Source of the DNA: Brevibacillus brevis NBRC 100599
GTDB taxonomy: Bacteria > Bacillota > Bacilli > Brevibacillales > Brevibacillaceae
Assembly: GCF_000010165.1 (NCBI RefSeq)
Contig: NC_012491.1
Span: forward strand, 1,606,001-1,670,000
Direction of reading: 5' to 3'
Length of the DNA: 64,000 nt
The notes below the pieces were generated by a model. The model did no database searches. It saw only the letters and a program-made list of their open reading frames with translations, and had not been told where the DNA came from. Below are positions 1 to 64,000 of this stretch, piece by piece (the stretch's first letter is position 1; each line of letters starts with the position of its first letter). The position numbers and the translations under genes are program-made.

Positions 1-706
1 CAACGACGGTAATAATCGGGATCAAGGCGTTTTTCAAAGCATGCTTGTAAATGATGACTGTTTCACGCAAGCCTTTTGCTTTTGCTGTGCGGATGTAGTC
101 TTGACGTACGACGTCGAGCATACTGGAGCGAGTCATACGAGCAACGATGGCGGCTCCGGCAGTACCGAGTGTGATCGCTGGCAAAACCATGTGCTTCCAG
201 GTGCCCCAGCCTGCGACCGGGAAGAGTTGCAGCTTGACGGAGAACGTGTAGATCAAGCTCAAACCGAGCCAAAAGCTTGGCAAGGATACACCGAGCAAGG
301 CAATAACCATGATCGTAATATCAGCAGCAGAGTATTGCTTGGTAGCAGAGATGATCCCTGCGATCATTCCGAGGACAACCGTTACAAAAATACTGGCAAC
401 AGCGAGCTCGATGGTAGCAGGCAAGCGTGCCATGATCTCATCCCACACGGGGAGGTTGGAGCGAAGTGATGTCCCAAGATCGCCTTGGAACACGTTGACG
501 ACATATTGCGCGTATTGAACCATAATCGGCTGATCCAAGCCGAGCTGTGTACGCATTTTCGCAATCGTTTCTGCAGAAGCGCCTTCACCAGCAAGCAATA
601 CTGCCGGGTCGCCAGGAACCATTTGCATGATCAAAAAGACGACCAGAACGACACCGAGCAGGACGGGAATCATTTGCAGCAGGCGACGAGTAATGTAAAC
701 AAACAT
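1..706 (-). CDS. DppB/OppB-type ABC transporter permease, partial
   Basis: This is the N-terminal 235 codons of an inner-membrane permease of the peptide/nickel ABC uptake family; the C-terminus lies beyond the window edge. A first membrane segment at about residues 10-30 is followed by the VPGDP motif typical of DppB/OppB, and the ATPase-contacting loop DYIRTAKAKGL is readable at about residue 202. The start is chosen because AGGAGGG lies at normal spacing upstream. It follows the dppC-like gene by 13 nt, so the order is C then B, the reverse of the usual order. It is the likely channel partner of the four binding lipoproteins at 28.9-38.3 kb, which is inferred from context. Confidence 0.9.
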   Translation of the reverse strand, partial: MFVYITRRLLQMIPVLLGVVLVVFLIMQMVPGDPAVLLAGEGASAETIAKMRTQLGLDQPIMVQYAQYVVNVFQGDLGTSLRSNLPVWDEIMARLPATIELAVASIFVTVVLGMIAGIISATKQYSAADITIMVIALLGVSLPSFWLGLSLIYTFSVKLQLFPVAGWGTWKHMVLPAITLGTAGAAIVARMTRSSMLDVVRQDYIRTAKAKGLRETVIIYKHALKNALIPIITVV

Positions 707-719
707 GTAGCATTCCCTC

Positions 720-1619
720 CTATTGTTTCATTCGTGGATCGAGAGCGTCCCTGAGGCCGTCCCCAAAGATGTTGAAGCCGAGAACAAGAGTTGCAATAGC
801 GAAACCAGGGAACATGGCCAGATGCGGAGCGGTAAACAAGAAGTCGCGTCCGTTACTGAGCATGGCGCCCCACTCCGGCAGAGGAGGCTGTGCTCCCAGT
901 CCGAGGAACGAAAGGCCAGCGGCGGAAAGAATCGCGGTAGCAAGGCGCATCGTTGCCTGTACGATAATAGGAGACAAAATGTTTGGAAAAATGTGTCTAA
1001 AGATAATCGTGAAGTCATTGGCACCGAGTGAGCGGATCGCATCGATGTACTCCAGTTTTTTCACCGTCAAAGTAGAGCCGCGGACAATCCGTGCAAATAC
1101 AGGAATCGAGAAGATACCAACGGCGATCATAACGTTAAAGAGACTCGGCCCTAAGGCACTGACAATGGCTAGAGAAAGCAGGATTCCCGGGAAGGCGAGG
1201 AGGACATCGATGATACGGGAGATGATCGTATCTACCCAGCCGCCGTAGTAACCGGATAATAAGCCGAGAATAATTCCGAAAAATGCACCAATAAAGACGG
1301 CGACAAATCCGACGGACATCGAGAGCTGTGTTCCGTATAAAAGACGGCTCAGTACATCCCGACCTTTGTCATCGGTACCCATCCAGTGTTCAGAAGATGG
1401 TGGCTTCAACTTGTTAACCAAGTCAATCTCATATGGATCGTGGGGCGCGATAAAAGGTGCCAGCAGGGCAATCGCGATGTAAAAAATCACGATACAGCCG
1501 CCTACCATGGCGAGTTTGTTTTTTCGTAGTTTCCTGTAAAAAGTCCGCCATCTGCTAGGGCGTGTAGCCGCTGCTTTCGGCGGAAGAGCTTGATTGGTTG
1601 GTGCGATCTCAACCTTCAT
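720..1619 (-). CDS. DppC/OppC-type ABC transporter permease
   Basis: This 299-residue inner-membrane permease pairs with the DppB-like protein downstream. It has the usual DppC N-terminal cytoplasmic segment with SRWRTFYRKLRKNKLAMVG, a first membrane helix at about residues 38-60, the APHDPYEID motif just after it, and the permease loop YIDAIRSLGAND that contacts the ATPase. Length and domain order are normal for the family. It is first in its operon. A weak promoter (TTGCCT at 1679-1674, TGATAA at 1655-1650, 18-bp spacer) overlaps the repeat array that serves the divergent amidohydrolase gene, so shared control is possible. The substrate cannot be read from a permease. Confidence 0.92.
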   Translation of the reverse strand: MKVEIAPTNQALPPKAAATRPSRWRTFYRKLRKNKLAMVGGCIVIFYIAIALLAPFIAPHDPYEIDLVNKLKPPSSEHWMGTDDKGRDVLSRLLYGTQLSMSVGFVAVFIGAFFGIILGLLSGYYGGWVDTIISRIIDVLLAFPGILLSLAIVSALGPSLFNVMIAVGIFSIPVFARIVRGSTLTVKKLEYIDAIRSLGANDFTIIFRHIFPNILSPIIVQATMRLATAILSAAGLSFLGLGAQPPLPEWGAMLSNGRDFLFTAPHLAMFPGFAIATLVLGFNIFGDGLRDALDPRMKQ

Positions 1620-1669
1620 GGTGTAACCCCTCCTTTGCTTACGTCAAAGTTATCAGAAAAATGTACGAA

Positions 1670-1754
1670 GTAAAGGCAATTTGAACAAGTCGTAAAAATA
1701 GTGAAAATAGACGTAAAGATTGTGCAAATCAAGTCTTTCAGCTTCCTAGATAAT
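1670..1754 (+). promoter_or_regulatory. 21-bp repeat-array promoter of the 1800 operon
   Basis: Three direct repeats start at 1670, 1692 and 1713 with GTAAAGG, GTAAAAATAGTGAAAAT and GTAAAGATTGTGCAAAT. A -10 box GATAAT lies at 1749-1754, 36 bp after the start of the last repeat. There is no recognisable -35; the last repeat occupies that place, as expected for an activator-dependent promoter. The same design occurs at five other places in the window. Confidence 0.75.
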
Positions 1755-1799
1755 GGGGGAGAAAGGAATGGAGAGAGACAAAGAGAGGGTGGATAATGG

Positions 1800-3035
1800 A
1801 TGGGCGTTACCTATTGGTTAACCAATGTTCGTTTGGAGACGGGCTACCGTCGGGAAAACGGTGTCGTCACGGGGACAGAGGCATCCTTGTTTCACATTTT
1901 AGTTAAAGACGGAAAATTCACGCGTATTGTACCAGAGACCGAGAAGCTTACAGACGGTATTTTGCAAAAGGATGCAAAAGGCTTATTGGCACTCCCATCT
2001 TTTGTAGAGAAGCATGTTCATTTGGACAAGACGCTTCAGGGAGAGCCATGGCGGGCTGTCATTCCTGTATCCAATATCATTGAACGCTGCGAAATTGAAA
2101 AGCGTACACTGCCGGGATTGCCGTCAACGACACAAGAGCGTGCGGAGAATCTGTTGGAGATCCTCTTGTCCTATGGCTCGACACACGTGCGTACACATGT
2201 GGACATTTACCCGGAAGTGGGAATCTCCAATTTGGAATCAGTAAAAGCAGCATTAGCAACCTACGCGGATCGAGTCACCCACGAGATCGTGGCATTCCCG
2301 CAGCATGGCTTGTTGCGTACAGATGCAAAAGCACTCTTGCGTGAGGCGTTGCGCCAAGGTGCGACTCATGTCGGGGGTGTAGACCCAGCTAATGTAGATG
2401 GCGATATAGAAGAATCCTTGCACCAAATGATGGAGCTAGCAGTAGAAGCAAACGCAGGTGTGGACTTGCATTTGCATGACCCAGGCCATTTGGGGACCTA
2501 CACGATGAAGCGACTGGCAGCAATGACCGTAGACGCTGGCTGGCAAGGCCGCGTGGCTGTCAGCCATGCGTTTGCGCTCGGAGACATCTCAGTGCAAGAA
2601 GCTGAAGAGATGGCGACGATCCTGCGGGAAGCAGGCATTACGATTATCACCAGCGTGCCATTTAGCCGCGTGATCCCACCTGTACAGCTACTGCACCAAA
2701 ATGGCGTAGACGTTGCGGTCGGCTGCGACAACATTTTTGACACATGGCAACCTTATGGAAATGGCGATGTACTGGAGCGCCTCTGGCGACTGGCAGAACG
2801 CAATCGTTGGCTGGACGAGCTGTCTTTGTCTCAATCGCTGCGTTTTATCACAGGGGGCAAAACGACGCTGGATGCCAACGGAACACAGCTGTGGCCTGTA
2901 CAAGGGGAAGACGCGAGCCTGATCCTCGTGGATGCGACCTGCTCGGCAGAAGCGATCGCGCGCCGTGCAGATCGACACGCTGTATTCTTCAAAGGCAACC
3001 TCGCTTCTGGTCAAGTGGAAGAAGTGAACGTTTAA
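1800..3035 (+). CDS. CodA-like amidohydrolase, paralog 1
   Basis: This 411-residue cytoplasmic enzyme belongs to the cytosine deaminase branch of the amidohydrolase superfamily, metal-dependent enzymes that hydrolyse cyclic amides or amidines. Compared with E. coli CodA the metal ligands are present: His72 and His74, His224, His256 and Asp310 (GCDNIFD). The substrate-side motif AFPQ (Gln168) is kept. The catalytic glutamate of CodA (HCDE) is replaced by Asp227 in HLHDPG. ATG 1800 has GAGAGGGTGG at good spacing. It is first in an operon with two further paralogs. The differences around the active site mean the substrate need not be cytosine; I do not assign one. Confidence 0.88.
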   Translation: MGVTYWLTNVRLETGYRRENGVVTGTEASLFHILVKDGKFTRIVPETEKLTDGILQKDAKGLLALPSFVEKHVHLDKTLQGEPWRAVIPVSNIIERCEIEKRTLPGLPSTTQERAENLLEILLSYGSTHVRTHVDIYPEVGISNLESVKAALATYADRVTHEIVAFPQHGLLRTDAKALLREALRQGATHVGGVDPANVDGDIEESLHQMMELAVEANAGVDLHLHDPGHLGTYTMKRLAAMTVDAGWQGRVAVSHAFALGDISVQEAEEMATILREAGITIITSVPFSRVIPPVQLLHQNGVDVAVGCDNIFDTWQPYGNGDVLERLWRLAERNRWLDELSLSQSLRFITGGKTTLDANGTQLWPVQGEDASLILVDATCSAEAIARRADRHAVFFKGNLASGQVEEVNV

Positions 3036-3051
3036 GAGGGGGGAAAAGCCG

Positions 3052-4275
3052 GTGAAATCTTCTCCTTATTGGATCGTCAACGCTCGATTGGAAATCGGGT
3101 ATGAGTGGGAAGAAGGCGTGATCAGTGGAACGCGGACAGAGCTGTGCGATTTGCTCATTGAACATGGAAAAATCACACGCATTGTCCCTTCCAGTGAAAT
3201 TTTGGAGGATGGGCTGCCTAAAAAGGACGCGAAGGGCTTACTGATTTTGCCGTCTATGGCGGAGAAGCACATTCATCTGGAAAAAACGTATTACGGCGGC
3301 CCATGGAAGGCAACAACTCCCGTAAAAAACTTGTTCGAACGCCACGCTGAGGACAGAGAGCTGTTGCCGATGTATCTCAAGCAGGCACAGACAGGAGCAG
3401 AAAATATACTCTCGCTGCTGGTGGAAACAGGCGTTACGCATGTAAGAACGCATTGTCATGTGGACCCACAGGTTGGGCTAGGGTTTTTGGAAGGAATGAA
3501 GAGTGCGTTTGAGACGTATGCAGACCGCGTCTCCCACGAAATCGTTGCTTTCCCGCATTACGGCATGCTGCGGACACAAGCACGCGACATGGTACGTGAG
3601 GCACTGCGTCAAGGCGCCACTCATGTAGGCGGCGTCGATCCGGGTGGAGTAGATGGCGACATCGAGCGTTCCCTGCAAACGATGCTAGAGCTGGCTGTAG
3701 AAGCGGATGCCGACATTGACATGCATTTGCATGATCCAGGGCATCTCGGAGTGTTTACGATGAAGCGTCTTGCTGCTCTGACGGAAGAGGCAGGCTGGCA
3801 GGGACGTGTCACGATTAGTCACGCGATGGGATTGGGCGATGTTTCGCAGGAAGAAGCCAGAGAGATGGCGCAACGCCTCGCCTCGCTTGGCATCTCCATC
3901 GCCTCGACCGTTCCGATCAATCGCCCGACCATTCCGATTCCGTTGCTGCATCAAGAAGGCGTAGCCGTCATGCTCGGCAACGATAGCCTGACAGACAACT
4001 GGACCCCCTTTGGCAGTGGAGACCTGTTGGAAAAAGCAGGACGATTGGCTGAACGCTTCCGCTTGACGGATGAAAGATCGTTAGGCGTAGCACTTGGCTT
4101 TGTGACAGAGGGGCGGATCACTCTCGATGAAACCGGGAATCGCCTGTGGCCATTGGTTGGCGATGAGGCGAGCCTGATGGCGGTCGAAGCGACATGTTCA
4201 GCAGAAGCAGTTGCGAGACGTGCGAAGCGCAAGGTCGTTCTTTTCCAAGGCAACCGGGTCGCGGGTGACTGGTAG
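3052..4275 (+). CDS. CodA-like amidohydrolase, paralog 2
   Basis: This 407-residue paralog starts at a GTG 16 nt after the previous gene, with GAGGGGGG upstream. The metal ligands are conserved (HIHLEK at His73/His75, His225, His257, Asp311), and the acid position is Asp228 in HLHDPG. It differs from the other four copies in the substrate-side motif: AFPH (His169) instead of AFPQ. In E. coli CodA the matching glutamine contacts the pyrimidine ring, so this copy probably handles a different compound. It also has HLEK where the others have HxDK. Second gene of a three-paralog operon. Confidence 0.87.
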   Translation: MKSSPYWIVNARLEIGYEWEEGVISGTRTELCDLLIEHGKITRIVPSSEILEDGLPKKDAKGLLILPSMAEKHIHLEKTYYGGPWKATTPVKNLFERHAEDRELLPMYLKQAQTGAENILSLLVETGVTHVRTHCHVDPQVGLGFLEGMKSAFETYADRVSHEIVAFPHYGMLRTQARDMVREALRQGATHVGGVDPGGVDGDIERSLQTMLELAVEADADIDMHLHDPGHLGVFTMKRLAALTEEAGWQGRVTISHAMGLGDVSQEEAREMAQRLASLGISIASTVPINRPTIPIPLLHQEGVAVMLGNDSLTDNWTPFGSGDLLEKAGRLAERFRLTDERSLGVALGFVTEGRITLDETGNRLWPLVGDEASLMAVEATCSAEAVARRAKRKVVLFQGNRVAGDW

Positions 4276-4309
4276 TACTACTTTTAAATAGAAAGGATGT
4301 CATGGATAG

Positions 4310-5527
4310 ATGTCTACAGCCTATTGGATTACCAACGTCCGCTTGGAGAGCGGATACCGCAAAGAAAATGACAAGGTGGTTGCTACAGATACTGAAGTGG
4401 CGCATCTATTAATCGAAGACGGACGAATTGCACAGATCGTGAGTGGAGCAGCTCCACAAACCGAGCTGCCAACGAAGGATGCCAGCGGTCTATTGGCACT
4501 GCCGTCATTCAGGGATATGCACATCCACATCGATAAAACGTACTATGGTGGCCCTTGGAAAGCCGTGACGCCAGTAAAAAGCATCCTGGGTCGACTGGAA
4601 GAAGAGAGCCAGCTCATGCCGAAGCTGTTGCCAACAGCACAAGAGCGGGCAGAAAAAATGCTGGAATTGCTGCTGTCCGCAGGCTCCACCCATATTCGCT
4701 CCCATTGTAATATCGATCCGTATATCGGACTCAAAAACCTGGAAGCGACCATGGCAGCACTGGAGACATTTAGCGGCAGATTGCAGTGCGAGGTCGTGGC
4801 CTTCCCGCAGCAAGGTCTTTTGCGAAGCAACCAAGTGGAAAACATCCGCCAAGCCTTGAAGATGGGCGCGACCTACGTTGGTGGTGTGGACCCGGCGACA
4901 GTGGATCAAAACATCGAGAAATCGCTCGCTACCATTTTTGAGCTGGCAGTCGAAGCGAATGCACCTATCGACGTTCACTTGCATGATCCAGATCATCTCG
5001 GGGTGTTTACATTCAAACGTCTCGCTAAAATGACCGAAGAAGCAGGGTGGCAAGGTCGCGTTACCATCAGCCATGCCAACTCCCTTGCTGACATCAGCCT
5101 GGAAGAAGCAGGGGAAGTAGCAGAAATGCTAGCTGGTTTGGGCATTTCGATCACTTCCACTGTACCAGTGAACAGAGGAACAATTCCAATTCCATTGCTG
5201 CATGAGAAAGGCGTGTCGGTGTCTCTCGGAGACGATAGTATTACCGATCACTGGTCGCCATTTGGTCAAGGAGACAGCTTGGAAAAAGCAGGCCGCTTGG
5301 CAGAGCGCTTCCGCATGCAGGACGAGCGTTCCCTGTCCCAAGCACTAGGCTTCATAACAGGTGGGAAGACGCCGTTGGATAAAGAGGGCAACCGCCTGTG
5401 GCCGAATGTTGGCGACGAAGCGGATATTGTATTCGTTCATGCATCCTCGGCAGCAGAAGCAGTTGCACGCCGTGCGAAGCGCCAAGCAGTCATGTTCCGA
5501 GGGAATGTCGTTTCTGGGACTTTGTAA
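4310..5527 (+). CDS. CodA-like amidohydrolase, paralog 3
   Basis: This 405-residue paralog closes the three-gene operon. It keeps HIHIDKTYYGG (His71/His73), AFPQ (Gln167), HLHDPD (His223, Asp226), His255 and GDDSITDHW (Asp309). The start ATG 4310 follows GAAAGGATGTC. The N-terminal ITNVRLESGY block is shared by all five paralogs and belongs to the small beta domain that is completed by the C-terminus. A strong hairpin terminator follows at 5543-5581. The three copies are clearly diverged, so this is an old expansion and not a recent tandem duplication. Confidence 0.87.
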   Translation: MSTAYWITNVRLESGYRKENDKVVATDTEVAHLLIEDGRIAQIVSGAAPQTELPTKDASGLLALPSFRDMHIHIDKTYYGGPWKAVTPVKSILGRLEEESQLMPKLLPTAQERAEKMLELLLSAGSTHIRSHCNIDPYIGLKNLEATMAALETFSGRLQCEVVAFPQQGLLRSNQVENIRQALKMGATYVGGVDPATVDQNIEKSLATIFELAVEANAPIDVHLHDPDHLGVFTFKRLAKMTEEAGWQGRVTISHANSLADISLEEAGEVAEMLAGLGISITSTVPVNRGTIPIPLLHEKGVSVSLGDDSITDHWSPFGQGDSLEKAGRLAERFRMQDERSLSQALGFITGGKTPLDKEGNRLWPNVGDEADIVFVHASSAAEAVARRAKRQAVMFRGNVVSGTL

Positions 5528-5542
5528 AATCGAAAAGGAAAT

Positions 5543-5581
5543 AAGAAAAAGGCAGAGCCACAGGGTTTTGCCTTTTTTCTT
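5543..5581 (+). terminator. terminator of the amidohydrolase operon
   Basis: Stem AAGAAAAAGGCA pairs with TGCCTTTTTTCTT and ends in a T run; it separates the amidohydrolase operon from the export operon. Confidence 0.8.
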
Positions 5582-5707
5582 TTTGTATTTTATTTTCGTT
5601 TATATTCATTTATCTTAATTTATTCCAATTTTATTAAACAATAGTTTCCAATTCGGTTACTATTAATAAAAATTGTATTTTTCAGATATTTATTCGGGGG
5701 TGTCATT

Positions 5708-6382
5708 TTGTCGTTCATTGCAGAGACAAAAAACGTAGAGCGCACGTTTGGTAGAGGGGCAGCTGCCGTTAGAGCGCTTGCGGGTGTAAAAATGCGCGTA
5801 GAAGCAGGACAATTGCTCGTACTAAAAGGCAGATCAGGATCAGGAAAAACGACGCTATTAAACCTTTTGGGTGGACTCGATCGTCCGACGGTAGGAAGCG
5901 TGTATTTTCAGGGGCGAGAAATCGGCCAGCTATCGGATCATGAGCGAACGAGGATCAGGCGAAAGAACATGGGCTTTATCTTCCAGTCGTTTGGCCTGCT
6001 TCCGCTGATGTCAGCCGCTGAAAACGTCGAGTTTGGGCTCCGCCTGTCAGGTGTGCCTGCTGCCGAATGGAGGGAGCGTGTTCGCGAAGCGCTCGATTTC
6101 GTTGGGCTGTCCAAACGGGCGCATCATCGGCCGTTTGAGATGTCCGGTGGAGAACAGCAACGCTGTGCGATTGCAAGGGCTGTTGCGAACAGACCGACAC
6201 TACTATTGGCAGATGAGCCGACAGCTGAGCTGGATAGTAAAACCGGTCTGCAAATTAGCCGTTTGTTTCGTCAATTGGTCGATGAAGGTGCGATGAGCAT
6301 TGTCATGACGACACATGATCCTGGTGTAATGGAGGTGGCGGATGATGTCTATGAATTGGAGGACGGTCTTATCAAGGAATAG
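5708..6382 (+). CDS. ABC transporter ATPase, MacB/LolD type
   Basis: This 224-residue nucleotide-binding subunit couples ATP hydrolysis to an FtsX-type permease. It has Walker [10 protein letters not shown] at residues 41-49, the signature MSGGEQQR, Walker [13 protein letters not shown] and the switch histidine in MTTHD. The start is TTG 5708, preceded by GGGGG at 5696-5700. The next gene overlaps its end by 41 bp, so translation is probably coupled. It is the first of two ATPases in the same operon; the second is at 10429. The transported compound is unknown. Confidence 0.88.
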
Positions 6383-7523
6383 CAAAATAAAATGGGCGTA
6401 CTTGAGCGTTTTCCTCTTGTTGACGGGCTGTTCCCTATTCCCTAAGGAGGAGGAGGTTCTGGCTCCGCCATTAGTAGAGCCGTCGCCTATCAAATATGAG
6501 GTGGCAGAAGTTTTACAAGGGCCGATCGTAAAAAGTGTGAAAGGAAACGCTTCCTTCACGACCGTGAAAACGGCGGAGCTCTCTTTCCCAGAGACGAAGG
6601 GACTGCGGCTGAAGTCGTTCTCTGTCCAAGGCGGCGATAAGGTGAAAAAAGGACAGGTACTTGCTGAATTGGATGCGGCTGAAATGGAAAGGGAGATCGA
6701 GTCGGCCAAGTATGAGGTGGAGAAGGCAAAACTGGAGCTGCTTGAAGCCCAGCAGGATAATCACTACGAAGTCGAATCCGCGAAGCTGGACGTTTTGAAG
6801 GCAGAGATGCACGCCAAGGTAAACGAGACCAAGCTAGCCAAGATCGAATTGGAAAAGGTTAAGCTGGACTTGGCGAAATTGCAGGATCCCAAGAAGCAGC
6901 AGTACGTGGTGGAGGGTGCCAGACTAAACGTGAAGCAAAAAGAGATGGACCTGAAGAACCTGCAACAGCGTTGGAACGAGACCAAGCTGATCGCGCCCTT
7001 TGACGGCATCGTGCTGTTTACAAGCAATGGGCAGGTGGGAGATGAGGTGGAAGCGCATCAAAAGTTGGTAACGATAGGCGACCCGAACAAGCTGTTCGTC
7101 ATGTATATCGCGCCCGAGAAAGAGGCCCTGCAAGATGTTAGAGAAGGGATGAAAGTGATTCTCACCGGTAAAGACGGCGAAAAAGGCGAGGGGACAGTTG
7201 TTCAGACGCCCCTGCATGTCCCTTCCAATTTACCAGAGGATTTGACGAAGCTGTATCAGAGAAGTCTACTCATTACACCGAAAATCCCTCCAAAGGGCCT
7301 GGAGATCGGGACAGGAGTCAGTATGGAAGTGATTGTGGACAAGCAGGATCAGACGCTTTTTATACCGAGAAAAGCACTTCATGATTTATCGGGCAGGAAG
7401 TACGTCCGGGTGCTCGACGGGAATAGCAAGAAGGAAGTGGACGTGGAAACTGGGATCATGACCCAGACGGAGGTTGAGATTCGCAAAGGTCTTTCGGCAG
7501 GCCAACTGGTTATTTTGGAATAG
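6342..7523 (+). CDS. MacA/HlyD-type adaptor lipoprotein
   Basis: This 393-residue membrane-anchored adaptor of an export system has a lipobox LLTGC near residue 30, so it should be held on the outer face of the membrane as a lipoprotein. After it come a biotinyl-lipoyl-like half (about 75-110), a long charged coiled-coil hairpin (about 110-205, rich in K, E and L), the second lipoyl half LIAPFDGIV, and a beta-barrel region. GGAGGTGG at 6331-6338, inside the upstream gene, supports ATG 6342 or 6345. Its place between ATPase and permease genes fits a MacA role in a Gram-positive exporter. Confidence 0.85.
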   Translation: MMSMNWRTVLSRNSKIKWAYLSVFLLLTGCSLFPKEEEVLAPPLVEPSPIKYEVAEVLQGPIVKSVKGNASFTTVKTAELSFPETKGLRLKSFSVQGGDKVKKGQVLAELDAAEMEREIESAKYEVEKAKLELLEAQQDNHYEVESAKLDVLKAEMHAKVNETKLAKIELEKVKLDLAKLQDPKKQQYVVEGARLNVKQKEMDLKNLQQRWNETKLIAPFDGIVLFTSNGQVGDEVEAHQKLVTIGDPNKLFVMYIAPEKEALQDVREGMKVILTGKDGEKGEGTVVQTPLHVPSNLPEDLTKLYQRSLLITPKIPPKGLEIGTGVSMEVIVDKQDQTLFIPRKALHDLSGRKYVRVLDGNSKKEVDVETGIMTQTEVEIRKGLSAGQLVILE

Positions 7524-7535
7524 GGGGACAATGTC

Positions 7536-10424
7536 GTGGCGATGCTGCAAATGATCCTGCGGAAAATGATGAATAACCGCTGGCTGGTCGGCAGTCTGTT
7601 GATCGGGCTGGTCGTCGCTGTCGGATTGGTATCGAGTATACCGGCGTTCACGTCAGGGGTACTTCAACGTATGTTGATCAAGGATATGGAGGAATACCAG
7701 AAGAATATGAAGCGCTTCCCTGGTGGCTTACTGATCGCGGTCAATCAAAACAAACTGGGGGAGAATGGGGCGGTTATTGTAGACGAAATGACCGCTCATT
7801 TGCAAAACGAAGTAATCGCTCAACTGAATGTCCCGGTGTATGCAGAAGTGACAGTTTTGCGGACCATTCCGTTTAATGCCATTCAGGAAAACATAAAGGA
7901 GAAGAGCCCGCTCAGTTCCGACAGCTCGCGGATCTATTCGCTGAGTGGACTTGCGCAGCATATGACGCTCGTTGACGGTCGCTTGCCTGCTGCAACCCCC
8001 GTTGATGGCGTGTACGAGGCGCTGGTAACGGAAAAAGCGCTAAAGGACCGCCGGATGGTGCTAGGTAGCTTGTATGAACTGACCACGAGCCAGGTAGAAG
8101 GACTCAAGGTGCGAATCAAGCCGGTCGGTGTTTTCAAGGAAAAAGAGGGGAACGATCCTTATTGGTTTGCTTCGATGAGTGAATATTCCAGTGGCTTCGT
8201 ATTGGATGAAGGGCTTTTTCGGCGTGTGTTTTTGGAAGAGAAAAATCTGGTCATTTCAAGCCAAATGTATACGGCCCTTCACTACCAATCCTTTCGGATC
8301 AGCGATACAGAGAAGCTGAATTCATTGGTGACTGGAATTGAAGGGAAGCTGCAACAGCATGGATTGAAAAAAGCGGAGATCAACGTTCAGTTTCCGGCGG
8401 CTAATCTCGTCGGCAAGTACAATGAGCAAGAGAAGCAATTCAAAACCATTCTCTGGTCGCTCTACATCCCCGTTTTCATTATGCTGGGCATTTATCTCGT
8501 CATGATTTCGGGATTAATTGTGGAAAGGCAACGAACGGAAATCGCTGTGCTGGGCAGCAGGGGAGCCAGCAGAATGCAGATTTTTTCTATTTATTTCATG
8601 GAGATCGCCATTTTGGGGTTATGCGCTTTTCTGATTGGTCCATTTGTGGGGATACAGCTTAGCAAGATACTCGGCATCTCGAATGGATTTCTCGAATTCG
8701 TCGATCGCAAAGGTTTGGATGTCACCATAAGTCGCGAAGTTTTCGTGTATGCTGCGTGGATGGTGCTTGCCTGTATCACACTCGTTTTGATTTCTGTATT
8801 TCTGGCAACCAAGCAAAATATCGTCACGCACAAGCAAAACATGGCGAGAATGAGTGGACATGCCATTTGGCACCGACTGTTTTTAGACGTATTGCTGCTT
8901 GCGGTCTCGTGGTATGGATGGTATTCCTATCAAAACGCCGCTGAAACCGCAGCAAAAACAAGCGAAGGGGCTTCGGCCGTCTCGATCGATTTCCTTCTCT
9001 TTTTTGTGCCCGTTCTGTTCTCGCTCGGTTTTGGCCTGCTGCTTCTCCGATTGTACCCGTGGCTCCTGCGCCTGATGTCTTGGGCAGGACGTTCCTTCTT
9101 CCCGCTTTCTCTGCATACGACGCTGGTTCAGGTAGGGAGAGCTCCGCGGCAGTATCATTTTCTCATGCTGTTTGTGACGATTACGGTCGCAGTAGGAATG
9201 TTCAGTGCAAGCATGGCACGGACGATCAATCAAAATGCAGAGGAGAGAATCCGTTACCAAATCGGCGCGGATATTCGTTTGAAGGCCGAGTGGCAGAGCG
9301 ACAAACCGGAAGTAACGGTCTATCGGGGAGGATTGAATGCGGAAGAAGGTGAGGGGGCAGAAGTGGTACAAGCGCCCGTAGCTCCTCCCGTTCAGTATGT
9401 AGAGCCGGATTTCGAAATGTACAGTCGGCTGCCTGAGGTTGAGCATGCAACAAAAGTCTTTGTGAACGGCTTGGCGGAGGCTTCTTTTCAGGGCGATCCT
9501 GTGAAGGACATCACCTTGATGGGGATCGACCCCAAAGAGTTTGCAAAGACCGCTTGGATGAAGCCTGACTTGCTGCCGCATCACTTCCACGATTATTTGA
9601 ATTTGATAGCAAAAGAACCACGTGCCCTCTTGCTGTCTCGCAGCCTCGCTGACAAACTGCATGTGGTGGAGGGACAAACCATCCTGCTAGGTTGGGGGGA
9701 TTCTCGCAGGGTTGAAATGATTGTGTATGCCATCGTGGATTACTGGCCGGGATGGAACCCTACTCCTGTAAAAAGCACATACGGAAACAGCGTGGAAGAA
9801 CAGTATTTGGCAGTAGCCAACTTACCGTTCGTGCAAGACAAGATTCACATGGAGCCGTATGAGGTTTGGATCAAAATGAAAGAGGGATCGTCTTCTGAAT
9901 CGCTTTACAAGGGTCTGTCACAAGAGGGAGTCAAGCTCGCCTTGCTGAATAATGCCAAACAGCAAGTCATCCAGATGAAAAACAACGCATTTTATTTGGG
10001 GCTGAACGGATCGCTGACGCTTGGGTTCCTGCTTTCCATGCTGGTCACCTTTATCGGCTACGTGTTGTACTGGGTGCTTACACTTGGAGCCAGAAAATTG
10101 CAATATGGCGTGTTCCGCGCGATGGGAATGCCCTTCAGACAGCTTCTTGCCATACTCGCGTGGGAGCAGCTCTTGACGTTTGGCGTCGCTTTTGCGATGG
10201 GAATGACAGCTGGCAAGCTGGCAAATAGCCTGTTTTTGCCTGCACTCAGCCTCTATTTGCATGCCGATAAGCAAGTTCCTCCCTTTACCGTCATTTCGAT
10301 GCCGCAAGATGAACAAATCATTTATACGTTCATTGCTGTGACACTGGTTATCGGAATCGGGGTCGTCGGTATTTTGCTGTCACGGATGCAGATCCATCAA
10401 GCCGTAAAGCTGGGGGAGGACTAA
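7536..10424 (+). CDS. large FtsX/MacB-type ABC permease
   Basis: This 962-residue protein is the permease of the export operon. An N-terminal membrane helix (NNRWLVGSLLIGLVVAVGLV) is followed by a large extracytoplasmic domain, three membrane helices near residues 305-425, a further helix group around 445-570, a second extracytoplasmic domain (about 575-820) and three C-terminal helices. It is thus a duplicated FtsX arrangement in one chain. The start is GTG 7536 with GGGGGA upstream, and ATG 7542 is an alternative. The two halves may explain why the operon has two ATPase genes. Function beyond export or lipid/peptide resistance cannot be read. Confidence 0.85.
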   Translation: MAMLQMILRKMMNNRWLVGSLLIGLVVAVGLVSSIPAFTSGVLQRMLIKDMEEYQKNMKRFPGGLLIAVNQNKLGENGAVIVDEMTAHLQNEVIAQLNVPVYAEVTVLRTIPFNAIQENIKEKSPLSSDSSRIYSLSGLAQHMTLVDGRLPAATPVDGVYEALVTEKALKDRRMVLGSLYELTTSQVEGLKVRIKPVGVFKEKEGNDPYWFASMSEYSSGFVLDEGLFRRVFLEEKNLVISSQMYTALHYQSFRISDTEKLNSLVTGIEGKLQQHGLKKAEINVQFPAANLVGKYNEQEKQFKTILWSLYIPVFIMLGIYLVMISGLIVERQRTEIAVLGSRGASRMQIFSIYFMEIAILGLCAFLIGPFVGIQLSKILGISNGFLEFVDRKGLDVTISREVFVYAAWMVLACITLVLISVFLATKQNIVTHKQNMARMSGHAIWHRLFLDVLLLAVSWYGWYSYQNAAETAAKTSEGASAVSIDFLLFFVPVLFSLGFGLLLLRLYPWLLRLMSWAGRSFFPLSLHTTLVQVGRAPRQYHFLMLFVTITVAVGMFSASMARTINQNAEERIRYQIGADIRLKAEWQSDKPEVTVYRGGLNAEEGEGAEVVQAPVAPPVQYVEPDFEMYSRLPEVEHATKVFVNGLAEASFQGDPVKDITLMGIDPKEFAKTAWMKPDLLPHHFHDYLNLIAKEPRALLLSRSLADKLHVVEGQTILLGWGDSRRVEMIVYAIVDYWPGWNPTPVKSTYGNSVEEQYLAVANLPFVQDKIHMEPYEVWIKMKEGSSSESLYKGLSQEGVKLALLNNAKQQVIQMKNNAFYLGLNGSLTLGFLLSMLVTFIGYVLYWVLTLGARKLQYGVFRAMGMPFRQLLAILAWEQLLTFGVAFAMGMTAGKLANSLFLPALSLYLHADKQVPPFTVISMPQDEQIIYTFIAVTLVIGIGVVGILLSRMQIHQAVKLGED

Positions 10425-10428
10425 TCAA

Positions 10429-11322
10429 ATGATCGTATGCGAAAATTTGGTGAAAATCTACAAGGCAAATGATTTGGAAGTGGTGGCGCTGCAAGGGTTG
10501 GATTTGCGGGTAGAGACCGGAGAGCTGATGGGGATCATCGGGAATAGCGGCAGCGGAAAATCAACGCTTCTGAACATGCTGGGTGGGCTAGACCGTCCCT
10601 CGGCAGGAAAGCTTTCCGTGGCGGGAGCTGATTTGTTTCGATTGACGACTTCCGAATTGGTTCAGTACCGCTTGCAGACCGTAGGCTTTGTCTGGCAGAA
10701 CAACGCCCGCAATCTGATCCCTTATCTATCTGCTCTGCAAAATGTGGAGATGCCAATGCTTTTGCGGGGCAAGCGAAAAAGGGAGCGCGCCCACGAGTTG
10801 TTGGAACTGGTGGGGCTGGGCCACCGAAAAAAGAACAAGTTAAGCGAACTTTCCGGCGGGGAGCAACAGCGGGTAGCCATTGCGATCGCGTTGGCGAACG
10901 AACCCAAGCTGCTTTTGGCAGATGAACCGACTGGCAGTGTAGACACTCGAACGGCAGCTATCATTCTCGATTTGTTTCAAGAGCTGAACCGATCTTTTGG
11001 GCTAACCGTCGTCATCGTGACGCATGACTTGGAACTGGCGCGAAAAGTGGATCGCGTCGTAGCTATTAGGGATGGGAAAACGTCCAGCGAGCTGTTGCGG
11101 CGAAAAGGAACGGAAGAAAACACTTCCGATTCGTTGGATGAGTCAGCTAACGCGGACACGCATGAGGAATTGGCGGTGCTTGATCAGGTGGGGAGGCTGC
11201 AGATCCCAATGGAGTACCTCCAGGCGATTCAGGCGGACGGCAAGCTGCGAATCGAGCTGGAAGAAGATCGAATTATCCTAAAGGCTCCTGTAGCCTCCAC
11301 AAAAACAGACACGCGATTGTGA
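10429..11322 (+). CDS. ABC ATPase with AbrB-like C-terminal tail
   Basis: This 297-residue protein has a complete ABC ATPase domain (Walker [10 protein letters not shown] at 38-46, signature LSGGEQQR, Walker [13 protein letters not shown], switch His in VTHD), about 65-70 residues longer than the first ATPase of the operon. The tail has an acidic linker, then a segment at about residues 252-288 with the pattern GRLQIP...[16 protein letters not shown]. That pattern matches the swapped-hairpin AbrB/SpoVT DNA-binding fold (GRxxIPxxxR...GDxxxxxxxxxxxxL). The fold assignment is my pattern reading. The start follows GGGGGAGG; the gene is last in the operon and its end lies in the terminator stem. 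Confidence 0.85.
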
Positions 11323-11337
11323 CGTGTCTGTTTTTGT
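11299..11337 (+). terminator. terminator of the export operon
   Basis: ACAAAAACAGACACG pairs perfectly with CGTGTCTGTTTTTGT; the left arm includes the last codons and the stop of the upstream gene. It works on either strand and also faces the convergent gene at 11354. Confidence 0.8.
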
Positions 11338-11353
11338 GTTCATTTGCCTGCAC

Positions 11354-11644
11354 CTAAAATGCATGGCACCAGCATAAAGGATCATCTCCCCCACAATGAG
11401 GGCAACAACCACCTGTATAGCGAAGTCGAATTTGATCGGAATGTAGCACACCATAGTCGGTAATCGGTTCGACACCCGGGATTGGTTCGTCTGGAATCTC
11501 GCGCACTTTCATGTCCGACCACTTTCCGCTCCAGGAACATTTCCTGCACGTTAATCTCTCTGCTGTAGGGTGCAACGCATTCTCGATGACGATCATACAT
11601 TCTTGACTGTAGGTATTACAAGTAGGGCAATCGTGAAATTTCAT
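11354..11644 (-). CDS. small zinc-ribbon protein, function unknown
   Basis: This 96-residue protein has three cysteine pairs, CPTC at residues 6-9, CRKC at 33-36 and CPHC near 81, plus a final CWC, which is the spacing of zinc-ribbon folds. AGAGGTGATG precedes the start at 11644. It ends close to the terminator of the export operon and starts just downstream of a LysR gene on the same strand with 6 bp between them, so the two may be cotranscribed. I do not recognise the family. Confidence 0.65.
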   Translation of the reverse strand: MKFHDCPTCNTYSQECMIVIENALHPTAERLTCRKCSWSGKWSDMKVREIPDEPIPGVEPITDYGVLHSDQIRLRYTGGCCPHCGGDDPLCWCHAF

Positions 11645-11650
11645 GATTCA

Positions 11651-12538
11651 TCACCTCTCAAGTTTGCAAACATCCCCAAAATAATCGACAACGACCTCAC
11701 GGAATTCTTGGGCAGCTCGCGAAATGTACCGACTCTTGTTCCATAATAAAGCGATTTCCCGTACCAATTCGTGATTCTCGACTCTTAGATACGTGATTTG
11801 TTCACGAGAATCTCTTGCCGTGCTTGGGATGAAGGCTATGCCAATTTCTGCTTCCACCAGCTGGATGAGCCTTGCAGGTTCATCTCCCTCATACACATAG
11901 GTAGGTACAAATCCAACCGACTTGCATATAGCGTCTACGAAATCGCGTGTACCGTACCCTTTTTTTACACCGACAAACGATTCATCCTTCAGCTCTGTCA
12001 AAGATACGATACTTCGGTCTGCCAGTCGATGTCCCCTTGGAACAGCTACGAGAATAGGGTCAATGAACACGATTTCACATTCAATGTCATCGTCTTGGAT
12101 AGGAGGGGAGGACAAGCAAAAATCGACCTCTCCTCTATGAAGAAGCGTAACCATTTCCTGCGTGGTGAGCATTTGTACATGGAATTGGATATCGGGACGC
12201 TTTTTCCGAAACTCTCGAAGGATATTGGGCAGGGTGCTTGCCGTAGTCACTGCTAATTCAAGCGTACCATGCTCCGGGTTGGACAAATCGCGAAGCTCCA
12301 GTTTCCCTTGTTCCAATTCAAACAAAGCTCTTTCCACCCGGCAAAGGAATTTGCTTCCGAACTCATTCAGACGCAGCTTTCTCCCTGTACGATCAAAGAG
12401 AGGGACTCCCAGATCCTCCTCTAATCTTTGGATCGTTTTGCTCAGGGACGATTGGGTTACATGCAGACTTCGTGCAGCTTCGGTCACATGCTCCATACGA
12501 GCTACGGTAAGAAAGTATTGCAGTTGAAGAAGTTCCAT
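11651..12538 (-). CDS. LysR-family transcriptional regulator
   Basis: This 295-residue regulator has the N-terminal winged helix-turn-helix of the LysR family (LQYFLTVARMEHVTEAARSLHVTQSSLSKTI...) and a periplasmic-binding-like effector domain. The start ATG 12538 is chosen because GGAGGAGC lies 6 nt upstream and the protein then begins at the normal family N-terminus; the longer reading frame to 12628 has no such support. It is divergent from the MFS gene at 12651, which it probably controls. An inverted repeat lies between them. Confidence 0.88.
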   Translation of the reverse strand: MELLQLQYFLTVARMEHVTEAARSLHVTQSSLSKTIQRLEEDLGVPLFDRTGRKLRLNEFGSKFLCRVERALFELEQGKLELRDLSNPEHGTLELAVTTASTLPNILREFRKKRPDIQFHVQMLTTQEMVTLLHRGEVDFCLSSPPIQDDDIECEIVFIDPILVAVPRGHRLADRSIVSLTELKDESFVGVKKGYGTRDFVDAICKSVGFVPTYVYEGDEPARLIQLVEAEIGIAFIPSTARDSREQITYLRVENHELVREIALLWNKSRYISRAAQEFREVVVDYFGDVCKLER

Positions 12539-12569
12539 GTAGCTCCTCCATTCATTCCTTTCAATCCAT

Positions 12570-12611
12570 GAAATCATAACACGAAATGCGTTGGAGTAAA
12601 TGTATGATTTC
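12570..12611. promoter_or_regulatory. candidate LysR operator
   Basis: GAAATCATA at 12570-12578 and its exact complement TATGATTTC at 12603-12611 form an inverted repeat with a 24-bp gap between the divergent LysR and MFS genes. Confidence 0.4.
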
Positions 12612-12650
12612 CAGTACGATATCATCAAAACTCTTAAGGAGGGCCTGAAA

Positions 12651-14033
12651 ATGGGGGCTCACAACAGGTGGTTGATGATTGCCGTTGGACTAGGGATAAT
12701 GTTGAACCCATTAAATTCTTCGATGATTTCTGTTGCAATTGCAAGGCTGCAAAATGTGTACCGTCTTGATTTCACGGTTGTTTCGTGGATTATTTTCTCG
12801 TTCTACATTGCGAGTGCAATCGCTCAACCTGTCATGGGAAAGGCAAGTGATTTGTTCGGCCGCAAGAAGATATTTCTTATTGGGCTTGTCGTATCTTTCG
12901 TTGCTTCCTTATTGGCTCCATTATCACCAAACTTCGGGTGGCTCATTGTATTCCGAATTGTGCAATCGATCGGAACAAGCATGATGGTTGCCGTTGGAAT
13001 GGCCCTTGTACGAATTCATATTACGGAGAAGCAAGCGACTGCGCTTTCCGTACTGTCCATATTCCTATCTGGAGCAGCAGCGATTGGACCTTTTATTGGT
13101 GGGGTATTGCTTCATTATTGGGATTGGTCTGCGATCTTTCTCATTAATATTCCGTTCGTGGTGGCGAGCTTGCTGTTAGCCTGGAGGATGATTCCAAATG
13201 ATGAATCGGCAGCATCTGTTACACAAAACATGTCCTTTCGAAAATGGTTGGAGCTGATTGATGCAACAGGGATCGTGCTCTTCGCAGTCGGTCTGGTTGC
13301 ACTGCTCGTTGGATTACTGTCAGCAAAATCATCGGGGCATGTCTCATGGTGGCATATCATGGTTGGAGGGATCGGCTTCGTTACATTGGGGGCTTTCGTA
13401 CGACATGAGTTAAAAACGACGTCGCCGTTTATTCCTCTAAGGACATTCGCGAAGTATCCTGCGATGACGTGGGTCAATATCGAATTCATGCTCGTTAACG
13501 TCCTTTTTTATTCGCTTTTTTTCGGGCTTCCGTCCTACTTGCAAATGGTTCGTCATGTCAGCGAGTTTCATACTGGAATGCTCATGCTCAGCTTAGGCTT
13601 ATGCTCACTCATTGTGTCTCCACTAGCAGGACGATGGATTGATCACTCAGGACCTCGGCCAGCATTGTTAGCATCCGCCATACTGATGACATTTGGGTCA
13701 TTGTGGCTCGTGATGTTCAACCAAGATTCACAGGTCGTCAGTGTTTGTGTGGCGTTAGCGGCATTCGGCATTAGCAACGGCTTAAACAATGTCGGAATGC
13801 AAGCAGCCTTGTTCAAAAGCTCTCCAAAAGAAATCATCGGCGTCGCATCCGGATTATTTAATACATCCAGATACCTAGGAACCATTCTTTCCTCATTATT
13901 GATCAGCATAGTAATGGGAGATACGTTTAGCACCGAGGGTTTGCAAGTGCTTGGCATGATCCTCACGACAATCTCATTGTCTTTGGTACTCATGAGTTGG
14001 CGACGGGAATCAAGGCAAGCGGGGGAGTCGTAG
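12651..14033 (+). CDS. MFS transporter, EmrB/QacA-like
   Basis: This 460-residue membrane protein belongs to the DHA2 group of proton-driven drug exporters. It shows the MFS motif after the second helix (GKASDLFGRKK), the fifth-helix antiporter region (FLSGAAAIGPFIGGVLL) and about fourteen predicted membrane segments. The start ATG 12651 has AAGGAGGG upstream; the reading frame is open further upstream but without support. Divergent LysR control suggests induction by a small molecule. The substrate is unknown. Confidence 0.88.
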   Translation: MGAHNRWLMIAVGLGIMLNPLNSSMISVAIARLQNVYRLDFTVVSWIIFSFYIASAIAQPVMGKASDLFGRKKIFLIGLVVSFVASLLAPLSPNFGWLIVFRIVQSIGTSMMVAVGMALVRIHITEKQATALSVLSIFLSGAAAIGPFIGGVLLHYWDWSAIFLINIPFVVASLLLAWRMIPNDESAASVTQNMSFRKWLELIDATGIVLFAVGLVALLVGLLSAKSSGHVSWWHIMVGGIGFVTLGAFVRHELKTTSPFIPLRTFAKYPAMTWVNIEFMLVNVLFYSLFFGLPSYLQMVRHVSEFHTGMLMLSLGLCSLIVSPLAGRWIDHSGPRPALLASAILMTFGSLWLVMFNQDSQVVSVCVALAAFGISNGLNNVGMQAALFKSSPKEIIGVASGLFNTSRYLGTILSSLLISIVMGDTFSTEGLQVLGMILTTISLSLVLMSWRRESRQAGES

Positions 14034-14046
14034 ATTCACCCATCCC

Positions 14047-14931
14047 TTATTCAAAATCGCAGGCATGATCCATAACAAATTGTTGGAATTTTTCAGTGGC
14101 AGGTGATAAATATCTCCCTTCTACCCAAGCGATTCCAATTGTTCGTTGGCACTTCGGGCTTTTGACAGGGATTTGTGTGATCTTACTTTGGTCCGTTCCC
14201 TTTAAATTGGGCAAAAGGGAGATTCCCAATCCAGCAGCGACCAGCCCTGCAACGGTATCTGCTTCCTCTCCTTCAAATGTAATGGGAGGTGTAATTCCCG
14301 CTTCTTGAAACAATTGCTCGACAGTGATACGAAGGGAGTATCCTTCTTTTAAATGGATAAAGGATTCATCTGCAATCTCTTTCAAAGTAATGGAGGTACG
14401 ATTTGCATATTTGTGGTCTTTGGGGACAATCACAAAAAGCTCTTCATCCCAAAGCGGTTTCCATACAAAGGGAGACTTCATATCCATCGGAGCAAGTAGA
14501 CAAAGATCAAATTCTCCTCCTTGCAATTGATTCATAAGCGTATGAGAGGGACCTTGCCCGAGTCGAAAATGAATGTTTGGGTAGTGGGAGCGAAAAGAAG
14601 CCAGTAAATCAGGGATGCGACTCGTACTTAACGTGTGCAGAAATCCAAGAGACACCTCTCCCTTATCGGGATCAAGTAAATCCATGATTTCTTGTTTTCC
14701 TTCATGAAATTCCTTCATCATATTTTCGACTCGCTTTAAAAAGAGCTGACCATATTTATTGAGCCGAATCGAACGTCCCTGACGGTCAAATAGAGGCACG
14801 CCTATTTCATCCTCAAATCGGGCAATCGAACGACTAAGGGCAGGCTGGGAAATCGAAAGAGCTTCGGCAGCATGTGTCACGTGTTGGATTCTTGCCAGGG
14901 TTTGAAAATATTCGAACTGTTGCCATTCCAT
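14047..14931 (-). CDS. LysR-family transcriptional regulator
   Basis: This regulator of 294 residues has the LysR helix-turn-helix (FQTLARIQHVTHAAEALSIS...) and an effector-binding domain. The ATG at 14931 gives the standard family N-terminus (MEWQQFEYF); the upstream ATG at 14964 adds eleven residues without a ribosome binding site. It is divergent from the MFS gene at 15065. It is convergent with the MFS gene at 12651, and only 13 bp separate the two ends. Confidence 0.87.
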   Translation of the reverse strand: MEWQQFEYFQTLARIQHVTHAAEALSISQPALSRSIARFEDEIGVPLFDRQGRSIRLNKYGQLFLKRVENMMKEFHEGKQEIMDLLDPDKGEVSLGFLHTLSTSRIPDLLASFRSHYPNIHFRLGQGPSHTLMNQLQGGEFDLCLLAPMDMKSPFVWKPLWDEELFVIVPKDHKYANRTSITLKEIADESFIHLKEGYSLRITVEQLFQEAGITPPITFEGEEADTVAGLVAAGLGISLLPNLKGTDQSKITQIPVKSPKCQRTIGIAWVEGRYLSPATEKFQQFVMDHACDFE

Positions 14932-14984
14932 TCGAAAGCACCACTTTCCGTTTGGATTAATCATTACATGAATGCATGAAAAAC

Positions 14985-15002
14985 ATAATTATAATGAATT
15001 AT
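14985..15002. promoter_or_regulatory. inverted repeat in a LysR/MFS divergon
   Basis: ATAATT, six bases, AATTAT lie in the AT-rich space between the LysR gene at 14931 and the MFS gene at 15065. It could be the LysR site, but AT-rich inverted repeats are common by chance. Confidence 0.25.
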
Positions 15003-15064
15003 ACATCATAAATAAATGGTGGTACCATGAAGCCATAATCATCCTGAAATGATATGGTGATCAC

Positions 15065-16267
15065 ATGATACAACAAGGCACATCACTCTTCCGCAAGACA
15101 AGCTTTGCTTTTTTTGCCGCTGGTTTCAATACGTTTGCGATTCTTTACTGCGTACAGCCTTTGATGCCAGAATTTTCAAAGGAATTTGCGGTTAGTCCAA
15201 CGACAGCAAGCCTTTCCCTCTCCATTACGACAATGGTTCTTGCTGTCAGTATGCTCGTTTTTGGTTCGTTGTCTGAAGTATGGGGACGCAAGCCAATCAT
15301 GATCGTTTCTATGCTCGCTTCGTCTGTGTTTTGTATTCTCACAGCATTCAGTTCGAATTTTCATGTTCTCCTGGTAATGCGAACGATTGAAGGTATTTCA
15401 TTGGCGGGTTTACCCTCCATAGCAATGGCCTATCTTGGAGAAGAAATCGAATCCAAAAGTTTGGGAGCGGCTATGGGTCTCTATATATGCGGCAATTCAA
15501 TTGGAGCTGTGTTTGGCAGGGTTTTCTCAGGTATGATGAGTGACTACTTCGGCTGGCAGATCGCAATAGGGGGAATTGGCCTCATTAGTTTGGCTGCCAC
15601 ACTGGTTTTTTGGAACACCTTACCGCCTTCACAAAATTTCGAAGCACGCCCATTCGTAATGCGAAAGTTAGGTCTGTCTTTAATGGACCATCTAAAGGCT
15701 CCAAGTCTTATTTGTTTATTTGTCATCGGCTTTATCCTTTTAGGGAGTAATGTAGCGTTGTTCAATTACATCGCTTATGTATTGCTCGAGAAGCCCTATT
15801 CACTGAGCCAATCACATATAAGCTGGACATTTTTAATTATGATCATCGGGATGTTCAGCTCCGTCTGGACAGGAAAATTAATAGATCGTCACGGCAAGCA
15901 AAGGCTGTTATTCACAAGCTTATTCCTTGCCTTGATCGGCGTCTGCTTGACGTGGGAAGCGAATCTAATGATGAAGATCGTAGGACTTGGATTTTTTACT
16001 TTTGGATTTTTTGGAGCGCATGCCGTCGCAAGCAGCTGGGTAGGACAGCTTGCTTTACAGAACAAAGCACAGGCCTCTTCTTTGTATTTATTTTTCTACT
16101 ACACGGGTTCAAGTGTAGGCGGAACACTCGGAGGAATGTTTTGGTCCGCTTACGGATGGGGAGGCGTCATCAGCATGAATGTCGGCTTTCTCCTGATTGG
16201 CTTTATACTTTGGGCGTGCGTTTCAAAAATGGTACAGAACGCGAAGAAAGTGACGAAAATCGCCTAG
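15065..16267 (+). CDS. MFS transporter, YnfM-like
   Basis: This 400-residue, twelve-helix membrane transporter resembles the YnfM/YybF group (NTFAILYCVQPLMPEFSKEF... and GSLSEVWGRKP after helix 2). The ribosome binding site is weak (GGTGATCAC), but the start fits the family N-terminus. It is divergent from a LysR gene, the second LysR/MFS pair in 5 kb. A hairpin terminator follows. The substrate is unknown. Confidence 0.86.
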   Translation: MIQQGTSLFRKTSFAFFAAGFNTFAILYCVQPLMPEFSKEFAVSPTTASLSLSITTMVLAVSMLVFGSLSEVWGRKPIMIVSMLASSVFCILTAFSSNFHVLLVMRTIEGISLAGLPSIAMAYLGEEIESKSLGAAMGLYICGNSIGAVFGRVFSGMMSDYFGWQIAIGGIGLISLAATLVFWNTLPPSQNFEARPFVMRKLGLSLMDHLKAPSLICLFVIGFILLGSNVALFNYIAYVLLEKPYSLSQSHISWTFLIMIIGMFSSVWTGKLIDRHGKQRLLFTSLFLALIGVCLTWEANLMMKIVGLGFFTFGFFGAHAVASSWVGQLALQNKAQASSLYLFFYYTGSSVGGTLGGMFWSAYGWGGVISMNVGFLLIGFILWACVSKMVQNAKKVTKIA

Positions 16268-16287
16268 ACTTGTGCCTCAACATAAAG

Positions 16288-16337
16288 AAACGGAAAAACT
16301 CAGTATCGTTTCGTGATACGAAGTCTTTCCGTTTTTT
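16288..16337 (+). terminator. terminator after the MFS gene
   Basis: AAACGGAAA...CAGTATCG folds back on TGATACGAAGTCTTTCCGTTT and ends in TTTTTT. Confidence 0.75.
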
Positions 16338-16342
16338 ATAGG

Positions 16343-17185
16343 TCATAGGTCAAACAGCAAGCCGATTGCCAGCGCCAATAAGACGGCGAAAGCACCACCT
16401 GCAAGTGAGCCAGCGACATTGACGGCATCGTTGTTCCAACCAGCGCGACCGCGGATTCGGATGGCTGGCTTACCGCAGTGACGGGCCTGCTCGATTTCTC
16501 GACCGCAAACGCTGCAACGGTACATTTGTTGCCATGTTGCACCGATCCATGAATCGACCAGTGACCCTACCAGGCCCGCCAGTCCTGCTATGCCGATCCA
16601 CGCTGCCAGTCTAAGGGCAGGTGTGATCACATCCGGCGCGGGGTGACCGGCTACCGCAAGCAGCAGCCACGCTGTACCGCCGATAAATAGTCCACCGGCA
16701 AGCGAAGCACCCATGCCGAGACTAGAAACACCGCCGGAAGTACCAGGAGGAACACGCTGCCCCGTCTTAATCGATCGCGGAGGCTTCCGGCTCAAGCCGC
16801 CGATTTCTGTCGCCCATGTATCGGCTGTGACCGCCGCCATCACGCCGAGAAACGCGTACCACCAAAGCGGATGCGGCCACGCCCAATTTGCCATACATAA
16901 CAGCAACCCTAGCCCGCCGTTTGCGAGCACCTGGCCAGCATCGCGTCTCCCTGTTTTCTCATAACCGCTCTCGGCCTCTTCCTTTTTATGCTTTTTCCAC
17001 TTGGATAATAAAGTGGACGAGACAAAAAAAGCGATGAGGGAGCCGAACCAGATAGGGCTTCCGAGTGCGTACATCACGGTGCCCACTATCACGGCCGCCA
17101 AAAAGCCGGAACCAGACAGCGACCGTTTTACATAAGCCGCCCCCGCAATCCCAGCGCTACAGGCTAGACCGATTAACCATGCCAC
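16343..17185 (-). CDS. DUF92/TMEM19-family membrane protein
   Basis: This 280-residue integral membrane protein has the DUF92 hallmarks: FLAAVIVGTVMYALG near the N-terminus, TADTWATEIGGLSRKPPRSI in the middle, GTSGGVSSLG and VDSWIGATWQ. About six or seven membrane segments are visible. A CSVCGRE...CG segment near the C-terminus may bind a metal. Related proteins include enzymes of polyprenyl phosphate metabolism, but I do not assign an activity. It is convergent with the MFS gene and shares the terminator region. Confidence 0.85.
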   Translation of the reverse strand: MAWLIGLACSAGIAGAAYVKRSLSGSGFLAAVIVGTVMYALGSPIWFGSLIAFFVSSTLLSKWKKHKKEEAESGYEKTGRRDAGQVLANGGLGLLLCMANWAWPHPLWWYAFLGVMAAVTADTWATEIGGLSRKPPRSIKTGQRVPPGTSGGVSSLGMGASLAGGLFIGGTAWLLLAVAGHPAPDVITPALRLAAWIGIAGLAGLVGSLVDSWIGATWQQMYRCSVCGREIEQARHCGKPAIRIRGRAGWNNDAVNVAGSLAGGAFAVLLALAIGLLFDL

Positions 17186-17288
17186 AGCTTCCCGCCCCCT
17201 TTGCTTTGACTATTATACCTCACCGTAGCAGGCAAGATGAGCGGTTTCCTCTAGAAAATGGTAATGACAGAATAGAGGAGTAACGGAT

Positions 17289-17375
17289 ATGGGAAAAAGG
17301 TTAATTAGGTATACAGAAGAAATAGTAAATACGTATGGCAAGATTGAAAGCATAGCAAGTGACGAGGAGTGTTAA
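17289..17375 (+). CDS. possible 28-residue small protein
   Basis: An ATG at 17289 follows AGAGGAG at 17274-17280 with 8-nt spacing and opens a 28-codon frame (MGKRLIRYTEEIVNTYGKIE...EEC) ending at TAA 17375. It stands alone between a DUF92 gene on the other strand and the SnoaL-like gene. The good ribosome binding site is the only support, and I do not recognise the sequence. Confidence 0.35.
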   Translation: MGKRLIRYTEEIVNTYGKIESIASDEEC

Positions 17376-17448
17376 AAAGTGCAAAAAGTTGGGCATAAAT
17401 AGACGTGTTATACGAACGGGTATCTTGATAAAGAAAGGATGATTGGTT

Positions 17449-17823
17449 ATGGGGACTATTCTCAAAGAGAATGCGGTGTCGTTCTTGCAACTGGTAGCGT
17501 CGGGGAATGTGCGAGAAGCATACCAAAGATACGCGGGTCCGAATTTCCGCCACCATAATCCCTTTTTCCGTGGCGATGCTCATTCTCTCATGCTCGCAAT
17601 GGAAGAGAACGCCGCAAAGAATCCGCATAAGATTCTCGAAGTGAAACGTGCCATCGAAGAGGGGAATATCGTTGCCGTTCATTCTCATGTGAAGCAAAAC
17701 CAAGAGGATCTTGGGGGAGCTGTGGTTCATATCTTCCGTTTCCATAACGACCAAATCGTCGAATTGTGGGATGTAGGCCAACCTATACCGGCTGATTCCC
17801 CCAATGAGAATGGAATGTTCTAA
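17449..17823 (+). CDS. SnoaL-like (NTF2 fold) protein
   Basis: This 124-residue protein has the small alpha+beta barrel pattern of SnoaL-like polyketide cyclases: YAGPNFRHHNPFFRGDAHSL, then AIEEGNIVAVHSHVKQ and IFRFHNDQIVELWDVGQPIP at the C-terminus. These proteins often act as isomerases, cyclases or hydrolases, but the fold is used widely. ATG 17449 has AAAGGATG upstream. It appears to be transcribed alone. No substrate can be read. Confidence 0.82.
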   Translation: MGTILKENAVSFLQLVASGNVREAYQRYAGPNFRHHNPFFRGDAHSLMLAMEENAAKNPHKILEVKRAIEEGNIVAVHSHVKQNQEDLGGAVVHIFRFHNDQIVELWDVGQPIPADSPNENGMF

Positions 17824-17864
17824 AACACGAAGTACGGCAGCCAGTGAATTTGGCTGCCGGTTGT

Positions 17865-18575
17865 TTAACTATAGAGGGTCATTTCCTTCTGATGGATATC
17901 TAGCACTTCCATTTTCACCATACCGCCAAGATGAAGTGGCACGAGATCAGACAATTCTTTTAGCGCCATATGGAATTCATCGATTCTTGTTTCATCTACT
18001 AATTCCATACAGAGGAATGCATTTTTCGTGTTTTCTGTTAGCATCGTCCTCTGGGCTTCCCGCCAATTCCAGCATCTGCATATGGCACCTTCATCATCTT
18101 TATAAACAATTTCCCCTTCATAGGGCGAAGCATTTTCATCCTGTCCCAATGGGAGAAACGGTTCGTTGCCATTTGCTTGCGTTAGCCGAATATCGCCTAC
18201 AAAAGTGTCGATATCTTCTCCACCACAGGGAAATCCATAACGCAAGGAAATGGAATTATAGATGTCAACAAGCGGGTTTATGGTTCCGATCGGATTGCCA
18301 TTTTTCACTCTTTTTAATAAAGCTTCAATGGAACACCTTGCCCCTTTCTTGGTCTTGAATTTCTGAAAAGCTTCTCGCCAAACGGAAATGACAGGATTAC
18401 TGCTAAATTCCTCCAGGCGTAAAAATTTGTGTGCTTCTTTTTCTGCCTCCCGCAGTAGCTTCTCGTATTTTTCAACGTCCCTACTTGAATTATCAATCCC
18501 TTGGCATATCACGATGCCTATTTTTGCATGCGGAAATAACGACCAAAAATCATCTTCTACGATAAATCTGGACAT
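17865..18575 (-). CDS. B3/B4 domain protein
   Basis: This 236-residue stand-alone protein matches the B3/B4 domain of the phenylalanyl-tRNA synthetase beta subunit. The middle holds the typical NPLVDIYNSISLRYGFPCGGEDID block and a later CRCWNWREAQRTMLTENTKN stretch. Stand-alone B3/B4 proteins may bind or edit aminoacylated tRNA or free amino acids, and their role is not settled. It may be transcribed with the LysE-family gene upstream on the same strand (28 bp beyond). Confidence 0.82.
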   Translation of the reverse strand: MSRFIVEDDFWSLFPHAKIGIVICQGIDNSSRDVEKYEKLLREAEKEAHKFLRLEEFSSNPVISVWREAFQKFKTKKGARCSIEALLKRVKNGNPIGTINPLVDIYNSISLRYGFPCGGEDIDTFVGDIRLTQANGNEPFLPLGQDENASPYEGEIVYKDDEGAICRCWNWREAQRTMLTENTKNAFLCMELVDETRIDEFHMALKELSDLVPLHLGGMVKMEVLDIHQKEMTLYS

Positions 18576-18603
18576 AACCTATCTCTCCGTTTCATTTCAT
18601 TGA

Positions 18604-19242
18604 TTATGTTTTGGAGGGGCTCGCAAAGGCGGAGAAAATCCCGAGAGCAATATAGAAATAACCAGTGACGCGATTCATTACCTTTGAACTCGTTGTACTA
18701 CCCACAATCCGCTTTCTCATACTTGCTGCGAGAACGGCATACAGACCATCGCTAATAAAAGCGAGGATAATAAATATCGTTCCTAACAGCAAAAATTGAA
18801 CGGTGACTGACCCAGCAGTAGGTGCGATAAATTGCGGAAAGAAGGCTAAAAAGAAGAGTGCTGTCTTGGGGTTCATTACCTCCACAAGCGCTGATTCGTA
18901 AAAAATCTTTCGTAATTTTTTGCGAGGGGCTTTTGGAATTTCGGAAGTAGTGCTATCAGATTTTGAAAATAATGTCTTGCACCCTAAATAGATAAGATAA
19001 GCAGCGCCCAAGTATTTTACGATATGGAAGGCTGTTGCTGATGTCATAAGGATCGCAGAAACTCCGATTGCTCCAGCTAAAACGTGAACAGAACCACCAA
19101 GAGACACTCCTAGAACTGATACTAGACCTGCTTTTTTCCCTTGATCAATACTTCTTGCCATAATATAGAGCACAGCTGGTCCAGGTATGATTAACAATGT
19201 AGAAGCGGCAACGACAAATAGCCAAATAGTTGAAAACTCCAT
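18604..19242 (-). CDS. LysE/RhtB-family amino acid exporter
   Basis: This 212-residue membrane protein has the LysE-family N-terminus PGPAVLYIMARSIDQGKKAGLVSVLG and about six membrane helices. It should export an amino acid or derivative. ATG 19242 is chosen because AAGGAG lies at good spacing; a TTG at 19251 would abut that site. It lies downstream of the PaiB-like gene on the same strand, so the two may form an operon under the divergent MocR regulator. Confidence 0.85.
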   Translation of the reverse strand: MEFSTIWLFVVAASTLLIIPGPAVLYIMARSIDQGKKAGLVSVLGVSLGGSVHVLAGAIGVSAILMTSATAFHIVKYLGAAYLIYLGCKTLFSKSDSTTSEIPKAPRKKLRKIFYESALVEVMNPKTALFFLAFFPQFIAPTAGSVTVQFLLLGTIFIILAFISDGLYAVLAASMRKRIVGSTTSSKVMNRVTGYFYIALGIFSAFASPSKT

Positions 19243-19275
19243 AAGAAGCAACTCCTTGTTGTATCTATAGGCTGA

Positions 19276-19899
19276 TCACTTGAATAACTCTTTTCGTTGC
19301 TCACGCATCCACTGAGCAACCTGAATTTCCTCTTGATCCTTTGATTTTTCAAGCTCTGTCACAATTGATTGATAATCGGTGTTGTTGCGATTTTGGCTCA
19401 TTTTGGCTGCCCCTTGGATCGAGGTGATTTCAATTTCAAAACCAACGATTCCTTTCATTTCTCTCTCAAGCAATTCAGGATCAAATGTCTCCCAGAGCCG
19501 ACCATTTTCTCGGTGAGATTCATAGTGTGTCAGCATCGTATCCAAAGCCGACTTGAGTTCATCCTTCGTGAGAATACGTGCTGTCCCATACGCATGTACA
19601 GCGAGATAGTCCCATGTGGGAACCTGTTCACTCTCATACCAGCTTGACGAAATATAAGCGTGCGGTCCTTGAAAAATCAGCAAAACATCTCTATCGTTAT
19701 CCAACGTTTTTTTCTGCATGTTTCCGTATGCGATGTGCCCAGTCGCATAGATTTTCCCGTCCTCTTCACGAATTTCCAACGGGATATGTGTAGCCAACGG
19801 GCGATGTTCATCAACCGTAATCAATAGGGCAAACGGGTTAGCCTTCATCATCTGAACGGCCTCATCATGTTCCATACGATATAGCTTAGGAATGTACAT
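19276..19899 (-). CDS. PaiB-family FMN-binding protein
   Basis: This 207-residue protein matches the PaiB family (flavin-reductase-like split barrel). It begins MYIPKLYRMEHDEAVQMMKANPFALLITV, continues with the THIPLEIREEDGKIYATGHIA strand pair, and includes SSSWYESEQVPTWDYLAVHAYG. Family members were first described as negative regulators of protease production in Bacillus, while the fold suggests FMN binding. The start at 19899 has AAAGGATGG upstream. It is divergent from a MocR-type regulator. Confidence 0.85.
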   Translation of the reverse strand: MYIPKLYRMEHDEAVQMMKANPFALLITVDEHRPLATHIPLEIREEDGKIYATGHIAYGNMQKKTLDNDRDVLLIFQGPHAYISSSWYESEQVPTWDYLAVHAYGTARILTKDELKSALDTMLTHYESHRENGRLWETFDPELLEREMKGIVGFEIEITSIQGAAKMSQNRNNTDYQSIVTELEKSKDQEEIQVAQWMREQRKELFK

Positions 19900-19938
19900 A
19901 GTAACCATCCTTTCAACTTGTATTTGAACCAAGCTTAT

Positions 19939-19975
19939 GATACAAACTGACATAAAAAAAGATACAATAACAAAC
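19939..19975. promoter_or_regulatory. candidate MocR operator
   Basis: GATACAA occurs twice in the same orientation, at 19939 and 19961 (22 bp apart), between the divergent PaiB-like and MocR genes. Known MocR regulators such as GabR bind direct repeats of this kind. Confidence 0.45.
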
Positions 19976-20002
19976 AAATATACATGTCAGAAGGGTTTCA
20001 AA

Positions 20003-21412
20003 ATGAAAAATACCATTTTTACATTCAAGGATAGCTCTCCTAAATACAAACAAATCTATGAGAAATTTAAATCATTTATTGAACAAGGCGACATAAAGGC
20101 GGATGAGCCATTGCCCTCCATTCGTCAACTCGCAGATTCCTTACATGTAAGCCGTAATACAACATTAATGGCGTATGAACAGCTTGTTGCGGAAGGGTAT
20201 ATTCGTGGAGAAGGCCGAAAAGGTTATTTTGTGAATGAGTTAGAGCCCGTTTTATTTCATGAGGCCCGTAGCTCTTCTGCTCACAAGCAAACAGAGCCGG
20301 TACCCTCTGTTCGCATTGATTTTCGCGCTGACGTTGTCGATCAATCGCATTTCCCTTTAAAAACGTGGCGGAGGATTTCGAATCAGGTATTGATGGAAAA
20401 GGACAGCTTTCGGTACGGGGAACCTTTTGGTGAATGGGGCCTGCGTGAGCAGATTGCAGCCTATTTACTCCAGTCTCGTGGGGTGAGAACAGAACCAGAT
20501 GCCATCATTATCGGCAGTAGTACACAACAAATGCTGGTGTATCTCGGTCTTGTCCTGAAACATGATTTTTCTAGCGTGATTGTGGAGGACCCTGGTTATG
20601 ATGGAGCTAGGAAAGCTTTTCAATTAAATCGTTTTACACTGGAAACGTTACCCGTTTATGAGACAGGTGCTGATTTTTCACACCTGGAACAAATGAAATC
20701 ACGGTTGATTTATGTGGCGCCATCCCATCACAGTCCATATGGGGTAAGTATGCCCATTCAGCAAAGGCACGCACTCATCCATTGGGCAAAAAATAGACAA
20801 GGCTATATTATCGAAGACGATTATGATAGTGAATACCGCTATACCCAACAGCCATTTCCGGCTCTCGCTTCCATCGATTCAACGAGGGTTATTTATCTCG
20901 GAAACTTCTCGAAGTGCTTTCTGCCAGGAATTCGTTTAAGTTATATGGTATTGCCACAGCCACTGATCAGCTGTTATAAAAATCAATTCGCACATTTCGA
21001 GAGCACCACTTCACTCCTTAGCCAATTTGCCATGGCGAAATTTATGGAAGAAGGGGAATGGAATCGCCATATTAAACGCATGCGTCTTGTCTATAAACGA
21101 AAAATGCAGCATTTCGTTAGTGAGTTAAGGAAGTACTTCACACACCATATTTCAATCATTGGGGAGCAGTCTGGTTTGTACGTATTAGTCAAAGTACACC
21201 TGGAGCGTTCAGAAGAATGGCTCATTCAACAAGCGTCCCTTCAGGGAGTTAAAGTCTATCCGACTTCACTCTTCTTCATTAAAAACAAAACCGATCACCC
21301 AATCGTCAGACTTGGTTTCAGTAATTTATCAACTGATGAAATTCAGCTTGGTGTAAAGCTCTTAACTAAGGCTTGGTTACAAAATGACGGGTTCAATAGC
21401 TCAAGCTTTTAG
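20003..21412 (+). CDS. MocR-type regulator (GntR HTH plus aminotransferase domain)
   Basis: This 469-residue fusion has a GntR-type winged helix at residues 10-75 (PLPSIRQLADSLHVSRNTTLMAYEQL) and a fold-type I aminotransferase domain. The PLP-binding lysine lies in YLGNFSKCFLPGIRLSYMV, and the aspartate in IIEDDYDSEYRY. Such regulators sense PLP with an amino compound. ATG 20003 has AGAAGGG upstream. It probably controls the divergent paiB-like and lysE-like genes. The cofactor-binding residues appear intact. Confidence 0.88.
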   Translation: MKNTIFTFKDSSPKYKQIYEKFKSFIEQGDIKADEPLPSIRQLADSLHVSRNTTLMAYEQLVAEGYIRGEGRKGYFVNELEPVLFHEARSSSAHKQTEPVPSVRIDFRADVVDQSHFPLKTWRRISNQVLMEKDSFRYGEPFGEWGLREQIAAYLLQSRGVRTEPDAIIIGSSTQQMLVYLGLVLKHDFSSVIVEDPGYDGARKAFQLNRFTLETLPVYETGADFSHLEQMKSRLIYVAPSHHSPYGVSMPIQQRHALIHWAKNRQGYIIEDDYDSEYRYTQQPFPALASIDSTRVIYLGNFSKCFLPGIRLSYMVLPQPLISCYKNQFAHFESTTSLLSQFAMAKFMEEGEWNRHIKRMRLVYKRKMQHFVSELRKYFTHHISIIGEQSGLYVLVKVHLERSEEWLIQQASLQGVKVYPTSLFFIKNKTDHPIVRLGFSNLSTDEIQLGVKLLTKAWLQNDGFNSSSF

Positions 21413-21425
21413 TCGCGAACAAACA

Positions 21426-21652
21426 CCCAAGCTGGCAAGAGAAAAAAGAAGAAATAAGCGAAAGTCTTTGGGATACCAGCCGAAGCGCAATGGAAAAAAA
21501 GAAACCTGCCTTTAGCGTCCACCTCTGAAATACTTCGCAGAGGCGCGACTTTGGACGCGGGTTTCTTTTTTTCCATGGAGCTGGGCAGGGATGACCCCAT
21601 AGGAGGTAGCCCAAGAACTTGAGCGTTTTCTTCTTTTTTCTCCTCACCACCC
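21426..21652 (-). repeat. long palindromic repeat, copy A
   Basis: An imperfect palindrome of about 225 bp. The outer arms GAGAAAAAAGAAGAAA (21439-21454) and 21627-21642 are exact complements. The inner arms TGGAAAAAAAGAAAC (21491-21505) and 21561-21575 are exact too, with a further GCGTCCA/TGGACGC and CCTCTG/CAGAGG stem inside. It fills the space between the MocR gene and the end of amidohydrolase 4. Confidence 0.75.
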
Positions 21653-21721
21653 AAGGCTCGATTTAAACCCAAAGAAAAAAGGCTCCCCTGAAAAATCAGC
21701 GAAGCCCTCGTATCTAACTGG

Positions 21722-22963
21722 CTACTTTGTTTCTCCCATTCTCTCCAAAGCACCATGCACAATTTTCCCTTTAAACATAACAGCAGCCCGACGAGATTTT
21801 CTCGCAATCGCTTCCGCAGAGCAGGAGCTTTCTGCAAACACGATGCTCGCCTCGTCGCCAACCTTTGGCCATGCACGGTTGCCATCTTTATCGAGCGTTG
21901 TTTTTCCTCCGGTGATGAAGTACAACGATTGCACCAATGATATCTCATCGACCCAACGGTAGCGTTCAACCAGACGGTTTAGCTTATCCAGCATATCGCC
22001 TGTACCATATGGCGACCACGAATCGTAGAACCCATCATAACCAAGTGCGACTTGTACACCTTTGGCATGAAGCATCGGAACAGGTGGCATTGCACGATTA
22101 ATCGGAACGGTTGTCATGATCATCGTTCCCAGCTGGGACAATCGATCTGCCATGTCCGAGGACTCCTCCATCGACACATCTCCGAGCGCAAAGGCATGAC
22201 TGATTGCCAAACGGTTCTGCCAGCCAGCTTCCTCGGTTAGATCAAGCAGTCTTTTGATCGTATAAAAGCCGAGTGTCCCCGGATCATGCAGGTGAATATC
22301 GACATCTGCATCTGCTTCCACCGCAATGTCCATCATTTCACGCAAGGAGCCTTCCAATTCATTATCAATCCCAGCCGGGTCCAAGCCCCCAACCAGTGTA
22401 GCGCCTTCCTTCATCGCTTGTCTCATCAAGGAGCTTGCTTGTGTGCGCAACAGCCCCTGCTGCGGGAAAGCAACGATTTCATACGTCAGACGATCACTGT
22501 ACTCTTCTAGTGCTGCACGCACACCCTCTAGGTTTTTCAGCCCGATGTATGGATCGATGTTCACGTGTGTGCGCACATGTGTGGCACCGCCTTTAATATG
22601 GAGCTGGAGCATCGCTTGAGCACGCTCTTTGGTCGTTCCCGTCATCAGCGGCATTTCTTTTGCTTCGAACTCCAAGCGATCGATCAGTTTTTTCGGAGGG
22701 AGGCAGGATTTCCAGGTTGCGCCTGCATACGTTTTATCCAGATGATTATGCTTTTCAACAAAAGAGGGGAGGGCCAATAAACCTTTTGCATCTTCTTGTG
22801 GTAAAGGGGTGTCGAGTGGTTCGGTCGCGGATACGATCTCTGCGATTTTGCCGTCTTCGATTTTTAAATGACAGATCTCCGAGATTGTGTGAAAGACACC
22901 GTCGTCTCCTGTTTCAAATCCTTTATCGAGACGGACGTTGGTTAACCAAAAAGCTTGTATCAC
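21722..22963 (-). CDS. CodA-like amidohydrolase, paralog 4
   Basis: This 413-residue paralog is encoded alone on the minus strand. It keeps the two metal histidines in KHNHLDK (72 and 74), AFPQ, HLHDPG, the later SHA histidine and an aspartate in GYDGFYDSWSPYG. Between the metal motif and helix 1 it reads TYAGATWKSCLPP, where the other copies have GGPWKA or GEPWRA. It is divergent from the TrzA-like gene at 23247, with separate repeat-array promoters for each between them. Confidence 0.87.
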   Translation of the reverse strand: MIQAFWLTNVRLDKGFETGDDGVFHTISEICHLKIEDGKIAEIVSATEPLDTPLPQEDAKGLLALPSFVEKHNHLDKTYAGATWKSCLPPKKLIDRLEFEAKEMPLMTGTTKERAQAMLQLHIKGGATHVRTHVNIDPYIGLKNLEGVRAALEEYSDRLTYEIVAFPQQGLLRTQASSLMRQAMKEGATLVGGLDPAGIDNELEGSLREMMDIAVEADADVDIHLHDPGTLGFYTIKRLLDLTEEAGWQNRLAISHAFALGDVSMEESSDMADRLSQLGTMIMTTVPINRAMPPVPMLHAKGVQVALGYDGFYDSWSPYGTGDMLDKLNRLVERYRWVDEISLVQSLYFITGGKTTLDKDGNRAWPKVGDEASIVFAESSCSAEAIARKSRRAAVMFKGKIVHGALERMGETK

Positions 22964-23028
22964 TAGAAATCAGCCCTTTCTCTATCTTGCAAGTAGTGGA
23001 TGAGAGTTCGGTCTAGCTGTCTCTCTTA

Positions 23029-23091
23029 ATTGTAGTGAATATTTTGAACAAGGGTTTTCATCTTTTTTACTAGTTTTTGCATGATCTTTAC
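23029..23091 (-). promoter_or_regulatory. 21-bp repeat-array promoter of amidohydrolase 4
   Basis: On the minus strand, GTAAAGATCATGCAAAA starts at 23091 and GTAAAAAAGATGAAAA at 23070 (21 bp apart). The -10 box TACAAT is at 23034-23029, 36 bp after the start of the last repeat. Confidence 0.75.
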
Positions 23092-23126
23092 GTATTGTAT
23101 GGAATCTTGCCTGTTTTCGAAAAGGA

Positions 23127-23189
23127 GTAAAGATTGTGCAAATACACGTAAAGGTTTTGAAACAAATTTTACAGAATATTTCCTATAAT
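23127..23189 (+). promoter_or_regulatory. 21-bp repeat-array promoter of the TrzA-like gene
   Basis: GTAAAGATTGTGCAAAT starts at 23127 and GTAAAGGTTTTGAAAC at 23148 (21 bp apart). A perfect -10 TATAAT lies at 23184-23189, 36 bp after the last repeat starts. No -35 is visible. Confidence 0.78.
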
Positions 23190-23246
23190 AACGAAGGATA
23201 CAACCGAGTGGAGAGGTCGGAACGAAAAAGAGTAGGGAGGATCATC

Positions 23247-24716
23247 ATGAAAAAGAAAATAACCGCAAAATATGTCATCGGTTTTGACGGCGAAGATCAT
23301 GTGATTATCAAAGATGGGGAAGTCGTTTACGAGAATGACACCATTTTGTATGTGGGGCACCATTTTGATGGCGAGGTAGATGAAGTAATCGATGCGGGCA
23401 ATGCAGTAGTCAGTCCGGGCTTCATTGACCTGAATGCGTTGGGTGATATTGATCACGACATCTTACATTTGGAGCAAGCCTCTGCTCGAAACAAAAACAT
23501 GCTCTGGTCGGAAGACTACTACCGTAAAGGCTACCATGAGGTAATGACCCCTGAGGAAGAGGCATTCAAATCCCTTTACGCCTATAGTCAACTGATTCTA
23601 AATGGAGTAACGACAGCGATGCCGATTACATCCGTTTTCTACAAGCGCTGGGCGGAAACGTATGAGGAGCTGGCAGCCGCAGCTGTTCATGCAGGGCGCT
23701 TGGGATTGCGTATGTACATGGGGCCGAGCTATCAGTCCGGCATGCGTGTTGTGAAGGCAAATGGAGAGATCGAAGTACTGTGGAACGAAGCAGAAGGACA
23801 AGCAGGGCTGGAGCGGGCTGTCCAATTTGTCAAAGATTTCGATGGGGCTCACAACGGACTCATCCGTGGAATGCTGGCACCAGAGCGAATCGAGTCACAG
23901 TCTGTAGAAAACCTGATCAACACAAAGCACTTCAGCGAGGAGCTCGGATGTCCGATCCGTCTGCATGCTGCACAAGGTCTCTATGAATATACGGAAATCC
24001 ATCGTCGTCATAGCAAATCACCGATTCAGTTCCTGAATGAGATCGGCTTCCTCGGGAAGAAAACAGCAATTCCGCACGCACATTTCATTCCAGGCTTTAG
24101 TAAAGCGAAATTCGGTGAGGGAGACGATTTGGCGATCCTGCAAGAGACAGGTACGACCGTGATTCACTGCCCGCTCGTAGTAGGCCGCCACGGTGAGGCT
24201 CTCGAATCGTTTGCCCGTTACAAACGTCGCGGCGTCAACATCGCGATTGGAACCGATACGTTCCCGCCTGACTTCATCCAAAACATTCGCACAGCCAGCA
24301 TGCTGTCTCGGTTGGTGGAAGGCGATGTTACGGATTCCAGCTACGCGGATATTTACCGCGCAGCGACATTGGGCGGCGCACGCTTCCTTGGCAGAGATGA
24401 TCTGGGACGATTGGCACCGGGGGCAAAAGCAGATATCATTGCTATCGATCTGGACGGTTTCCACATGGGTGCGGTTGATGATCCAATCCGTACGATCATC
24501 ACGTGTGGCTCAGGCCGTGATGTGAAGCTCTCCATCATCGCTGGGCGCACCGTGATGAAAGACCGCCTCCTGCCAGGAGTTGATCTGGAAGAGATCAGAG
24601 CGAAAGGACAGCGTTACTTTGACAAAATGCGTCTAGGCTACGTCGAGCGCGACTATCAACAGCTGGGCGAAAAAGAGCTGTTCAAGCCATCTTTCCCAAT
24701 CGTGAGTAAACCATAG
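23247..24716 (+). CDS. TrzA-like amidohydrolase with altered first metal motif
   Basis: This 489-residue protein belongs to the TrzA/SAH-deaminase branch of the amidohydrolases. The N-terminal beta domain leads to PGFIDLNALGDIDHD at residues 57-71, where family members normally have PGFxNxHxH; here the two histidine positions are Asn63 and Leu65. The later metal residues look present: His240 (LHAAQ), His277/His279 (PHAHF) and Asp337 (GTDTFPPD). The protein may bind one metal through a changed ligand set. ATG 23247 has AGGGAGG upstream, and the open frame before it lies in the promoter. It shares the repeat-array promoter of the cluster. Confidence 0.85.
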   Translation: MKKKITAKYVIGFDGEDHVIIKDGEVVYENDTILYVGHHFDGEVDEVIDAGNAVVSPGFIDLNALGDIDHDILHLEQASARNKNMLWSEDYYRKGYHEVMTPEEEAFKSLYAYSQLILNGVTTAMPITSVFYKRWAETYEELAAAAVHAGRLGLRMYMGPSYQSGMRVVKANGEIEVLWNEAEGQAGLERAVQFVKDFDGAHNGLIRGMLAPERIESQSVENLINTKHFSEELGCPIRLHAAQGLYEYTEIHRRHSKSPIQFLNEIGFLGKKTAIPHAHFIPGFSKAKFGEGDDLAILQETGTTVIHCPLVVGRHGEALESFARYKRRGVNIAIGTDTFPPDFIQNIRTASMLSRLVEGDVTDSSYADIYRAATLGGARFLGRDDLGRLAPGAKADIIAIDLDGFHMGAVDDPIRTIITCGSGRDVKLSIIAGRTVMKDRLLPGVDLEEIRAKGQRYFDKMRLGYVERDYQQLGEKELFKPSFPIVSKP

Positions 24717-24730
24717 CTTGAATAAATAGA

Positions 24731-24770
24731 AGAAGCACAATCTGCTAGAAACGGCGGATTGTGCTTTTTC
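24731..24770. terminator. bidirectional terminator
   Basis: AAGCACAATC pairs with GATTGTGCTT between two convergent genes, with A and T runs on the outer sides. Confidence 0.78.
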
Positions 24771-24772
24771 AC

Positions 24773-25555
24773 TTACCGGATGAATCCGCCTTCGGAATGC
24801 ATGATTTGTCCCGTAAGCCACTCCGCTTCGTCACTTGCCAGAAAAGCTACCAGACGCGCTGCATCCTTGGGCTGTCCGACCCGGCCGAATGGAGATTGCT
24901 GCAAAAGGTAATGCTTGATTTCGTCGTTCATCCAGCCAGTATCGGTGGGCCCTGGATTTACAGCGTTGACCGTAATCCCTCTCGTAGCTACTTCGACAGC
25001 AAGTGTCGTCGTTAGGGCATCCACGGCTCCTTTTGTTGCCGCATACGCGATCTCACCGACCATCGGGCCTTTGGACTGACCAGATGTCATGTTGATGATT
25101 CGGCCTCCGCGTTGTTGGGAGAAGCGACGTGCAAATTCCACACTGAGCATTGTGGTTGCCCGCACATTGATGGCATAATGTGCGTCCAAACTAGCGATAT
25201 CCAGCGCCTCGAAGCCGTCATTTGTTGAATGGCAAGCGTTGTTGACGAGGATGCTCGGAGCGCCCAATTGTGCTGCAGCTGCGTCAAGCACCTCTTTGTA
25301 GGCATCAGGCTGTGACAGGTCGATCTCGATCCCGGCACATCTGACTCCGTAGCATTTGATCTCTTCCTGCAAGATGGCGGGTTCATCCTTTTGAATCCCA
25401 TGCGTCATGGATTGGTCATAGGCGGTCCAATACGTATGGAAAATATCGGCTCCGTGTGAGGCAAGCATTTTACAAATAGCAGCCCCAATCCCTTGAAGGC
25501 GGCTGGCTCCTGTTACTATGGCAATTTTTCCGTGCAAGCGAAGGTGCGTGGTCAT
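24773..25555 (-). CDS. SDR-family oxidoreductase (FabG-like)
   Basis: This 260-residue short-chain dehydrogenase/reductase has the nucleotide motif TGASRLQGIG at residues 15-24, the structural NNACH, the catalytic Ser in TSGQSKG and Tyr-x3-Lys in YAATKGA. The glycine-rich loop has an extra LQ, seen in some YvaG-like members. It should reduce a keto group or oxidise an alcohol with NAD(P); the substrate is unknown. Its promoter region lacks the 21-bp array, so it is probably not part of the amidohydrolase regulon despite its position. Confidence 0.86.
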   Translation of the reverse strand: MTTHLRLHGKIAIVTGASRLQGIGAAICKMLASHGADIFHTYWTAYDQSMTHGIQKDEPAILQEEIKCYGVRCAGIEIDLSQPDAYKEVLDAAAAQLGAPSILVNNACHSTNDGFEALDIASLDAHYAINVRATTMLSVEFARRFSQQRGGRIINMTSGQSKGPMVGEIAYAATKGAVDALTTTLAVEVATRGITVNAVNPGPTDTGWMNDEIKHYLLQQSPFGRVGQPKDAARLVAFLASDEAEWLTGQIMHSEGGFIR

Positions 25556-25785
25556 ACATATCCCTCCTCATTCTGTCGCTATCCATTCCTTTCGGGATAC
25601 CTATTCCTTTCATCCTGCCTGGCGAAGAAAAAAATCAATCACGAAATTTTTGCGAAGTTTTCGCTAAATAACCAGAAATTATAGAGGAAGGACAAACTTA
25701 CGCTGGAAATCATGCAAAATTGTTGCTATTTTGTATATATAGGAAGTTTCAAATCGTGGTTTTCATACTAAGGGAGATGTAGAAG

Positions 25786-26859
25786 ATGGAGTGTCAGTTA
25801 ACAATTACCCGGACAGAACAGAAAAAAGAGAAACCAGCTTCTGACAAGCTGGGGTTCGGTGTGCATTTTACCGATCATATGTTCACCATGGATTATACTG
25901 AAGGTAAAGGATGGCATGATCCACAAATTGTCCCTTACTCTCCGCTGACATTGGACCCGGCAGCAATGGTGTTCCATTACGGACAAGCTGTGTTTGAGGG
26001 CTTGAAAGCTTATCGCAATCAAGAGGGCAAGGTTCGCTTGTTCCGTCCTGATCAAAACTTCAAGCGTATGAACCGTTCATTGGAGCGTATGAGCATGCCG
26101 CTGATCGACGAGGAATTCATGGTCGAGGCATTGAAACAGCTGGTGGCAGTAGATAAAGAATGGATTCCAACAGAAAGCGGACAGTCTCTCTACATTCGTC
26201 CCTTCGTAATCGCGACAGAGCCATGCTTTGGTGTGCGCGCTTCGCATACGTACAAATTGGTGATCGTTCTTTCTCCAGTTGGAGCGTACTATGCGGGTGG
26301 AATGAAGCCCGTGAAAATTTACGTAGAAAACAACTATGTTCGTGCGGTAAGAGGCGGAACAGGAAATGCAAAAGTGGCGGGCAACTACGCAGGCGGTCTG
26401 AAAGCACAAGTGGAAGCAAAAGAAAAAGGCTATGAGCAAGTGCTGTGGCTGGATGGTGTAGAGAACAAATATATTGAAGAAGTAGGCAGCATGAACGTGT
26501 TCTTCAAGGTAAAAGGGGAAGTGTGGACCCCAGCATTAAACGGTAGCATCTTGGAGGGGATCACGAGAGATTCAACGATCCAATTGCTCAAGGACTGGGG
26601 AATTCCAGTCGTAGAGAAGCGGATTTCCATGGAAGACCTGCATACCGCTTACGTCAATGGTGAGCTGGAAGAAGCATTCGGCACGGGAACAGCAGCTGTT
26701 ATTTCCCCAGTCGGTGATCTGAACTGGAACGGACATCAGATGATCATCAACGGTGAAAAAACAGGGGAACTGACCACGAGACTGTACGACGAGATGACAG
26801 GAATCCAGTACGGTGAGCGTGAAGACAAGTTTGGCTGGTCGGTAAAGGTGACAGAATAG
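25786..26859 (+). CDS. ilvE: branched-chain amino acid aminotransferase
   Basis: This 357-residue fold-type IV PLP enzyme catalyses the last step of valine, leucine and isoleucine synthesis and the first step of their breakdown. The PLP lysine lies in [15 protein letters not shown], and [28 protein letters not shown] and [12 protein letters not shown] are characteristic. The length is normal. ATG 25786 follows AGGGAGATG. It is monocistronic, with a strong terminator after it. Confidence 0.95.
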
Positions 26860-26877
26860 TCACGCCAGCAAAATAAG

Positions 26878-26920
26878 AGGCATAGCCTTCTCTTTTTCGG
26901 GAGAGGGCTATGCCTTTTTT
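26878..26920 (+). terminator. terminator of ilvE
   Basis: AGGCATAGCC...GGCTATGCCT is followed by TTTTTT. Confidence 0.85.
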
Positions 26921-27008
26921 GAGCTGGAGAAGGAGCACTCAATTTCGCGTGGGTACTGGTAAGTCCAAGTTTTTCACCTCTTGACAGGAGTTGTGTAAAA
27001 TATTACCT

Positions 27009-27027
27009 TTTGTGGTAATACCACAAA
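27009..27027. promoter_or_regulatory. 19-bp palindromic operator of the FadR-like gene
   Basis: TTTGTGGTA A TACCACAAA is a perfect palindrome 37 bp upstream of the GntR-family gene and just downstream of a TTGACA at 26981. It is likely its autoregulatory site; GntR/FadR proteins bind short palindromes of this length. Confidence 0.6.
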
Positions 27028-27063
27028 GATTTGCTGTAGGACCAACAATGCAGGGAGGGAAAC

Positions 27064-27780
27064 ATGACAATGGAGAAAAAAGGGGGAAGGAAGGAACGGT
27101 CGTCGGATCAAATTGAGAAGAAATTAATCAGAGCAATTTTGACCCGAGAGTATCCTGCAGGAAGTACGCTACGGCCGGAACGGGAGTTGGCAGAGTACTA
27201 CGGAGTAGGTCGGCCAACCGTTAGAGAAGCACTGCAACGCTTGGAAAGAGATGGATGGATAACTGTGCGGAAAGGACATCCGGCAATTGTCAACGATTAT
27301 TGGCATCAAGGCAATATCATGACCCTAGTCCATATCATTCAAAACCACGACGATGTTACGGATGAGTTTATTTCGTACTTGCTGGAACTGCGGATATCGT
27401 TGGCGCCTGTTTACATTCGTAACGCGGTTGCTGCTCATCAGCCGAAGGTGGTCGCATTGCTTGCCAATCTCGATCAACTGAAACCTGATGCTGATTCTTA
27501 TGCAGCGTTTGACTGGGAGCTACAGAAAAATCTGACGAGGCTCTCCCCAAATCCTATCTATTTACTGATTGTAAACAGTTTTGATTCCTTTTACCTAAAA
27601 ATGGCACGAAAGTATTTTTCCACCCCGGAACACCGCGAGGCATCTTGGCATTATTACCATGAACTTTTGAACGTCGCTTTACAAGGTGATTACATCGAAG
27701 CAGAGCGTGTAGCCAGAAAGGCAATGGAAAAAAGTTTGGAGCTGTGGAGAAACCGAACCGTGTTGGAACAAGACAAGTGA
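27064..27780 (+). CDS. FadR-like GntR-family regulator
   Basis: This 238-residue protein has an N-terminal winged helix (GSTLRPERELAEYYGVGRPTVREALQRL) that leads into DGWITVRKGHPAIVNDYW, closely following the E. coli FadR layout. The all-helical C-terminus (NPIYLLIVNSFDSFYLKMARKYF) fits an acyl-CoA-sensing FadR_C domain. Most Bacillus FadR proteins are TetR-type, so a GntR-type one is notable. ATG 27064 follows GGGAGGGAA. It is probably cotranscribed with the fatty acid hydroxylase gene 26 bp downstream. Confidence 0.8.
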   Translation: MTMEKKGGRKERSSDQIEKKLIRAILTREYPAGSTLRPERELAEYYGVGRPTVREALQRLERDGWITVRKGHPAIVNDYWHQGNIMTLVHIIQNHDDVTDEFISYLLELRISLAPVYIRNAVAAHQPKVVALLANLDQLKPDADSYAAFDWELQKNLTRLSPNPIYLLIVNSFDSFYLKMARKYFSTPEHREASWHYYHELLNVALQGDYIEAERVARKAMEKSLELWRNRTVLEQDK

Positions 27781-27806
27781 AGGAACACAAGAGGAGGGCG
27801 TTTTTG

Positions 27807-28439
27807 TTGAAGGCAAAGTATCTAAAGGAATTCTTTACGTTTCCGGATATCCTCATCATGAGCATCCTATTTCTGATTAGCTTGTCTATCACTCTTTCTG
27901 AATGGTACGTGTTGAAAACATGGGTGGCACTCGTGGCGGGGATGATTGGATATGCGGCAAGCGAATACTTGTTTCATCGATTTCTCTTTCACCTCAAACC
28001 GCCTCGAAATCCATTTTTTCTCCAAATGTTAAAGCGCCTCCATTACGATCATCACGCCGATCCCAACAACTTGCACCTGCTATTCTTGCCCGTGTGGTAC
28101 AGCTTGCCGCTCATTGCAGGAACCGGAGCCATTTGTTATCTGCTCACTTCCGACGCGATTATCACCAATGCCTTTGTTACAGGCGTGATCGGATTTCTGC
28201 TATTTTATGAATGGACGCATTATATCGCCCACCGCCCGGTTCAACCCATATCTCCATGGGGGCGCTGGATGAAAAAGCTCCATCTATGGCATCACTTCAA
28301 AAACGAACATTATTGGTACGGTGTTACCAGCCCTGTTTTTGACGTCATGCTGGGAACTTACAAGAATGAACAGGATGTCGAGAAAAGCTCGACCGTGAGG
28401 GATCTGGAAAGACGGTGGGACAAAGATGTTGAACTATAA
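27807..28439 (+). CDS. fatty acid hydroxylase-family membrane protein
   Basis: This 210-residue integral membrane protein has the histidine clusters of the sterol desaturase/fatty acid hydroxylase superfamily: EYLFHRFLFH, LHYDHHADPNN, HYIAHRP and LHLWHHFKNEHYW. These bind two irons and hydroxylate or desaturate a lipid chain. The start is assigned to TTG 27807, 8 nt after GAGGAGGG; an ATG-initiated frame at 27744 would overlap the upstream gene by 37 bp. A FadR-like gene precedes it, linking it to fatty acid state. Confidence 0.82.
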   Translation: MKAKYLKEFFTFPDILIMSILFLISLSITLSEWYVLKTWVALVAGMIGYAASEYLFHRFLFHLKPPRNPFFLQMLKRLHYDHHADPNNLHLLFLPVWYSLPLIAGTGAICYLLTSDAIITNAFVTGVIGFLLFYEWTHYIAHRPVQPISPWGRWMKKLHLWHHFKNEHYWYGVTSPVFDVMLGTYKNEQDVEKSSTVRDLERRWDKDVEL

Positions 28440-28457
28440 ATGTTCTTTCATGCACGG

Positions 28458-28484
28458 CCATCCCTTTTTGAGGGATGGTTTTTT
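28458..28484 (+). terminator. terminator after the hydroxylase gene
   Basis: CCATCCC loops to GGGATGG and ends in TTTTTT. Confidence 0.85.
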
Positions 28485-28513
28485 ATCTTCTTAAGTTTTA
28501 GAAGCTATCGCTA

Positions 28514-28748
28514 AACCTCAAGCTAGTGAGAAGAAAAAGCACAGGGCTCGCAGACCTTGACAAAGCCTACCCAGTCGGAACTTAAAAAAGGGGACCACGC
28601 TTGTCGAACACTTCTTCCTCGAGAAACGTCCGCCCGTAGGGTGGCTTTGGCTCGACGGTCCCCTTTTTTAAGTGGAGACGTCCAGTGAATCCCCCCTTGC
28701 GGGCGTGTCAGAGTCGAAGAGACCTGTGCTTTTTCTTCTCCGCCACTA
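28514..28748 (-). repeat. long palindromic repeat, copy B
   Basis: The outer arms GAGAAGAAAAAGCACAGG (28528-28545) and 28723-28740 are exact complements; the inner arms CTTAAAAAAGGGGACC (28581-28596) and 28657-28672 are also exact. On the minus strand it contains a GCCC-GCAA-GGGG hairpin with a GNRA-type loop, as in copies E and F. It lies between the hydroxylase terminator and the promoter of binding protein 1. Confidence 0.78.
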
Positions 28749-28796
28749 TGGTAAGTAAATTCAATAGAGTTATTTTTAACATTCAAAAAAGACATA

Positions 28797-28860
28797 GTAA
28801 AGAAAGTGAAAAGAAAGGTAAAGATAATGAAAAGATTAATAGTGAGAAAATTAGTAATAT
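28797..28860 (+). promoter_or_regulatory. 21-bp repeat-array promoter of binding protein 1
   Basis: GTAAAGAAAGTGAAAA starts at 28797 and GTAAAGATAATGAAAA at 28818 (21 bp apart). A -10 TAATAT lies at 28855-28860, 37 bp after the last repeat starts, one more than at the other sites. Confidence 0.72.
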
Positions 28861-28914
28861 TTAGTCATGTCATATTCATTTCATTCTATCATCCAGAATA
28901 AGGGGGCATTCACA

Positions 28915-30519
28915 GTGAAGAAGAAGCACATGCTACGATCCATTCTCGCCCTGTCTGTCTTGGTTTCCACAGTCTTGACAGGCTGTGGTGGCAGTCAGAC
29001 GTCCAGTGGGACGAATTCCGCGTCCAACTCCAATCAAGCTTCGACTAGCCCCGCGTCTTCATCCGCCGCAGCAGGTGGAGGTGGTACCCTGATTATTGCG
29101 CGCTTGTCCGATGCCAATAATCTGGACCCGCATTTTAGTACCCAGATTAACTCCATGGCGGTGACGCAGCACAAGCTCTATGAAGGTCTGGTCATGATGG
29201 ATCGGAATAGCGAGTACAAACCTCTTTTGGCAAAAGAATGGAAACAAAAAGATGATGTCACCTGGGAGTTCACACTGCGTGACGGTGTTACCTTCCACGA
29301 TGGGGAGCCTTTTAATGCGGAAGCGGTGAAAAAGACGATCGACCGCATCTTGGACAAAGACAATCCGACTCCCAAAGCAAACATGTTTGGCATGATTAAA
29401 GAAGTGAAGGTCATTGACCCACTGAAGGTGGAGATTATTTTACATTATCCGTTCGCAGGGCTCCTGTCCGTTCTGGCTAGTGCCGAGGGTGGCATCATTA
29501 GTCCGAAGGCGATGAAGGAATTTGGCAAAGAGTTGTCCAAGAAACCAGTAGGGACGGGGCCGTTCATCTTTGAATCATGGACACCTGGACAAGAAATCGT
29601 CTTGGTGAGAAACGAGAAGTATTGGGGAAACAAGCCGAAGCTGGAAAAAGTCGTTTTCAAGACCATCCCTGAGGATGCGACACGTGTAGCCATGGTGGAG
29701 ACAGGGGAAGCTCATGTCGCAGAGCAGCTACCGGTCACTGAACTGGAAAGGGTACAGAACTCGCAGAGCATGTCTTTGGGGCGGTTCGAATCATTCGCGG
29801 TTGACCATATCGGGATGAACGTCAAGCAGAAGCCTTTTGACGATGTTCGTGTCCGTCAGGCCATCGCCCATGCGATTGATAAGGAAGCAATTATTAAAGG
29901 GGTCTATAACAATGTCGGAAAAGTAGCCATCTCGTCATTAGGTCCAAAAGTCATCGGCTATAGCCCGAATATTAAAACGCCAGACTACGATTTGAATAAA
30001 GCGAAGCAATTGCTCACCGAAGCAGGCTACGCCAACGGATTCAAGGCAACCATCTATCTCAATGACAACAAGGCGCGGATCAATGTGGCAGAAGTGCTGC
30101 AATCCCAGCTGAAGGGAATCGGGATCGACTTGCAGATTCAAGTGATGGAGTTCGGCGCGTATTTGGAATTGGCGGCAAAAGGGGAAGCGCAAATGTTCAT
30201 TAGTGGCTGGGGCAATGCGACCGGGGATGCCGATTACAACCAGTACAACCTCTTTCACAGCACGTCAGCAGGTGTGCCAGGCAACCATTCCTTCTACAAT
30301 AATCCGAAAGTCGATGCGCTGATCGAGGCGGGGCGTAAGGAAAAAGATCCAGAGAAGCGCAAGGAAATCTACGCAGAGGCGCAGCAAATCGAGATGGAGG
30401 AGGTGCCGTTGTTGCCATTCCGCAGCAGTGAAAACCTCGCAGCCATTGCAAAAAATGTACAGGGTGTGTACATCAGTCCATCCGGGTACATTGACGTGAG
30501 CCAAGTCACAATTCAATAG
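28915..30519 (+). CDS. oligopeptide-type binding lipoprotein, paralog 1
   Basis: This 534-residue extracytoplasmic solute-binding protein of family 5 (DppA/OppA type) feeds a DppBC permease. It has a signal peptide with lipobox LTGC near residue 24, a Ser/Asn-rich linker, ARLSDANNLDPHF, DDVTWEFTLRDGVTFHDGEPFNAEAVK and FDDVRVRQAIAHAIDKEAI. GWGNATGDADYNQYNLFHS lies near residue 440 on the substrate side. GTG 28915 with AGGGGG at 8-nt spacing is chosen over the upstream start. It groups with paralog 2 by the TIYLNDNKAR and EFGAY segments. Confidence 0.88.
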   Translation: MKKKHMLRSILALSVLVSTVLTGCGGSQTSSGTNSASNSNQASTSPASSSAAAGGGGTLIIARLSDANNLDPHFSTQINSMAVTQHKLYEGLVMMDRNSEYKPLLAKEWKQKDDVTWEFTLRDGVTFHDGEPFNAEAVKKTIDRILDKDNPTPKANMFGMIKEVKVIDPLKVEIILHYPFAGLLSVLASAEGGIISPKAMKEFGKELSKKPVGTGPFIFESWTPGQEIVLVRNEKYWGNKPKLEKVVFKTIPEDATRVAMVETGEAHVAEQLPVTELERVQNSQSMSLGRFESFAVDHIGMNVKQKPFDDVRVRQAIAHAIDKEAIIKGVYNNVGKVAISSLGPKVIGYSPNIKTPDYDLNKAKQLLTEAGYANGFKATIYLNDNKARINVAEVLQSQLKGIGIDLQIQVMEFGAYLELAAKGEAQMFISGWGNATGDADYNQYNLFHSTSAGVPGNHSFYNNPKVDALIEAGRKEKDPEKRKEIYAEAQQIEMEEVPLLPFRSSENLAAIAKNVQGVYISPSGYIDVSQVTIQ

Positions 30520-30529
30520 CAGGAGCTAG

Positions 30530-30564
30530 AGACCTTCTCTACCAAATGGAGAGGGTCTTTTTTT
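30530..30564 (+). terminator. terminator of binding protein 1
   Basis: AGACCTTCTCT...AGAGGGTCT is followed by a run of seven T. Confidence 0.82.
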
Positions 30565-30660
30565 AGTAGATAAGAATTTATAAAAATTCATATCGACATG
30601 GAAGACTTTTGCTCTTTGGGTACGAAGGCTTCACCAAAAATCTTGGCGAAGCCAGTATTG

Positions 30661-30886
30661 TGGCTGCGGTGGGGAGAAGAATATTTCCAGTCTAGGCTCC
30701 AGGCTCCGTCCTGCTGAGGGATAAGACTGTCCGCTCCGAAGGGATTTGCGGGGAAACGCAAAAGTGGTAGCCGCTTCGTCGCGCGGGCACGGTTGCGTTT
30801 CTTTTGCCCCAAATCCCGTCTCCGCTTGGTAGGACTCCACAAGTCGCTACGTCTGGAAATATTCTTCTCTGGCGTAACTGATGATC
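30661..30886 (+). repeat. long palindromic repeat, copy C
   Basis: The outer arms AGAAGAATATTTCCAG (30675-30690) and 30853-30868 are exact complements. The inner stems are GGGATTTG (30741-30748) with 30810-30817 and AAACGCAA (30754-30761) with 30793-30800. It carries GACTGTCCGCTCCG, shared with copies E and F. Confidence 0.77.
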
Positions 30887-30894
30887 TTCTTCAA

Positions 30895-31093
30895 TCTTTA
30901 ATGATCTTAGGGACACCGACCGAGACGGAATGCAAAAAGCGAAACACGCTCTTAAGCGTCCACCTCTGAAAAACCTCCTGAATCGTCTACTTTGGACGCG
31001 GTTTCGCTTTTTGCATGGAGTCGTGCAGTCAATCCCCCAAGGGGTGGCCCTAGAATCTGAGCGTTTTCTCCTGTTTCCTCCCCACCACTACAG
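30895..31093 (-). repeat. long palindromic repeat, copy D
   Basis: The inner arms TGCAAAAAGCGAAAC (30931-30945) and 31001-31015 are exact complements, with GCGTCCA/TGGACGC inside (30956-30962, 30993-30999). The right side CTCCCCACCAC mirrors the GTGGGGAG start of copy C. The left outer arm is shorter and weaker than in the other copies. It sits about 10 bp from copy C in the opposite orientation. Confidence 0.72.
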
Positions 31094-31138
31094 CAACATA
31101 TACTCCAAGTCTATTTTTATTGCATGATTCGCATAAAA

Positions 31139-31222
31139 GTAGAAAAAGTGAAAAAAAGAGTAAAGAAAGTGAAAATACAAGTAAAGAGAGTGAAAACACA
31201 GTGACAGAATAGTGGGTAAAAT
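31139..31222 (+). promoter_or_regulatory. 21-bp repeat-array promoter of the 31362 operon
   Basis: Three repeats start at 31139 (GTAGAAAAAGTGAAAA), 31160 (GTAAAGAAAGTGAAAA) and 31181 (GTAAAGAGAGTGAAAA), exactly 21 bp apart. The -10 TAAAAT is at 31217-31222, 36 bp after the last repeat starts. This is the clearest of the six arrays. Confidence 0.8.
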
Positions 31223-31361
31223 GAAATATGCGCGAATGGTCAAAATATTCAAGTACATCTGGCGCAAAAAGCGGTCACGACTGTTTTTTTGACCGCAAGC
31301 AGTCACATCAACATGGATGAAAAACATCGAGACGTTTTTCACAAAAGAGGGGGATAACTAC

Positions 31362-32948
31362 ATGAAAAAGACGCGCTTTTTCCAGACGCTGCTTGCCATG
31401 ACCGTTGCGGTTTCTACAGCGTTGGCAGGCTGCTCACAAGCACCTGAAGCAGGAGGGACTTCCAATTCTTCAGGGCAAACCAATGCTTCATCACCAGCTG
31501 GCAAAGAAGGCGGGACACTCGTCATCGCTCGCTTGTCTGATGCGAACAACCTTGACCCACATTTTCTAACGCAAATCAATTCCGCCGCCATCATTCATCA
31601 CAAGGTATACGAGGGTCTCGTTCGGATGGACAAAGAAAGCAAATATGTAGGCTCACTCGCTTCTGAATGGAAGCAGCTCGATGATGTGACATGGGAATTC
31701 AAGCTCCGCTCTGGTGTGACATTCCACGATGGCACGCCATTCAATGCGGAAGCTGTGAAAAAGACGATTGCACGTGTTCAAGACCCGGCTGTAGGCTCTA
31801 ACCGCGCCAATTTGTTTGAAGCCATTAAGGAAGTAAAGGTCGTGGATGATACAACGGTTCGATTCATCCTGCACTATCCATACGCACCACTCCTGTCTGT
31901 GCTCGCCAGTGCGGAGGGGGGAATTTTGTCACCAAAAGCGATTGAACAGTATGGGAAAGATTTGACCAAGCATCCAACGGGAACAGGGCCTTATAAATTC
32001 GAATCATGGACACCTGGACAAGAAGTCGTCCTGGTGAAAAACGACAGCTATTGGGGCGACAAACCGAAGCTGGATAAAGTCGTCTTCAAGACCGTTCCAG
32101 AGGATACGACCAGACTCGCGATGGTCGAGACAGGAGAGGCGAATGTAGCTGAGCAATTGCCAGTGACAGAAGTTGATCGGGTGAAAAATTCTCCGAGTAT
32201 GACACTTGGCCGTTACCCTGCTTTCGCTAGCGATCATATCGGGATTAACAACTCGAAGAAGCCATTCGATGATGTACGCGTTCGTCAAGCGATTGCACAT
32301 GCGATCGATAAGAAAACCATCCTTCAAGGGGTCTACAACGATGTCGGGACGGTTGCTCATTCCTCCATTACCCCGTCCATGGTTGGTTACAGCCCGAATG
32401 TAAAAGACTTGCCTTACGATCTGGAAAAATCCAAAAAGCTGTTGGTGGAAGCTGGATACGGAAACGGCTTCAAAGCAACCATTTACTTAAATGATAACAA
32501 GGCACGAGTAAGCTTGGCAGAGGTGCTGCAGCAACAGCTGAAACAAATCAATATCGATTTGGAAGTGAAAGTGCTAGAGTTCGGTGCTTATATTGAAGCA
32601 GCCAACAAAGGCGAAACAGAATTGTTCCTCAGCGGTTGGGGAAATGCCACAGGCGATGCAGACTACAACCAATACAATCTGTTCCACACGAAGTCGCAAG
32701 GGGCAGCCGGCAACCATGCTTTCTACAGCAATCCGGAAGTGGACAAGCTGATCGATGAGGGCCGCAAAGAGAAAGACGAAGAAAAACGGAAGCAAATCTA
32801 CGAAAAAGCACAGCAAATCGAAATGGACGAAGCGGCAATGGTACCATATCGCTTCTCAGAAAACCTCGCAGCGATTCAAAAAGGCGTAGAAGGAGTTTGG
32901 ATCAGCCCAGCAGGACACATTGAGATCGACGATGTAACCATGCCATAA
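31362..32948 (+). CDS. oligopeptide-type binding lipoprotein, paralog 2
   Basis: This 528-residue solute-binding lipoprotein has a lipobox LAGC near residue 23 and the same framework as paralog 1: ARLSDANNLDPHF, FDDVRVRQAIAHAIDKKTI, ATIYLNDNKARVSLAEVLQ and GWGNATGDADYNQYNLFHT. ATG 31362 follows AGAGGGGGAT. It is first in an operon with paralog 3 and amidohydrolase 5. This puts a binding protein and a hydrolase on one transcript, which is the best local evidence that uptake and hydrolysis serve the same compounds. Confidence 0.9.
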   Translation: MKKTRFFQTLLAMTVAVSTALAGCSQAPEAGGTSNSSGQTNASSPAGKEGGTLVIARLSDANNLDPHFLTQINSAAIIHHKVYEGLVRMDKESKYVGSLASEWKQLDDVTWEFKLRSGVTFHDGTPFNAEAVKKTIARVQDPAVGSNRANLFEAIKEVKVVDDTTVRFILHYPYAPLLSVLASAEGGILSPKAIEQYGKDLTKHPTGTGPYKFESWTPGQEVVLVKNDSYWGDKPKLDKVVFKTVPEDTTRLAMVETGEANVAEQLPVTEVDRVKNSPSMTLGRYPAFASDHIGINNSKKPFDDVRVRQAIAHAIDKKTILQGVYNDVGTVAHSSITPSMVGYSPNVKDLPYDLEKSKKLLVEAGYGNGFKATIYLNDNKARVSLAEVLQQQLKQINIDLEVKVLEFGAYIEAANKGETELFLSGWGNATGDADYNQYNLFHTKSQGAAGNHAFYSNPEVDKLIDEGRKEKDEEKRKQIYEKAQQIEMDEAAMVPYRFSENLAAIQKGVEGVWISPAGHIEIDDVTMP

Positions 32949-32971
32949 TTTCAGCAAAAAAGTGCTTCACG

Positions 32972-33011
32972 ATCAGCATAGCTTCGTCCATTGGGAACGA
33001 GCTATGCTGAT
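32972..33011 (+). promoter_or_regulatory. hairpin between binding proteins 2 and 3
   Basis: ATCAGCATAGCT (32972-32983) pairs exactly with AGCTATGCTGAT (33000-33011). No T run follows, so it is more likely an mRNA processing or stability hairpin than a terminator. It ends 39 bp before the start of paralog 3. Confidence 0.6.
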
Positions 33012-33049
33012 TGATTATACAAAGAAAGAATAAAATGGGGGCGAGTCTA

Positions 33050-34621
33050 GTGAAAAAACAAAAGATGCTAGGTTCAATGCTGGTAGGTATTCTGAGCGTT
33101 GGCCTCGTGCTTACAGGCTGTTCATCGGGTACAGAGCAAGGTACGGCAGGGACTCCGACTGCGAAGGAAGCTCCGGCAACGGATCAGACGCTGGTGATTG
33201 CACGGCAGTCTGACGCAAACAATCTGGATCCGCACTTTATTTCAGCGATCAATGCAGCGAGTGTGGTCCATCACAATGTGTACGAAGGTCTTGTCCAGCG
33301 AGATGATAACATGGCGTTCAAACCAATGCTAGCCACGGAATGGAAGCAGTTGGACGATGTCAACTGGGAGTTCAAGCTACGTCAGGGAGTCAGCTTCCAC
33401 GATGGTACGCCGTTTAACGCCGAAGCGGTGAAAGCAACATTCGCACGCGTACGCGATGAAAAAGTCGCCTCTCCACGCGCGTCTCAGTTTAAGATGCTTT
33501 CGGAAATAAAAGTAGTGGATGATTACACCGTGCAATTCAAGTTAGCCTACCCGTACTCCCCATTACTGTCGATCCTCGCCAACCACGAAGGCAGCATCAT
33601 CAGCCCAAAAGCAATAGAGCAATATGGCAAGGACCTGAGCAAACATCCCGTCGGTACAGGACCGTTTGTATTCGAATCGTGGACACCTGGCCAAGAGATT
33701 GTACTCGTGAAAAATGACAATTACTGGGGAGAGAAGGTAAAATTCAAGAAGGCCGTCTTCAAAGTCGTACCGGAGGACACGACCCGCGTAGCCATGGTAG
33801 AGACGGGAGAGGCGCACATCGCTGAACCATTGCCGGTAACGGAAATTGACCGCGTCAGTAATTCCCCTCATATGAGCTTGTACCGAACAGAGGGTTTAGG
33901 GACAGATTTCATCGGGTTCAATACCAAGAAGAAGCCGTTTGACGACATCCGTGTTCGTCAGGCGATCAACTATGCGATTGAGACAGATGCGATTATCAAA
34001 GGTGTGTACAACGATGTCGGAACGAAAGCGAATTCAGCAGTGAGTCCGAAGGTTCTAGGATACGATGGGGCGTTAAAAGGATACGAGTTCGATCCGAATA
34101 AGGCGAAGGCCCTGTTAAAAGAAGCAGGCTACCCAGACGGCTTCAAGACAACCTTGTGGACAGGCGATCGCAAGGAACGGATTAATGCTGCGGAAGTCAT
34201 TCAGTCCCAGTTAAAAGGAATCGGCATTGATGTAGAGGTAAAAGTGCTTGAGTATGGAGCTTATTTGGATGCAGAAGACAACGGTGAGACAGAGCTGTTC
34301 ATCAGCGGCTGGGGCAATGCCACTGGAGACGCTGACTACAACCAGTACAATCTGTTCCACTCCAGTTCTTTGGGCAAAGGCGGTAACACAACATTCTACG
34401 TGAATAAAGAAGTGGACAAGCTGATCGAAGAGGGGCGCCGCGAGCAGGATACGGAAAAACGCAAGCAAATTTATGGGAAGGTATTGGAGATTGAAAAGCA
34501 AGAAGCACCAATCGTCCCGATCCGCAATCTTGAACATGTCGCTGCAGTCAGCAAAAACATCAAAGGCTTCTGGATCAGCCCTTCTGGGTATATGATGATC
34601 AAAGGCATTACGATCGAATAA
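33050..34621 (+). CDS. oligopeptide-type binding lipoprotein, paralog 3
   Basis: This 523-residue solute-binding lipoprotein has a lipobox LTGC near residue 22 and the ARQSDANNLDPHF, FDDIRVRQAINYAIETDAI and GWGNATGDADYNQYNLFHS blocks. It groups with paralog 4, sharing SPRAS, GSIISPKAI and GDRKERINAAEVIQSQLKG, where paralogs 1 and 2 have a YLNDNKAR segment. The starting GTG 33050 follows GGGGGCGAG; the frame is open further upstream through the hairpin. Middle gene of its operon. Confidence 0.88.
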   Translation: MKKQKMLGSMLVGILSVGLVLTGCSSGTEQGTAGTPTAKEAPATDQTLVIARQSDANNLDPHFISAINAASVVHHNVYEGLVQRDDNMAFKPMLATEWKQLDDVNWEFKLRQGVSFHDGTPFNAEAVKATFARVRDEKVASPRASQFKMLSEIKVVDDYTVQFKLAYPYSPLLSILANHEGSIISPKAIEQYGKDLSKHPVGTGPFVFESWTPGQEIVLVKNDNYWGEKVKFKKAVFKVVPEDTTRVAMVETGEAHIAEPLPVTEIDRVSNSPHMSLYRTEGLGTDFIGFNTKKKPFDDIRVRQAINYAIETDAIIKGVYNDVGTKANSAVSPKVLGYDGALKGYEFDPNKAKALLKEAGYPDGFKTTLWTGDRKERINAAEVIQSQLKGIGIDVEVKVLEYGAYLDAEDNGETELFISGWGNATGDADYNQYNLFHSSSLGKGGNTTFYVNKEVDKLIEEGRREQDTEKRKQIYGKVLEIEKQEAPIVPIRNLEHVAAVSKNIKGFWISPSGYMMIKGITIE

Positions 34622-34658
34622 CGCAAACATTTAGAGAGAAAAGGATGGGAGACGAAGC

Positions 34659-35879
34659 ATGAAAGCAAGCTTGTGGATCAAAAATGCGAGTCTGGAATGT
34701 GGGTATATAGAGGAGAATGGCATCGTGACGGGAACAAAGACGGAGCGTTTCCACGTCTTGCTCACGGACGGTCGCGTTGAGAAAATCGTACCTGCGCTGT
34801 CAGATATACCTGACGGGGTATCTGTGTGGGATGCACAAGGCCTACTGATGCTTCCTTCTTTCCGGGAAATGCACATTCATTTAGACAAAACATTTTATGG
34901 AGGTCCGTGGCAAGCTGTTCTTCCTGCTCCCAATCGTTTTTTTCGAATCGAGCAAGAGCAGGAACTGCTACCCCTCCAGCTTCCCGTTGCCCGTGAGCGT
35001 GCAGAAAAGCTGCTGGAGCTAGTGCAATCGCACGGCGCTACTCACGTGCGGACGCATTGCAACATTGACCCGGTCATTGGGCTGAAAAATCTGGAAGCCA
35101 CATTAGAGGCATTGGCGACTTACCGTGAAAAACTTTCCTGGGAAATTGTCGCGTTTCCCCAACATGGCTTGCTGCGCAGTGATTCTGTTTCCCTCGTTCG
35201 TGAGGCGATGAAGCATGGAGCCGGACTCGTCGGTGGTGTCGATCCTGCCACGTTTGACGATGATATCGAGAAATCACTTGATACGATGATGGATATAGCG
35301 GTTGAAGCGAATGCGGATGTGGACATTCACCTGCACGAGCCTGGTCATTTGGGTGTTTATATGATGAAAAAATTGGCTGCAATGACGAAGGATGCGGGGT
35401 GGCAAGGTCGAGTCACTGTCAGCCATGCTTACGGGCTAGGAGAGGTACCGACTGCGGTGGCCAAAGAGGTCGCGGAGCTTTTCACCGAGCAGCAAATCGC
35501 TGTCATGTCGGCTGTTCCCATTGATATGCCAACCATCCCAATTCCGTTGCTTCATGCCAAAGGCGTCCATGTTGGATTGGGCAATGACAACATTACTGAT
35601 CATTGGGACCCATTTGGAACAGGAGATATGCTGCAAAAGGCAAACCGTCTGGCTGAACGGTTCCGGTGGATCGATGAGCGATCTCTATCGCGTGCACTGG
35701 GATTCGTTACAGGTGGCGTGACCCCACTGGATCAAGCTGGCAATCAAGTTTGGCCGAAAGTCGGAGATGAGGCAAATGCGGTTTTTGTCCGTGCCAAATG
35801 CTCCGCCGAGGCTGTGGCCAGACTATCTCCGAAGGAAGCAGTGGTTTTCTCGGGCAAGATAGTTTGGCAGAAACAATAA
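34659..35879 (+). CDS. CodA-like amidohydrolase, paralog 5
   Basis: This 406-residue paralog closes the operon of binding proteins 2 and 3. Metal residues are His72/His74 (MHIHLDK), His224, His256 and Asp310 (GNDNITDHW). It alone carries glutamate at the catalytic acid position (HLHEPG, Glu227), as in E. coli CodA; the other four have aspartate. AFPQ is Gln168. ATG 34659 follows AAAAGGATGGGAG. The D/E exchange at that one place supports its catalytic role in the whole set. Confidence 0.88.
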   Translation: MKASLWIKNASLECGYIEENGIVTGTKTERFHVLLTDGRVEKIVPALSDIPDGVSVWDAQGLLMLPSFREMHIHLDKTFYGGPWQAVLPAPNRFFRIEQEQELLPLQLPVARERAEKLLELVQSHGATHVRTHCNIDPVIGLKNLEATLEALATYREKLSWEIVAFPQHGLLRSDSVSLVREAMKHGAGLVGGVDPATFDDDIEKSLDTMMDIAVEANADVDIHLHEPGHLGVYMMKKLAAMTKDAGWQGRVTVSHAYGLGEVPTAVAKEVAELFTEQQIAVMSAVPIDMPTIPIPLLHAKGVHVGLGNDNITDHWDPFGTGDMLQKANRLAERFRWIDERSLSRALGFVTGGVTPLDQAGNQVWPKVGDEANAVFVRAKCSAEAVARLSPKEAVVFSGKIVWQKQ

Positions 35880-35894
35880 AGAGTAGGAAATACG

Positions 35895-35925
35895 ATCCGA
35901 TCTTCTTAAGAAGGTCGGATTTTTC
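35895..35925 (+). terminator. terminator of the 31362 operon
   Basis: ATCCGATCTTC folds on GAAGGTCGGAT and is followed by TTTTC. Confidence 0.8.
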
Positions 35926-35937
35926 ATGTGCTTTAAA

Positions 35938-36166
35938 AGTGGCTGTAGTGGAGAAGAAGTGCATTTCCAGTCTACGCTTCAGCCTCCGCCCCGCAAGGGG
36001 GATCGACTGTCCGCTTCGGAATAAATGGCGGGAGCGCTTCAAACGTAGACAGTTTCGAAGAAGTATCTCATAAATGAAGCTGAAATTCCCCGCCATTTAT
36101 TCCTATGCTGAGATGGGCTCCAGAGGCGCTTGGACTGGAAATGCACTTCTTCCGGCGTAGCTTTGG
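35938..36166 (+). repeat. long palindromic repeat, copy E
   Basis: The outer arms GAAGAAGTGCATTTCCAGTC (35953-35972) and 36133-36152 are exact 20-bp complements. The inner arms GGAATAAATGGCGGG (36018-36032) and 36089-36103 are exact too. CCCC-GCAA-GGGG near 35990-36001 is a perfect hairpin with a GNRA-type loop. Opposite in orientation to copy F, 160 bp away. Confidence 0.8.
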
Positions 36167-36326
36167 GGACATCTTGAAAGTAGATTCAAGGTGACAATTG
36201 ATTACTTAACTAACTATAAAATGATTTTCATAGCAAAATCCATATATTAGAATGCTACAGAAGAACAATCATGAAGAACCTTCAAACATTTTCTTGTTGC
36301 TTTTCATACATAGATCGAAAAATAGA

Positions 36327-36553
36327 CACAAGCAACGTCAAAGAAGCGTGTTTCCAGTCATAGCGCCTCTGGAGCCCGACCAAGCGGAGGGATGAATGAT
36401 GGGAGCGTTTTTAGCTTCAACGTGCGAATACCTCCTCGAGGCAACCACTTTTGAAGCGGCTCCCGTCATTCATACCGGAGCGGACAGTCTTCACCCCCTT
36501 GCGGGGCGTAGGCCGAAGCGAAGACTGGAAACACGCTTCTCTACCGCGGCTAC
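36327..36553 (-). repeat. long palindromic repeat, copy F
   Basis: The outer arms AGAAGCGTGTTTCCAGTC (36342-36359) and 36523-36540 are exact complements. The inner arms 36392-36406 and 36459-36473 pair with one T-G mismatch. Read on the minus strand it matches copy E in the GCCCCGCAAGGGGG hairpin, in GACTGTCCGCTCCGG and in GGGCTCCAGAGGCGC. Confidence 0.8.
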
Positions 36554-36603
36554 GGTATCGAGTATATTTTCACGTTTTTTAATCTGTACAAAATTAAATA
36601 AAA

Positions 36604-36666
36604 GTAAAAATATTATAAATTGATGTAAAGATGCTGAAAGGTTCGGTTGGGGATCTACCGTATAAT
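36604..36666 (+). promoter_or_regulatory. 21-bp repeat-array promoter of binding protein 4
   Basis: GTAAAAATATTATAAAT starts at 36604 and GTAAAGATGCTGAAAG at 36625 (21 bp apart). A perfect -10 TATAAT is at 36661-36666, 36 bp after the last repeat starts. Confidence 0.75.
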
Positions 36667-36722
36667 GCAAATAAGAAATACATTCAGAATTTTCGACAGT
36701 ATTCTACAGGGGGTAGACACAA

Positions 36723-38297
36723 ATGAAGAAAACGGGCATGGTCGGTTCCTTGTTGGCTCTGACATTGACGGTTAGTGTTGCGCTGACTGGATGTGGTGGT
36801 GCGAACTCGGAGCAATCCGGTTCGACGAATACAACTGCTGCTGAAGCGCCGAAAGAAGGGGGAACCCTGATTGTCGCTCGCAAGGCAGACGCCAATAATC
36901 TGGACCCGCATTTCATCTCCAATATTCCTTCGGCAAACTATGTGTATGGAAAAGTGTATGAGAGCTTGGTTTCTCGCGATAAAAACGGCGAGTACAAGCC
37001 TACTCTAGCAACTGAATGGAAACAGCTCGATGACTTGACATGGGAGTTCAAGCTCCGTGAGGGTGTTACGTTCCACGATGGTACACCCTTTACAGCAGAC
37101 GCTGTGAAAAAGACGTTCGAACGTGTACGCGATCCAAAGGTTGCATCACCGCGTGCATCCAACTTCTCCATGATCAAGGAAATTAAGATCGTAGATGATA
37201 AGACAGTACATTTCGTACTGGAGTATCCTTTTGCACCGCTGCTCTCCATCTTGGCTAGCTCAGAAGGAAGTATCATTAGCCCGAAAGCAATCGCCGAGCA
37301 TTCCGATACATTGGCGAAGCAGCCTGTGGGAACCGGACCTTTCAAATTTACATCATGGGCACCGGGTCAAGAAATGAAACTCGCAAAAAATGATACCTAC
37401 TGGGGTGAAAAGCCAAAGGTAGATGAAGTATTGTATAAGGTTGTTCCAGAAGATACGACGCGTGTAGCGATGATCGAAGCAGGCGAAGCGCACATCGGCG
37501 ACCAGCTTCCCGTGACGGAAGTAGAGCGTGCACAGGCATCTCCTGGGATGAACATGGTGCGTGCAGAAGGCTTGGGTGTGGATTACATCGGCTTTAACGT
37601 GCAGAAAAAGCCATTTGATGATGTACGTGTACGTCAAGCTGTCGCACATGCTATCGAAAAGCAAGCCATTGTACAAGGGGTATACAACAATGTAGGAACA
37701 CAGGCTGTTTCCTCGCTGTCACCAAAAGTCATCGGCTACAACCCGAATCTCCAGGATTACGCGTATGACGTCAATGCAGCAAAAGCACTGCTCGCAGAAG
37801 CAGGTTACCCAAACGGCTTCAAGACAACCATCGTGACAGATGACCGTAAAGAGCGCATGAACGTAGCAGAAGTCATCCAGTCACAGTTGAAAGGCATCGG
37901 CATTGATTTGGAGATCAAAGTAATGGAATACGGTGCGTATCTGGAGTACGCAGACAATGGTGAGCATGCGATGTTCATCGGGGGCTGGGGCAATGCAACA
38001 GGGGATGGCGACTACAACCAGTACAACGTCTTCCACAGCACTTCGAAAGGCAGCGCAGGTAACATGGCGTTCTACAACAATCCAGAGGTAGACAAGCTGA
38101 TTGAAGAAGGACGTCGCGAAAAAGATGCGCAAAAACGCAATGAAATTTACGCAAAGCTGCAAGAAATCGAGCTGAAGGAAGTACCGATTCTTCCAATCCG
38201 TACGATTGATCATGTGGCGGTTACGTCCAAGAATGTAAATGGCTTCTGGCTGAGCCCTGTTGGCTACTTGATGCTGGATGATGTATCGATCAACTAA
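36723..38297 (+). CDS. oligopeptide-type binding lipoprotein, paralog 4
   Basis: This 524-residue solute-binding lipoprotein has a lipobox LTGC near residue 24. It keeps ARKADANNLDPHF, FDDVRVRQAVAHAIEKQAI and GWGNATGDGDYNQYNVFHS, with small changes from the other copies in each (K for the S/Q before DANN, GDGDYN for GDADYN). It groups with paralog 3. ATG 36723 follows CAGGGGG. It forms its own transcription unit with a repeat-array promoter and a terminator. Confidence 0.9.
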   Translation: MKKTGMVGSLLALTLTVSVALTGCGGANSEQSGSTNTTAAEAPKEGGTLIVARKADANNLDPHFISNIPSANYVYGKVYESLVSRDKNGEYKPTLATEWKQLDDLTWEFKLREGVTFHDGTPFTADAVKKTFERVRDPKVASPRASNFSMIKEIKIVDDKTVHFVLEYPFAPLLSILASSEGSIISPKAIAEHSDTLAKQPVGTGPFKFTSWAPGQEMKLAKNDTYWGEKPKVDEVLYKVVPEDTTRVAMIEAGEAHIGDQLPVTEVERAQASPGMNMVRAEGLGVDYIGFNVQKKPFDDVRVRQAVAHAIEKQAIVQGVYNNVGTQAVSSLSPKVIGYNPNLQDYAYDVNAAKALLAEAGYPNGFKTTIVTDDRKERMNVAEVIQSQLKGIGIDLEIKVMEYGAYLEYADNGEHAMFIGGWGNATGDGDYNQYNVFHSTSKGSAGNMAFYNNPEVDKLIEEGRREKDAQKRNEIYAKLQEIELKEVPILPIRTIDHVAVTSKNVNGFWLSPVGYLMLDDVSIN

Positions 38298-38306
38298 TGG
38301 TGATAG

Positions 38307-38338
38307 AAGGGATGGCGCTTGTCGCTGTCCCTTTTTTC
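38307..38338 (+). terminator. terminator of binding protein 4
   Basis: AAGGGATGGCG folds on CGCTGTCCCTT with one mismatch and runs into TTTTTT. Confidence 0.75.
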
Positions 38339-38427
38339 GTCAATCGTCAATAGAGGAATTCGCGTTCTGGACCAGGAATAACTTGGGGAAGAGAAATGCT
38401 CAAGAGACAGGTCATGGGGTGGAAAAC

Positions 38428-39066
38428 ATGCAGGAAGAGCAGCTAGACATATTTGACGAAGCAGGACAGCATATCGGGGTAGAAGCGCGTAGCGAAGTAC
38501 ACCGCTTGGGGCTGTGGCACCAAACCTTTCACTGCTGGATTTATCGTGTAGTAGATGACCAGATCGAAATGTTGTTCCAAAAAAGACATCCACAAAAGGA
38601 TACTTGTCCAGATCTGCTCGACATTACCTCTGCCGGTCATCTTCTCGCCACGGAACAGCCATGTGACGGCGTGCGGGAATTGGAGGAGGAGCTGGGCTTG
38701 TCCGTGAGCTTTGAGGAATTGGACCAGTTAGGCGTAATTCGTGATGTTATGGTTGCCCCCTCTATCATTGATAAGGAAATGTGCCATACATTTTTGTATG
38801 AATGCGATCAACCGTTACGCGAGTACCGTATACAGGAAGAAGAAGTCACAGGGCTGTTTTGGGTCAGTCTGCGTGAGTTAGAGCGGTTGTTTGCGGGCGA
38901 GATCGGACAGATGACGGTGAATGGATTTTTGCTAATGGAAAATGGTGAACCAAAGGATATAGCAATGATCGCGGCCAAGGCTGACTTTGTACCGCATGAA
39001 GTGCATTATTACCAGCAGGTGTTTGCAGCAGTGAAACGACGCGCAGCCAACGCAGCCAATCGATAG
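38428..39066 (+). CDS. Nudix hydrolase, YfcD/isopentenyl isomerase-like
   Basis: This 212-residue protein starts EEQLDIFDEAGQHIGVEARSEVHRLGLWHQTFHCWIY, the pattern of the YfcD/IPP-isomerase-like Nudix group. The Nudix helix lies in SAGHLLATEQPCDGVRELEEELG, where the glycine, two glutamates and REL-EE-LG are present. Such enzymes hydrolyse nucleoside diphosphate derivatives; the substrate is unclear. ATG 38428 is taken because GGGGTGG is at 7-nt spacing and the longer frame runs back through a terminator. Confidence 0.85.
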   Translation: MQEEQLDIFDEAGQHIGVEARSEVHRLGLWHQTFHCWIYRVVDDQIEMLFQKRHPQKDTCPDLLDITSAGHLLATEQPCDGVRELEEELGLSVSFEELDQLGVIRDVMVAPSIIDKEMCHTFLYECDQPLREYRIQEEEVTGLFWVSLRELERLFAGEIGQMTVNGFLLMENGEPKDIAMIAAKADFVPHEVHYYQQVFAAVKRRAANAANR

Positions 39067-39086
39067 CCCTGAACGGAAAAACAATG

Positions 39087-39118
39087 CCTCGCTTGTTATT
39101 TGACAAGACGAGGTTTTT
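39087..39118 (+). terminator. terminator of the Nudix gene
   Basis: CCTCGCTTGT folds on ACAAGACGAGG and is followed by TTTTT. Confidence 0.8.
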
Positions 39119-39211
39119 CGTTGGTCGAGAAAGATTGTTCTTTCGTGTGGTATACTAAACAATGCTTTTTCGCTACTCGCGATCATGCGTACATAGAGAG
39201 AGGAGATCGAG

Positions 39212-40648
39212 ATGAGACTACAGATTATGATTGCCCTTATGCTCTCGACATTCCTTGCTGCGATGGAAGGAACGATTGTGAGTACAGCCGTACCGCGCAT
39301 TACGAGTGATTTGGCAGGCTTTGAACAGGTGAGCTGGGTATACGCCATCTACATGCTTGCCACTGCCGTATCTGCTCCCATTTACGGCAAACTAGCTGAT
39401 TTATTTGGCCGAAAAAACGTGTTGTTAATCGGGATCGGCATCTTTTTGTTAGGTTCTACGCTCTGTGGAGTGGCGACGTCAATGTGGCAGCTTATTATTT
39501 TCCGTGCCATTCAAGGCTTGGGTGCGGGATCAGTCATGCCGATTACGATGACCATTATCGGAGATTTGTATACGGAGCAGACTGCCCGGGCAAAAGCGCA
39601 GGGCTGGATTAGTGCTGTATGGGGACTTTCCGGTGTGGCAGGTCCGTTGGTCGGAGGATTTTTGGTCGATACACTGACGTGGCGTTATATCTTTTTTCTT
39701 AACTTACCTTTTGGACTTGTATCGTTTTTCATGCTCATCTTTTTGTACAAGGAAAAGCTTGCCGTCAAAGAAAAGCGCCATATCGATTATCCGGGCGCGC
39801 TTATTTTTTCGGTCGGGACGATCGCCTTGTTGTATGCCTTGCTAACAGGTAGCCAGAATCAATCCTGGACCAGTCCAGTGACGATTTCCTTGATCGTATT
39901 TGCTTTGGTGACCTATCTAGTGTTTGTATCGGTGGAGAAGAAATCGCCTGAGCCGCTGATTCCGCTTTCGCTTTTTACCAATCGAAATGTAACCATGATC
40001 AATCTGCTGACGCTCTTGACCAATGGAATTGTAATCAGCATGGTGGTTTACTTGCCGATCTGGAGCCAGGGAGTCTTGGGCGAAAGCGCGACGATGGCTG
40101 GCTTTGTTCTAACACCGATGCCAGTTTGCTGGACGATTGGCTCTATCCTTGCGGGGAACTTGTTAGGAAAGCTACGAGCGGAACAGTTATTTATCGCAGG
40201 GACAGCCGTTCTGACGGTAGCGACAACATTGTTGAGCTTCCTATCCACTCACTCAGCGGGATACCTCATTTATGTGGCTGTGGGCTCAATTGGTTTAGGA
40301 ATGGGACTCATTTCCCCAATCGTTATGGTAAAAATTCAATCGTCTGTTGAAGTCGACAAGAGGGGGACTGCCATTGCCCTCAATACATTCACGGGTACAT
40401 TTAGCCAAACCTTCGGGGCAGCGGTATTTGGAATGTTGTTCAACATGGTGACTGTAGCAGGTGGCCATACGAATTTAGGGGCCTCGTTTGAACACGGATC
40501 GATCCCTGTGGCCCAGCTGGCACAGATCCGAGACTTATTGGCTAGTGGTGTTCATGTGGTCTTCACAGGCACCTTCGTGCTTGCGATAAGCAGCTTTGTT
40601 CTGACCCTTTTGATCGCAAAAGGAAACCGAGTCAAGCAGACTCACTAA
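39212..40648 (+). CDS. MFS drug exporter, EmrB/QacA family
   Basis: This 478-residue, about fourteen-helix DHA2-type proton antiporter shows FLAAMEGTIVSTAVPRIT in helix 1, GKLADLFGRKNV after helix 2, the arginine motif FRAIQGLGAGSVMP and the helix-5 motif GLSGVAGPLVGGFLVD. ATG 39212 follows GAGAGGAG. It has its own terminator and no adjacent regulator, unlike the two LysR-linked MFS genes. The substrate is not predictable. Confidence 0.88.
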   Translation: MRLQIMIALMLSTFLAAMEGTIVSTAVPRITSDLAGFEQVSWVYAIYMLATAVSAPIYGKLADLFGRKNVLLIGIGIFLLGSTLCGVATSMWQLIIFRAIQGLGAGSVMPITMTIIGDLYTEQTARAKAQGWISAVWGLSGVAGPLVGGFLVDTLTWRYIFFLNLPFGLVSFFMLIFLYKEKLAVKEKRHIDYPGALIFSVGTIALLYALLTGSQNQSWTSPVTISLIVFALVTYLVFVSVEKKSPEPLIPLSLFTNRNVTMINLLTLLTNGIVISMVVYLPIWSQGVLGESATMAGFVLTPMPVCWTIGSILAGNLLGKLRAEQLFIAGTAVLTVATTLLSFLSTHSAGYLIYVAVGSIGLGMGLISPIVMVKIQSSVEVDKRGTAIALNTFTGTFSQTFGAAVFGMLFNMVTVAGGHTNLGASFEHGSIPVAQLAQIRDLLASGVHVVFTGTFVLAISSFVLTLLIAKGNRVKQTH

Positions 40649-40652
40649 TTCG

Positions 40653-40681
40653 AAAACGTCCGCCGCGTGCGGGCGTTTTTC
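40653..40681 (+). terminator. terminator of the MFS gene
   Basis: AAAACGTCCGC and GCGGGCGTTTTT form a short GC stem with a T run. Confidence 0.78.
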
Positions 40682-40791
40682 AATATTTGGTTACAATTTT
40701 CCAAAAAATGCAAACTTCGTATTGCCAGCCGTTACATTCATCGATACTATTTTCCTAGATACCCAATTTCTTGCAGACAGGAGTGCATGAG

Positions 40792-42045
40792 ATGATGGAG
40801 GAGATTCGTCCGGTTTCCATTGACGATATCGATGAGGTCGTGAGAATAGCAGCGCTGAGCTACCCTGGAAGCAATCTACTGGGTGCAGAGAGCAGACAGC
40901 GATTTGCCCAACGCGTAAGGGAGACGATCGAAAACGACCCACATGTCAGCTACCACGGCTGCTACCGTAATGGACAATTAGCGGGTATAATGAAATGGTA
41001 CGATTTTCCTATGAATGTTCTTGGTACACCGCTTTTGACTGGCGGAATTGGGCTGGTCGCCGTAGACCTTTTGCATAAAAAGGAAAAGGTCGCCATGTCG
41101 ATGCTTCAAGGCTTTCTTTCCAGCTATCGGGAACGGGGAATCTCGCTGGTCTCTCTCTATCCGTTTCGTGTTGATTTTTACAAGCAAATGGGGTTTGGAA
41201 TAGGGACCAAGGTTCATCAATACAAGTTCAAGCCGTCCAGCCTGCCGTTTATAGGCAAGGACAAAATCATTTATATAAGAAAAGAGGACAAAGAAGAACT
41301 GTCTGCTTGCTATCATCGCATCGCCCGTCAAACCCATGGCATGATCAAGCGAACAGACCGTGAGTGGGACAGACTCCTCGATGTCCCTGAAATGATTGTC
41401 GTCGGTTACAAAAAGGAAGGGAGATTCGCCGGCTATCTCGCTTTCCAGTTCCAGAGCGCTCATGAAAAAAACAAACTCATCAACAACATAGAAGTAAGAG
41501 AGCTTCAGTATGAGAGCCGCGAAGCACTTGCACAACTGCTCTCTTTCCTGCGGAGCCAGGCCGATCAGATTCAGCGAATCGAGTTCACGACGACGGACGA
41601 AGATTTTCATTTGTTGCTATCCGACCCGGGCAATGGAACGGATTCGATTTTATGGAGCATTTATCATGAGAGCCATGTATCTGGAGTCGGTCTGATGTAT
41701 CGGATTATTGATGTACCGGGATTTTTTCGTCAGCTGTCCCACCACCGATTTGGTTTGGAAACAGTGAATGTAAAGCTGACGATCCACGATTCGTTCCTGC
41801 CTGAGAATGAAGGGACATGGCTCATCAAGTTTGTCGATGGACGTCCGGAAGTAGGAGAGGCAGCGGAGTCTGACGTTTCGGTGGAGCTAGATATTTCGGA
41901 TTTTTCTTCACTCGTGATGGGGGTAGTAACGGCACGCAAGCTGTATCAATACGGCCAGTTGGAGCTGGATGCACCAGAAAAGCTCCCCATTTTGGATAGA
42001 CTGTTTGCTGTTTCCGAGAAGCCGAGAAGTGTGACAACCTTTTAG
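40792..42045 (+). CDS. Eis-like GNAT acetyltransferase
   Basis: This 417-residue protein has the tripartite Eis layout: an N-terminal GNAT domain with GIGLVAVDLLHKKEKVAMSML (V-x-P-like strand and acetyl-CoA loop) and YPFRVDFYKQMGFGIG, a second GNAT-like domain with LAFQFQ and EVRELQYES, and a C-terminal SCP2-like domain with LDISDFSSLVMG. Eis enzymes acetylate amines, including aminoglycosides. ATG 40792 follows CAGGAG at 8-nt spacing; a TTG at 40771 is less likely. Confidence 0.86.
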   Translation: MMEEIRPVSIDDIDEVVRIAALSYPGSNLLGAESRQRFAQRVRETIENDPHVSYHGCYRNGQLAGIMKWYDFPMNVLGTPLLTGGIGLVAVDLLHKKEKVAMSMLQGFLSSYRERGISLVSLYPFRVDFYKQMGFGIGTKVHQYKFKPSSLPFIGKDKIIYIRKEDKEELSACYHRIARQTHGMIKRTDREWDRLLDVPEMIVVGYKKEGRFAGYLAFQFQSAHEKNKLINNIEVRELQYESREALAQLLSFLRSQADQIQRIEFTTTDEDFHLLLSDPGNGTDSILWSIYHESHVSGVGLMYRIIDVPGFFRQLSHHRFGLETVNVKLTIHDSFLPENEGTWLIKFVDGRPEVGEAAESDVSVELDISDFSSLVMGVVTARKLYQYGQLELDAPEKLPILDRLFAVSEKPRSVTTF

Positions 42046-42135
42046 AAAAGAAGGTTCGTCACGTTTTTGACACATTTGGTTATCTTATTTTGCTTCCTCC
42101 CATATGTTGTTAGTAAATGGGAGGAGGTACGATTT

Positions 42136-42309
42136 ATGATCTTTCTAACACTGGTTATCTTTTTTGCATTTCTTTTGATTGTTTGGGTGGTCGTTAGACT
42201 CCTCTTCCGGCTGGAAAAGCATGATTCCATCACACATGATGAGAGAGAATTATGGAATCGTTTTCAGGTGAAGGAGCAGGAGATCAGATACCGAAAGCCC
42301 AAAAAATAA
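42136..42309 (+). CDS. small membrane protein, 57 residues
   Basis: One membrane helix (MIFLTLVIFFAFLLIVWVVV) is followed by a charged cytoplasmic tail rich in Glu, Arg and Lys. AGGAGG lies 9 nt before ATG 42136, which is why the longer frame from 42067 is not used. I do not recognise the family. It has its own terminator and precedes the PilZ gene on the same strand. Confidence 0.65.
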   Translation: MIFLTLVIFFAFLLIVWVVVRLLFRLEKHDSITHDERELWNRFQVKEQEIRYRKPKK

Positions 42310-42346
42310 AAAGAAAGGCGCCAAGATGACAGGCGCTCTTTCTTTT
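42309..42346 (+). terminator. terminator of the small membrane protein gene
   Basis: AAAAGAAAGGCGCC pairs with GGCGCTCTTTCTTTT with one mismatch. Confidence 0.78.
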
Positions 42347-42386
42347 GCGTGTTACCCACTATGAGATGAGAAAGAAGGAGAAAACA

Positions 42387-42863
42387 ATGCCAGGTAGATC
42401 AGAGGGGCATCAACGTGAATTTTTTCGCTTACGTCTAGAATACGCCCTCTGTGCAGACATGACCATTGTGCTGGTCAAAGGGAAAACGATGGAGATTGGG
42501 AGCACGCAGGTATTGATCGAGGATATTGGGGCAGGTGGACTTCGTTTTCTTTCTCATCTCAAAATGCCAGCAAACGACCAGCTCGTTCTGCAGTTTGCGA
42601 CGGAATTGTGCGGACAGGCTCTGAAAATGTACGGCCACGTCGTTCGCACGATTCCGTGGGAAACGGACTATTACGAATACGCTGTACGGTTTACGATGGA
42701 AGAGGAACAGCATCTTGAGATTAATCGCTTGGTAAACCGATTGGCCATCCGCTATCGGCAGAAGCGTACAGCAACAGAAGGACGTTTCTACAAAGGTGAC
42801 CGTTTGACATTTTTAAAAGAGTTGGCTCAAGCAAGTCTTTCGATGCGAGCCAGTGAAGCATAG
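42387..42863 (+). CDS. PilZ-domain protein
   Basis: This 158-residue cytoplasmic protein has the PilZ signatures for cyclic di-GMP: REFFRL near residue 10 (arginine box) and EDIGAGGLRF near residue 50 (the D-x-S/G-x-x-G box). A helical tail of about 50 residues follows the beta barrel. It probably links cyclic di-GMP to motility or surface behaviour, but no partner gene is beside it. ATG 42387 follows AGAAGGAG. Confidence 0.85.
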   Translation: MPGRSEGHQREFFRLRLEYALCADMTIVLVKGKTMEIGSTQVLIEDIGAGGLRFLSHLKMPANDQLVLQFATELCGQALKMYGHVVRTIPWETDYYEYAVRFTMEEEQHLEINRLVNRLAIRYRQKRTATEGRFYKGDRLTFLKELAQASLSMRASEA

Positions 42864-42867
42864 ATAA

Positions 42868-42907
42868 AAAGGCTTTCTGTTGTGCGAATACAACGGAGAG
42901 CTTTTTT
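42868..42907 (+). terminator. terminator of the PilZ gene
   Basis: AAAGGCTTTCTGTTG folds on CAACGGAGAGCTTTTTT. Confidence 0.75.
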
Positions 42908-42977
42908 GTTTGACATGGAATAAACACAGTGATAAGTTATCTATAATAACTCAAACGAATAAAGGTTGTGTTTATAG

Positions 42978-44120
42978 ATGAGTCTTCATGAAGCATTTTG
43001 GAGCGCTTCTCTTCAAGAATGGAAGCAAGGTTACATCGAACAAGAAGAACATTTCATGTGTTTGCTCTGTGGGGAACAGGTGGAGAAAGGCATCATTTAT
43101 CCGGTGGAGGATGTCCTGTACGAAGCCTCCCGCTTTATCCGCCATCATATTGAGGTTACGCACGGTTCTGTCTTTACCCACCTGAGCCAGTTGGATAAAC
43201 GATTGACGGGCTTGTCTGATCATCAAGTTAATCTACTTCGCCTTTTTTACCAAGGAAAGACAGACGCCGAGGTTCAAAATGAAATGGGGATCGGCAGTGC
43301 ATCGACGATCCGTAATCACCGCTTTGCACTCAAGGAGAAAGAACGCCAGGCCAAGGTGTTCCTGGTCATGATGGAGTTATTGCATGAAGCGGATAAACAG
43401 CAATCGTCCAATGATGCCAAATCAAGCAAGCAAAAGAACAACTCGAAAGATGGCGATGTCACAGAATATGCCGCGGTCGTAAAGAAATTCCTTCCGAATG
43501 GACTATCAGGTCGATTAGAGCGCTTCCCACGCAAGCAAAAGCATAAACTCATCCTACTCGAAGAGATTTCCAAAAAATTCGAGCTTGATCGTCTCTACAC
43601 CGAGCGGGAAGTGAATGAGATTCTCGAAGGTCTCTACGATGATTATGTGACCTTGCGGAGATATTTAGTCGATGCTGGATTGATGGATAGACAGGCGGAC
43701 GGTAGTCAATATTGGAGGATCGCTGTGGAAAACGAAGGAGAGGAACGGGGGGCGCAGCAGATGAATCGCAAGCAAGAGCTCAAGCAGATGTACAAGGAAG
43801 TAGAAACCGATGCAGGTGTTTATCAAATAAAGAACAAGCAAGACGACAAAGTCTTCATCGCCAGCACGAATAACCTAAAAACGATCAACGGTAGAAAGTT
43901 CATGCTTCAGCATGGCTCGCATCCTAATCGACAGCTGCAAAAAGACTGGGATAAATACGGTCCGGACGCTTTTGAAATCGAAGTGCTAGAGAAGGTTGAA
44001 AAGAAAGACCACCCGTATTTTGATTTGAAGGATGCATTGGAAAAACTCGAAGATAAATGGATGAAAAAGCTGACGCCATATGGTGATCGAGGCTATCACG
44101 TGCAAAAAGATCCGTCTTAG
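42978..44120 (+). CDS. DUF2087/GIY-YIG-like multidomain protein
   Basis: This 380-residue protein combines a cysteine/histidine segment at 25-60 (CLLCGEQ...HHIEVTH), a LuxR-like helix-turn-helix at about 78-115 (LSDHQVNLLRLFYQGKTDAEVQNEM), a DUF2087 domain at about 160-245 (RLERFPRKQKHKLILLEEISKKF) and a C-terminal GIY-YIG-like domain from about 275. In that last domain GIY is GVY but the YIG strand reads FIAST; the basic NRQLQKDW and an acidic LEDKW remain. Nuclease activity is therefore doubtful. It may be a DNA-binding regulator. Its stop overlaps the convergent yneQ gene by 4 bp. Confidence 0.75.
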   Translation: MSLHEAFWSASLQEWKQGYIEQEEHFMCLLCGEQVEKGIIYPVEDVLYEASRFIRHHIEVTHGSVFTHLSQLDKRLTGLSDHQVNLLRLFYQGKTDAEVQNEMGIGSASTIRNHRFALKEKERQAKVFLVMMELLHEADKQQSSNDAKSSKQKNNSKDGDVTEYAAVVKKFLPNGLSGRLERFPRKQKHKLILLEEISKKFELDRLYTEREVNEILEGLYDDYVTLRRYLVDAGLMDRQADGSQYWRIAVENEGEERGAQQMNRKQELKQMYKEVETDAGVYQIKNKQDDKVFIASTNNLKTINGRKFMLQHGSHPNRQLQKDWDKYGPDAFEIEVLEKVEKKDHPYFDLKDALEKLEDKWMKKLTPYGDRGYHVQKDPS

Positions 44121-44434
44121 TCTCGTCCATTCTCCAGCATGCGGAAGCGCTCCAAGTGATCCCACAGACCTTCCTTTTGCAAGATCTGGATTTGTTTTTC
44201 GCCAAGTAAATCAAAATGCGGGAAAGGCGCACGATTATGAATGTAGGCAGGATCGAGTCCGTTGGTAAGGCACCAGTCTGTCAGTAACGAATAATTGGCG
44301 CAGCCTACTTTTGTAACGGTTTTAATTCCAGGAAACCGGGGGTCCAGCCAATAGTGGGTAAGAAATGCCAATTCGCCTTGACTAACGGCTTGCTTCCAAC
44401 GGTTTAGTTCGTCTCGTGTAATCCCAAATGCCAC
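44117..44434 (-). CDS. yneQ: YneQ-like conserved protein
   Basis: This 105-residue protein follows the pattern of Bacillus YneQ: MAFGITRDELNRWK, GELAFLTHYWLDPRFPGIKTVTKVGC and PHFDLLGEKQIQIL. Its function is unknown. It overlaps the convergent upstream gene by 4 bp at the stop codons. The next genes on this strand, gerQ and cwlJ, are separated from it by a terminator. Confidence 0.75.
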   Translation of the reverse strand: MAFGITRDELNRWKQAVSQGELAFLTHYWLDPRFPGIKTVTKVGCANYSLLTDWCLTNGLDPAYIHNRAPFPHFDLLGEKQIQILQKEGLWDHLERFRMLENGRD

Positions 44435-44500
44435 TGTTCCTCATCCTTTGCAAAGCAGTTGTGTCTCTCCCTCATTAATAGCATGGAATGGTAGATACGT

Positions 44501-44548
44501 CAAAAAGACAGTTCTCCCCGGGGATAGCCGAAGGAAACTGTCTTTTTG
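44501..44548. terminator. terminator of gerQ, usable both ways
   Basis: CAAAAAGACAGTT pairs exactly with AACTGTCTTTTTG; on the minus strand it follows gerQ. Confidence 0.8.
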
Positions 44549-44560
44549 TGCTTGGTTTGC

Positions 44561-45010
44561 TTACCGAACTCCTGTAGGAAGCTGAGGCGGGATGTAATTC
44601 AATTCTTCGTCCGCGGTGATGTAATCCGTGTGGACCATGAGGAGCAAATAGCGTTTGCCGGTTTGCGGATCACTGAGAATGATGTGGTCCCGGCCAGCAG
44701 TTTCGAGGACACCGCGGAAAATTTTGGCGTTCCATTGGCTGTTGTTTTCAAACGTTTGGTACACCGTAATGACTTTGCCTCGATTCAGGCGAAGGATGTT
44801 TTCGATGTACGATTCTTCCAGCACTTGCCCAGGAGTAATGGGCATTCCAGGAATCAAGGATCCGCTTGGTTGCATCGGAACCAGTTGAGGTTGCTGCTGA
44901 ATCATCTGCTGCTGTTGCTGAGGTATGCCGTATGGATACTGTGCGGATGGGTACATATCGTAACCGAATTGTTGTTGAGGGTAACCAGTGTAAGGCATTT
45001 GTTGACTCAT
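44561..45010 (-). CDS. gerQ: spore coat protein GerQ
   Basis: This 149-residue protein has the GerQ layout: a Gln/Tyr/Pro-rich N-terminal half with a run of glutamines, then a conserved C-terminal half (SYIENILRLNRGKVITVYQTFENN, FRGVLETAGRDHIILSDPQTGKRYLL). In Bacillus subtilis GerQ is an inner coat protein needed to localise CwlJ and is crosslinked by transglutaminase. Here it lies directly downstream of cwlJ, as in Bacillus, with GGAGCGAG before the start. Expression in the mother cell is expected. Confidence 0.92.
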   Translation of the reverse strand: MSQQMPYTGYPQQQFGYDMYPSAQYPYGIPQQQQQMIQQQPQLVPMQPSGSLIPGMPITPGQVLEESYIENILRLNRGKVITVYQTFENNSQWNAKIFRGVLETAGRDHIILSDPQTGKRYLLLMVHTDYITADEELNYIPPQLPTGVR

Positions 45011-45042
45011 GATGAACTCGCTCCTTTATCTATCTAATCCTT

Positions 45043-45465
45043 TTAATAGACGCGTGGACAATCTGCAGGTGTTGGAACGAAGAAGCAGTGTGCCTTATAG
45101 CGACCGGAGTTTTGTTGATCCCACCAGGTAGCTGGACAGTTTCCGGCAGGCCGGTAGAACCATAATGCGTTGCTAGCCGGACGGGTCTTTTCGCCATTGA
45201 CTGCGCGCTGTGCCAATCGTCTTTCTTTATCCCTGGTCCGTTGATAGAAATACGGCTTCTGGACCGCTTCGAATCCTCCCGGAGATTGATAGACCATGTC
45301 ACGCATGCTGCGAATGTTTTTGAAGTCAAGGCAGTTACCTAAAATCCGATTTACCCCAACGTTGCCAACCATCAACATGCCCAACTCACCTTCACCCTCA
45401 GCCTCAGCTCGAATCAGTCTGGCAAGCATATCGACATCTTTGGAGTTCGCTTTGATGACGGCCAT
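45043..45465 (-). CDS. cwlJ: spore cortex-lytic hydrolase CwlJ
   Basis: This 140-residue protein has only the SleB/CwlJ catalytic domain: DMLARLIRAEAEGEGELGMLMVGNVGVNRI with the catalytic glutamate, and YFYQRTRDKERRLAQRAVNGE. It opens the cortex during calcium-dipicolinate germination and depends on GerQ. A perfect GAAGGAGGTG precedes ATG 45465; a frame start at 45492 lies upstream of that site and is not used. First gene of the cwlJ-gerQ operon. Confidence 0.93.
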   Translation of the reverse strand: MAVIKANSKDVDMLARLIRAEAEGEGELGMLMVGNVGVNRILGNCLDFKNIRSMRDMVYQSPGGFEAVQKPYFYQRTRDKERRLAQRAVNGEKTRPASNALWFYRPAGNCPATWWDQQNSGRYKAHCFFVPTPADCPRVY

Positions 45466-45551
45466 TGCTTCACCTCCTTCCACAAAAATCACAATAACAA
45501 TATATGGGCGAATAATAGATTGGTGATTGGCCCGATAAATTTTTCATCAAA

Positions 45552-45580
45552 TTGACGTTTACGTAAACGGCAGTTACAAT
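45552..45580 (+). promoter_or_regulatory. promoter with MerR/LiuR-type operator
   Basis: -35 TTGACG (45552-45557), a 17-bp spacer and -10 TACAAT (45575-45580) surround the perfect palindrome CGTTTACGTAAACG (45556-45569). A MerR-family gene follows, so the operator lies where MerR proteins bind, inside the spacer. The core TTTACGTAAA resembles sites reported for LiuR-type regulators of fatty acid and branched-chain degradation. Confidence 0.72.
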
Positions 45581-45633
45581 TATTTTATTCGGTAAATTTA
45601 GAATTTTACAAATGTAAGTAAGGGGCGCTGGAC

Positions 45634-46050
45634 ATGAGCAGAGAAGGAATACAGAAGGAAGAATCGTGGACCATCTCTGATCTTGCTCAACAATTAGATG
45701 TCAGCACCAGAACGATTCGGTACTACGAGGAGCTAGGCTTGATTTTCCCCAGTCGGACAGAGAAGGGCAGCAGGCACTATAACCGTAAGGATCGTGCCAG
45801 GCTGCGACTCATTCTGCGAGGGAAGCGCTTCGGATTTTCGTTGGATCAGATTCGCGAGATGATTAAGCTGTTTGACGAGGATCGTACAGGTCGGGCGCAG
45901 CTTTTGCGAACGATTGAGTACGGCAACCAAAAGCTGGCTGAGATCGACGAGAAAATCATGGAACTCCGACAACTGAGAGAAGACATTCTCGTCTACAAGC
46001 AAAACTTTGAACAAAAATTGCTTGAAGAAAATGAGGAGGAGAAACGATGA
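45634..46050 (+). CDS. MerR-family regulator, LiuR-like
   Basis: This 138-residue regulator has the MerR helix-turn-helix and wing (WTISDLAQQLDVSTRTIRYYEELGLIFPSRTEKGSRHY) and a coiled-coil dimer helix, with no C-terminal metal-binding cysteines. It resembles the LiuR group that represses acyl-CoA degradation genes. Its gene overlaps the next by 4 bp (ATGA), and its own promoter carries the likely operator, so it should regulate this operon and itself. Confidence 0.86.
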   Translation: MSREGIQKEESWTISDLAQQLDVSTRTIRYYEELGLIFPSRTEKGSRHYNRKDRARLRLILRGKRFGFSLDQIREMIKLFDEDRTGRAQLLRTIEYGNQKLAEIDEKIMELRQLREDILVYKQNFEQKLLEENEEEKR

Positions 46051-47618
46051 ACGTATCAGCTCTGCTCGCAGCAAACGGAAGGAAATACCCTGACAAGCCC
46101 GCTCTGGTTGCAGGAGATGTAGAGGTCACCTACTCCCAGTGGGATACACGCTCTACACAGTGGGCTTTCTATTTGCGAGAGCTTGGCATCGAGCAAGGGG
46201 ATCGGGTCGTCATGCTGATGCCCAATTGTCCGGAGTTTGCCATTTTTTACGTCGCCGTCATTCGCACTGGTGCACTCGTCGTGCCGATCAACGCACGCTC
46301 AACTCAAGAAGAAGTACGACATATATGTGAACATGCCGGAGCAAAGGCACTTCTTGTTCACGATGCCCTCGTGCCGATCGTGAATGAGTGGGTCCTTCAA
46401 ACGCCGCAGCTTGTGGCCATCAAAACAGGAACGAGCCAAGGGAATTGGCAGGGCATTGCTGATTGGGATGCCACTGACGTGTCTTCTGATGAAATGAATG
46501 CGTTTTCTTTGCAGCCCTATTTGGTGAATATGAACGAAGATAGCGAGGTTAGTATCCTCTATACATCTGGAACGACTGGACGACCTAAAGGGGTGCTTTA
46601 TACACATAGAAGCTTATTGACTGTCGCGAAAATGATGTCGATTGAACTGACGATGTCACATCGTTCTCGAATTTTACATTTGATGCCGCTGAGTAATTCG
46701 GCTCCGCTCCATCTCTTTTTCATTGCAGGGCTCATGCTTGGCGCCACTCAGGTAATGGCTCTGACCTTCTCGCCGCAGCTTCTTTTGGACCTGGTGCAGC
46801 AGCATCGGATTACGCATTTCTTCGGAGCGCCTGTGGCGTATTTGCTGACGATGAAGCATCCCGAGTTTGCTTCGTACGATTTGTCTTCCATCGAATATTG
46901 GATGTATGGCGGGGCTCCTTTGTCCAAAGAGATGGCTGCGCTCATGGAAGAAACTTATGGACGCGATAAACTGGCGTGCGTCTACGGCTTGACAGAGGCA
47001 GGGCCGACCGGAATGTGTCTTTTGCACCGAGAACATCCAGATAAAATCGGTAGTATAGGCAATCGTGGTGTATTGTTCGTCGAAATGGAGGTCGTAGACG
47101 AGCGAGGAGAGCGATGCGCCAGTGGCGAAGTGGGTGAAATTCGCTTGCGCGGGGAAGGGACAATGAAAGGATACTACAACAATCCAGAGGCTACAGCAGA
47201 ATCGATACGAGATGGCTGGGTGTATACGGGCGATATTGCACGGGTAGATGAGGATGGATTTCTGTGGATGATTGATCGCAAAAAAGACGTGATGATCACG
47301 GGTGGGGTTAACGTTTACCCCAAGGAAATCGAGCAGTTGTTGGAGCGTCATCCGTTGATTGGCGAGGTAGCGGTTGTAGGTTTGCCACATGTGGAGTGGG
47401 GCGAGACGGTGACGGCCTATGTGGTGCTAAAATCAGGAGTCGATAACAATCGAGATTGGCTAGAGGAAATCCAAAGCTTTTTGCGCGGTCATCTCGCGGA
47501 TTACAAGCTACCGCGACAGGTCCATATTGTCCCTGCGCTGCCGCGGAATACGAGTGGAAAAGTCCTGAAGCATGTATTGCGTGATGTCAGTTCCCAGAAG
47601 GAAGTGGAGCTGCGATGA
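46047..47618 (+). CDS. fatty acyl-CoA ligase
   Basis: This 523-residue adenylate-forming enzyme activates a fatty acid with ATP and CoA. Motifs are YTSGTTGRPKGV near residue 174, YGLTEAGPTG, the hinge aspartate in GWVYTGDIARVDEDGF, and the C-terminal lysine in PRNTSGKVLK. The N-terminal region begins directly with the synthetase domain. It starts inside the MerR gene and ends inside the acyl-CoA dehydrogenase gene, so the three are translationally coupled. Chain length is not predictable; long or branched chains are likely from the context. Confidence 0.88.
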   Translation: MNVSALLAANGRKYPDKPALVAGDVEVTYSQWDTRSTQWAFYLRELGIEQGDRVVMLMPNCPEFAIFYVAVIRTGALVVPINARSTQEEVRHICEHAGAKALLVHDALVPIVNEWVLQTPQLVAIKTGTSQGNWQGIADWDATDVSSDEMNAFSLQPYLVNMNEDSEVSILYTSGTTGRPKGVLYTHRSLLTVAKMMSIELTMSHRSRILHLMPLSNSAPLHLFFIAGLMLGATQVMALTFSPQLLLDLVQQHRITHFFGAPVAYLLTMKHPEFASYDLSSIEYWMYGGAPLSKEMAALMEETYGRDKLACVYGLTEAGPTGMCLLHREHPDKIGSIGNRGVLFVEMEVVDERGERCASGEVGEIRLRGEGTMKGYYNNPEATAESIRDGWVYTGDIARVDEDGFLWMIDRKKDVMITGGVNVYPKEIEQLLERHPLIGEVAVVGLPHVEWGETVTAYVVLKSGVDNNRDWLEEIQSFLRGHLADYKLPRQVHIVPALPRNTSGKVLKHVLRDVSSQKEVELR

Positions 47619-49426
47619 GTGATTTGCAAACGAGCATCGATCAGCGAACTTACAGTGACAACATCCCGCACCCGCGTATGCCACAGGGGGAAAACTTTTT
47701 CAAAGCAGATCCCAATCTCAATTACTTGCTGGAACGTTATCTCCCTGCTTCCATGCATGAATGGGCCAAACAGCAGTTGAGCTGGTTAGGTGCGCAAGTG
47801 GCAGGACCTATCGATGAGCGTGCCGCTTATACAGACAGGGAAGGCAAGCCAAGATTACGCAAGTACAATCGGCTGGGCGAGGATATTTCCGAGATTATTA
47901 CCAATGAAGGCTACAAGGAAACAGTAGCAGAGGTTTACGGAGCAGGCATCGTCAGCTATTTGTATCAAGACATCCCTGAGTTGGGGAGAAAAGCGCCGTA
48001 CAGCTATTCCTTTTTCATGGGCTATCTCGTGAGCCAGTCTGAGCCGGGCTTTTATTGCCCTGTCACCTTGTCGATGTCAGCCGCTTATTTACTTGATCGT
48101 TACGGCAGCGAAGAACAGAAGGAGCAGTACCTGACAGGACTGACCTCTCGCGACCGCACTCGCTTGTATGAAGGGGCTACTTGGCTGACCGAGAGACAGG
48201 GCGGGTCGGATGTCGGTGCGAATTTGACCGTTGCAGAGCCAGTAGCAGGTCGGCCCGGAGTGTACCGATTGACAGGAGAAAAGTTTTTTGCGAGCAATGC
48301 CGGAGCATTTGTTGCGACTGTTTTGGCAAGAATCGATGAGGAGAAACCGGGGACAAAAGGGCTCGGACTGTTTTTGGTGCCTTGGGTAAAGCCTGACAAC
48401 GAACGCAATCACATCCAGGTCCGCCGCTTGAAAGAAAAGCTGGGCGTCAACGCCGTACCATCTGCGGAAATACTGTTGAACGGGGCAGAGGGTTATTTGA
48501 TCGGGGAGCCACAAAACGGCTTCAAATACATGGCAGAAGCCCTGAACCTCTCGCGCATTTGCAACGCGATTGCTTCGATTGGGATTATGCGTAGAGCTTT
48601 TTACGAAGCGAGGAATTATGCCGAGCAGCGCCGTGCATTCGGGAAGCCAATTGATCAGTACCCGATGGTAAAAGAAATGCTGGTGAGCCTCTTATTGGAT
48701 ACAGAGGTCAGCACGGGTGCGGTGTTTGATATGATTGCTGTCTATGATCGCTTGCAGTCTCATTCCGTGAGCAAAGAGGATAACGCGCTTGCACGCCTAT
48801 TGATTCCTTTGCTGAAATACCGTACAGGGGAAGAAGCTGTCAAATCAACCCATACCGCGATTGAAATTCATGGGGGTAACGGCTATATCGAGGAATACGT
48901 GACGCCGCGTCTGTTGCGTGACGCGCAAGTTTTGACCGTATGGGAAGGCACCTCGAATATACTGGCACTCGATATTTTGCGTGTGATGCAAAAAGAAAAC
49001 AGCCACGAAGTGTTTAGCAGAATGCTTCGGGAGCGCATAGCTGGCTGGAAGCATGTCTTTTCACAGCCGTACGCCGAGCTGATTCGAACAGAACTGGCCA
49101 TCCTGGAGGAAAATATCGCCTATCTCATGCAACAGATCCACGATTATATAACGTACAAATTAAAAACGCTCGCAGACCATATGGTAGATTTGTACACCTT
49201 ATCATGCATCGTCAGTGAAGCAGAGGATCAGGTGACACGTGAGGGAAATGCGCGCAAATACATTTTGGCAAAGCTGTATGCCGAAAAGCATTTCCCTTCA
49301 CGAGAAAAGCGGGGGATTCAAGTTGATCCTTTGCTGGATGTTCAGTTCTTTACCCAATTGGTGGAGTATCAGTTGGTCAGCGTAGAAGAATGGGCCCAAC
49401 AGTCCGCTATTGTTCCGACCCGATAA
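47615..49426 (+). CDS. acyl-CoA dehydrogenase, AidB-like
   Basis: This 603-residue FAD enzyme is longer than standard acyl-CoA dehydrogenases and follows the AidB-like group, with an extra N-terminal helical part. The active region reads YEGATWLTERQGGSDVGANL, the FAD-binding YAEQRRAFGKPIDQYPMV and the C-terminal EIHGGNGYIEEYVTPRLLRDAQVLTVWEGTSNI. It should oxidise the acyl-CoA made by the neighbouring ligase. The last 150 residues are helical and unassigned. Confidence 0.87.
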   Translation: MSDLQTSIDQRTYSDNIPHPRMPQGENFFKADPNLNYLLERYLPASMHEWAKQQLSWLGAQVAGPIDERAAYTDREGKPRLRKYNRLGEDISEIITNEGYKETVAEVYGAGIVSYLYQDIPELGRKAPYSYSFFMGYLVSQSEPGFYCPVTLSMSAAYLLDRYGSEEQKEQYLTGLTSRDRTRLYEGATWLTERQGGSDVGANLTVAEPVAGRPGVYRLTGEKFFASNAGAFVATVLARIDEEKPGTKGLGLFLVPWVKPDNERNHIQVRRLKEKLGVNAVPSAEILLNGAEGYLIGEPQNGFKYMAEALNLSRICNAIASIGIMRRAFYEARNYAEQRRAFGKPIDQYPMVKEMLVSLLLDTEVSTGAVFDMIAVYDRLQSHSVSKEDNALARLLIPLLKYRTGEEAVKSTHTAIEIHGGNGYIEEYVTPRLLRDAQVLTVWEGTSNILALDILRVMQKENSHEVFSRMLRERIAGWKHVFSQPYAELIRTELAILEENIAYLMQQIHDYITYKLKTLADHMVDLYTLSCIVSEAEDQVTREGNARKYILAKLYAEKHFPSREKRGIQVDPLLDVQFFTQLVEYQLVSVEEWAQQSAIVPTR

Positions 49427-49480
49427 TCAAAAAGCGCCTTTTGTCCACTTGGTGAGGTGGCAAAGGCGCTTTTGATTTTT
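49425..49480. terminator. bidirectional terminator
   Basis: AATCAAAAAGCGCCTT pairs with AAAGGCGCTTTTGATT with one mismatch between convergent genes, with T runs on both sides. Confidence 0.85.
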
Positions 49481-50045
49481 ACGCGTACCGCTTGCGGCGC
49501 ATGCTCCAAATAAACCAGGTCGCAGCAACCAATGCTGCTACCGCCAACAGCGTGATCTCGAAGTATTCATCGATCAGAACCTTTGCGTGATTTCCGTATA
49601 AATAAAACAAGGTGCCAATCAAGAAAAACTTCAATCCCCGCCCGATGATCGCATAAAACATGAGCTTGGTCAGCGAGTAATTGAATACGCCAGAGAGCAC
49701 AGTGAAAACCTTGAAAGGAATGGGGGTAAAAGCTCCGATTAGGACGGCAGCATCCCCGTTTTTTGCGAATTTTTCCGTCGCTACGATAACCCATTTTTCA
49801 GGGAGAATCTTGTGCAAAAGTGGTTTTCCCAGCCATCTCCCCAACAAAAATCCGATGGGAGCGCCGAGGACGGAAGCAGTAAAGGCTACTGTCGCAAACT
49901 GAATCGCTGAGCCTGGATCGAGCAGACTCATCGCAATTTGCATAAAAAACGGAGGAATTGGACTGATAAATGAGTCCAAAAATGCCATGGCCGCGAGTCC
50001 CCACATCCCATATTGCATGAATAGCTGTGTGATATGTTCGAGCAT
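49479..50045 (-). CDS. VTT/YqaA-family membrane protein
   Basis: This 188-residue membrane protein has the re-entrant loop motifs of the DedA/VTT family: FLDSFISPIPPFFMQ near the N-terminus and GAFTPIPFKVFTVLSG in the middle, with about five membrane segments. Family members help flip lipid carriers such as undecaprenyl phosphate or maintain envelope homeostasis; which applies here is unclear. ATG 50045 is taken because AAGGAG lies 6 nt before it, whereas the ATG at 50051 touches that site. Confidence 0.84.
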   Translation of the reverse strand: MLEHITQLFMQYGMWGLAAMAFLDSFISPIPPFFMQIAMSLLDPGSAIQFATVAFTASVLGAPIGFLLGRWLGKPLLHKILPEKWVIVATEKFAKNGDAAVLIGAFTPIPFKVFTVLSGVFNYSLTKLMFYAIIGRGLKFFLIGTLFYLYGNHAKVLIDEYFEITLLAVAALVAATWFIWSMRRKRYA

Positions 50046-50287
50046 GAGCATCTCCTTACGGGGTTTTTTCTATTGTAGCCATCTTATGCCACTTTGTCCA
50101 AAGAAAGACCACAACGGAAGTTAGGTGACGTGAGGAAAAACGAGGAAATAGGGCGATTGGCCCAGCTATCACATTCCAAAAGCTCTAGGTCGAATATTGG
50201 TAATGAAGTCCTTGCTTTTTCATTGACGCTAGGAAAGATTATCCACTAAAATGTAGGGAAACAGGACAAACATCATGGGAGGAACCA

Positions 50288-50512
50288 ATGAAAACATTGG
50301 GTTCGGGAAAAGTCGTTTTCTATGCACCAAACGGGACTAACTTGCAAGTATCAGGGGAAATTGACGTACGTGGTGATCGGGTATCCATAACAGAAATCAT
50401 CTATTTTAATGGAAAACCAAACGGAGCGCGCGAAACGAATTTGCCATTAGCGCAAACCGTGATTTACTGGGAGCCAGAAGTGTACGAACAGATTGGATAT
50501 GAAGAAGAGTAA
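50288..50512 (+). CDS. 74-residue protein of unknown function
   Basis: A small beta-rich acidic protein (VVFYAPNGTNLQVSGEIDVRG, VIYWEPEVYEQIGYEEE). GGGAGGAACC precedes ATG 50288 and a hairpin terminator follows, so it is a real single-gene unit. I do not recognise the family. Confidence 0.65.
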   Translation: MKTLGSGKVVFYAPNGTNLQVSGEIDVRGDRVSITEIIYFNGKPNGARETNLPLAQTVIYWEPEVYEQIGYEEE

Positions 50513-50528
50513 GAATCATTGCGATTCC

Positions 50529-50554
50529 AAGCCCTGTCTCTTGCAGGGTTTTTT
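50529..50554 (+). terminator. terminator before mqnC
   Basis: AAGCCCTG loops to CAGGGTT and is followed by a T run. Confidence 0.78.
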
Positions 50555-50659
50555 CGCGTATGGCAAGTGTGCCTGTCAGCACCTCGGGCTATAGCCGATG
50601 TCCCGGTATTGTGTTATGATGTGGGATGGAATTTACGTATGGTACAAGGAGTGATCCTT

Positions 50660-51766
50660 ATGATCGATTCTATATTAGAACGTGCTCTCGCAGGTGAACG
50701 CCTGGGTCTCGAAGACGGTCTGGCTTTGTTTGCGAGCAATGAAATCGAAAAGATCGGACATTACGCCAATCTGGTTATGCAGAAGCATCATCCAGATCCG
50801 ATTGCGACCTTTGTTATTAGTCGCAACGTCAATTACACGAACGTATGTGACACGTATTGCCGTTTTTGTGCCTTTTATCGTCCCCCAGGCTCTTCTGAAG
50901 GATACGTTCTTCCCAGAGAGACGATTTTCGAAAAGATTCAGGAGACCGTTGATGTAGGCGGTACAGAAATCTTGATGCAAGGCGGCACCAATCCTGATCT
51001 AAAGCTGGATTATTACACTGACCTCTTGCGTGCGATCAAAGAGCGCTTCCCGCAGATTACGATGCACTCTCTGTCTGTGGCGGAAGTGATGAAAATCGCG
51101 GAAGTTTCTAACGTGTCTGTCGAGGAAGTGCTGAAAGAGCTGAAGGCAGCAGGTCTCGATTCCTTGCCGGGAGCGGGTGGCGAAATCCTCGATGATCGTA
51201 CACGTCGGAAGATTTCCCGTTTGAAGGGTTCGTGGACTGAGTGGATTGATACCCAAAAAGCCGCACACCGTGCAGGCTTGCCTGGTACAGCTACCATGGT
51301 CATTGGTTTTGGGGAAGAGATGGAGGAGCGCGTACTTTCTCTGTTGCGCATCCGCGATGCACAAGATGAGACAGGCGGATTCAAAGCGTTCATTGTCTGG
51401 ACCTTCCAACCGGACAACACCAACATGAAGGCTGTCAACAACACGCCGGAGGAATACTTAAAAACACTGGCAATCAGCCGCCTCATGCTGGATAATATCG
51501 AAAACTTTCAATCTTCTTGGGTGACAATGGGCCCGCATTACGGTCAGCTTTCTCTCTCTTATGGAGCGAACGATTTCGGCCAAACGATGATGGAAGAAAA
51601 TGTTGTTTCCGCAGCAGCATGTACGTACAAGGTCAACACGAACCAAATTTTGGAGCTGATTCGCGGCGCAGGCAAAATTCCTGCACAGCGCAACACACAG
51701 TATGACATCCTGCGCGTTTTCAAAGACGGCGAGATGGCAGAACGTGATTTTGTCATGCAAAACTAA
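50660..51766 (+). CDS. mqnC: cyclic dehypoxanthinyl futalosine synthase
   Basis: This 368-residue radical SAM enzyme of the futalosine route to menaquinone makes the spiro-cyclised futalosine intermediate. The iron-sulfur motif is CDTYCRFC near residue 66, followed by GGTEILMQGGTNPDLKLDYY, LPGAGGEILDDRTRRKISRLK and the C-terminal KVNTNQILELIRGAGKIPAQRNTQY. ATG 50660 follows AAGGAG at 8-nt spacing; the longer frame runs into the preceding terminator. No other mqn genes are in the window. Confidence 0.92.
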   Translation: MIDSILERALAGERLGLEDGLALFASNEIEKIGHYANLVMQKHHPDPIATFVISRNVNYTNVCDTYCRFCAFYRPPGSSEGYVLPRETIFEKIQETVDVGGTEILMQGGTNPDLKLDYYTDLLRAIKERFPQITMHSLSVAEVMKIAEVSNVSVEEVLKELKAAGLDSLPGAGGEILDDRTRRKISRLKGSWTEWIDTQKAAHRAGLPGTATMVIGFGEEMEERVLSLLRIRDAQDETGGFKAFIVWTFQPDNTNMKAVNNTPEEYLKTLAISRLMLDNIENFQSSWVTMGPHYGQLSLSYGANDFGQTMMEENVVSAAACTYKVNTNQILELIRGAGKIPAQRNTQYDILRVFKDGEMAERDFVMQN

Positions 51767-51785
51767 AAACCAATAAATCCAAAAG

Positions 51786-51835
51786 ACGCTTCTCTGTCCC
51801 CTAACAAAGGGAAACTGGCAGAGAAGCGTTTTTTG
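51786..51835 (+). terminator. terminator of mqnC
   Basis: ACGCTTCTCTG pairs with CAGAGAAGCGT and is followed by TTTTT. Confidence 0.85.
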
Positions 51836-51952
51836 GTATTTTAATCAGGAACTTTTTACCTGCAACCTTCCCTGAGTTTCCAACCGTTTAAAAGTATATC
51901 GCTCCTGACGGGACATATACTGTAACTACAATGGCGGGTTGGGGGGATGGTT

Positions 51953-52873
51953 ATGCAGACGTTTCGCGTATTGCTGGAGAATGTCCCTGAGCATTGTGAC
52001 ACGTATCGGGCTATCGTAAATGAGATGACGGAGCGGGTCAACACTGCACCGGTGCGCATTACATACAGGGAGCAAGAAGAGAATGGATACCTCTTGTTCT
52101 ACTTTCAAAGCTGGTGTGAGAGTGAGTATGACGCGCAGACCATCGATTGGGCAAGAGCCTTCGTTGCTCTTACATTAGCCGAATGGGTCATTCAGGTGAA
52201 GGAACCGAAAATCATGGAAGAAATGGCCGCAGACTTACTCGCTGTCGAACAGATGGAAAGCGAGTGGGCGGAAATTTTTCCTTATATTCAACGCATGTGC
52301 CAAGAAGTCGAGCTGGATGGCGGGGAACTGTTAACGGCTACGACACGCAAGGCAAACGTATATCGCAATGTCTTCTCCTATCTGGAGTGGGAGAGAACGA
52401 TCAACGTATTGGGCTTCATCCGTTTTCGACTGCAGGAGCATTGGAACGAGCTGTTCGAACTCGTGGAAACGGGCATTGACGAATATCTGGAAGACAAGCA
52501 ATACCAAGAGTTTGTCGAACTGCTGCGCTATTTCATTGCTGTACAGGAAACCAAGCAGGAAATCGTTCATGTCGTTCCTAGTGTGGACAAACCTTTCCAT
52601 CTTTATGATAAAAAAGGGGATCGTCTTTGGCTTGAACAGTTGGATACGGTTCTGAACATGGACGAACAAAAATGCCGAGACGAGGATTATTTGGTCAGTG
52701 CTTTGGTTACACTGGCTCCTGAGAGTATCGTGCTCCATATGGCTTCGGAAAAGCCTGGGCTTGCACAGACGATCCGCAGTATTTTTGACGGTCGGCTCAT
52801 TACTTGCCACTCTTGTTCCCTTTGTCTATCCGAGCGACGTGTACTTGACGGGAATAATCCCTCTAAACTATAA
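51953..52873 (+). CDS. ytxC: YtxC-like sporulation protein
   Basis: This 306-residue protein matches YtxC: LAEWVIQVKEPKIMEEM, YLEWERTINVLGFIRFRLQEHWNELFELVETGIDEYLEDKQYQEFVELLRYFI, and a C-terminal ITCHSCSLC cysteine cluster. YtxC lies beside thrS in Bacillus too, and here the thrS T-box follows it directly. GGGGGG at 51941-51946 sets the start at 51953 better than at 51947. The molecular role is unknown. Confidence 0.85.
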   Translation: MQTFRVLLENVPEHCDTYRAIVNEMTERVNTAPVRITYREQEENGYLLFYFQSWCESEYDAQTIDWARAFVALTLAEWVIQVKEPKIMEEMAADLLAVEQMESEWAEIFPYIQRMCQEVELDGGELLTATTRKANVYRNVFSYLEWERTINVLGFIRFRLQEHWNELFELVETGIDEYLEDKQYQEFVELLRYFIAVQETKQEIVHVVPSVDKPFHLYDKKGDRLWLEQLDTVLNMDEQKCRDEDYLVSALVTLAPESIVLHMASEKPGLAQTIRSIFDGRLITCHSCSLCLSERRVLDGNNPSKL

Positions 52874-52907
52874 TAGCAAAAACAACTTTACATCGCTTAT
52901 AAATACG

Positions 52908-53158
52908 ATGAGAAGGACACGGACAATAGTAAGGACGCTCTAGAGAGGCGGGCCACAGGCTGGAAGCTCGCTGCGAACTGTTATTGATCTACCACCTTTG
53001 AGTAGCTGCCGGGAACGAAGCGTAGGCTTTTACTATCGGTATGCCGGTTAGATACCGTTACATGGAATGAGGAGTCTGTTTTTGTACGCAGACTTGAAGT
53101 AGGGTGGTAACACGAGAACACACTCGTCCCTTTTTGGGGATGGGTGTTTTTTTATTTT
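52908..53158 (+). promoter_or_regulatory. T-box leader of thrS
   Basis: The leader has the GATGAGAAGGACACGG start of Stem I, the conserved GCTGCGAAC and ACCTTTGAGTAG segments of its distal loop, and the T-box AGGGTGGTAACACG at 53101-53114. The terminator CACACTCGTCCC...GGGGATGGGTGT with a run of seven T lies at 53119-53155. It should read threonyl-tRNA charging and let thrS be transcribed when uncharged tRNA binds. The UGGU of the T-box would pair with a tRNA ending ACCA. I could not fix the specifier codon by eye. Confidence 0.93.
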
Positions 53159-53194
53159 CTCAACCAAAACAGATACAGGAAGGAAGAATCCACA

Positions 53195-55108
53195 GTGGCA
53201 CAAATTCATGTTACTTTCCCAGATGGAGCCGTTCGTCAATACGACGCTGGGATTACTATCGAAGACATCGCAGGCTCCATTAGCTCTAGCCTGAAGAAAA
53301 AGGCAGTAGCTGGTAAAAAAGACGGCAAGGTTGTTGATCTGTACACAGAACTCACAGATGACGCAGCGATTGAAATCGTTACCCTCGATTCTGCCGACGG
53401 GTTGGAAGTATACCGCCATAGTACAGCTCACTTGCTCGCCCAAGCGGTAAAACGTATTTACGGCGCTGAAGTGAAGTTCGGAATCGGTCCTGTGATCGAA
53501 GATGGCTTCTACTACGACATGGATATTCCGGTTTCCCTTTCCCCAGAGGATTTGGGCAAAATCGAAGCAGAAATGGAAAAAATCGTGAAGGAAGACCTGC
53601 CGATTCGCCGCAAAGTTGTAAGCCGCGAAGAAGCAACTGCGATTTTCCAAGAACTGAACGATCACCTGAAGCTGGAGCTGATTCGCGACCTGCCAGAGGA
53701 TGCGACTATCACGCTGTATGAGCAAGGCGAATTTTTCGACCTCTGTCGTGGACCGCACTTGCCGTCCACTGGCTTCATCAAAGCATTCAAGTTGATGAGC
53801 GTGGCAGGTGCATACTGGCGCGGAAAAGCAGAAAACCAAGTTCTGCAACGCGTGTACGGTACAGCTTGGCCGAAAAAAGCAGACATGGATGAATATCTGC
53901 ACTTCATCGAAGAAGCGAAAAAGCGCGATCACCGCAAATTGGGTAAAGAACTGGGCCTGTTCATGTTCTCTGAGGAAGCACCAGGCATGCCGTTCTACCT
54001 GCCAAAAGGTTTCACTGTTCGCAACGAGCTGGAGCAATTCTCCCGCCGTCTGCAACAATTGGCACAATACACAGAAGTGCGCTCACCGTTCCTCATGAAC
54101 GAGCGTCTCTGGAAAGAATCCGGTCACTGGGATCACTACAAAGAGAATATGTACTTCTCAGAAGTAGACAACGCGACTTACGCCTTGAAGCCAATGAACT
54201 GCCCAGGTCACATGCTGATCTATAAAAACGAGATGCATTCGTACCGTGACCTGCCGATCCGTTACTCTGAGTTCGGGCAAGTTCACCGTCATGAGTACTC
54301 CGGGGCGTTGAATGGAATGCTGCGGGTGCGTACCTTCTGCCAGGATGACGCGCACGTGTTTGTCCGTCCTGATCAGATCGCGAGCGAAATCAAAGGCATG
54401 ATCACTTTGATTGACAGCATCTACAAGGTATTTGGCTTCGAATACAGTGTGGCTCTGTCCACTCGTCCGGAAGATTCCATGGGCTCTGATGAGCTGTGGG
54501 AAGCAGCAGAAAGCTCTCTGAAAACAGTGTTGGAAGAGCTCGGCATGGCCTATGAAATTAAAGACGGAGACGGTGCGTTCTACGGACCGAAGATCGACTT
54601 CCAAATTACCGACGCGCTGAAACGCCGTCACCAATGTGGAACGATCCAACTGGACTTCCAAATGCCTGAGAAATTTGACCTGACTTATGTTGGTCAAGAC
54701 AACGAGAAGCACCGTCCAGTTGTTTTGCACCGTGCGATGTACGGCTCCATGGAGCGCTTCATCGGTATCCTGATCGAGCACTACGCAGGTGCATTCCCGA
54801 TTTGGCTGACACCAATCCAAGCACGCATCATGAACATCAGCGAAGTGCACATGCCATATGCAGAACAAGTAAGAGAAAAACTGCAACAAGCCGGTATTCG
54901 TGTAGAGCTGGATGGCCGCAATGAGAAAATCGGCTACAAAATCCGTGAAGCACAAGTTGAAAAAATCCCGTACATGCTGGTCATCGGTGAAAAAGAGGTG
55001 GCTGACGGTACACTGTCCGTCCGTAAACGCGGAGTGGGCGATGAAGGCGCGATGACAGTGGATGCGTTTGTAGAGAAAATCCGCGCTGAAATCAATGAAA
55101 TGAAGTAA
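53195..55108 (+). CDS. thrS: threonyl-tRNA synthetase
   Basis: This 637-residue class II synthetase charges tRNA-Thr. It has the N-terminal TGS domain (VTFPDGAVRQYDAG), the editing domain with HSTAHLLAQAVKRIYG and CRGPHLPSTG, and the catalytic core with MNCPGHM, the class II motif 2 RHEYSGALNGMLRVRTFCQDD and the motif 3 region. The anticodon-binding domain follows (EVHMPYAEQVREKLQQAG). The GTG start 53195 follows AGGAAGG. The length is normal. It is controlled by the T-box upstream. Confidence 0.96.
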   Translation: MAQIHVTFPDGAVRQYDAGITIEDIAGSISSSLKKKAVAGKKDGKVVDLYTELTDDAAIEIVTLDSADGLEVYRHSTAHLLAQAVKRIYGAEVKFGIGPVIEDGFYYDMDIPVSLSPEDLGKIEAEMEKIVKEDLPIRRKVVSREEATAIFQELNDHLKLELIRDLPEDATITLYEQGEFFDLCRGPHLPSTGFIKAFKLMSVAGAYWRGKAENQVLQRVYGTAWPKKADMDEYLHFIEEAKKRDHRKLGKELGLFMFSEEAPGMPFYLPKGFTVRNELEQFSRRLQQLAQYTEVRSPFLMNERLWKESGHWDHYKENMYFSEVDNATYALKPMNCPGHMLIYKNEMHSYRDLPIRYSEFGQVHRHEYSGALNGMLRVRTFCQDDAHVFVRPDQIASEIKGMITLIDSIYKVFGFEYSVALSTRPEDSMGSDELWEAAESSLKTVLEELGMAYEIKDGDGAFYGPKIDFQITDALKRRHQCGTIQLDFQMPEKFDLTYVGQDNEKHRPVVLHRAMYGSMERFIGILIEHYAGAFPIWLTPIQARIMNISEVHMPYAEQVREKLQQAGIRVELDGRNEKIGYKIREAQVEKIPYMLVIGEKEVADGTLSVRKRGVGDEGAMTVDAFVEKIRAEINEMK

Positions 55109-55123
55109 GAGCGTTTAGAAGTA

Positions 55124-55155
55124 AAGCCGCCCTGAAGTTTCGGGCGGCTTTTTTT
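55124..55155 (+). terminator. terminator of thrS
   Basis: AAGCCGCCC loops to CGGGCGGCTT and is followed by a T run. Confidence 0.85.
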
Positions 55156-55156
55156 C

Positions 55157-55185
55157 AGTAAACGTTTACTTGATACGTTTACTTG
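55157..55185. promoter_or_regulatory. AGTAAACGTTTACT palindrome and repeat
   Basis: The palindrome AGTAAACGTTTACT (55157-55170) is followed by a second ACGTTTACTTG 13 bp on (55175-55185). They lie upstream of the chemoreceptor gene and may bind its regulator. The GTTTAC half-site also occurs in the MerR operator at 45556. Confidence 0.4.
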
Positions 55186-55256
55186 GAAAAAAGAACGGGA
55201 AAAGGATGTAGAGTAAGTATCCTTATCGACATCAAGAAGAACAGCGGGGGATTCGC

Positions 55257-57311
55257 ATGCGGGTAAGCATTAAGCAAAGACTGATAGCAGCATTTCTTGC
55301 CATTATTTTAATCCCGATTGGGGTGATTAGCTCATTTGTATATGTCAGTATGGAGGAGCGAATCCAGTCTTATTTTATTGAATCCTCGACAAAAGAAGTG
55401 GCTCAGGTAGACAACGCGATTAACTTGTATTTCGACTCGATTCGTGAAAACGTCAACCTGATAGCAGGCAGTCCCTTACTAAAGAGTGCAGATAACACCA
55501 TCACGACGTATATGGACAAACCAACCAAAACCAAGCATACCCCCCTGCAAAATGGCGGGGTAGAGGCCGCTATTTTTCAAGATTTCCTGCGATTTGTCGA
55601 TTCTCATCCGAATACTGCCTTTATTTATTTAGCGACAAAATACGGAGGATACATACAGTGGCCGACAGATGATGTCATCGCGAATTACGATCCGCGTACA
55701 AGGGATTGGTACAAAAAACCAATGGAGAATCCCGGAAAAGTGATCACAACAGATCCTTATCTCTATTTGGGCGATAACAGTATCGTGATCAGTAACGTGA
55801 CGACGTTAAAGGATGACAAGGGTGAACCATTGGGCGTTGTTGGACTGGATGTGAATTTAAAAGGGCTAACCGATATTTTGAAAGAAATTAAGATTGGGAA
55901 AACGGGTTATCTCATGTTGGTGGGCAAAGACGGAACGATTTTAGCTGATCCCAAGAACCCCGAGCTCAATTCGAAAAACCTGAAAGATACCCAAATTCCT
56001 GAATTGGCCGCTATTGCAGAGAATACCCCCAGCAGCTTTGCGGTCACAATGAACGATACCGAGTATTTGGCAAACGTCTTTACTTCCAGCAAAACCGGTT
56101 GGAAATATATTTCGTTTATCGAAAAAGCTGAGCTCTCTGCTGAAGCCAATCAAATCGGTTTCACCATCGGGGCATTAAGTATTTTGTTTGCCTTACTAGC
56201 GGCAGTGGCTTCTGTTCTTTTCTCGCATAAATTTACCAAGCCATTGCTTGCCATCGTTGACCAGATTGCACAGATCGGTCGTGGTGACTTTACCGCGGAA
56301 TTGCCCAAAAACCTTTTGGATAGAAAAGACGAAATCGGTATGCTTGGTCATAGCATTCAGGTGATGCAAGTATCCATCCAAGGACTCATTCGGGAAGTTC
56401 AAAAAGCGGTGAACACCCTTTCTACTTCGTCAGACAACATATCGGTTCGCATGGCGGACAATGTAGATACTGCGAACAAAATATCTACCACGATACAGGA
56501 AGTAGCGAGCGGGGCGCAAAATCAGCTCCGAGGTACAGAAGAATCCGCAAGAGCGATGGAAGAAATGTCGATCGGCATCCAACGTGTGGCGGAGACAACC
56601 TCCATTATCTCGGAATCATCTACAAGTACGGCGGATGAAGCGCAGCTAGGAAACCAGTCCATCCAAAAGGCTATCCAGCAAATGGACTCCATCCGTGGCT
56701 CTGTGGAACATTCTGTATCCGTCGTCAAGCAATTGGGTGAGCGTTCCAAAGAAATTGTGCAAATCATTGACGTGATAACAGGAATTGCCTCTCAAACGAA
56801 TCTGCTTGCTCTGAATGCAGCCATTGAAGCTGCTCGTGCGGGAGAGCATGGACGAGGTTTTGCTGTCGTAGCAGATGAAGTGAGAAAGCTCGCAGAACAA
56901 TCTGATGAGTCTGCTCGACAAATCGCCAACCTGATTCAGGAGATCCAAACAGATACGAACATGGCGGTCAACTCGATGGATTCCGTCAATCAAGATGTTC
57001 AGGTTGGATTGTCTACGGTACTGGAGTCAGGAGAAGCCTTCCAACGCATCTTGCAAGAAATTCAACAGATAACCGATCAAATTCAAGAGGTATCTGCTGT
57101 CTCTGAACAGATGTCCGCCGGATCGGAACAAGTAGCGGCATCTGTGGACGAGACTGCCCAAATCGCAAGGGTTTCAGCGCACAATGCTGAAAATCTGGCG
57201 GCTTCCTCCAAAGGTCAGTTGGCCACAATGGAAGAGTTTGCCGTTTCATTTGAATCATTGAACCAGATGGCTCGCGAACTGGAAAGAATGATTCGCAAAT
57301 TTAAGATATAA
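55257..57311 (+). CDS. methyl-accepting chemotaxis protein
   Basis: This 684-residue transmembrane chemoreceptor has membrane helix 1 at about residues 10-30 and an extracellular double-Cache sensor at about 35-290, with [12 protein letters not shown] and [16 protein letters not shown]. Helix 2 lies at about 300-320, followed by a HAMP domain and a long cytoplasmic coiled coil whose hairpin tip reads [26 protein letters not shown]. It signals to CheA/CheW. dCache sensors often bind amino acids, but the ligand is not predictable. ATG 55257 follows GGGGGA. Confidence 0.92.
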
Positions 57312-57327
57312 GAATGCATAGCGGGAA

Positions 57328-57364
57328 GAGTACGAATGTCAGGAGGAATTCGTACTCTTTTTTT
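57328..57364 (+). terminator. terminator of the chemoreceptor gene
   Basis: GAGTACGAAT pairs with ATTCGTACTC and runs into TTTTTTT. Confidence 0.83.
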
Positions 57365-57517
57365 GCAAAGCGAACCCATTTATGCCACAATGTGCTGTTT
57401 GCGTTTGAAAATTTGGCGATTTCGATTTAAGATAATAGACTGGAACGAAGTCGAAATACGGTATGATGAAGATGAAGGGGAAAAGTCGTCCTATAGATAA
57501 AAGGAGAGTGAACAGCT

Positions 57518-58537
57518 ATGCCAGATAAAGTGCTTGATTTACGGAACCGTCCTCTCCGAGATTTACGAATATCTGTTACCGATAAATGTAATTTTCGTTG
57601 CCGTTATTGCATGCCTGCCGATATTTTTGGACCGGATTTTGAGTTTTTGCCGCAAAGCAAGTTGCTGACCTTTGAGGAAATTACCCGTTTGACCCAGATC
57701 TTTACTTCGCTTGGAGTCGGGAAAATCCGCATTACCGGCGGAGAGCCATTAATGCGCCGAAATTTGCCTGAATTGATTCGAATGATACGTGAAGTAGAAG
57801 GCGTTCAAGATATTGCGATGACGACCAACGGCTCTCTCTTGTCGCGCCATGCGCAAGCACTAAAAGAAGCAGGTCTGGATCGGGTCACGGTCAGCCTGGA
57901 TAGCTTGGATAATGAGCGCTTTGGGATGTTGAATGGAAGAGGCTATCAGGTCGATTCTGTACTGGATGGGATTCGTGTTGCAGCAGATGCTGGGCTTTCG
58001 ATCAAGATCAACATGGTGGTACAGCGCGGAGTCAATGATCAAGATATTTTGCCGATGGCACGGTACTTCCGTGAGCAAGGGCACACCCTTCGATTCATTG
58101 AATTCATGGATGTGGGGAACAGTAACGGCTGGCGGCTGGATCAAGTCGTACCTTCCCGTGAAATCGTGCGTATGATCCATGAAGAGATGCCGCTGGTAGC
58201 GACCGAAGCGAACTACTATGGAGAGGTGGCTTCTCGCTATCGCTATGAGGGATCCAACCAGGAAATCGGGTTGATCTCATCGGTGACCCAAGCTTTTTGC
58301 TCCACTTGTACGCGGGCTCGCCTGTCGGCAGAAGGGAAATTGTACAATTGTCTCTTCGCTTCATCCGGAGATGATTTGCGCGAACCAGTCCGCGATGGAC
58401 GCACGGATGAAGAGATTCGCGAGCTGATACGTGCGATATGGGAGCGGCGTGACGTGCGCTACTCGGAGGAACGACTAAGTGAAACGCCTGGTCTCGACAA
58501 GCGTGAAAAGGTCGAAATGTCCCATATCGGGGGATAA
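57518..58537 (+). CDS. moaA: GTP 3',8-cyclase (molybdenum cofactor)
   Basis: This 339-residue radical SAM enzyme converts GTP to 3',8-cyclo-GTP in molybdenum cofactor synthesis. The first cluster is CNFRCRYC at about residues 24-31, the SAM site ITGGEPLMR near 73, the C-terminal second cluster [11 protein letters not shown]...LYNCLF, and the essential C-terminal Gly-Gly is present (HIGG). The start follows AAGGAGAG. No other moa genes are adjacent, so it is a single-gene unit here. The infC promoter begins right after its stop. Confidence 0.95.
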
Positions 58538-58550
58538 TTAGGTATTAGCC

Positions 58551-58579
58551 TTGACAAAACCCAAGCTACCTTGTAATAT
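58551..58579 (+). promoter_or_regulatory. vegetative promoter of infC-rpmI-rplT
   Basis: TTGACA (58551-58556), 17 bp, TAATAT (58574-58579): a near-consensus housekeeping promoter 13 bp after the moaA stop codon. Confidence 0.85.
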
Positions 58580-58585
58580 AAATTG

Positions 58586-58788
58586 CGTGTATAAACAACA
58601 CTTCATACTTCGAGAACAAGCAGAGGCGCCCAGCTTCTCACCTGGGTCGACGTCGTATACGACTGTTGACAGGTAACTCTTACGCAAGGATCTTCGGATC
58701 CGATGAAATTGCTTAGGTGAGATATGTGCGGGCGCAGAATGCGTTCGCACATTTTTGTTCCTTCTCGAAATTGACGGGGGTGGCAAGT
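58586..58788 (+). ncRNA. L20 leader upstream of infC
   Basis: This structured leader lies where the Bacillus L20 leader is found. It contains the UUCG hairpin GGATCTTCGGATCC (58688-58701) and ends in a terminator hairpin TGTGCG...CGCACA followed by ATTTTTG (58725-58756). In Bacillus ribosomal protein L20 binds this leader and favours termination, so that excess L20 lowers its own operon. The boundaries are approximate. Confidence 0.82.
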
Positions 58789-59310
58789 ATTAGCAAGGAT
58801 CAAATGTTAATTAACGAAGCGATCCGTGCCCGTGAAGTCCGTTTAATCGGTGCTGACGGGAGCCAATTGGGAGTCGTACCTTTTAGGGAAGCATTGCGCA
58901 TTGCCCAGGAAGCTGAATTGGATCTGGTAAACGTTGCTCCTACAGCCAAGCCGCCTGTATGCCGTATCATGGACTATGGAAAGTTCAAATACGAGCAGGC
59001 GAAAAAGGAAAAAGAAGCGCGTAAAAACCAGAAGATCATCGAGCTGAAAGAAGTGCGTTTTTCTTCTAACATCGAGGAACACGATTTTCAAACAAAGCTT
59101 CGCAACGTCCGCAAGTTCTTGGAGGATCAACACAAGGTGAAGTGTACGATCCGTTTCCGTGGACGTGAAATCACCCACTCCGAAATTGGACTAGGCGTTA
59201 TGGAACGTGTAGCTGCCCAGTGTGAAGATCTCGCTGCGCCTGAGCGCAAGCCGAAGATCGAGGGCCGCAGCATGATCATGATTCTGGCTCCGAAAGCGGA
59301 AAAGCAGTAA
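58789..59310 (+). CDS. infC: translation initiation factor IF-3, ATT start
   Basis: This 173-residue IF-3 binds the 30S subunit and checks the start codon. The N-domain begins [28 protein letters not shown], then a lysine-rich linker and the C-domain with [13 protein letters not shown]. The start at ATT 58789 is chosen because GGGGGTGG lies 5 nt upstream and the protein then begins as in Bacillus; GTG 58780 is possible but touches the ribosome binding site. Start codons such as AUU in infC are known to give IF-3 control of its own translation. Confidence 0.93.
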
Positions 59311-59340
59311 GATAGTAGTTTAGACAGGAGGATTTTTCAG

Positions 59341-59538
59341 ATGCCTAAAATGAAAACCAACAAGGCCGCTGCGAAACGTTTCAAAAAGACTGGAAGCGGC
59401 CAATTGAAGCGCGACCGTGCGTTTGGTAGCCACTTGTTCGCTAACAAATCGACGAAAGCTAAGCGCCACCTGCGCAAAGCTGCACTCGTTTCCAAAGGCG
59501 ATCAAAAACGTATTGAGCAAATGCTCACTTACCTGTAA
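59341..59538 (+). CDS. rpmI: ribosomal protein L35
   Basis: The 65-residue bL35 of the large subunit begins [28 protein letters not shown] and has the usual basic tail ending in MLTYL. AGGAGG precedes the start. It is second in the infC-rpmI-rplT operon, 30 bp after infC. Confidence 0.97.
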
Positions 59539-59629
59539 GTTTTTCTTTATTACACACCATTACGCAGCATGAGCTCCCTAAGCGCCTAGCAGTAGGCCGC
59601 CATGCTGGAAAGACCAGGAGGAGTTTAGT

Positions 59630-59989
59630 ATGCCAAGAGTAAAAGGTGGCATTGTTACACGCCGTCGTCATAAGAAAATCCTGAAGCTGGCGAAAGGATA
59701 CTTCGGTTCCAAACATCGCCTGTTTAAATCCGCTAATGCGCAGGTAATGAAATCCCTGCTGTATGCATACCGTGACCGTCGTCAAAAGAAACGTGATTTC
59801 CGCAAACTGTGGATCACTCGTATTAACGCACAAGCTCGCATGAACGGTCTGTCCTACAGCCGTTTGATGCACGGCCTGAAAGTTGCTGGCATCGAAGTTA
59901 ACCGCAAAATGCTGGCTGACTTGGCTGTTAACGACAAAGCTGCGTTCAACGAACTGGCAACAGTTGCAAAAAGCAAACTGAACGCTTAA
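59630..59989 (+). CDS. rplT: ribosomal protein L20
   Basis: The 119-residue bL20 helps assemble the large subunit and represses its own operon through the leader at 58586. The basic N-terminal extension ([33 protein letters not shown]) and the RNA-binding C-domain ([23 protein letters not shown]) are complete. AGGAGG precedes ATG 59630. A terminator follows. Confidence 0.97.
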
Positions 59990-60002
59990 TTTTTGAATAG
60001 AA

Positions 60003-60041
60003 GAGCCGATCTTCCCGATTGAGGGCAAGGTTGGCTTTTTT
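60003..60041 (+). terminator. terminator of the infC operon
   Basis: AGCCGATCTTCCC folds on GGGCAAGGTTGGCT with mismatches and runs into TTTTTT. Confidence 0.75.
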
Positions 60042-60147
60042 GTTGTGGTCTAGAGCGCAAAATCAAACGAATAGCATCCTACACCTGTCCACACGCTATC
60101 AATCTCCTTGTCATATCTTATAGCAAAGATAGAAGGAGGTGAGTGGC

Positions 60148-60513
60148 ATGGCAGAATTACGAGTAAGCCTATGGGCAGGTCGAAACTTTGAAGCTCGTCG
60201 TATTCGTTTTCGTAGACGTGGGGTAGCAGTTAGACAGTGTCAGGCTCTTGAATTCAATGACGTACTGTCGAGTTTTCGATTACGAGCAGGGAATAATGGC
60301 CGAGTGACACTCGTTCTGTTTTCAGGAACCGCTTATCAAGGCGATTTTCGTGTCTTTCGGGGCAATCGAGATATTGCCAACCTCGGTAATTTTGGCTTCA
60401 ATAATCGTACCTCGTCGTTCATTTTTGTGGGACGAAATCTGACTACTTCTCAAATCAGGGAGATTCAACGGACGAGAACAGCACCGAGAAACGTGGTAGA
60501 AATCAGAACGTAG
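60148..60513 (+). CDS. beta/gamma-crystallin-like calcium-binding protein
   Basis: This 121-residue basic protein has two copies of the beta/gamma-crystallin calcium motif N/D-N/D-x-x-S-S: NDVLSS at 37-42 and NNRTSS at 85-90. Each follows a Greek-key half (LWAGRNFEARRIRF and LFSGTAYQGDFRVFRG). It has no signal peptide. The fold call is mine from the motif spacing. ATG 60148 follows AAGGAGGTG; a GTG at 60139 overlaps that site. Crystallin-like proteins in spore formers have been linked to spore or coat structures, but the role here is unknown. Confidence 0.7.
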   Translation: MAELRVSLWAGRNFEARRIRFRRRGVAVRQCQALEFNDVLSSFRLRAGNNGRVTLVLFSGTAYQGDFRVFRGNRDIANLGNFGFNNRTSSFIFVGRNLTTSQIREIQRTRTAPRNVVEIRT

Positions 60514-60538
60514 AAAGAGAAGTTTGAGTCAAAGAAAA

Positions 60539-60568
60539 AACAACCGAGCTCACATTCGGTTGTTTTTC
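60539..60568. terminator. bidirectional terminator
   Basis: AACAACCGA...TCGGTTGTT with flanking A and T runs lies between convergent genes. Confidence 0.83.
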
Positions 60569-60577
60569 TATTTCTAT

Positions 60578-61264
60578 TCAACAAATGATTCGTTGGCGAA
60601 TAGCGTCTGCCACACCCTGTGCGCGATTTTGTACACCGAGCTTTTTTAAGGCGGACTTGATGTAATCCTGCACGGTAAACTCACTAATTCCCATCCAGCT
60701 CGCCATCTCCTTAACGCTTTCGCCCCATGACATCCGCTGCATGACTTCGACTTCTCTGCGTGAGAGCTTGACGGTTTTAGGGCGAAGGGAGTCGGTTGCC
60801 AATACTTTGCCCAGCATCGAGCAGTATGCGCTCAAAGATTGTACCAATGGATGGTTGATGCCAGAACAGCCATCCTGATGCCAGGAAATACCGGCGTAGC
60901 CGAGTACATTAGGTCCATAGCTGATAGGGAGAATGAGCGCATAAGGGGCGCCGTACACTAAATGGGGCGGTAACTCACGAATCGCCTCAGAATCTAGTAG
61001 TACGGCTCTCTGTTCACGGATCGCCTGCTGGATAAGGGGCATATTGCGCAAGTCCACCCGGATATTTCGGATGGAGCATAACTCTTGGTCAAGGATCGAC
61101 CATAGTCCCTCACCCGTTTGACTGAGCGTGGAGTAATTGCACAGAATGGCTCCCGTAAAAGGAAAGAGATCCACGAAACCGCGTACAGCAAGCACTAGTT
61201 TCTCCTCGTAATATGCCGTTTCTTCGATTCGATCGATGTACATGTTCAGCTCTGGACTGACCAT
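60578..61264 (-). CDS. LuxR-family regulator with sensor domain
   Basis: This 228-residue regulator has a GAF-like N-terminal domain (about 10-150) and a C-terminal LuxR helix-turn-helix (LSRREVEVMQRMSWGESVKEMASWMGISEFTVQDYIKSALKKLGVQNRAQGV). The sensor ligand is unknown. It is divergent from the R2lox-like gene at 61478, with a palindrome GAACGACCGTTC at 61320-61331 between them, so regulation of that gene is plausible. Confidence 0.82.
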   Translation of the reverse strand: MVSPELNMYIDRIEETAYYEEKLVLAVRGFVDLFPFTGAILCNYSTLSQTGEGLWSILDQELCSIRNIRVDLRNMPLIQQAIREQRAVLLDSEAIRELPPHLVYGAPYALILPISYGPNVLGYAGISWHQDGCSGINHPLVQSLSAYCSMLGKVLATDSLRPKTVKLSRREVEVMQRMSWGESVKEMASWMGISEFTVQDYIKSALKKLGVQNRAQGVADAIRQRIIC

Positions 61265-61319
61265 GGAGTGATTGCCACCTCCATTTGAGTGATAAACACC
61301 CCCTGATTTTTGGGGATAT

Positions 61320-61331
61320 GAACGACCGTTC
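61320..61331. promoter_or_regulatory. GAACGACCGTTC palindrome
   Basis: GAACG and CGTTC around AC lie between the divergent LuxR and R2lox-like genes and could be a LuxR-type operator. The site is short, so chance is possible. Confidence 0.3.
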
Positions 61332-61477
61332 AGCCTGACCTATAATCAACCTACAGCGCCTTCATTTTATCAAACCGCAGATCGGAGCGTAAAGAATGGA
61401 ATTGGTATAAATTAACAACTTCACAACTTCTTTCATTCATTCGAAATAGAAGGCGTATCAGAAAAAAGAAAGGTTGG

Positions 61478-62371
61478 ATGGGGATGAGGAATGGTTTTGT
61501 TTCGATCAGCCAAAAAGGATTCGATCAGGAGCTACTGCCATACCAGTTGTATCAAAAAGCGAAGAGATACGGCATTTGGAACCCGCAGGACATTGATTTT
61601 ACACAAGACCGCGAAGATTACGCGAATATGAATCCAGAGCAGAAGGAAGAAACCTTGGGACGGATTGCTGGTTTTCTTGGTGGGGAAGAGGCTGTCACCC
61701 TCGATCTTTTGCCTCTGATCATGGTCATTGCAGAGGAAGGGCGACTGGAGGAAGAAATGTTTTTGACGACCTTCCTCTTTGAAGAGGCCAAGCATACGGA
61801 GTTTTTCCGGTTGGTTCTCGACAACATCGGCGAGTCAGGAGACTTGCATCATTTTCACGACGATGTGTACAAGCGAATTTTCCATGAGATCCTACCGAAC
61901 GCACTCCATCGTCTATTAACGGATAAATCCCCCGAAGCCATCGCAGAAGCTTCTACTGTCTACAACATGTTTGTGGAGGGCGTGCTCGCAGAGACAGGTT
62001 ACTATGCGTTTTACGAAGCACTCAGCAAAACGGGGCTCATGCCTGGTCTCATGCAAGGAATTGGGTATTTGAAGACAGACGAATCGCGGCACATCAGCTA
62101 TGGAACATTCCTGCTACAGCGATTGATCTGTGAGCATCGGCATATTTACGATGTCATTGCCAAAAAGATGGATGAGCTAGCTCCGATGGCAACTCATCTG
62201 TACGACTGGATGGATGACCCACAAGGGGTGAGTGCATTCGGAGTGAAGATCACTGATTTGAAGCAGTTTGCGAAAAAGCAACTGAGTGTGCGCATGGAGG
62301 TACTTGCCCGAGCAAAAGGACAGACGATTGAAGAGCTGTATAAGCATACAAGGACAACGATTGATGTGTAA
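61478..62371 (+). CDS. R2-like ligand-binding oxidase (R2lox)
   Basis: This 297-residue ferritin-like four-helix protein has the R2lox pattern: GGEEAVTLD near residue 70, FEEAKHTEF near 101-109, FVEGVLAETGYY near 165-176 and TDESRHISYG near 200-209, giving the carboxylate and histidine ligands of a mixed Mn/Fe centre. Family members form a tyrosine-valine ether crosslink and bind a fatty acid; Val73 and Tyr162 are candidates for that pair here. ATG 61478 or 61484 may be the start (AAAGG at 61469). The physiological reaction is unknown. Confidence 0.83.
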   Translation: MGMRNGFVSISQKGFDQELLPYQLYQKAKRYGIWNPQDIDFTQDREDYANMNPEQKEETLGRIAGFLGGEEAVTLDLLPLIMVIAEEGRLEEEMFLTTFLFEEAKHTEFFRLVLDNIGESGDLHHFHDDVYKRIFHEILPNALHRLLTDKSPEAIAEASTVYNMFVEGVLAETGYYAFYEALSKTGLMPGLMQGIGYLKTDESRHISYGTFLLQRLICEHRHIYDVIAKKMDELAPMATHLYDWMDDPQGVSAFGVKITDLKQFAKKQLSVRMEVLARAKGQTIEELYKHTRTTIDV

Positions 62372-62447
62372 GCAAAAATGCGATCGAACATATTCGCGTC
62401 GTTGTTTACAGAACTAGGCTATGGTCCTAAAGCGGAATCCGCCTAAG

Positions 62448-62547
62448 GTCTGAGTAAAAAACAACCTCCCGTCCGTGTTAGACAGCCTGGCTAATCCCTT
62501 ACAATAAAGCCATAAGAGGAAAACATTGGATAGGGAGAGAGATCAAA
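62448..62547 (+). promoter_or_regulatory. duplicated upstream region, first copy
   Basis: From GTCTGAG (62448) to the start codon this region matches 62846-62946 in sequence and spacing, including TCCGTGT, TACAATAAA and the AGGAAAACATTGGATAGGG leader. The shared TACAAT is a probable -10 box. Confidence 0.6.
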
Positions 62548-62787
62548 ATGAGAAAACAAAAGTGGATGATGTTAGGAATTACAGCGGTTGTTTGTTCGGC
62601 GATGGTCGTGCCAGGGGCGTTTGCCAAAGAGAAAGAAGACGCATATTCCGTAACGAATGCTTTCTTCGCCCCTGCTCCAAACACGACAGCTCCAGTAGTC
62701 CAGAAAACAGATACCGTGACAGGTACGCAAACAACAGGAAGTGCATTTATTTTCGCTCCAAATGTAAACGAAAAAGAAAAAAACTAA
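62548..62787 (+). CDS. small secreted protein, tandem copy 1
   Basis: This 79-residue precursor has a signal peptide (RKQKWMMLGITAVVCSAMVVPGAFA, cleaved near residue 26) and a mature part of about 53 residues rich in Thr, Pro and Val, ending GSAFIFAPNVNEKEKN. It is followed by a close paralog that keeps the signal peptide and the (A/S)FIFAP.VNEKE end while the centre differs. GGGAGAGA precedes the start. The function is unknown. Confidence 0.8.
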   Translation: MRKQKWMMLGITAVVCSAMVVPGAFAKEKEDAYSVTNAFFAPAPNTTAPVVQKTDTVTGTQTTGSAFIFAPNVNEKEKN

Positions 62788-62793
62788 TGGGTT

Positions 62794-62824
62794 AAAGCAT
62801 CCGAACAGGATGCTTTTTCTTTTG
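62794..62824 (+). terminator. terminator between the tandem copies
   Basis: AAAGCATCC loops to GGATGCTTT with a T-rich end, so each copy has its own unit. Confidence 0.78.
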
Positions 62825-62845
62825 GAAAAAACGAATCCATCTCAA

Positions 62846-62946
62846 GTCTGAGAAAAAAACAATCTTTCGTCCGTGTCGAGCAGACTCCCTACTGCCATAC
62901 AATAAAAAGCGTTACAGGAAAACATTGGATAGGGAGAGAGACATAG
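62846..62946 (+). promoter_or_regulatory. duplicated upstream region, second copy
   Basis: Matches 62448-62547 from GTCTGAG to the ribosome binding site, so the tandem duplication included promoter and 5' leader. Confidence 0.6.
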
Positions 62947-63177
62947 ATGAGAAAACCAAAATGGATGATGATGGGTGTAACAGCAGTTGTCTGTTCAGCA
63001 TTGCTCGTGCCAGGAGCGTTTGCAAAAGACAAGGATGATTCTTACACGGTGCTACCTTCCTTGGTAACCCCTGGTTCTTACGCCGTACCAACGGAAAAAA
63101 CCGAGGTCAAAAACACGCAACAAACCGGAGCCTCTTTTATTTTCGCTCCCACCGTAAACGAAAAAGAGGAGAAATAA
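62947..63177 (+). CDS. small secreted protein, tandem copy 2
   Basis: This 76-residue paralog of the gene at 62548 shares the signal peptide (RKPKWMMMGVTAVVCSALLVPGAFA) and the ending ASFIFAPTVNEKEEK. The middle part (YTVLPSLVTPGSYAVPTEKTEV) has diverged. Conservation at the two ends only suggests that the C-terminus is a functional segment, such as a processed peptide, while the centre is a spacer. The function is unknown. Confidence 0.8.
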   Translation: MRKPKWMMMGVTAVVCSALLVPGAFAKDKDDSYTVLPSLVTPGSYAVPTEKTEVKNTQQTGASFIFAPTVNEKEEK

Positions 63178-63186
63178 AGCAGAAGA

Positions 63187-63217
63187 AAGCTGTCAGACCC
63201 TGTCTGGCGGCTTTTTT
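63187..63217 (+). terminator. terminator after the tandem pair
   Basis: AAGCTGTCAGA folds on TCTGGCGGCTT and runs into TTTTTT. Confidence 0.75.
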
Positions 63218-63389
63218 CCTGTGAAAAGCGTCCTCTCTCATCTGGGGATCGAAACATCGACCGCTTGCATTCGATCAAACGATCATGACCGTTTGGTTTG
63301 GGCGAGTTGGATATAGGTGGACGATGCGCCACTTCCAGTTACTAGGCATATGATGGTGGGTGAATCCTAGCAAGAGAGGAGTTTCGCTG

Positions 63390-64000
63390 ATGAGCAATCG
63401 CCAGAAAATGGCGGATGAGGAATTACAGGAATGGGCAAGCAGACTGGAGACTCAAGCGCCCCAAGACGTGCTTGTGAACGCCGTGGAAAACTATGCAGCG
63501 AGTCTGATCCTAGCTGCCAGCTTTGGCGCTGAAGATGTCGTTTTAATCGACATGCTGCACAAATTGGCTCCCACGATTCCTGTATTTTACCTTGATACCA
63601 ACATTCATTTTGCTGAAACGTACGATACGCGTGACAAGCTGCAAGTCAGGTACGGCACGACATTTATTCAAGTGCAGCCACAGGTGACGTTAGCCGAGCA
63701 GGCAGAAACACACGGTGACAAACTGTGGGAGCGAGAACCGAATCTTTGCTGCGAGATTCGAAAGGTAGAGCCATTAAAGCGCGCCCTGTCCAACTATCAG
63801 GCGTGGATTACAGGCATTCGCCGCGAGCAATCACCTACCCGAGTGAATACCAAAAAAGTGGAGTGGGACGAAAAATTCAACCTGGTCAAATTCAATCCGC
63901 TAGCAGATTGGACGGAGGCCCAGGTGTGGGAATATATCCATGCACATGATGTCCCTTACAATCCATTGCACGACCGGAACTATCCAAGCATTGGCTGCCG
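63390..64000 (+). CDS. cysH: adenylyl/phosphoadenylyl-sulfate reductase, partial
   Basis: The first 203 residues of CysH, which reduces activated sulfate to sulfite with thioredoxin, are visible; the gene runs off the window. SFGAEDVVLIDML is the nucleotide loop, then YLDTNIHFAETYDTRDKLQ, LCCEIRKVEPLKRAL with the paired cysteines of the 4Fe-4S type, GIRREQSPTR, and YPSIGC, which begins the second cysteine group. The iron-sulfur cysteines suggest it can use APS. ATG 63390 follows AGAGAGGAG. I see no riboswitch in the 170 bp upstream. Confidence 0.93.
   Translation, partial: MSNRQKMADEELQEWASRLETQAPQDVLVNAVENYAASLILAASFGAEDVVLIDMLHKLAPTIPVFYLDTNIHFAETYDTRDKLQVRYGTTFIQVQPQVTLAEQAETHGDKLWEREPNLCCEIRKVEPLKRALSNYQAWITGIRREQSPTRVNTKKVEWDEKFNLVKFNPLADWTEAQVWEYIHAHDVPYNPLHDRNYPSIGC

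Follow-up and report, generated by a model that had tools for sequence, protein, structure and literature searches.

The window, that is, the whole stretch of 64,000 nucleotides of Brevibacillus brevis NBRC 100599 that was analysed, contains on its forward strand an open reading frame (23247-24713, stop codon 24714-24716) encoding an amidohydrolase-fold protein of 489 amino acids without the HxH motif. The frame starts with an ATG at 23247 and has a Shine-Dalgarno-like GGGAGG directly 5' of it. The product matches the NCBIfam profile NF004801/PRK06151, 'chlorohydrolase family protein', over its full length (residues 1-487) with 752 bits against a curated cut-off of 416, and Pfam Amidohydro_1 with 105.6 bits (gathering score 25; E 4.3e-30). 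The PRK06151 family is already catalogued in NCBIfam, and the model, which also takes in an HxH-bearing protein (L006, 432.5 bits, above the cut-off of 416), does not set the HxH-less proteins apart. By sequence the closest PDB relatives belong to the TRZ/ATZ and MTA/SAH/8-oxoguanine deaminase group (7ww2, 3hpa, 4dyk, 4v1x AtzA and 3lsb triazine hydrolase). An AlphaFold2 model reached a mean pLDDT of only 45.7, which is explained by the shallow alignment of nine close sequences.

The divergent neighbour (21722-22963, reverse strand) encodes an AtzC/cytosine-deaminase-like amidohydrolase (PRK06846; NF005312, 594 bits) in which the HxH motif is intact (EKHNHLDK). Its best PDB match is 6nbo, an N-isopropylammelide isopropylaminohydrolase, and the PDB entries closest to it are cytosine deaminases and N-isopropylammelide hydrolases of the AtzC type. 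A second PRK06846-type gene with an intact HxH motif is found downstream (34659-35879, forward strand; NF005312, 585.6 bits). Altogether five paralogues of this AtzC/cytosine-deaminase-like kind lie in one 34-kb stretch, four on the forward strand (1800-3035, 3052-4275, 4310-5527 and 34659-35879) and one on the reverse (21722-22963); HxH is intact in all of them and the other four are 51-56% identical to the 21722 copy. Also downstream of the HxH-less gene are four paralogous forward-strand genes encoding family-5 (SBP_bac_5) substrate-binding proteins of ABC importers (28867-30519, Pfam PF00496 with E 1.2e-107; 31317-32948; 33011-34621; 36723-38297), and no permease or ATPase gene was found among these four, which together span about 9.5 kb.

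Loss of the HxH motif on strand beta1

The beta1 motif of the protein, PGFIDLNALGDIDHD (residues 57-71; 23415-23459, forward strand), has N63 and L65 in the HxH columns of the alignments, followed by the invariant D67 and D69. The earlier note had described a TrzA-like amidohydrolase without HxH, and this was confirmed, as N63-x-L65 stands where TrzA/SAH-deaminase-like amidohydrolases have H-x-H; the residue numbers given there (N63, L65, H240, H277, H279 and D337) were also right. In a profile-profile alignment to HxH-bearing relatives there was no gap across PGFIDLNALGD, and N63 and L65 fell on the two His columns. The hmmsearch alignments to two PDB chains opened a 2-residue gap at beta1, which puts L65 and D67 on these columns, and HxH is absent there too, so that the His pair is restored in neither register.

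The absence is no accident of a single gene: HxH is missing from all 21 members of the clade described below, whereas the L65 column is His in 28/28 HxH-type relatives. All 21 share the motif D61-L-[N/D/E]63-A-x-x-D67-x-D69, in which Leu62 and Ala64 are constant, any of N, D and E occurs at 63, and position 65 is Leu except in the member L005, which has Asp. An Asp/His-rich metal site in the GDIDH segment had been proposed for this protein; D67 and D69 are indeed invariant, but H70 is variable, being Thr in the alphaproteobacterial members, and the site as worded is not supported. This leaves only Asp67 and Asp69 as candidates, and there is no conserved His near beta1 among the clade members. 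Residues 61, 63 and 65 of beta1 in HxH enzymes probably face the barrel interior, and D61, N/D63, L65, D67 and D69 all fall on alternate positions of the same parity, so that the last two might extend to the barrel mouth, close to H240, H277 and D337.

Other active-site residues

Three of the remaining positions are unchanged throughout the clade. His240 on beta5 (23964-23975, together with Gln243), His277 on beta6 (24075-24077) and Asp337 on beta8 (24255-24257), all on the forward strand, are present in 21/21 members, and in the Brevibacillus protein they stand where the earlier note placed them; His279, which it had paired with His277, is not conserved. Since His70 and His279 both vary within the clade, a metal site built on either of them was rejected. 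Position 243, the catalytic Glu of HxxE, is Glu in 28/28 HxH-type relatives and Gln in 20/21 clade members, including the Brevibacillus protein. The full set of invariants among the 21 members is D61, D67, D69, P126, W135, E137, E141, H240, E247, H277 and D337, of which P126, W135, E137 and E141 are new to the clade and mark a clade-specific segment (23622-23669, forward strand). The active site is not uniform within the clade, since L005 (genome G118, 1030-2544, reverse strand), which adjoins a sodium:solute symporter gene, has E63, D65 and E243.

The protein and its clade are in the same Pfam fold family as the TRZ/ATZ and MTA/SAH/8-oxoguanine deaminase group, with which they share His240, His277 and Asp337, and the beta5 His, beta6 His and beta8 Asp expected of the TRZ/ATZ type (alpha-mononuclear, subtype III-like) are found in 21/21. 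However, the two features that define this type, HxH and the HxxE Glu, are both absent from the Brevibacillus protein (HxH 0/21 in the clade; Q243), and the clade has the extra W-x-E...E segment. To our knowledge, the beta6 His is normally not a metal ligand in the alpha-mononuclear TRZ/ATZ group.

Distribution, phylogeny and selection

Relatives were drawn from Brevibacillus, Neobacillus and two other Bacillota genomes, and further ones from plasmid records of Rhodococcus, Arthrobacter, Leisingera, Sulfitobacter, Alloyangia, Gemmobacter, Sinorhizobium/Ensifer and Rhizobium. A Paenibacillus protein (L069) was set aside, as it looks NagA-type and adjoins, by reading only, a glucosamine-6-phosphate-deaminase-like ORF. 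The HxH-less proteins, 21 of the 38 in the tree, came out as a single group (support 100/99, present in 100% of bootstrap trees), which spans Bacillota, Actinomycetota and Alphaproteobacteria. Two scans of viral contigs turned up a fragment of one relative but no protein of the clade. One plasmid cluster, that of Sinorhizobium medicae pSU277_2 (L081/L084), holds two HxH-less copies a few kb apart. The nearest HxH-bearing relatives (L006, L079 and L086, the last two being long branches) already have Gln243, from which the change from Glu to Gln appears to be earlier than the loss of HxH.

Intact copies of the gene are present in 13 further Brevibacillaceae genomes and across the three phyla. 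Pairwise dN/dS among the Bacillota orthologues was 0.019-0.083 where dS was measurable, figures that are rough because many dS values are near saturation. Such low values (0.02-0.08) indicate that the gene is not decaying and is kept as a protein. Two copies are broken: that of B. centrosporus (L068:6001-7465) shifts frame at about residue 105, possibly through a sequencing error, and that of genome G199 (L048) is cut after about residue 263. A changed active site in the clade is well supported by these comparisons, because the change has a single origin and is strongly conserved, Asp67 and Asp69 are new invariants, and the catalytic Glu243 has become Gln.

Gene context in other genomes

Among 39 Brevibacillaceae genomes 16 carry the HxH-less gene and 16 the PRK06846-type neighbour family, with 15 carrying both (Fisher p 1e-8, a statistic that ignores shared ancestry). 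In genome G230 the gene has a PRK06846-like amidohydrolase on one side and an HxH-bearing one on the other. In most of the distant loci a family-5 ABC importer, with a homologue of the 28867-30519 product, and a PRK05985/06846 amidohydrolase adjoin the gene. In the alphaproteobacterial loci its neighbours are a PRK05985-type amidohydrolase and the genes of a peptide-type ABC importer, namely a family-5 substrate-binding protein, two permeases and two ATPases; a GntR regulator, a flavin reductase and a racemase of the Asp/Glu/hydantoin family are often present as well. The Neobacillus locus (L067) has the importer and the HxH-less gene; there, and in Arthrobacter (L074) and Rhodococcus (L070), a partner amidohydrolase is absent within 6 kb on each side. 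Such gene company suggests that the substrate is imported from outside and is an amide of the ring type or a nitrogen heterocycle.

In several loci a third type of amidohydrolase, with HAH or HGH on beta1 (L071:8455-9885, L079:6541-7980, L046:1-1479 and L070:7473-8984), adjoins either the HxH-less gene or the sister gene that has HxH. It gave no match above the cut-off with the NCBIfam models.

Possible function of the protein

In the literature searched, which came largely from outside the subscription journals, no paper naming the PRK06151 family was found. Nor was any description of the family's lost metal site or of a subtype with its motif, which with that scope is weak evidence, and nothing direct was found on amidohydrolase pseudoenzymes or on this gene set. 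Several known proteins can nevertheless be compared. In molinate hydrolase one His of HxH is Asn, and the only metal ligands are waters and the His residues of beta5 and beta6 (PMC4407906). This enzyme and the phenylurea hydrolases PuhA and PuhB, a subgroup with its metal on the beta5/beta6 His, resemble the clade protein in having Asn at one HxH His. The second His is still present in molinate hydrolase, whose catalysis involves a Lys, whereas the clade protein keeps neither His (N63, L65); molinate hydrolase was not among the sequence matches of the Brevibacillus protein. In E. coli NagA both beta1 His are replaced, as in the clade, and with QxN for HxH it is still an active one-metal enzyme (PMC6016474); NagA-type enzymes, however, have a metal-binding Glu and differ from the clade protein in subfamily and substrate.

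The reading ranked first, at a little short of an even chance, is that of a working catabolic amidohydrolase-fold enzyme whose active site was rebuilt once and which has a predicted displaced single-metal site; it stands first because molinate hydrolase holds its metal with a damaged HxH and NagA works with QxN. The rebuilding would have occurred in the ancestor of the clade now found in three phyla, an HxH-bearing TRZ/ATZ-like hydrolase in which the HxxE Glu was apparently already Gln. Both beta1 His of the alpha-metal site would then have been lost and the beta5 His240, beta6 His277 and beta8 Asp337 retained, while E137/E141 were gained, as were Asp67 and Asp69 along one and the same face of beta1/loop 1. 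One divalent metal may be bound by His240 and His277 in a beta-like position, with water and perhaps Asp67/Asp69 as its further ligands, and Asp337 may be the general acid/base, as in molinate hydrolase. The substrate would be delivered by the family-5 ABC importer, and the enzyme would act in the same pathway as its AtzC/cytosine-deaminase-like neighbour. A working site is favoured by the conservation of H240, H277 and D337 and by the newly gained pair of Asp residues. Against this, the catalytic Glu and two of the four alpha ligands have been lost, as would also be expected of a protein that is metal-free or non-catalytic; moreover, a shift of the metal position must be assumed, since the beta6 His does not usually bind the metal in the alpha-mononuclear group. 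The site also varies (L005), and two Brevibacillus copies are broken.

Second comes a metal-free enzyme, which is rather unlikely, in which Asp67/Asp69, His240, His277 and Asp337 would serve as acid/base and substrate-binding residues for hydrolysis, lactonase, isomerase or lyase chemistry. Loss of both HxH His and of the HxxE Glu strips away the deaminase machinery of the parent group while purifying selection is strong, and the superfamily is known to include enzymes that work independently of metal (PMC12017989); the invariance of three metal-type residues in 21/21 members speaks against it.

Third, and unlikely to be correct, the protein may be a non-catalytic partner, a structural or regulatory subunit of the neighbouring HxH-intact amidohydrolase. 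The precedent is pseudo-dihydroorotase (pDHO), which is inactive yet required for ATCase activity (PMC7053772); in Pseudomonas a pDHO chain plays this part for ATCase. Pseudo-dihydroorotases too have the amidohydrolase fold without the zinc ligands and serve as a partner subunit, but their partner is ATCase, and fungal pDHO has also lost substrate-binding residues. Such a role would fit the fact that the gene is almost always found together with the AtzC-like gene and next to it; it would also fit genome G199, which has only the truncated copy and no partner gene. Nevertheless, the loss of active-site conservation that marks a pseudo-enzyme was not seen (H240, H277, D337, D67, D69 and E137 are invariant): the active-site positions are among the most conserved and polar invariants specific to the clade have appeared. 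In addition, the Arthrobacter, Rhodococcus and Neobacillus loci have no such partner nearby.

A canonical triazine/chlorohydrolase-type zinc enzyme, its ligands only displaced by a gap, would agree with the family name and the TRZ/ATZ-like profile matches; it is very improbable, as the clade has no conserved His near beta1, HxH is absent in both possible registers and the catalytic Glu is missing too. A decaying pseudogene or sequence error, which the frameshifted B. centrosporus and truncated G199 copies might suggest, is refuted for the window copy by the intact genes in 13 other Brevibacillaceae genomes and three phyla and by the low dN/dS.

Significance

Members of the amidohydrolase superfamily are classed by the ligands of their metals. 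It is possible, though doubtful, that the clade is a new active-site subtype, in which D-L-[N/D]-A-L-x-D-x-D and Gln for the HxxE Glu replace the HxH metal site, with a reaction new to this fold. For the PRK06151 clade lacking HxH the name "chlorohydrolase" is probably misleading, judging from its residues, because the two metal-binding His and nearly always the catalytic Glu have been replaced; the finding suggests that this widely copied annotation is wrong for these proteins. With HxH and the catalytic Glu lost, yet with strong selection maintained and an importer and an intact amidohydrolase encoded alongside, this clade of three phyla offers a natural test case for the ways in which the fold shifts its metal use or its chemistry.
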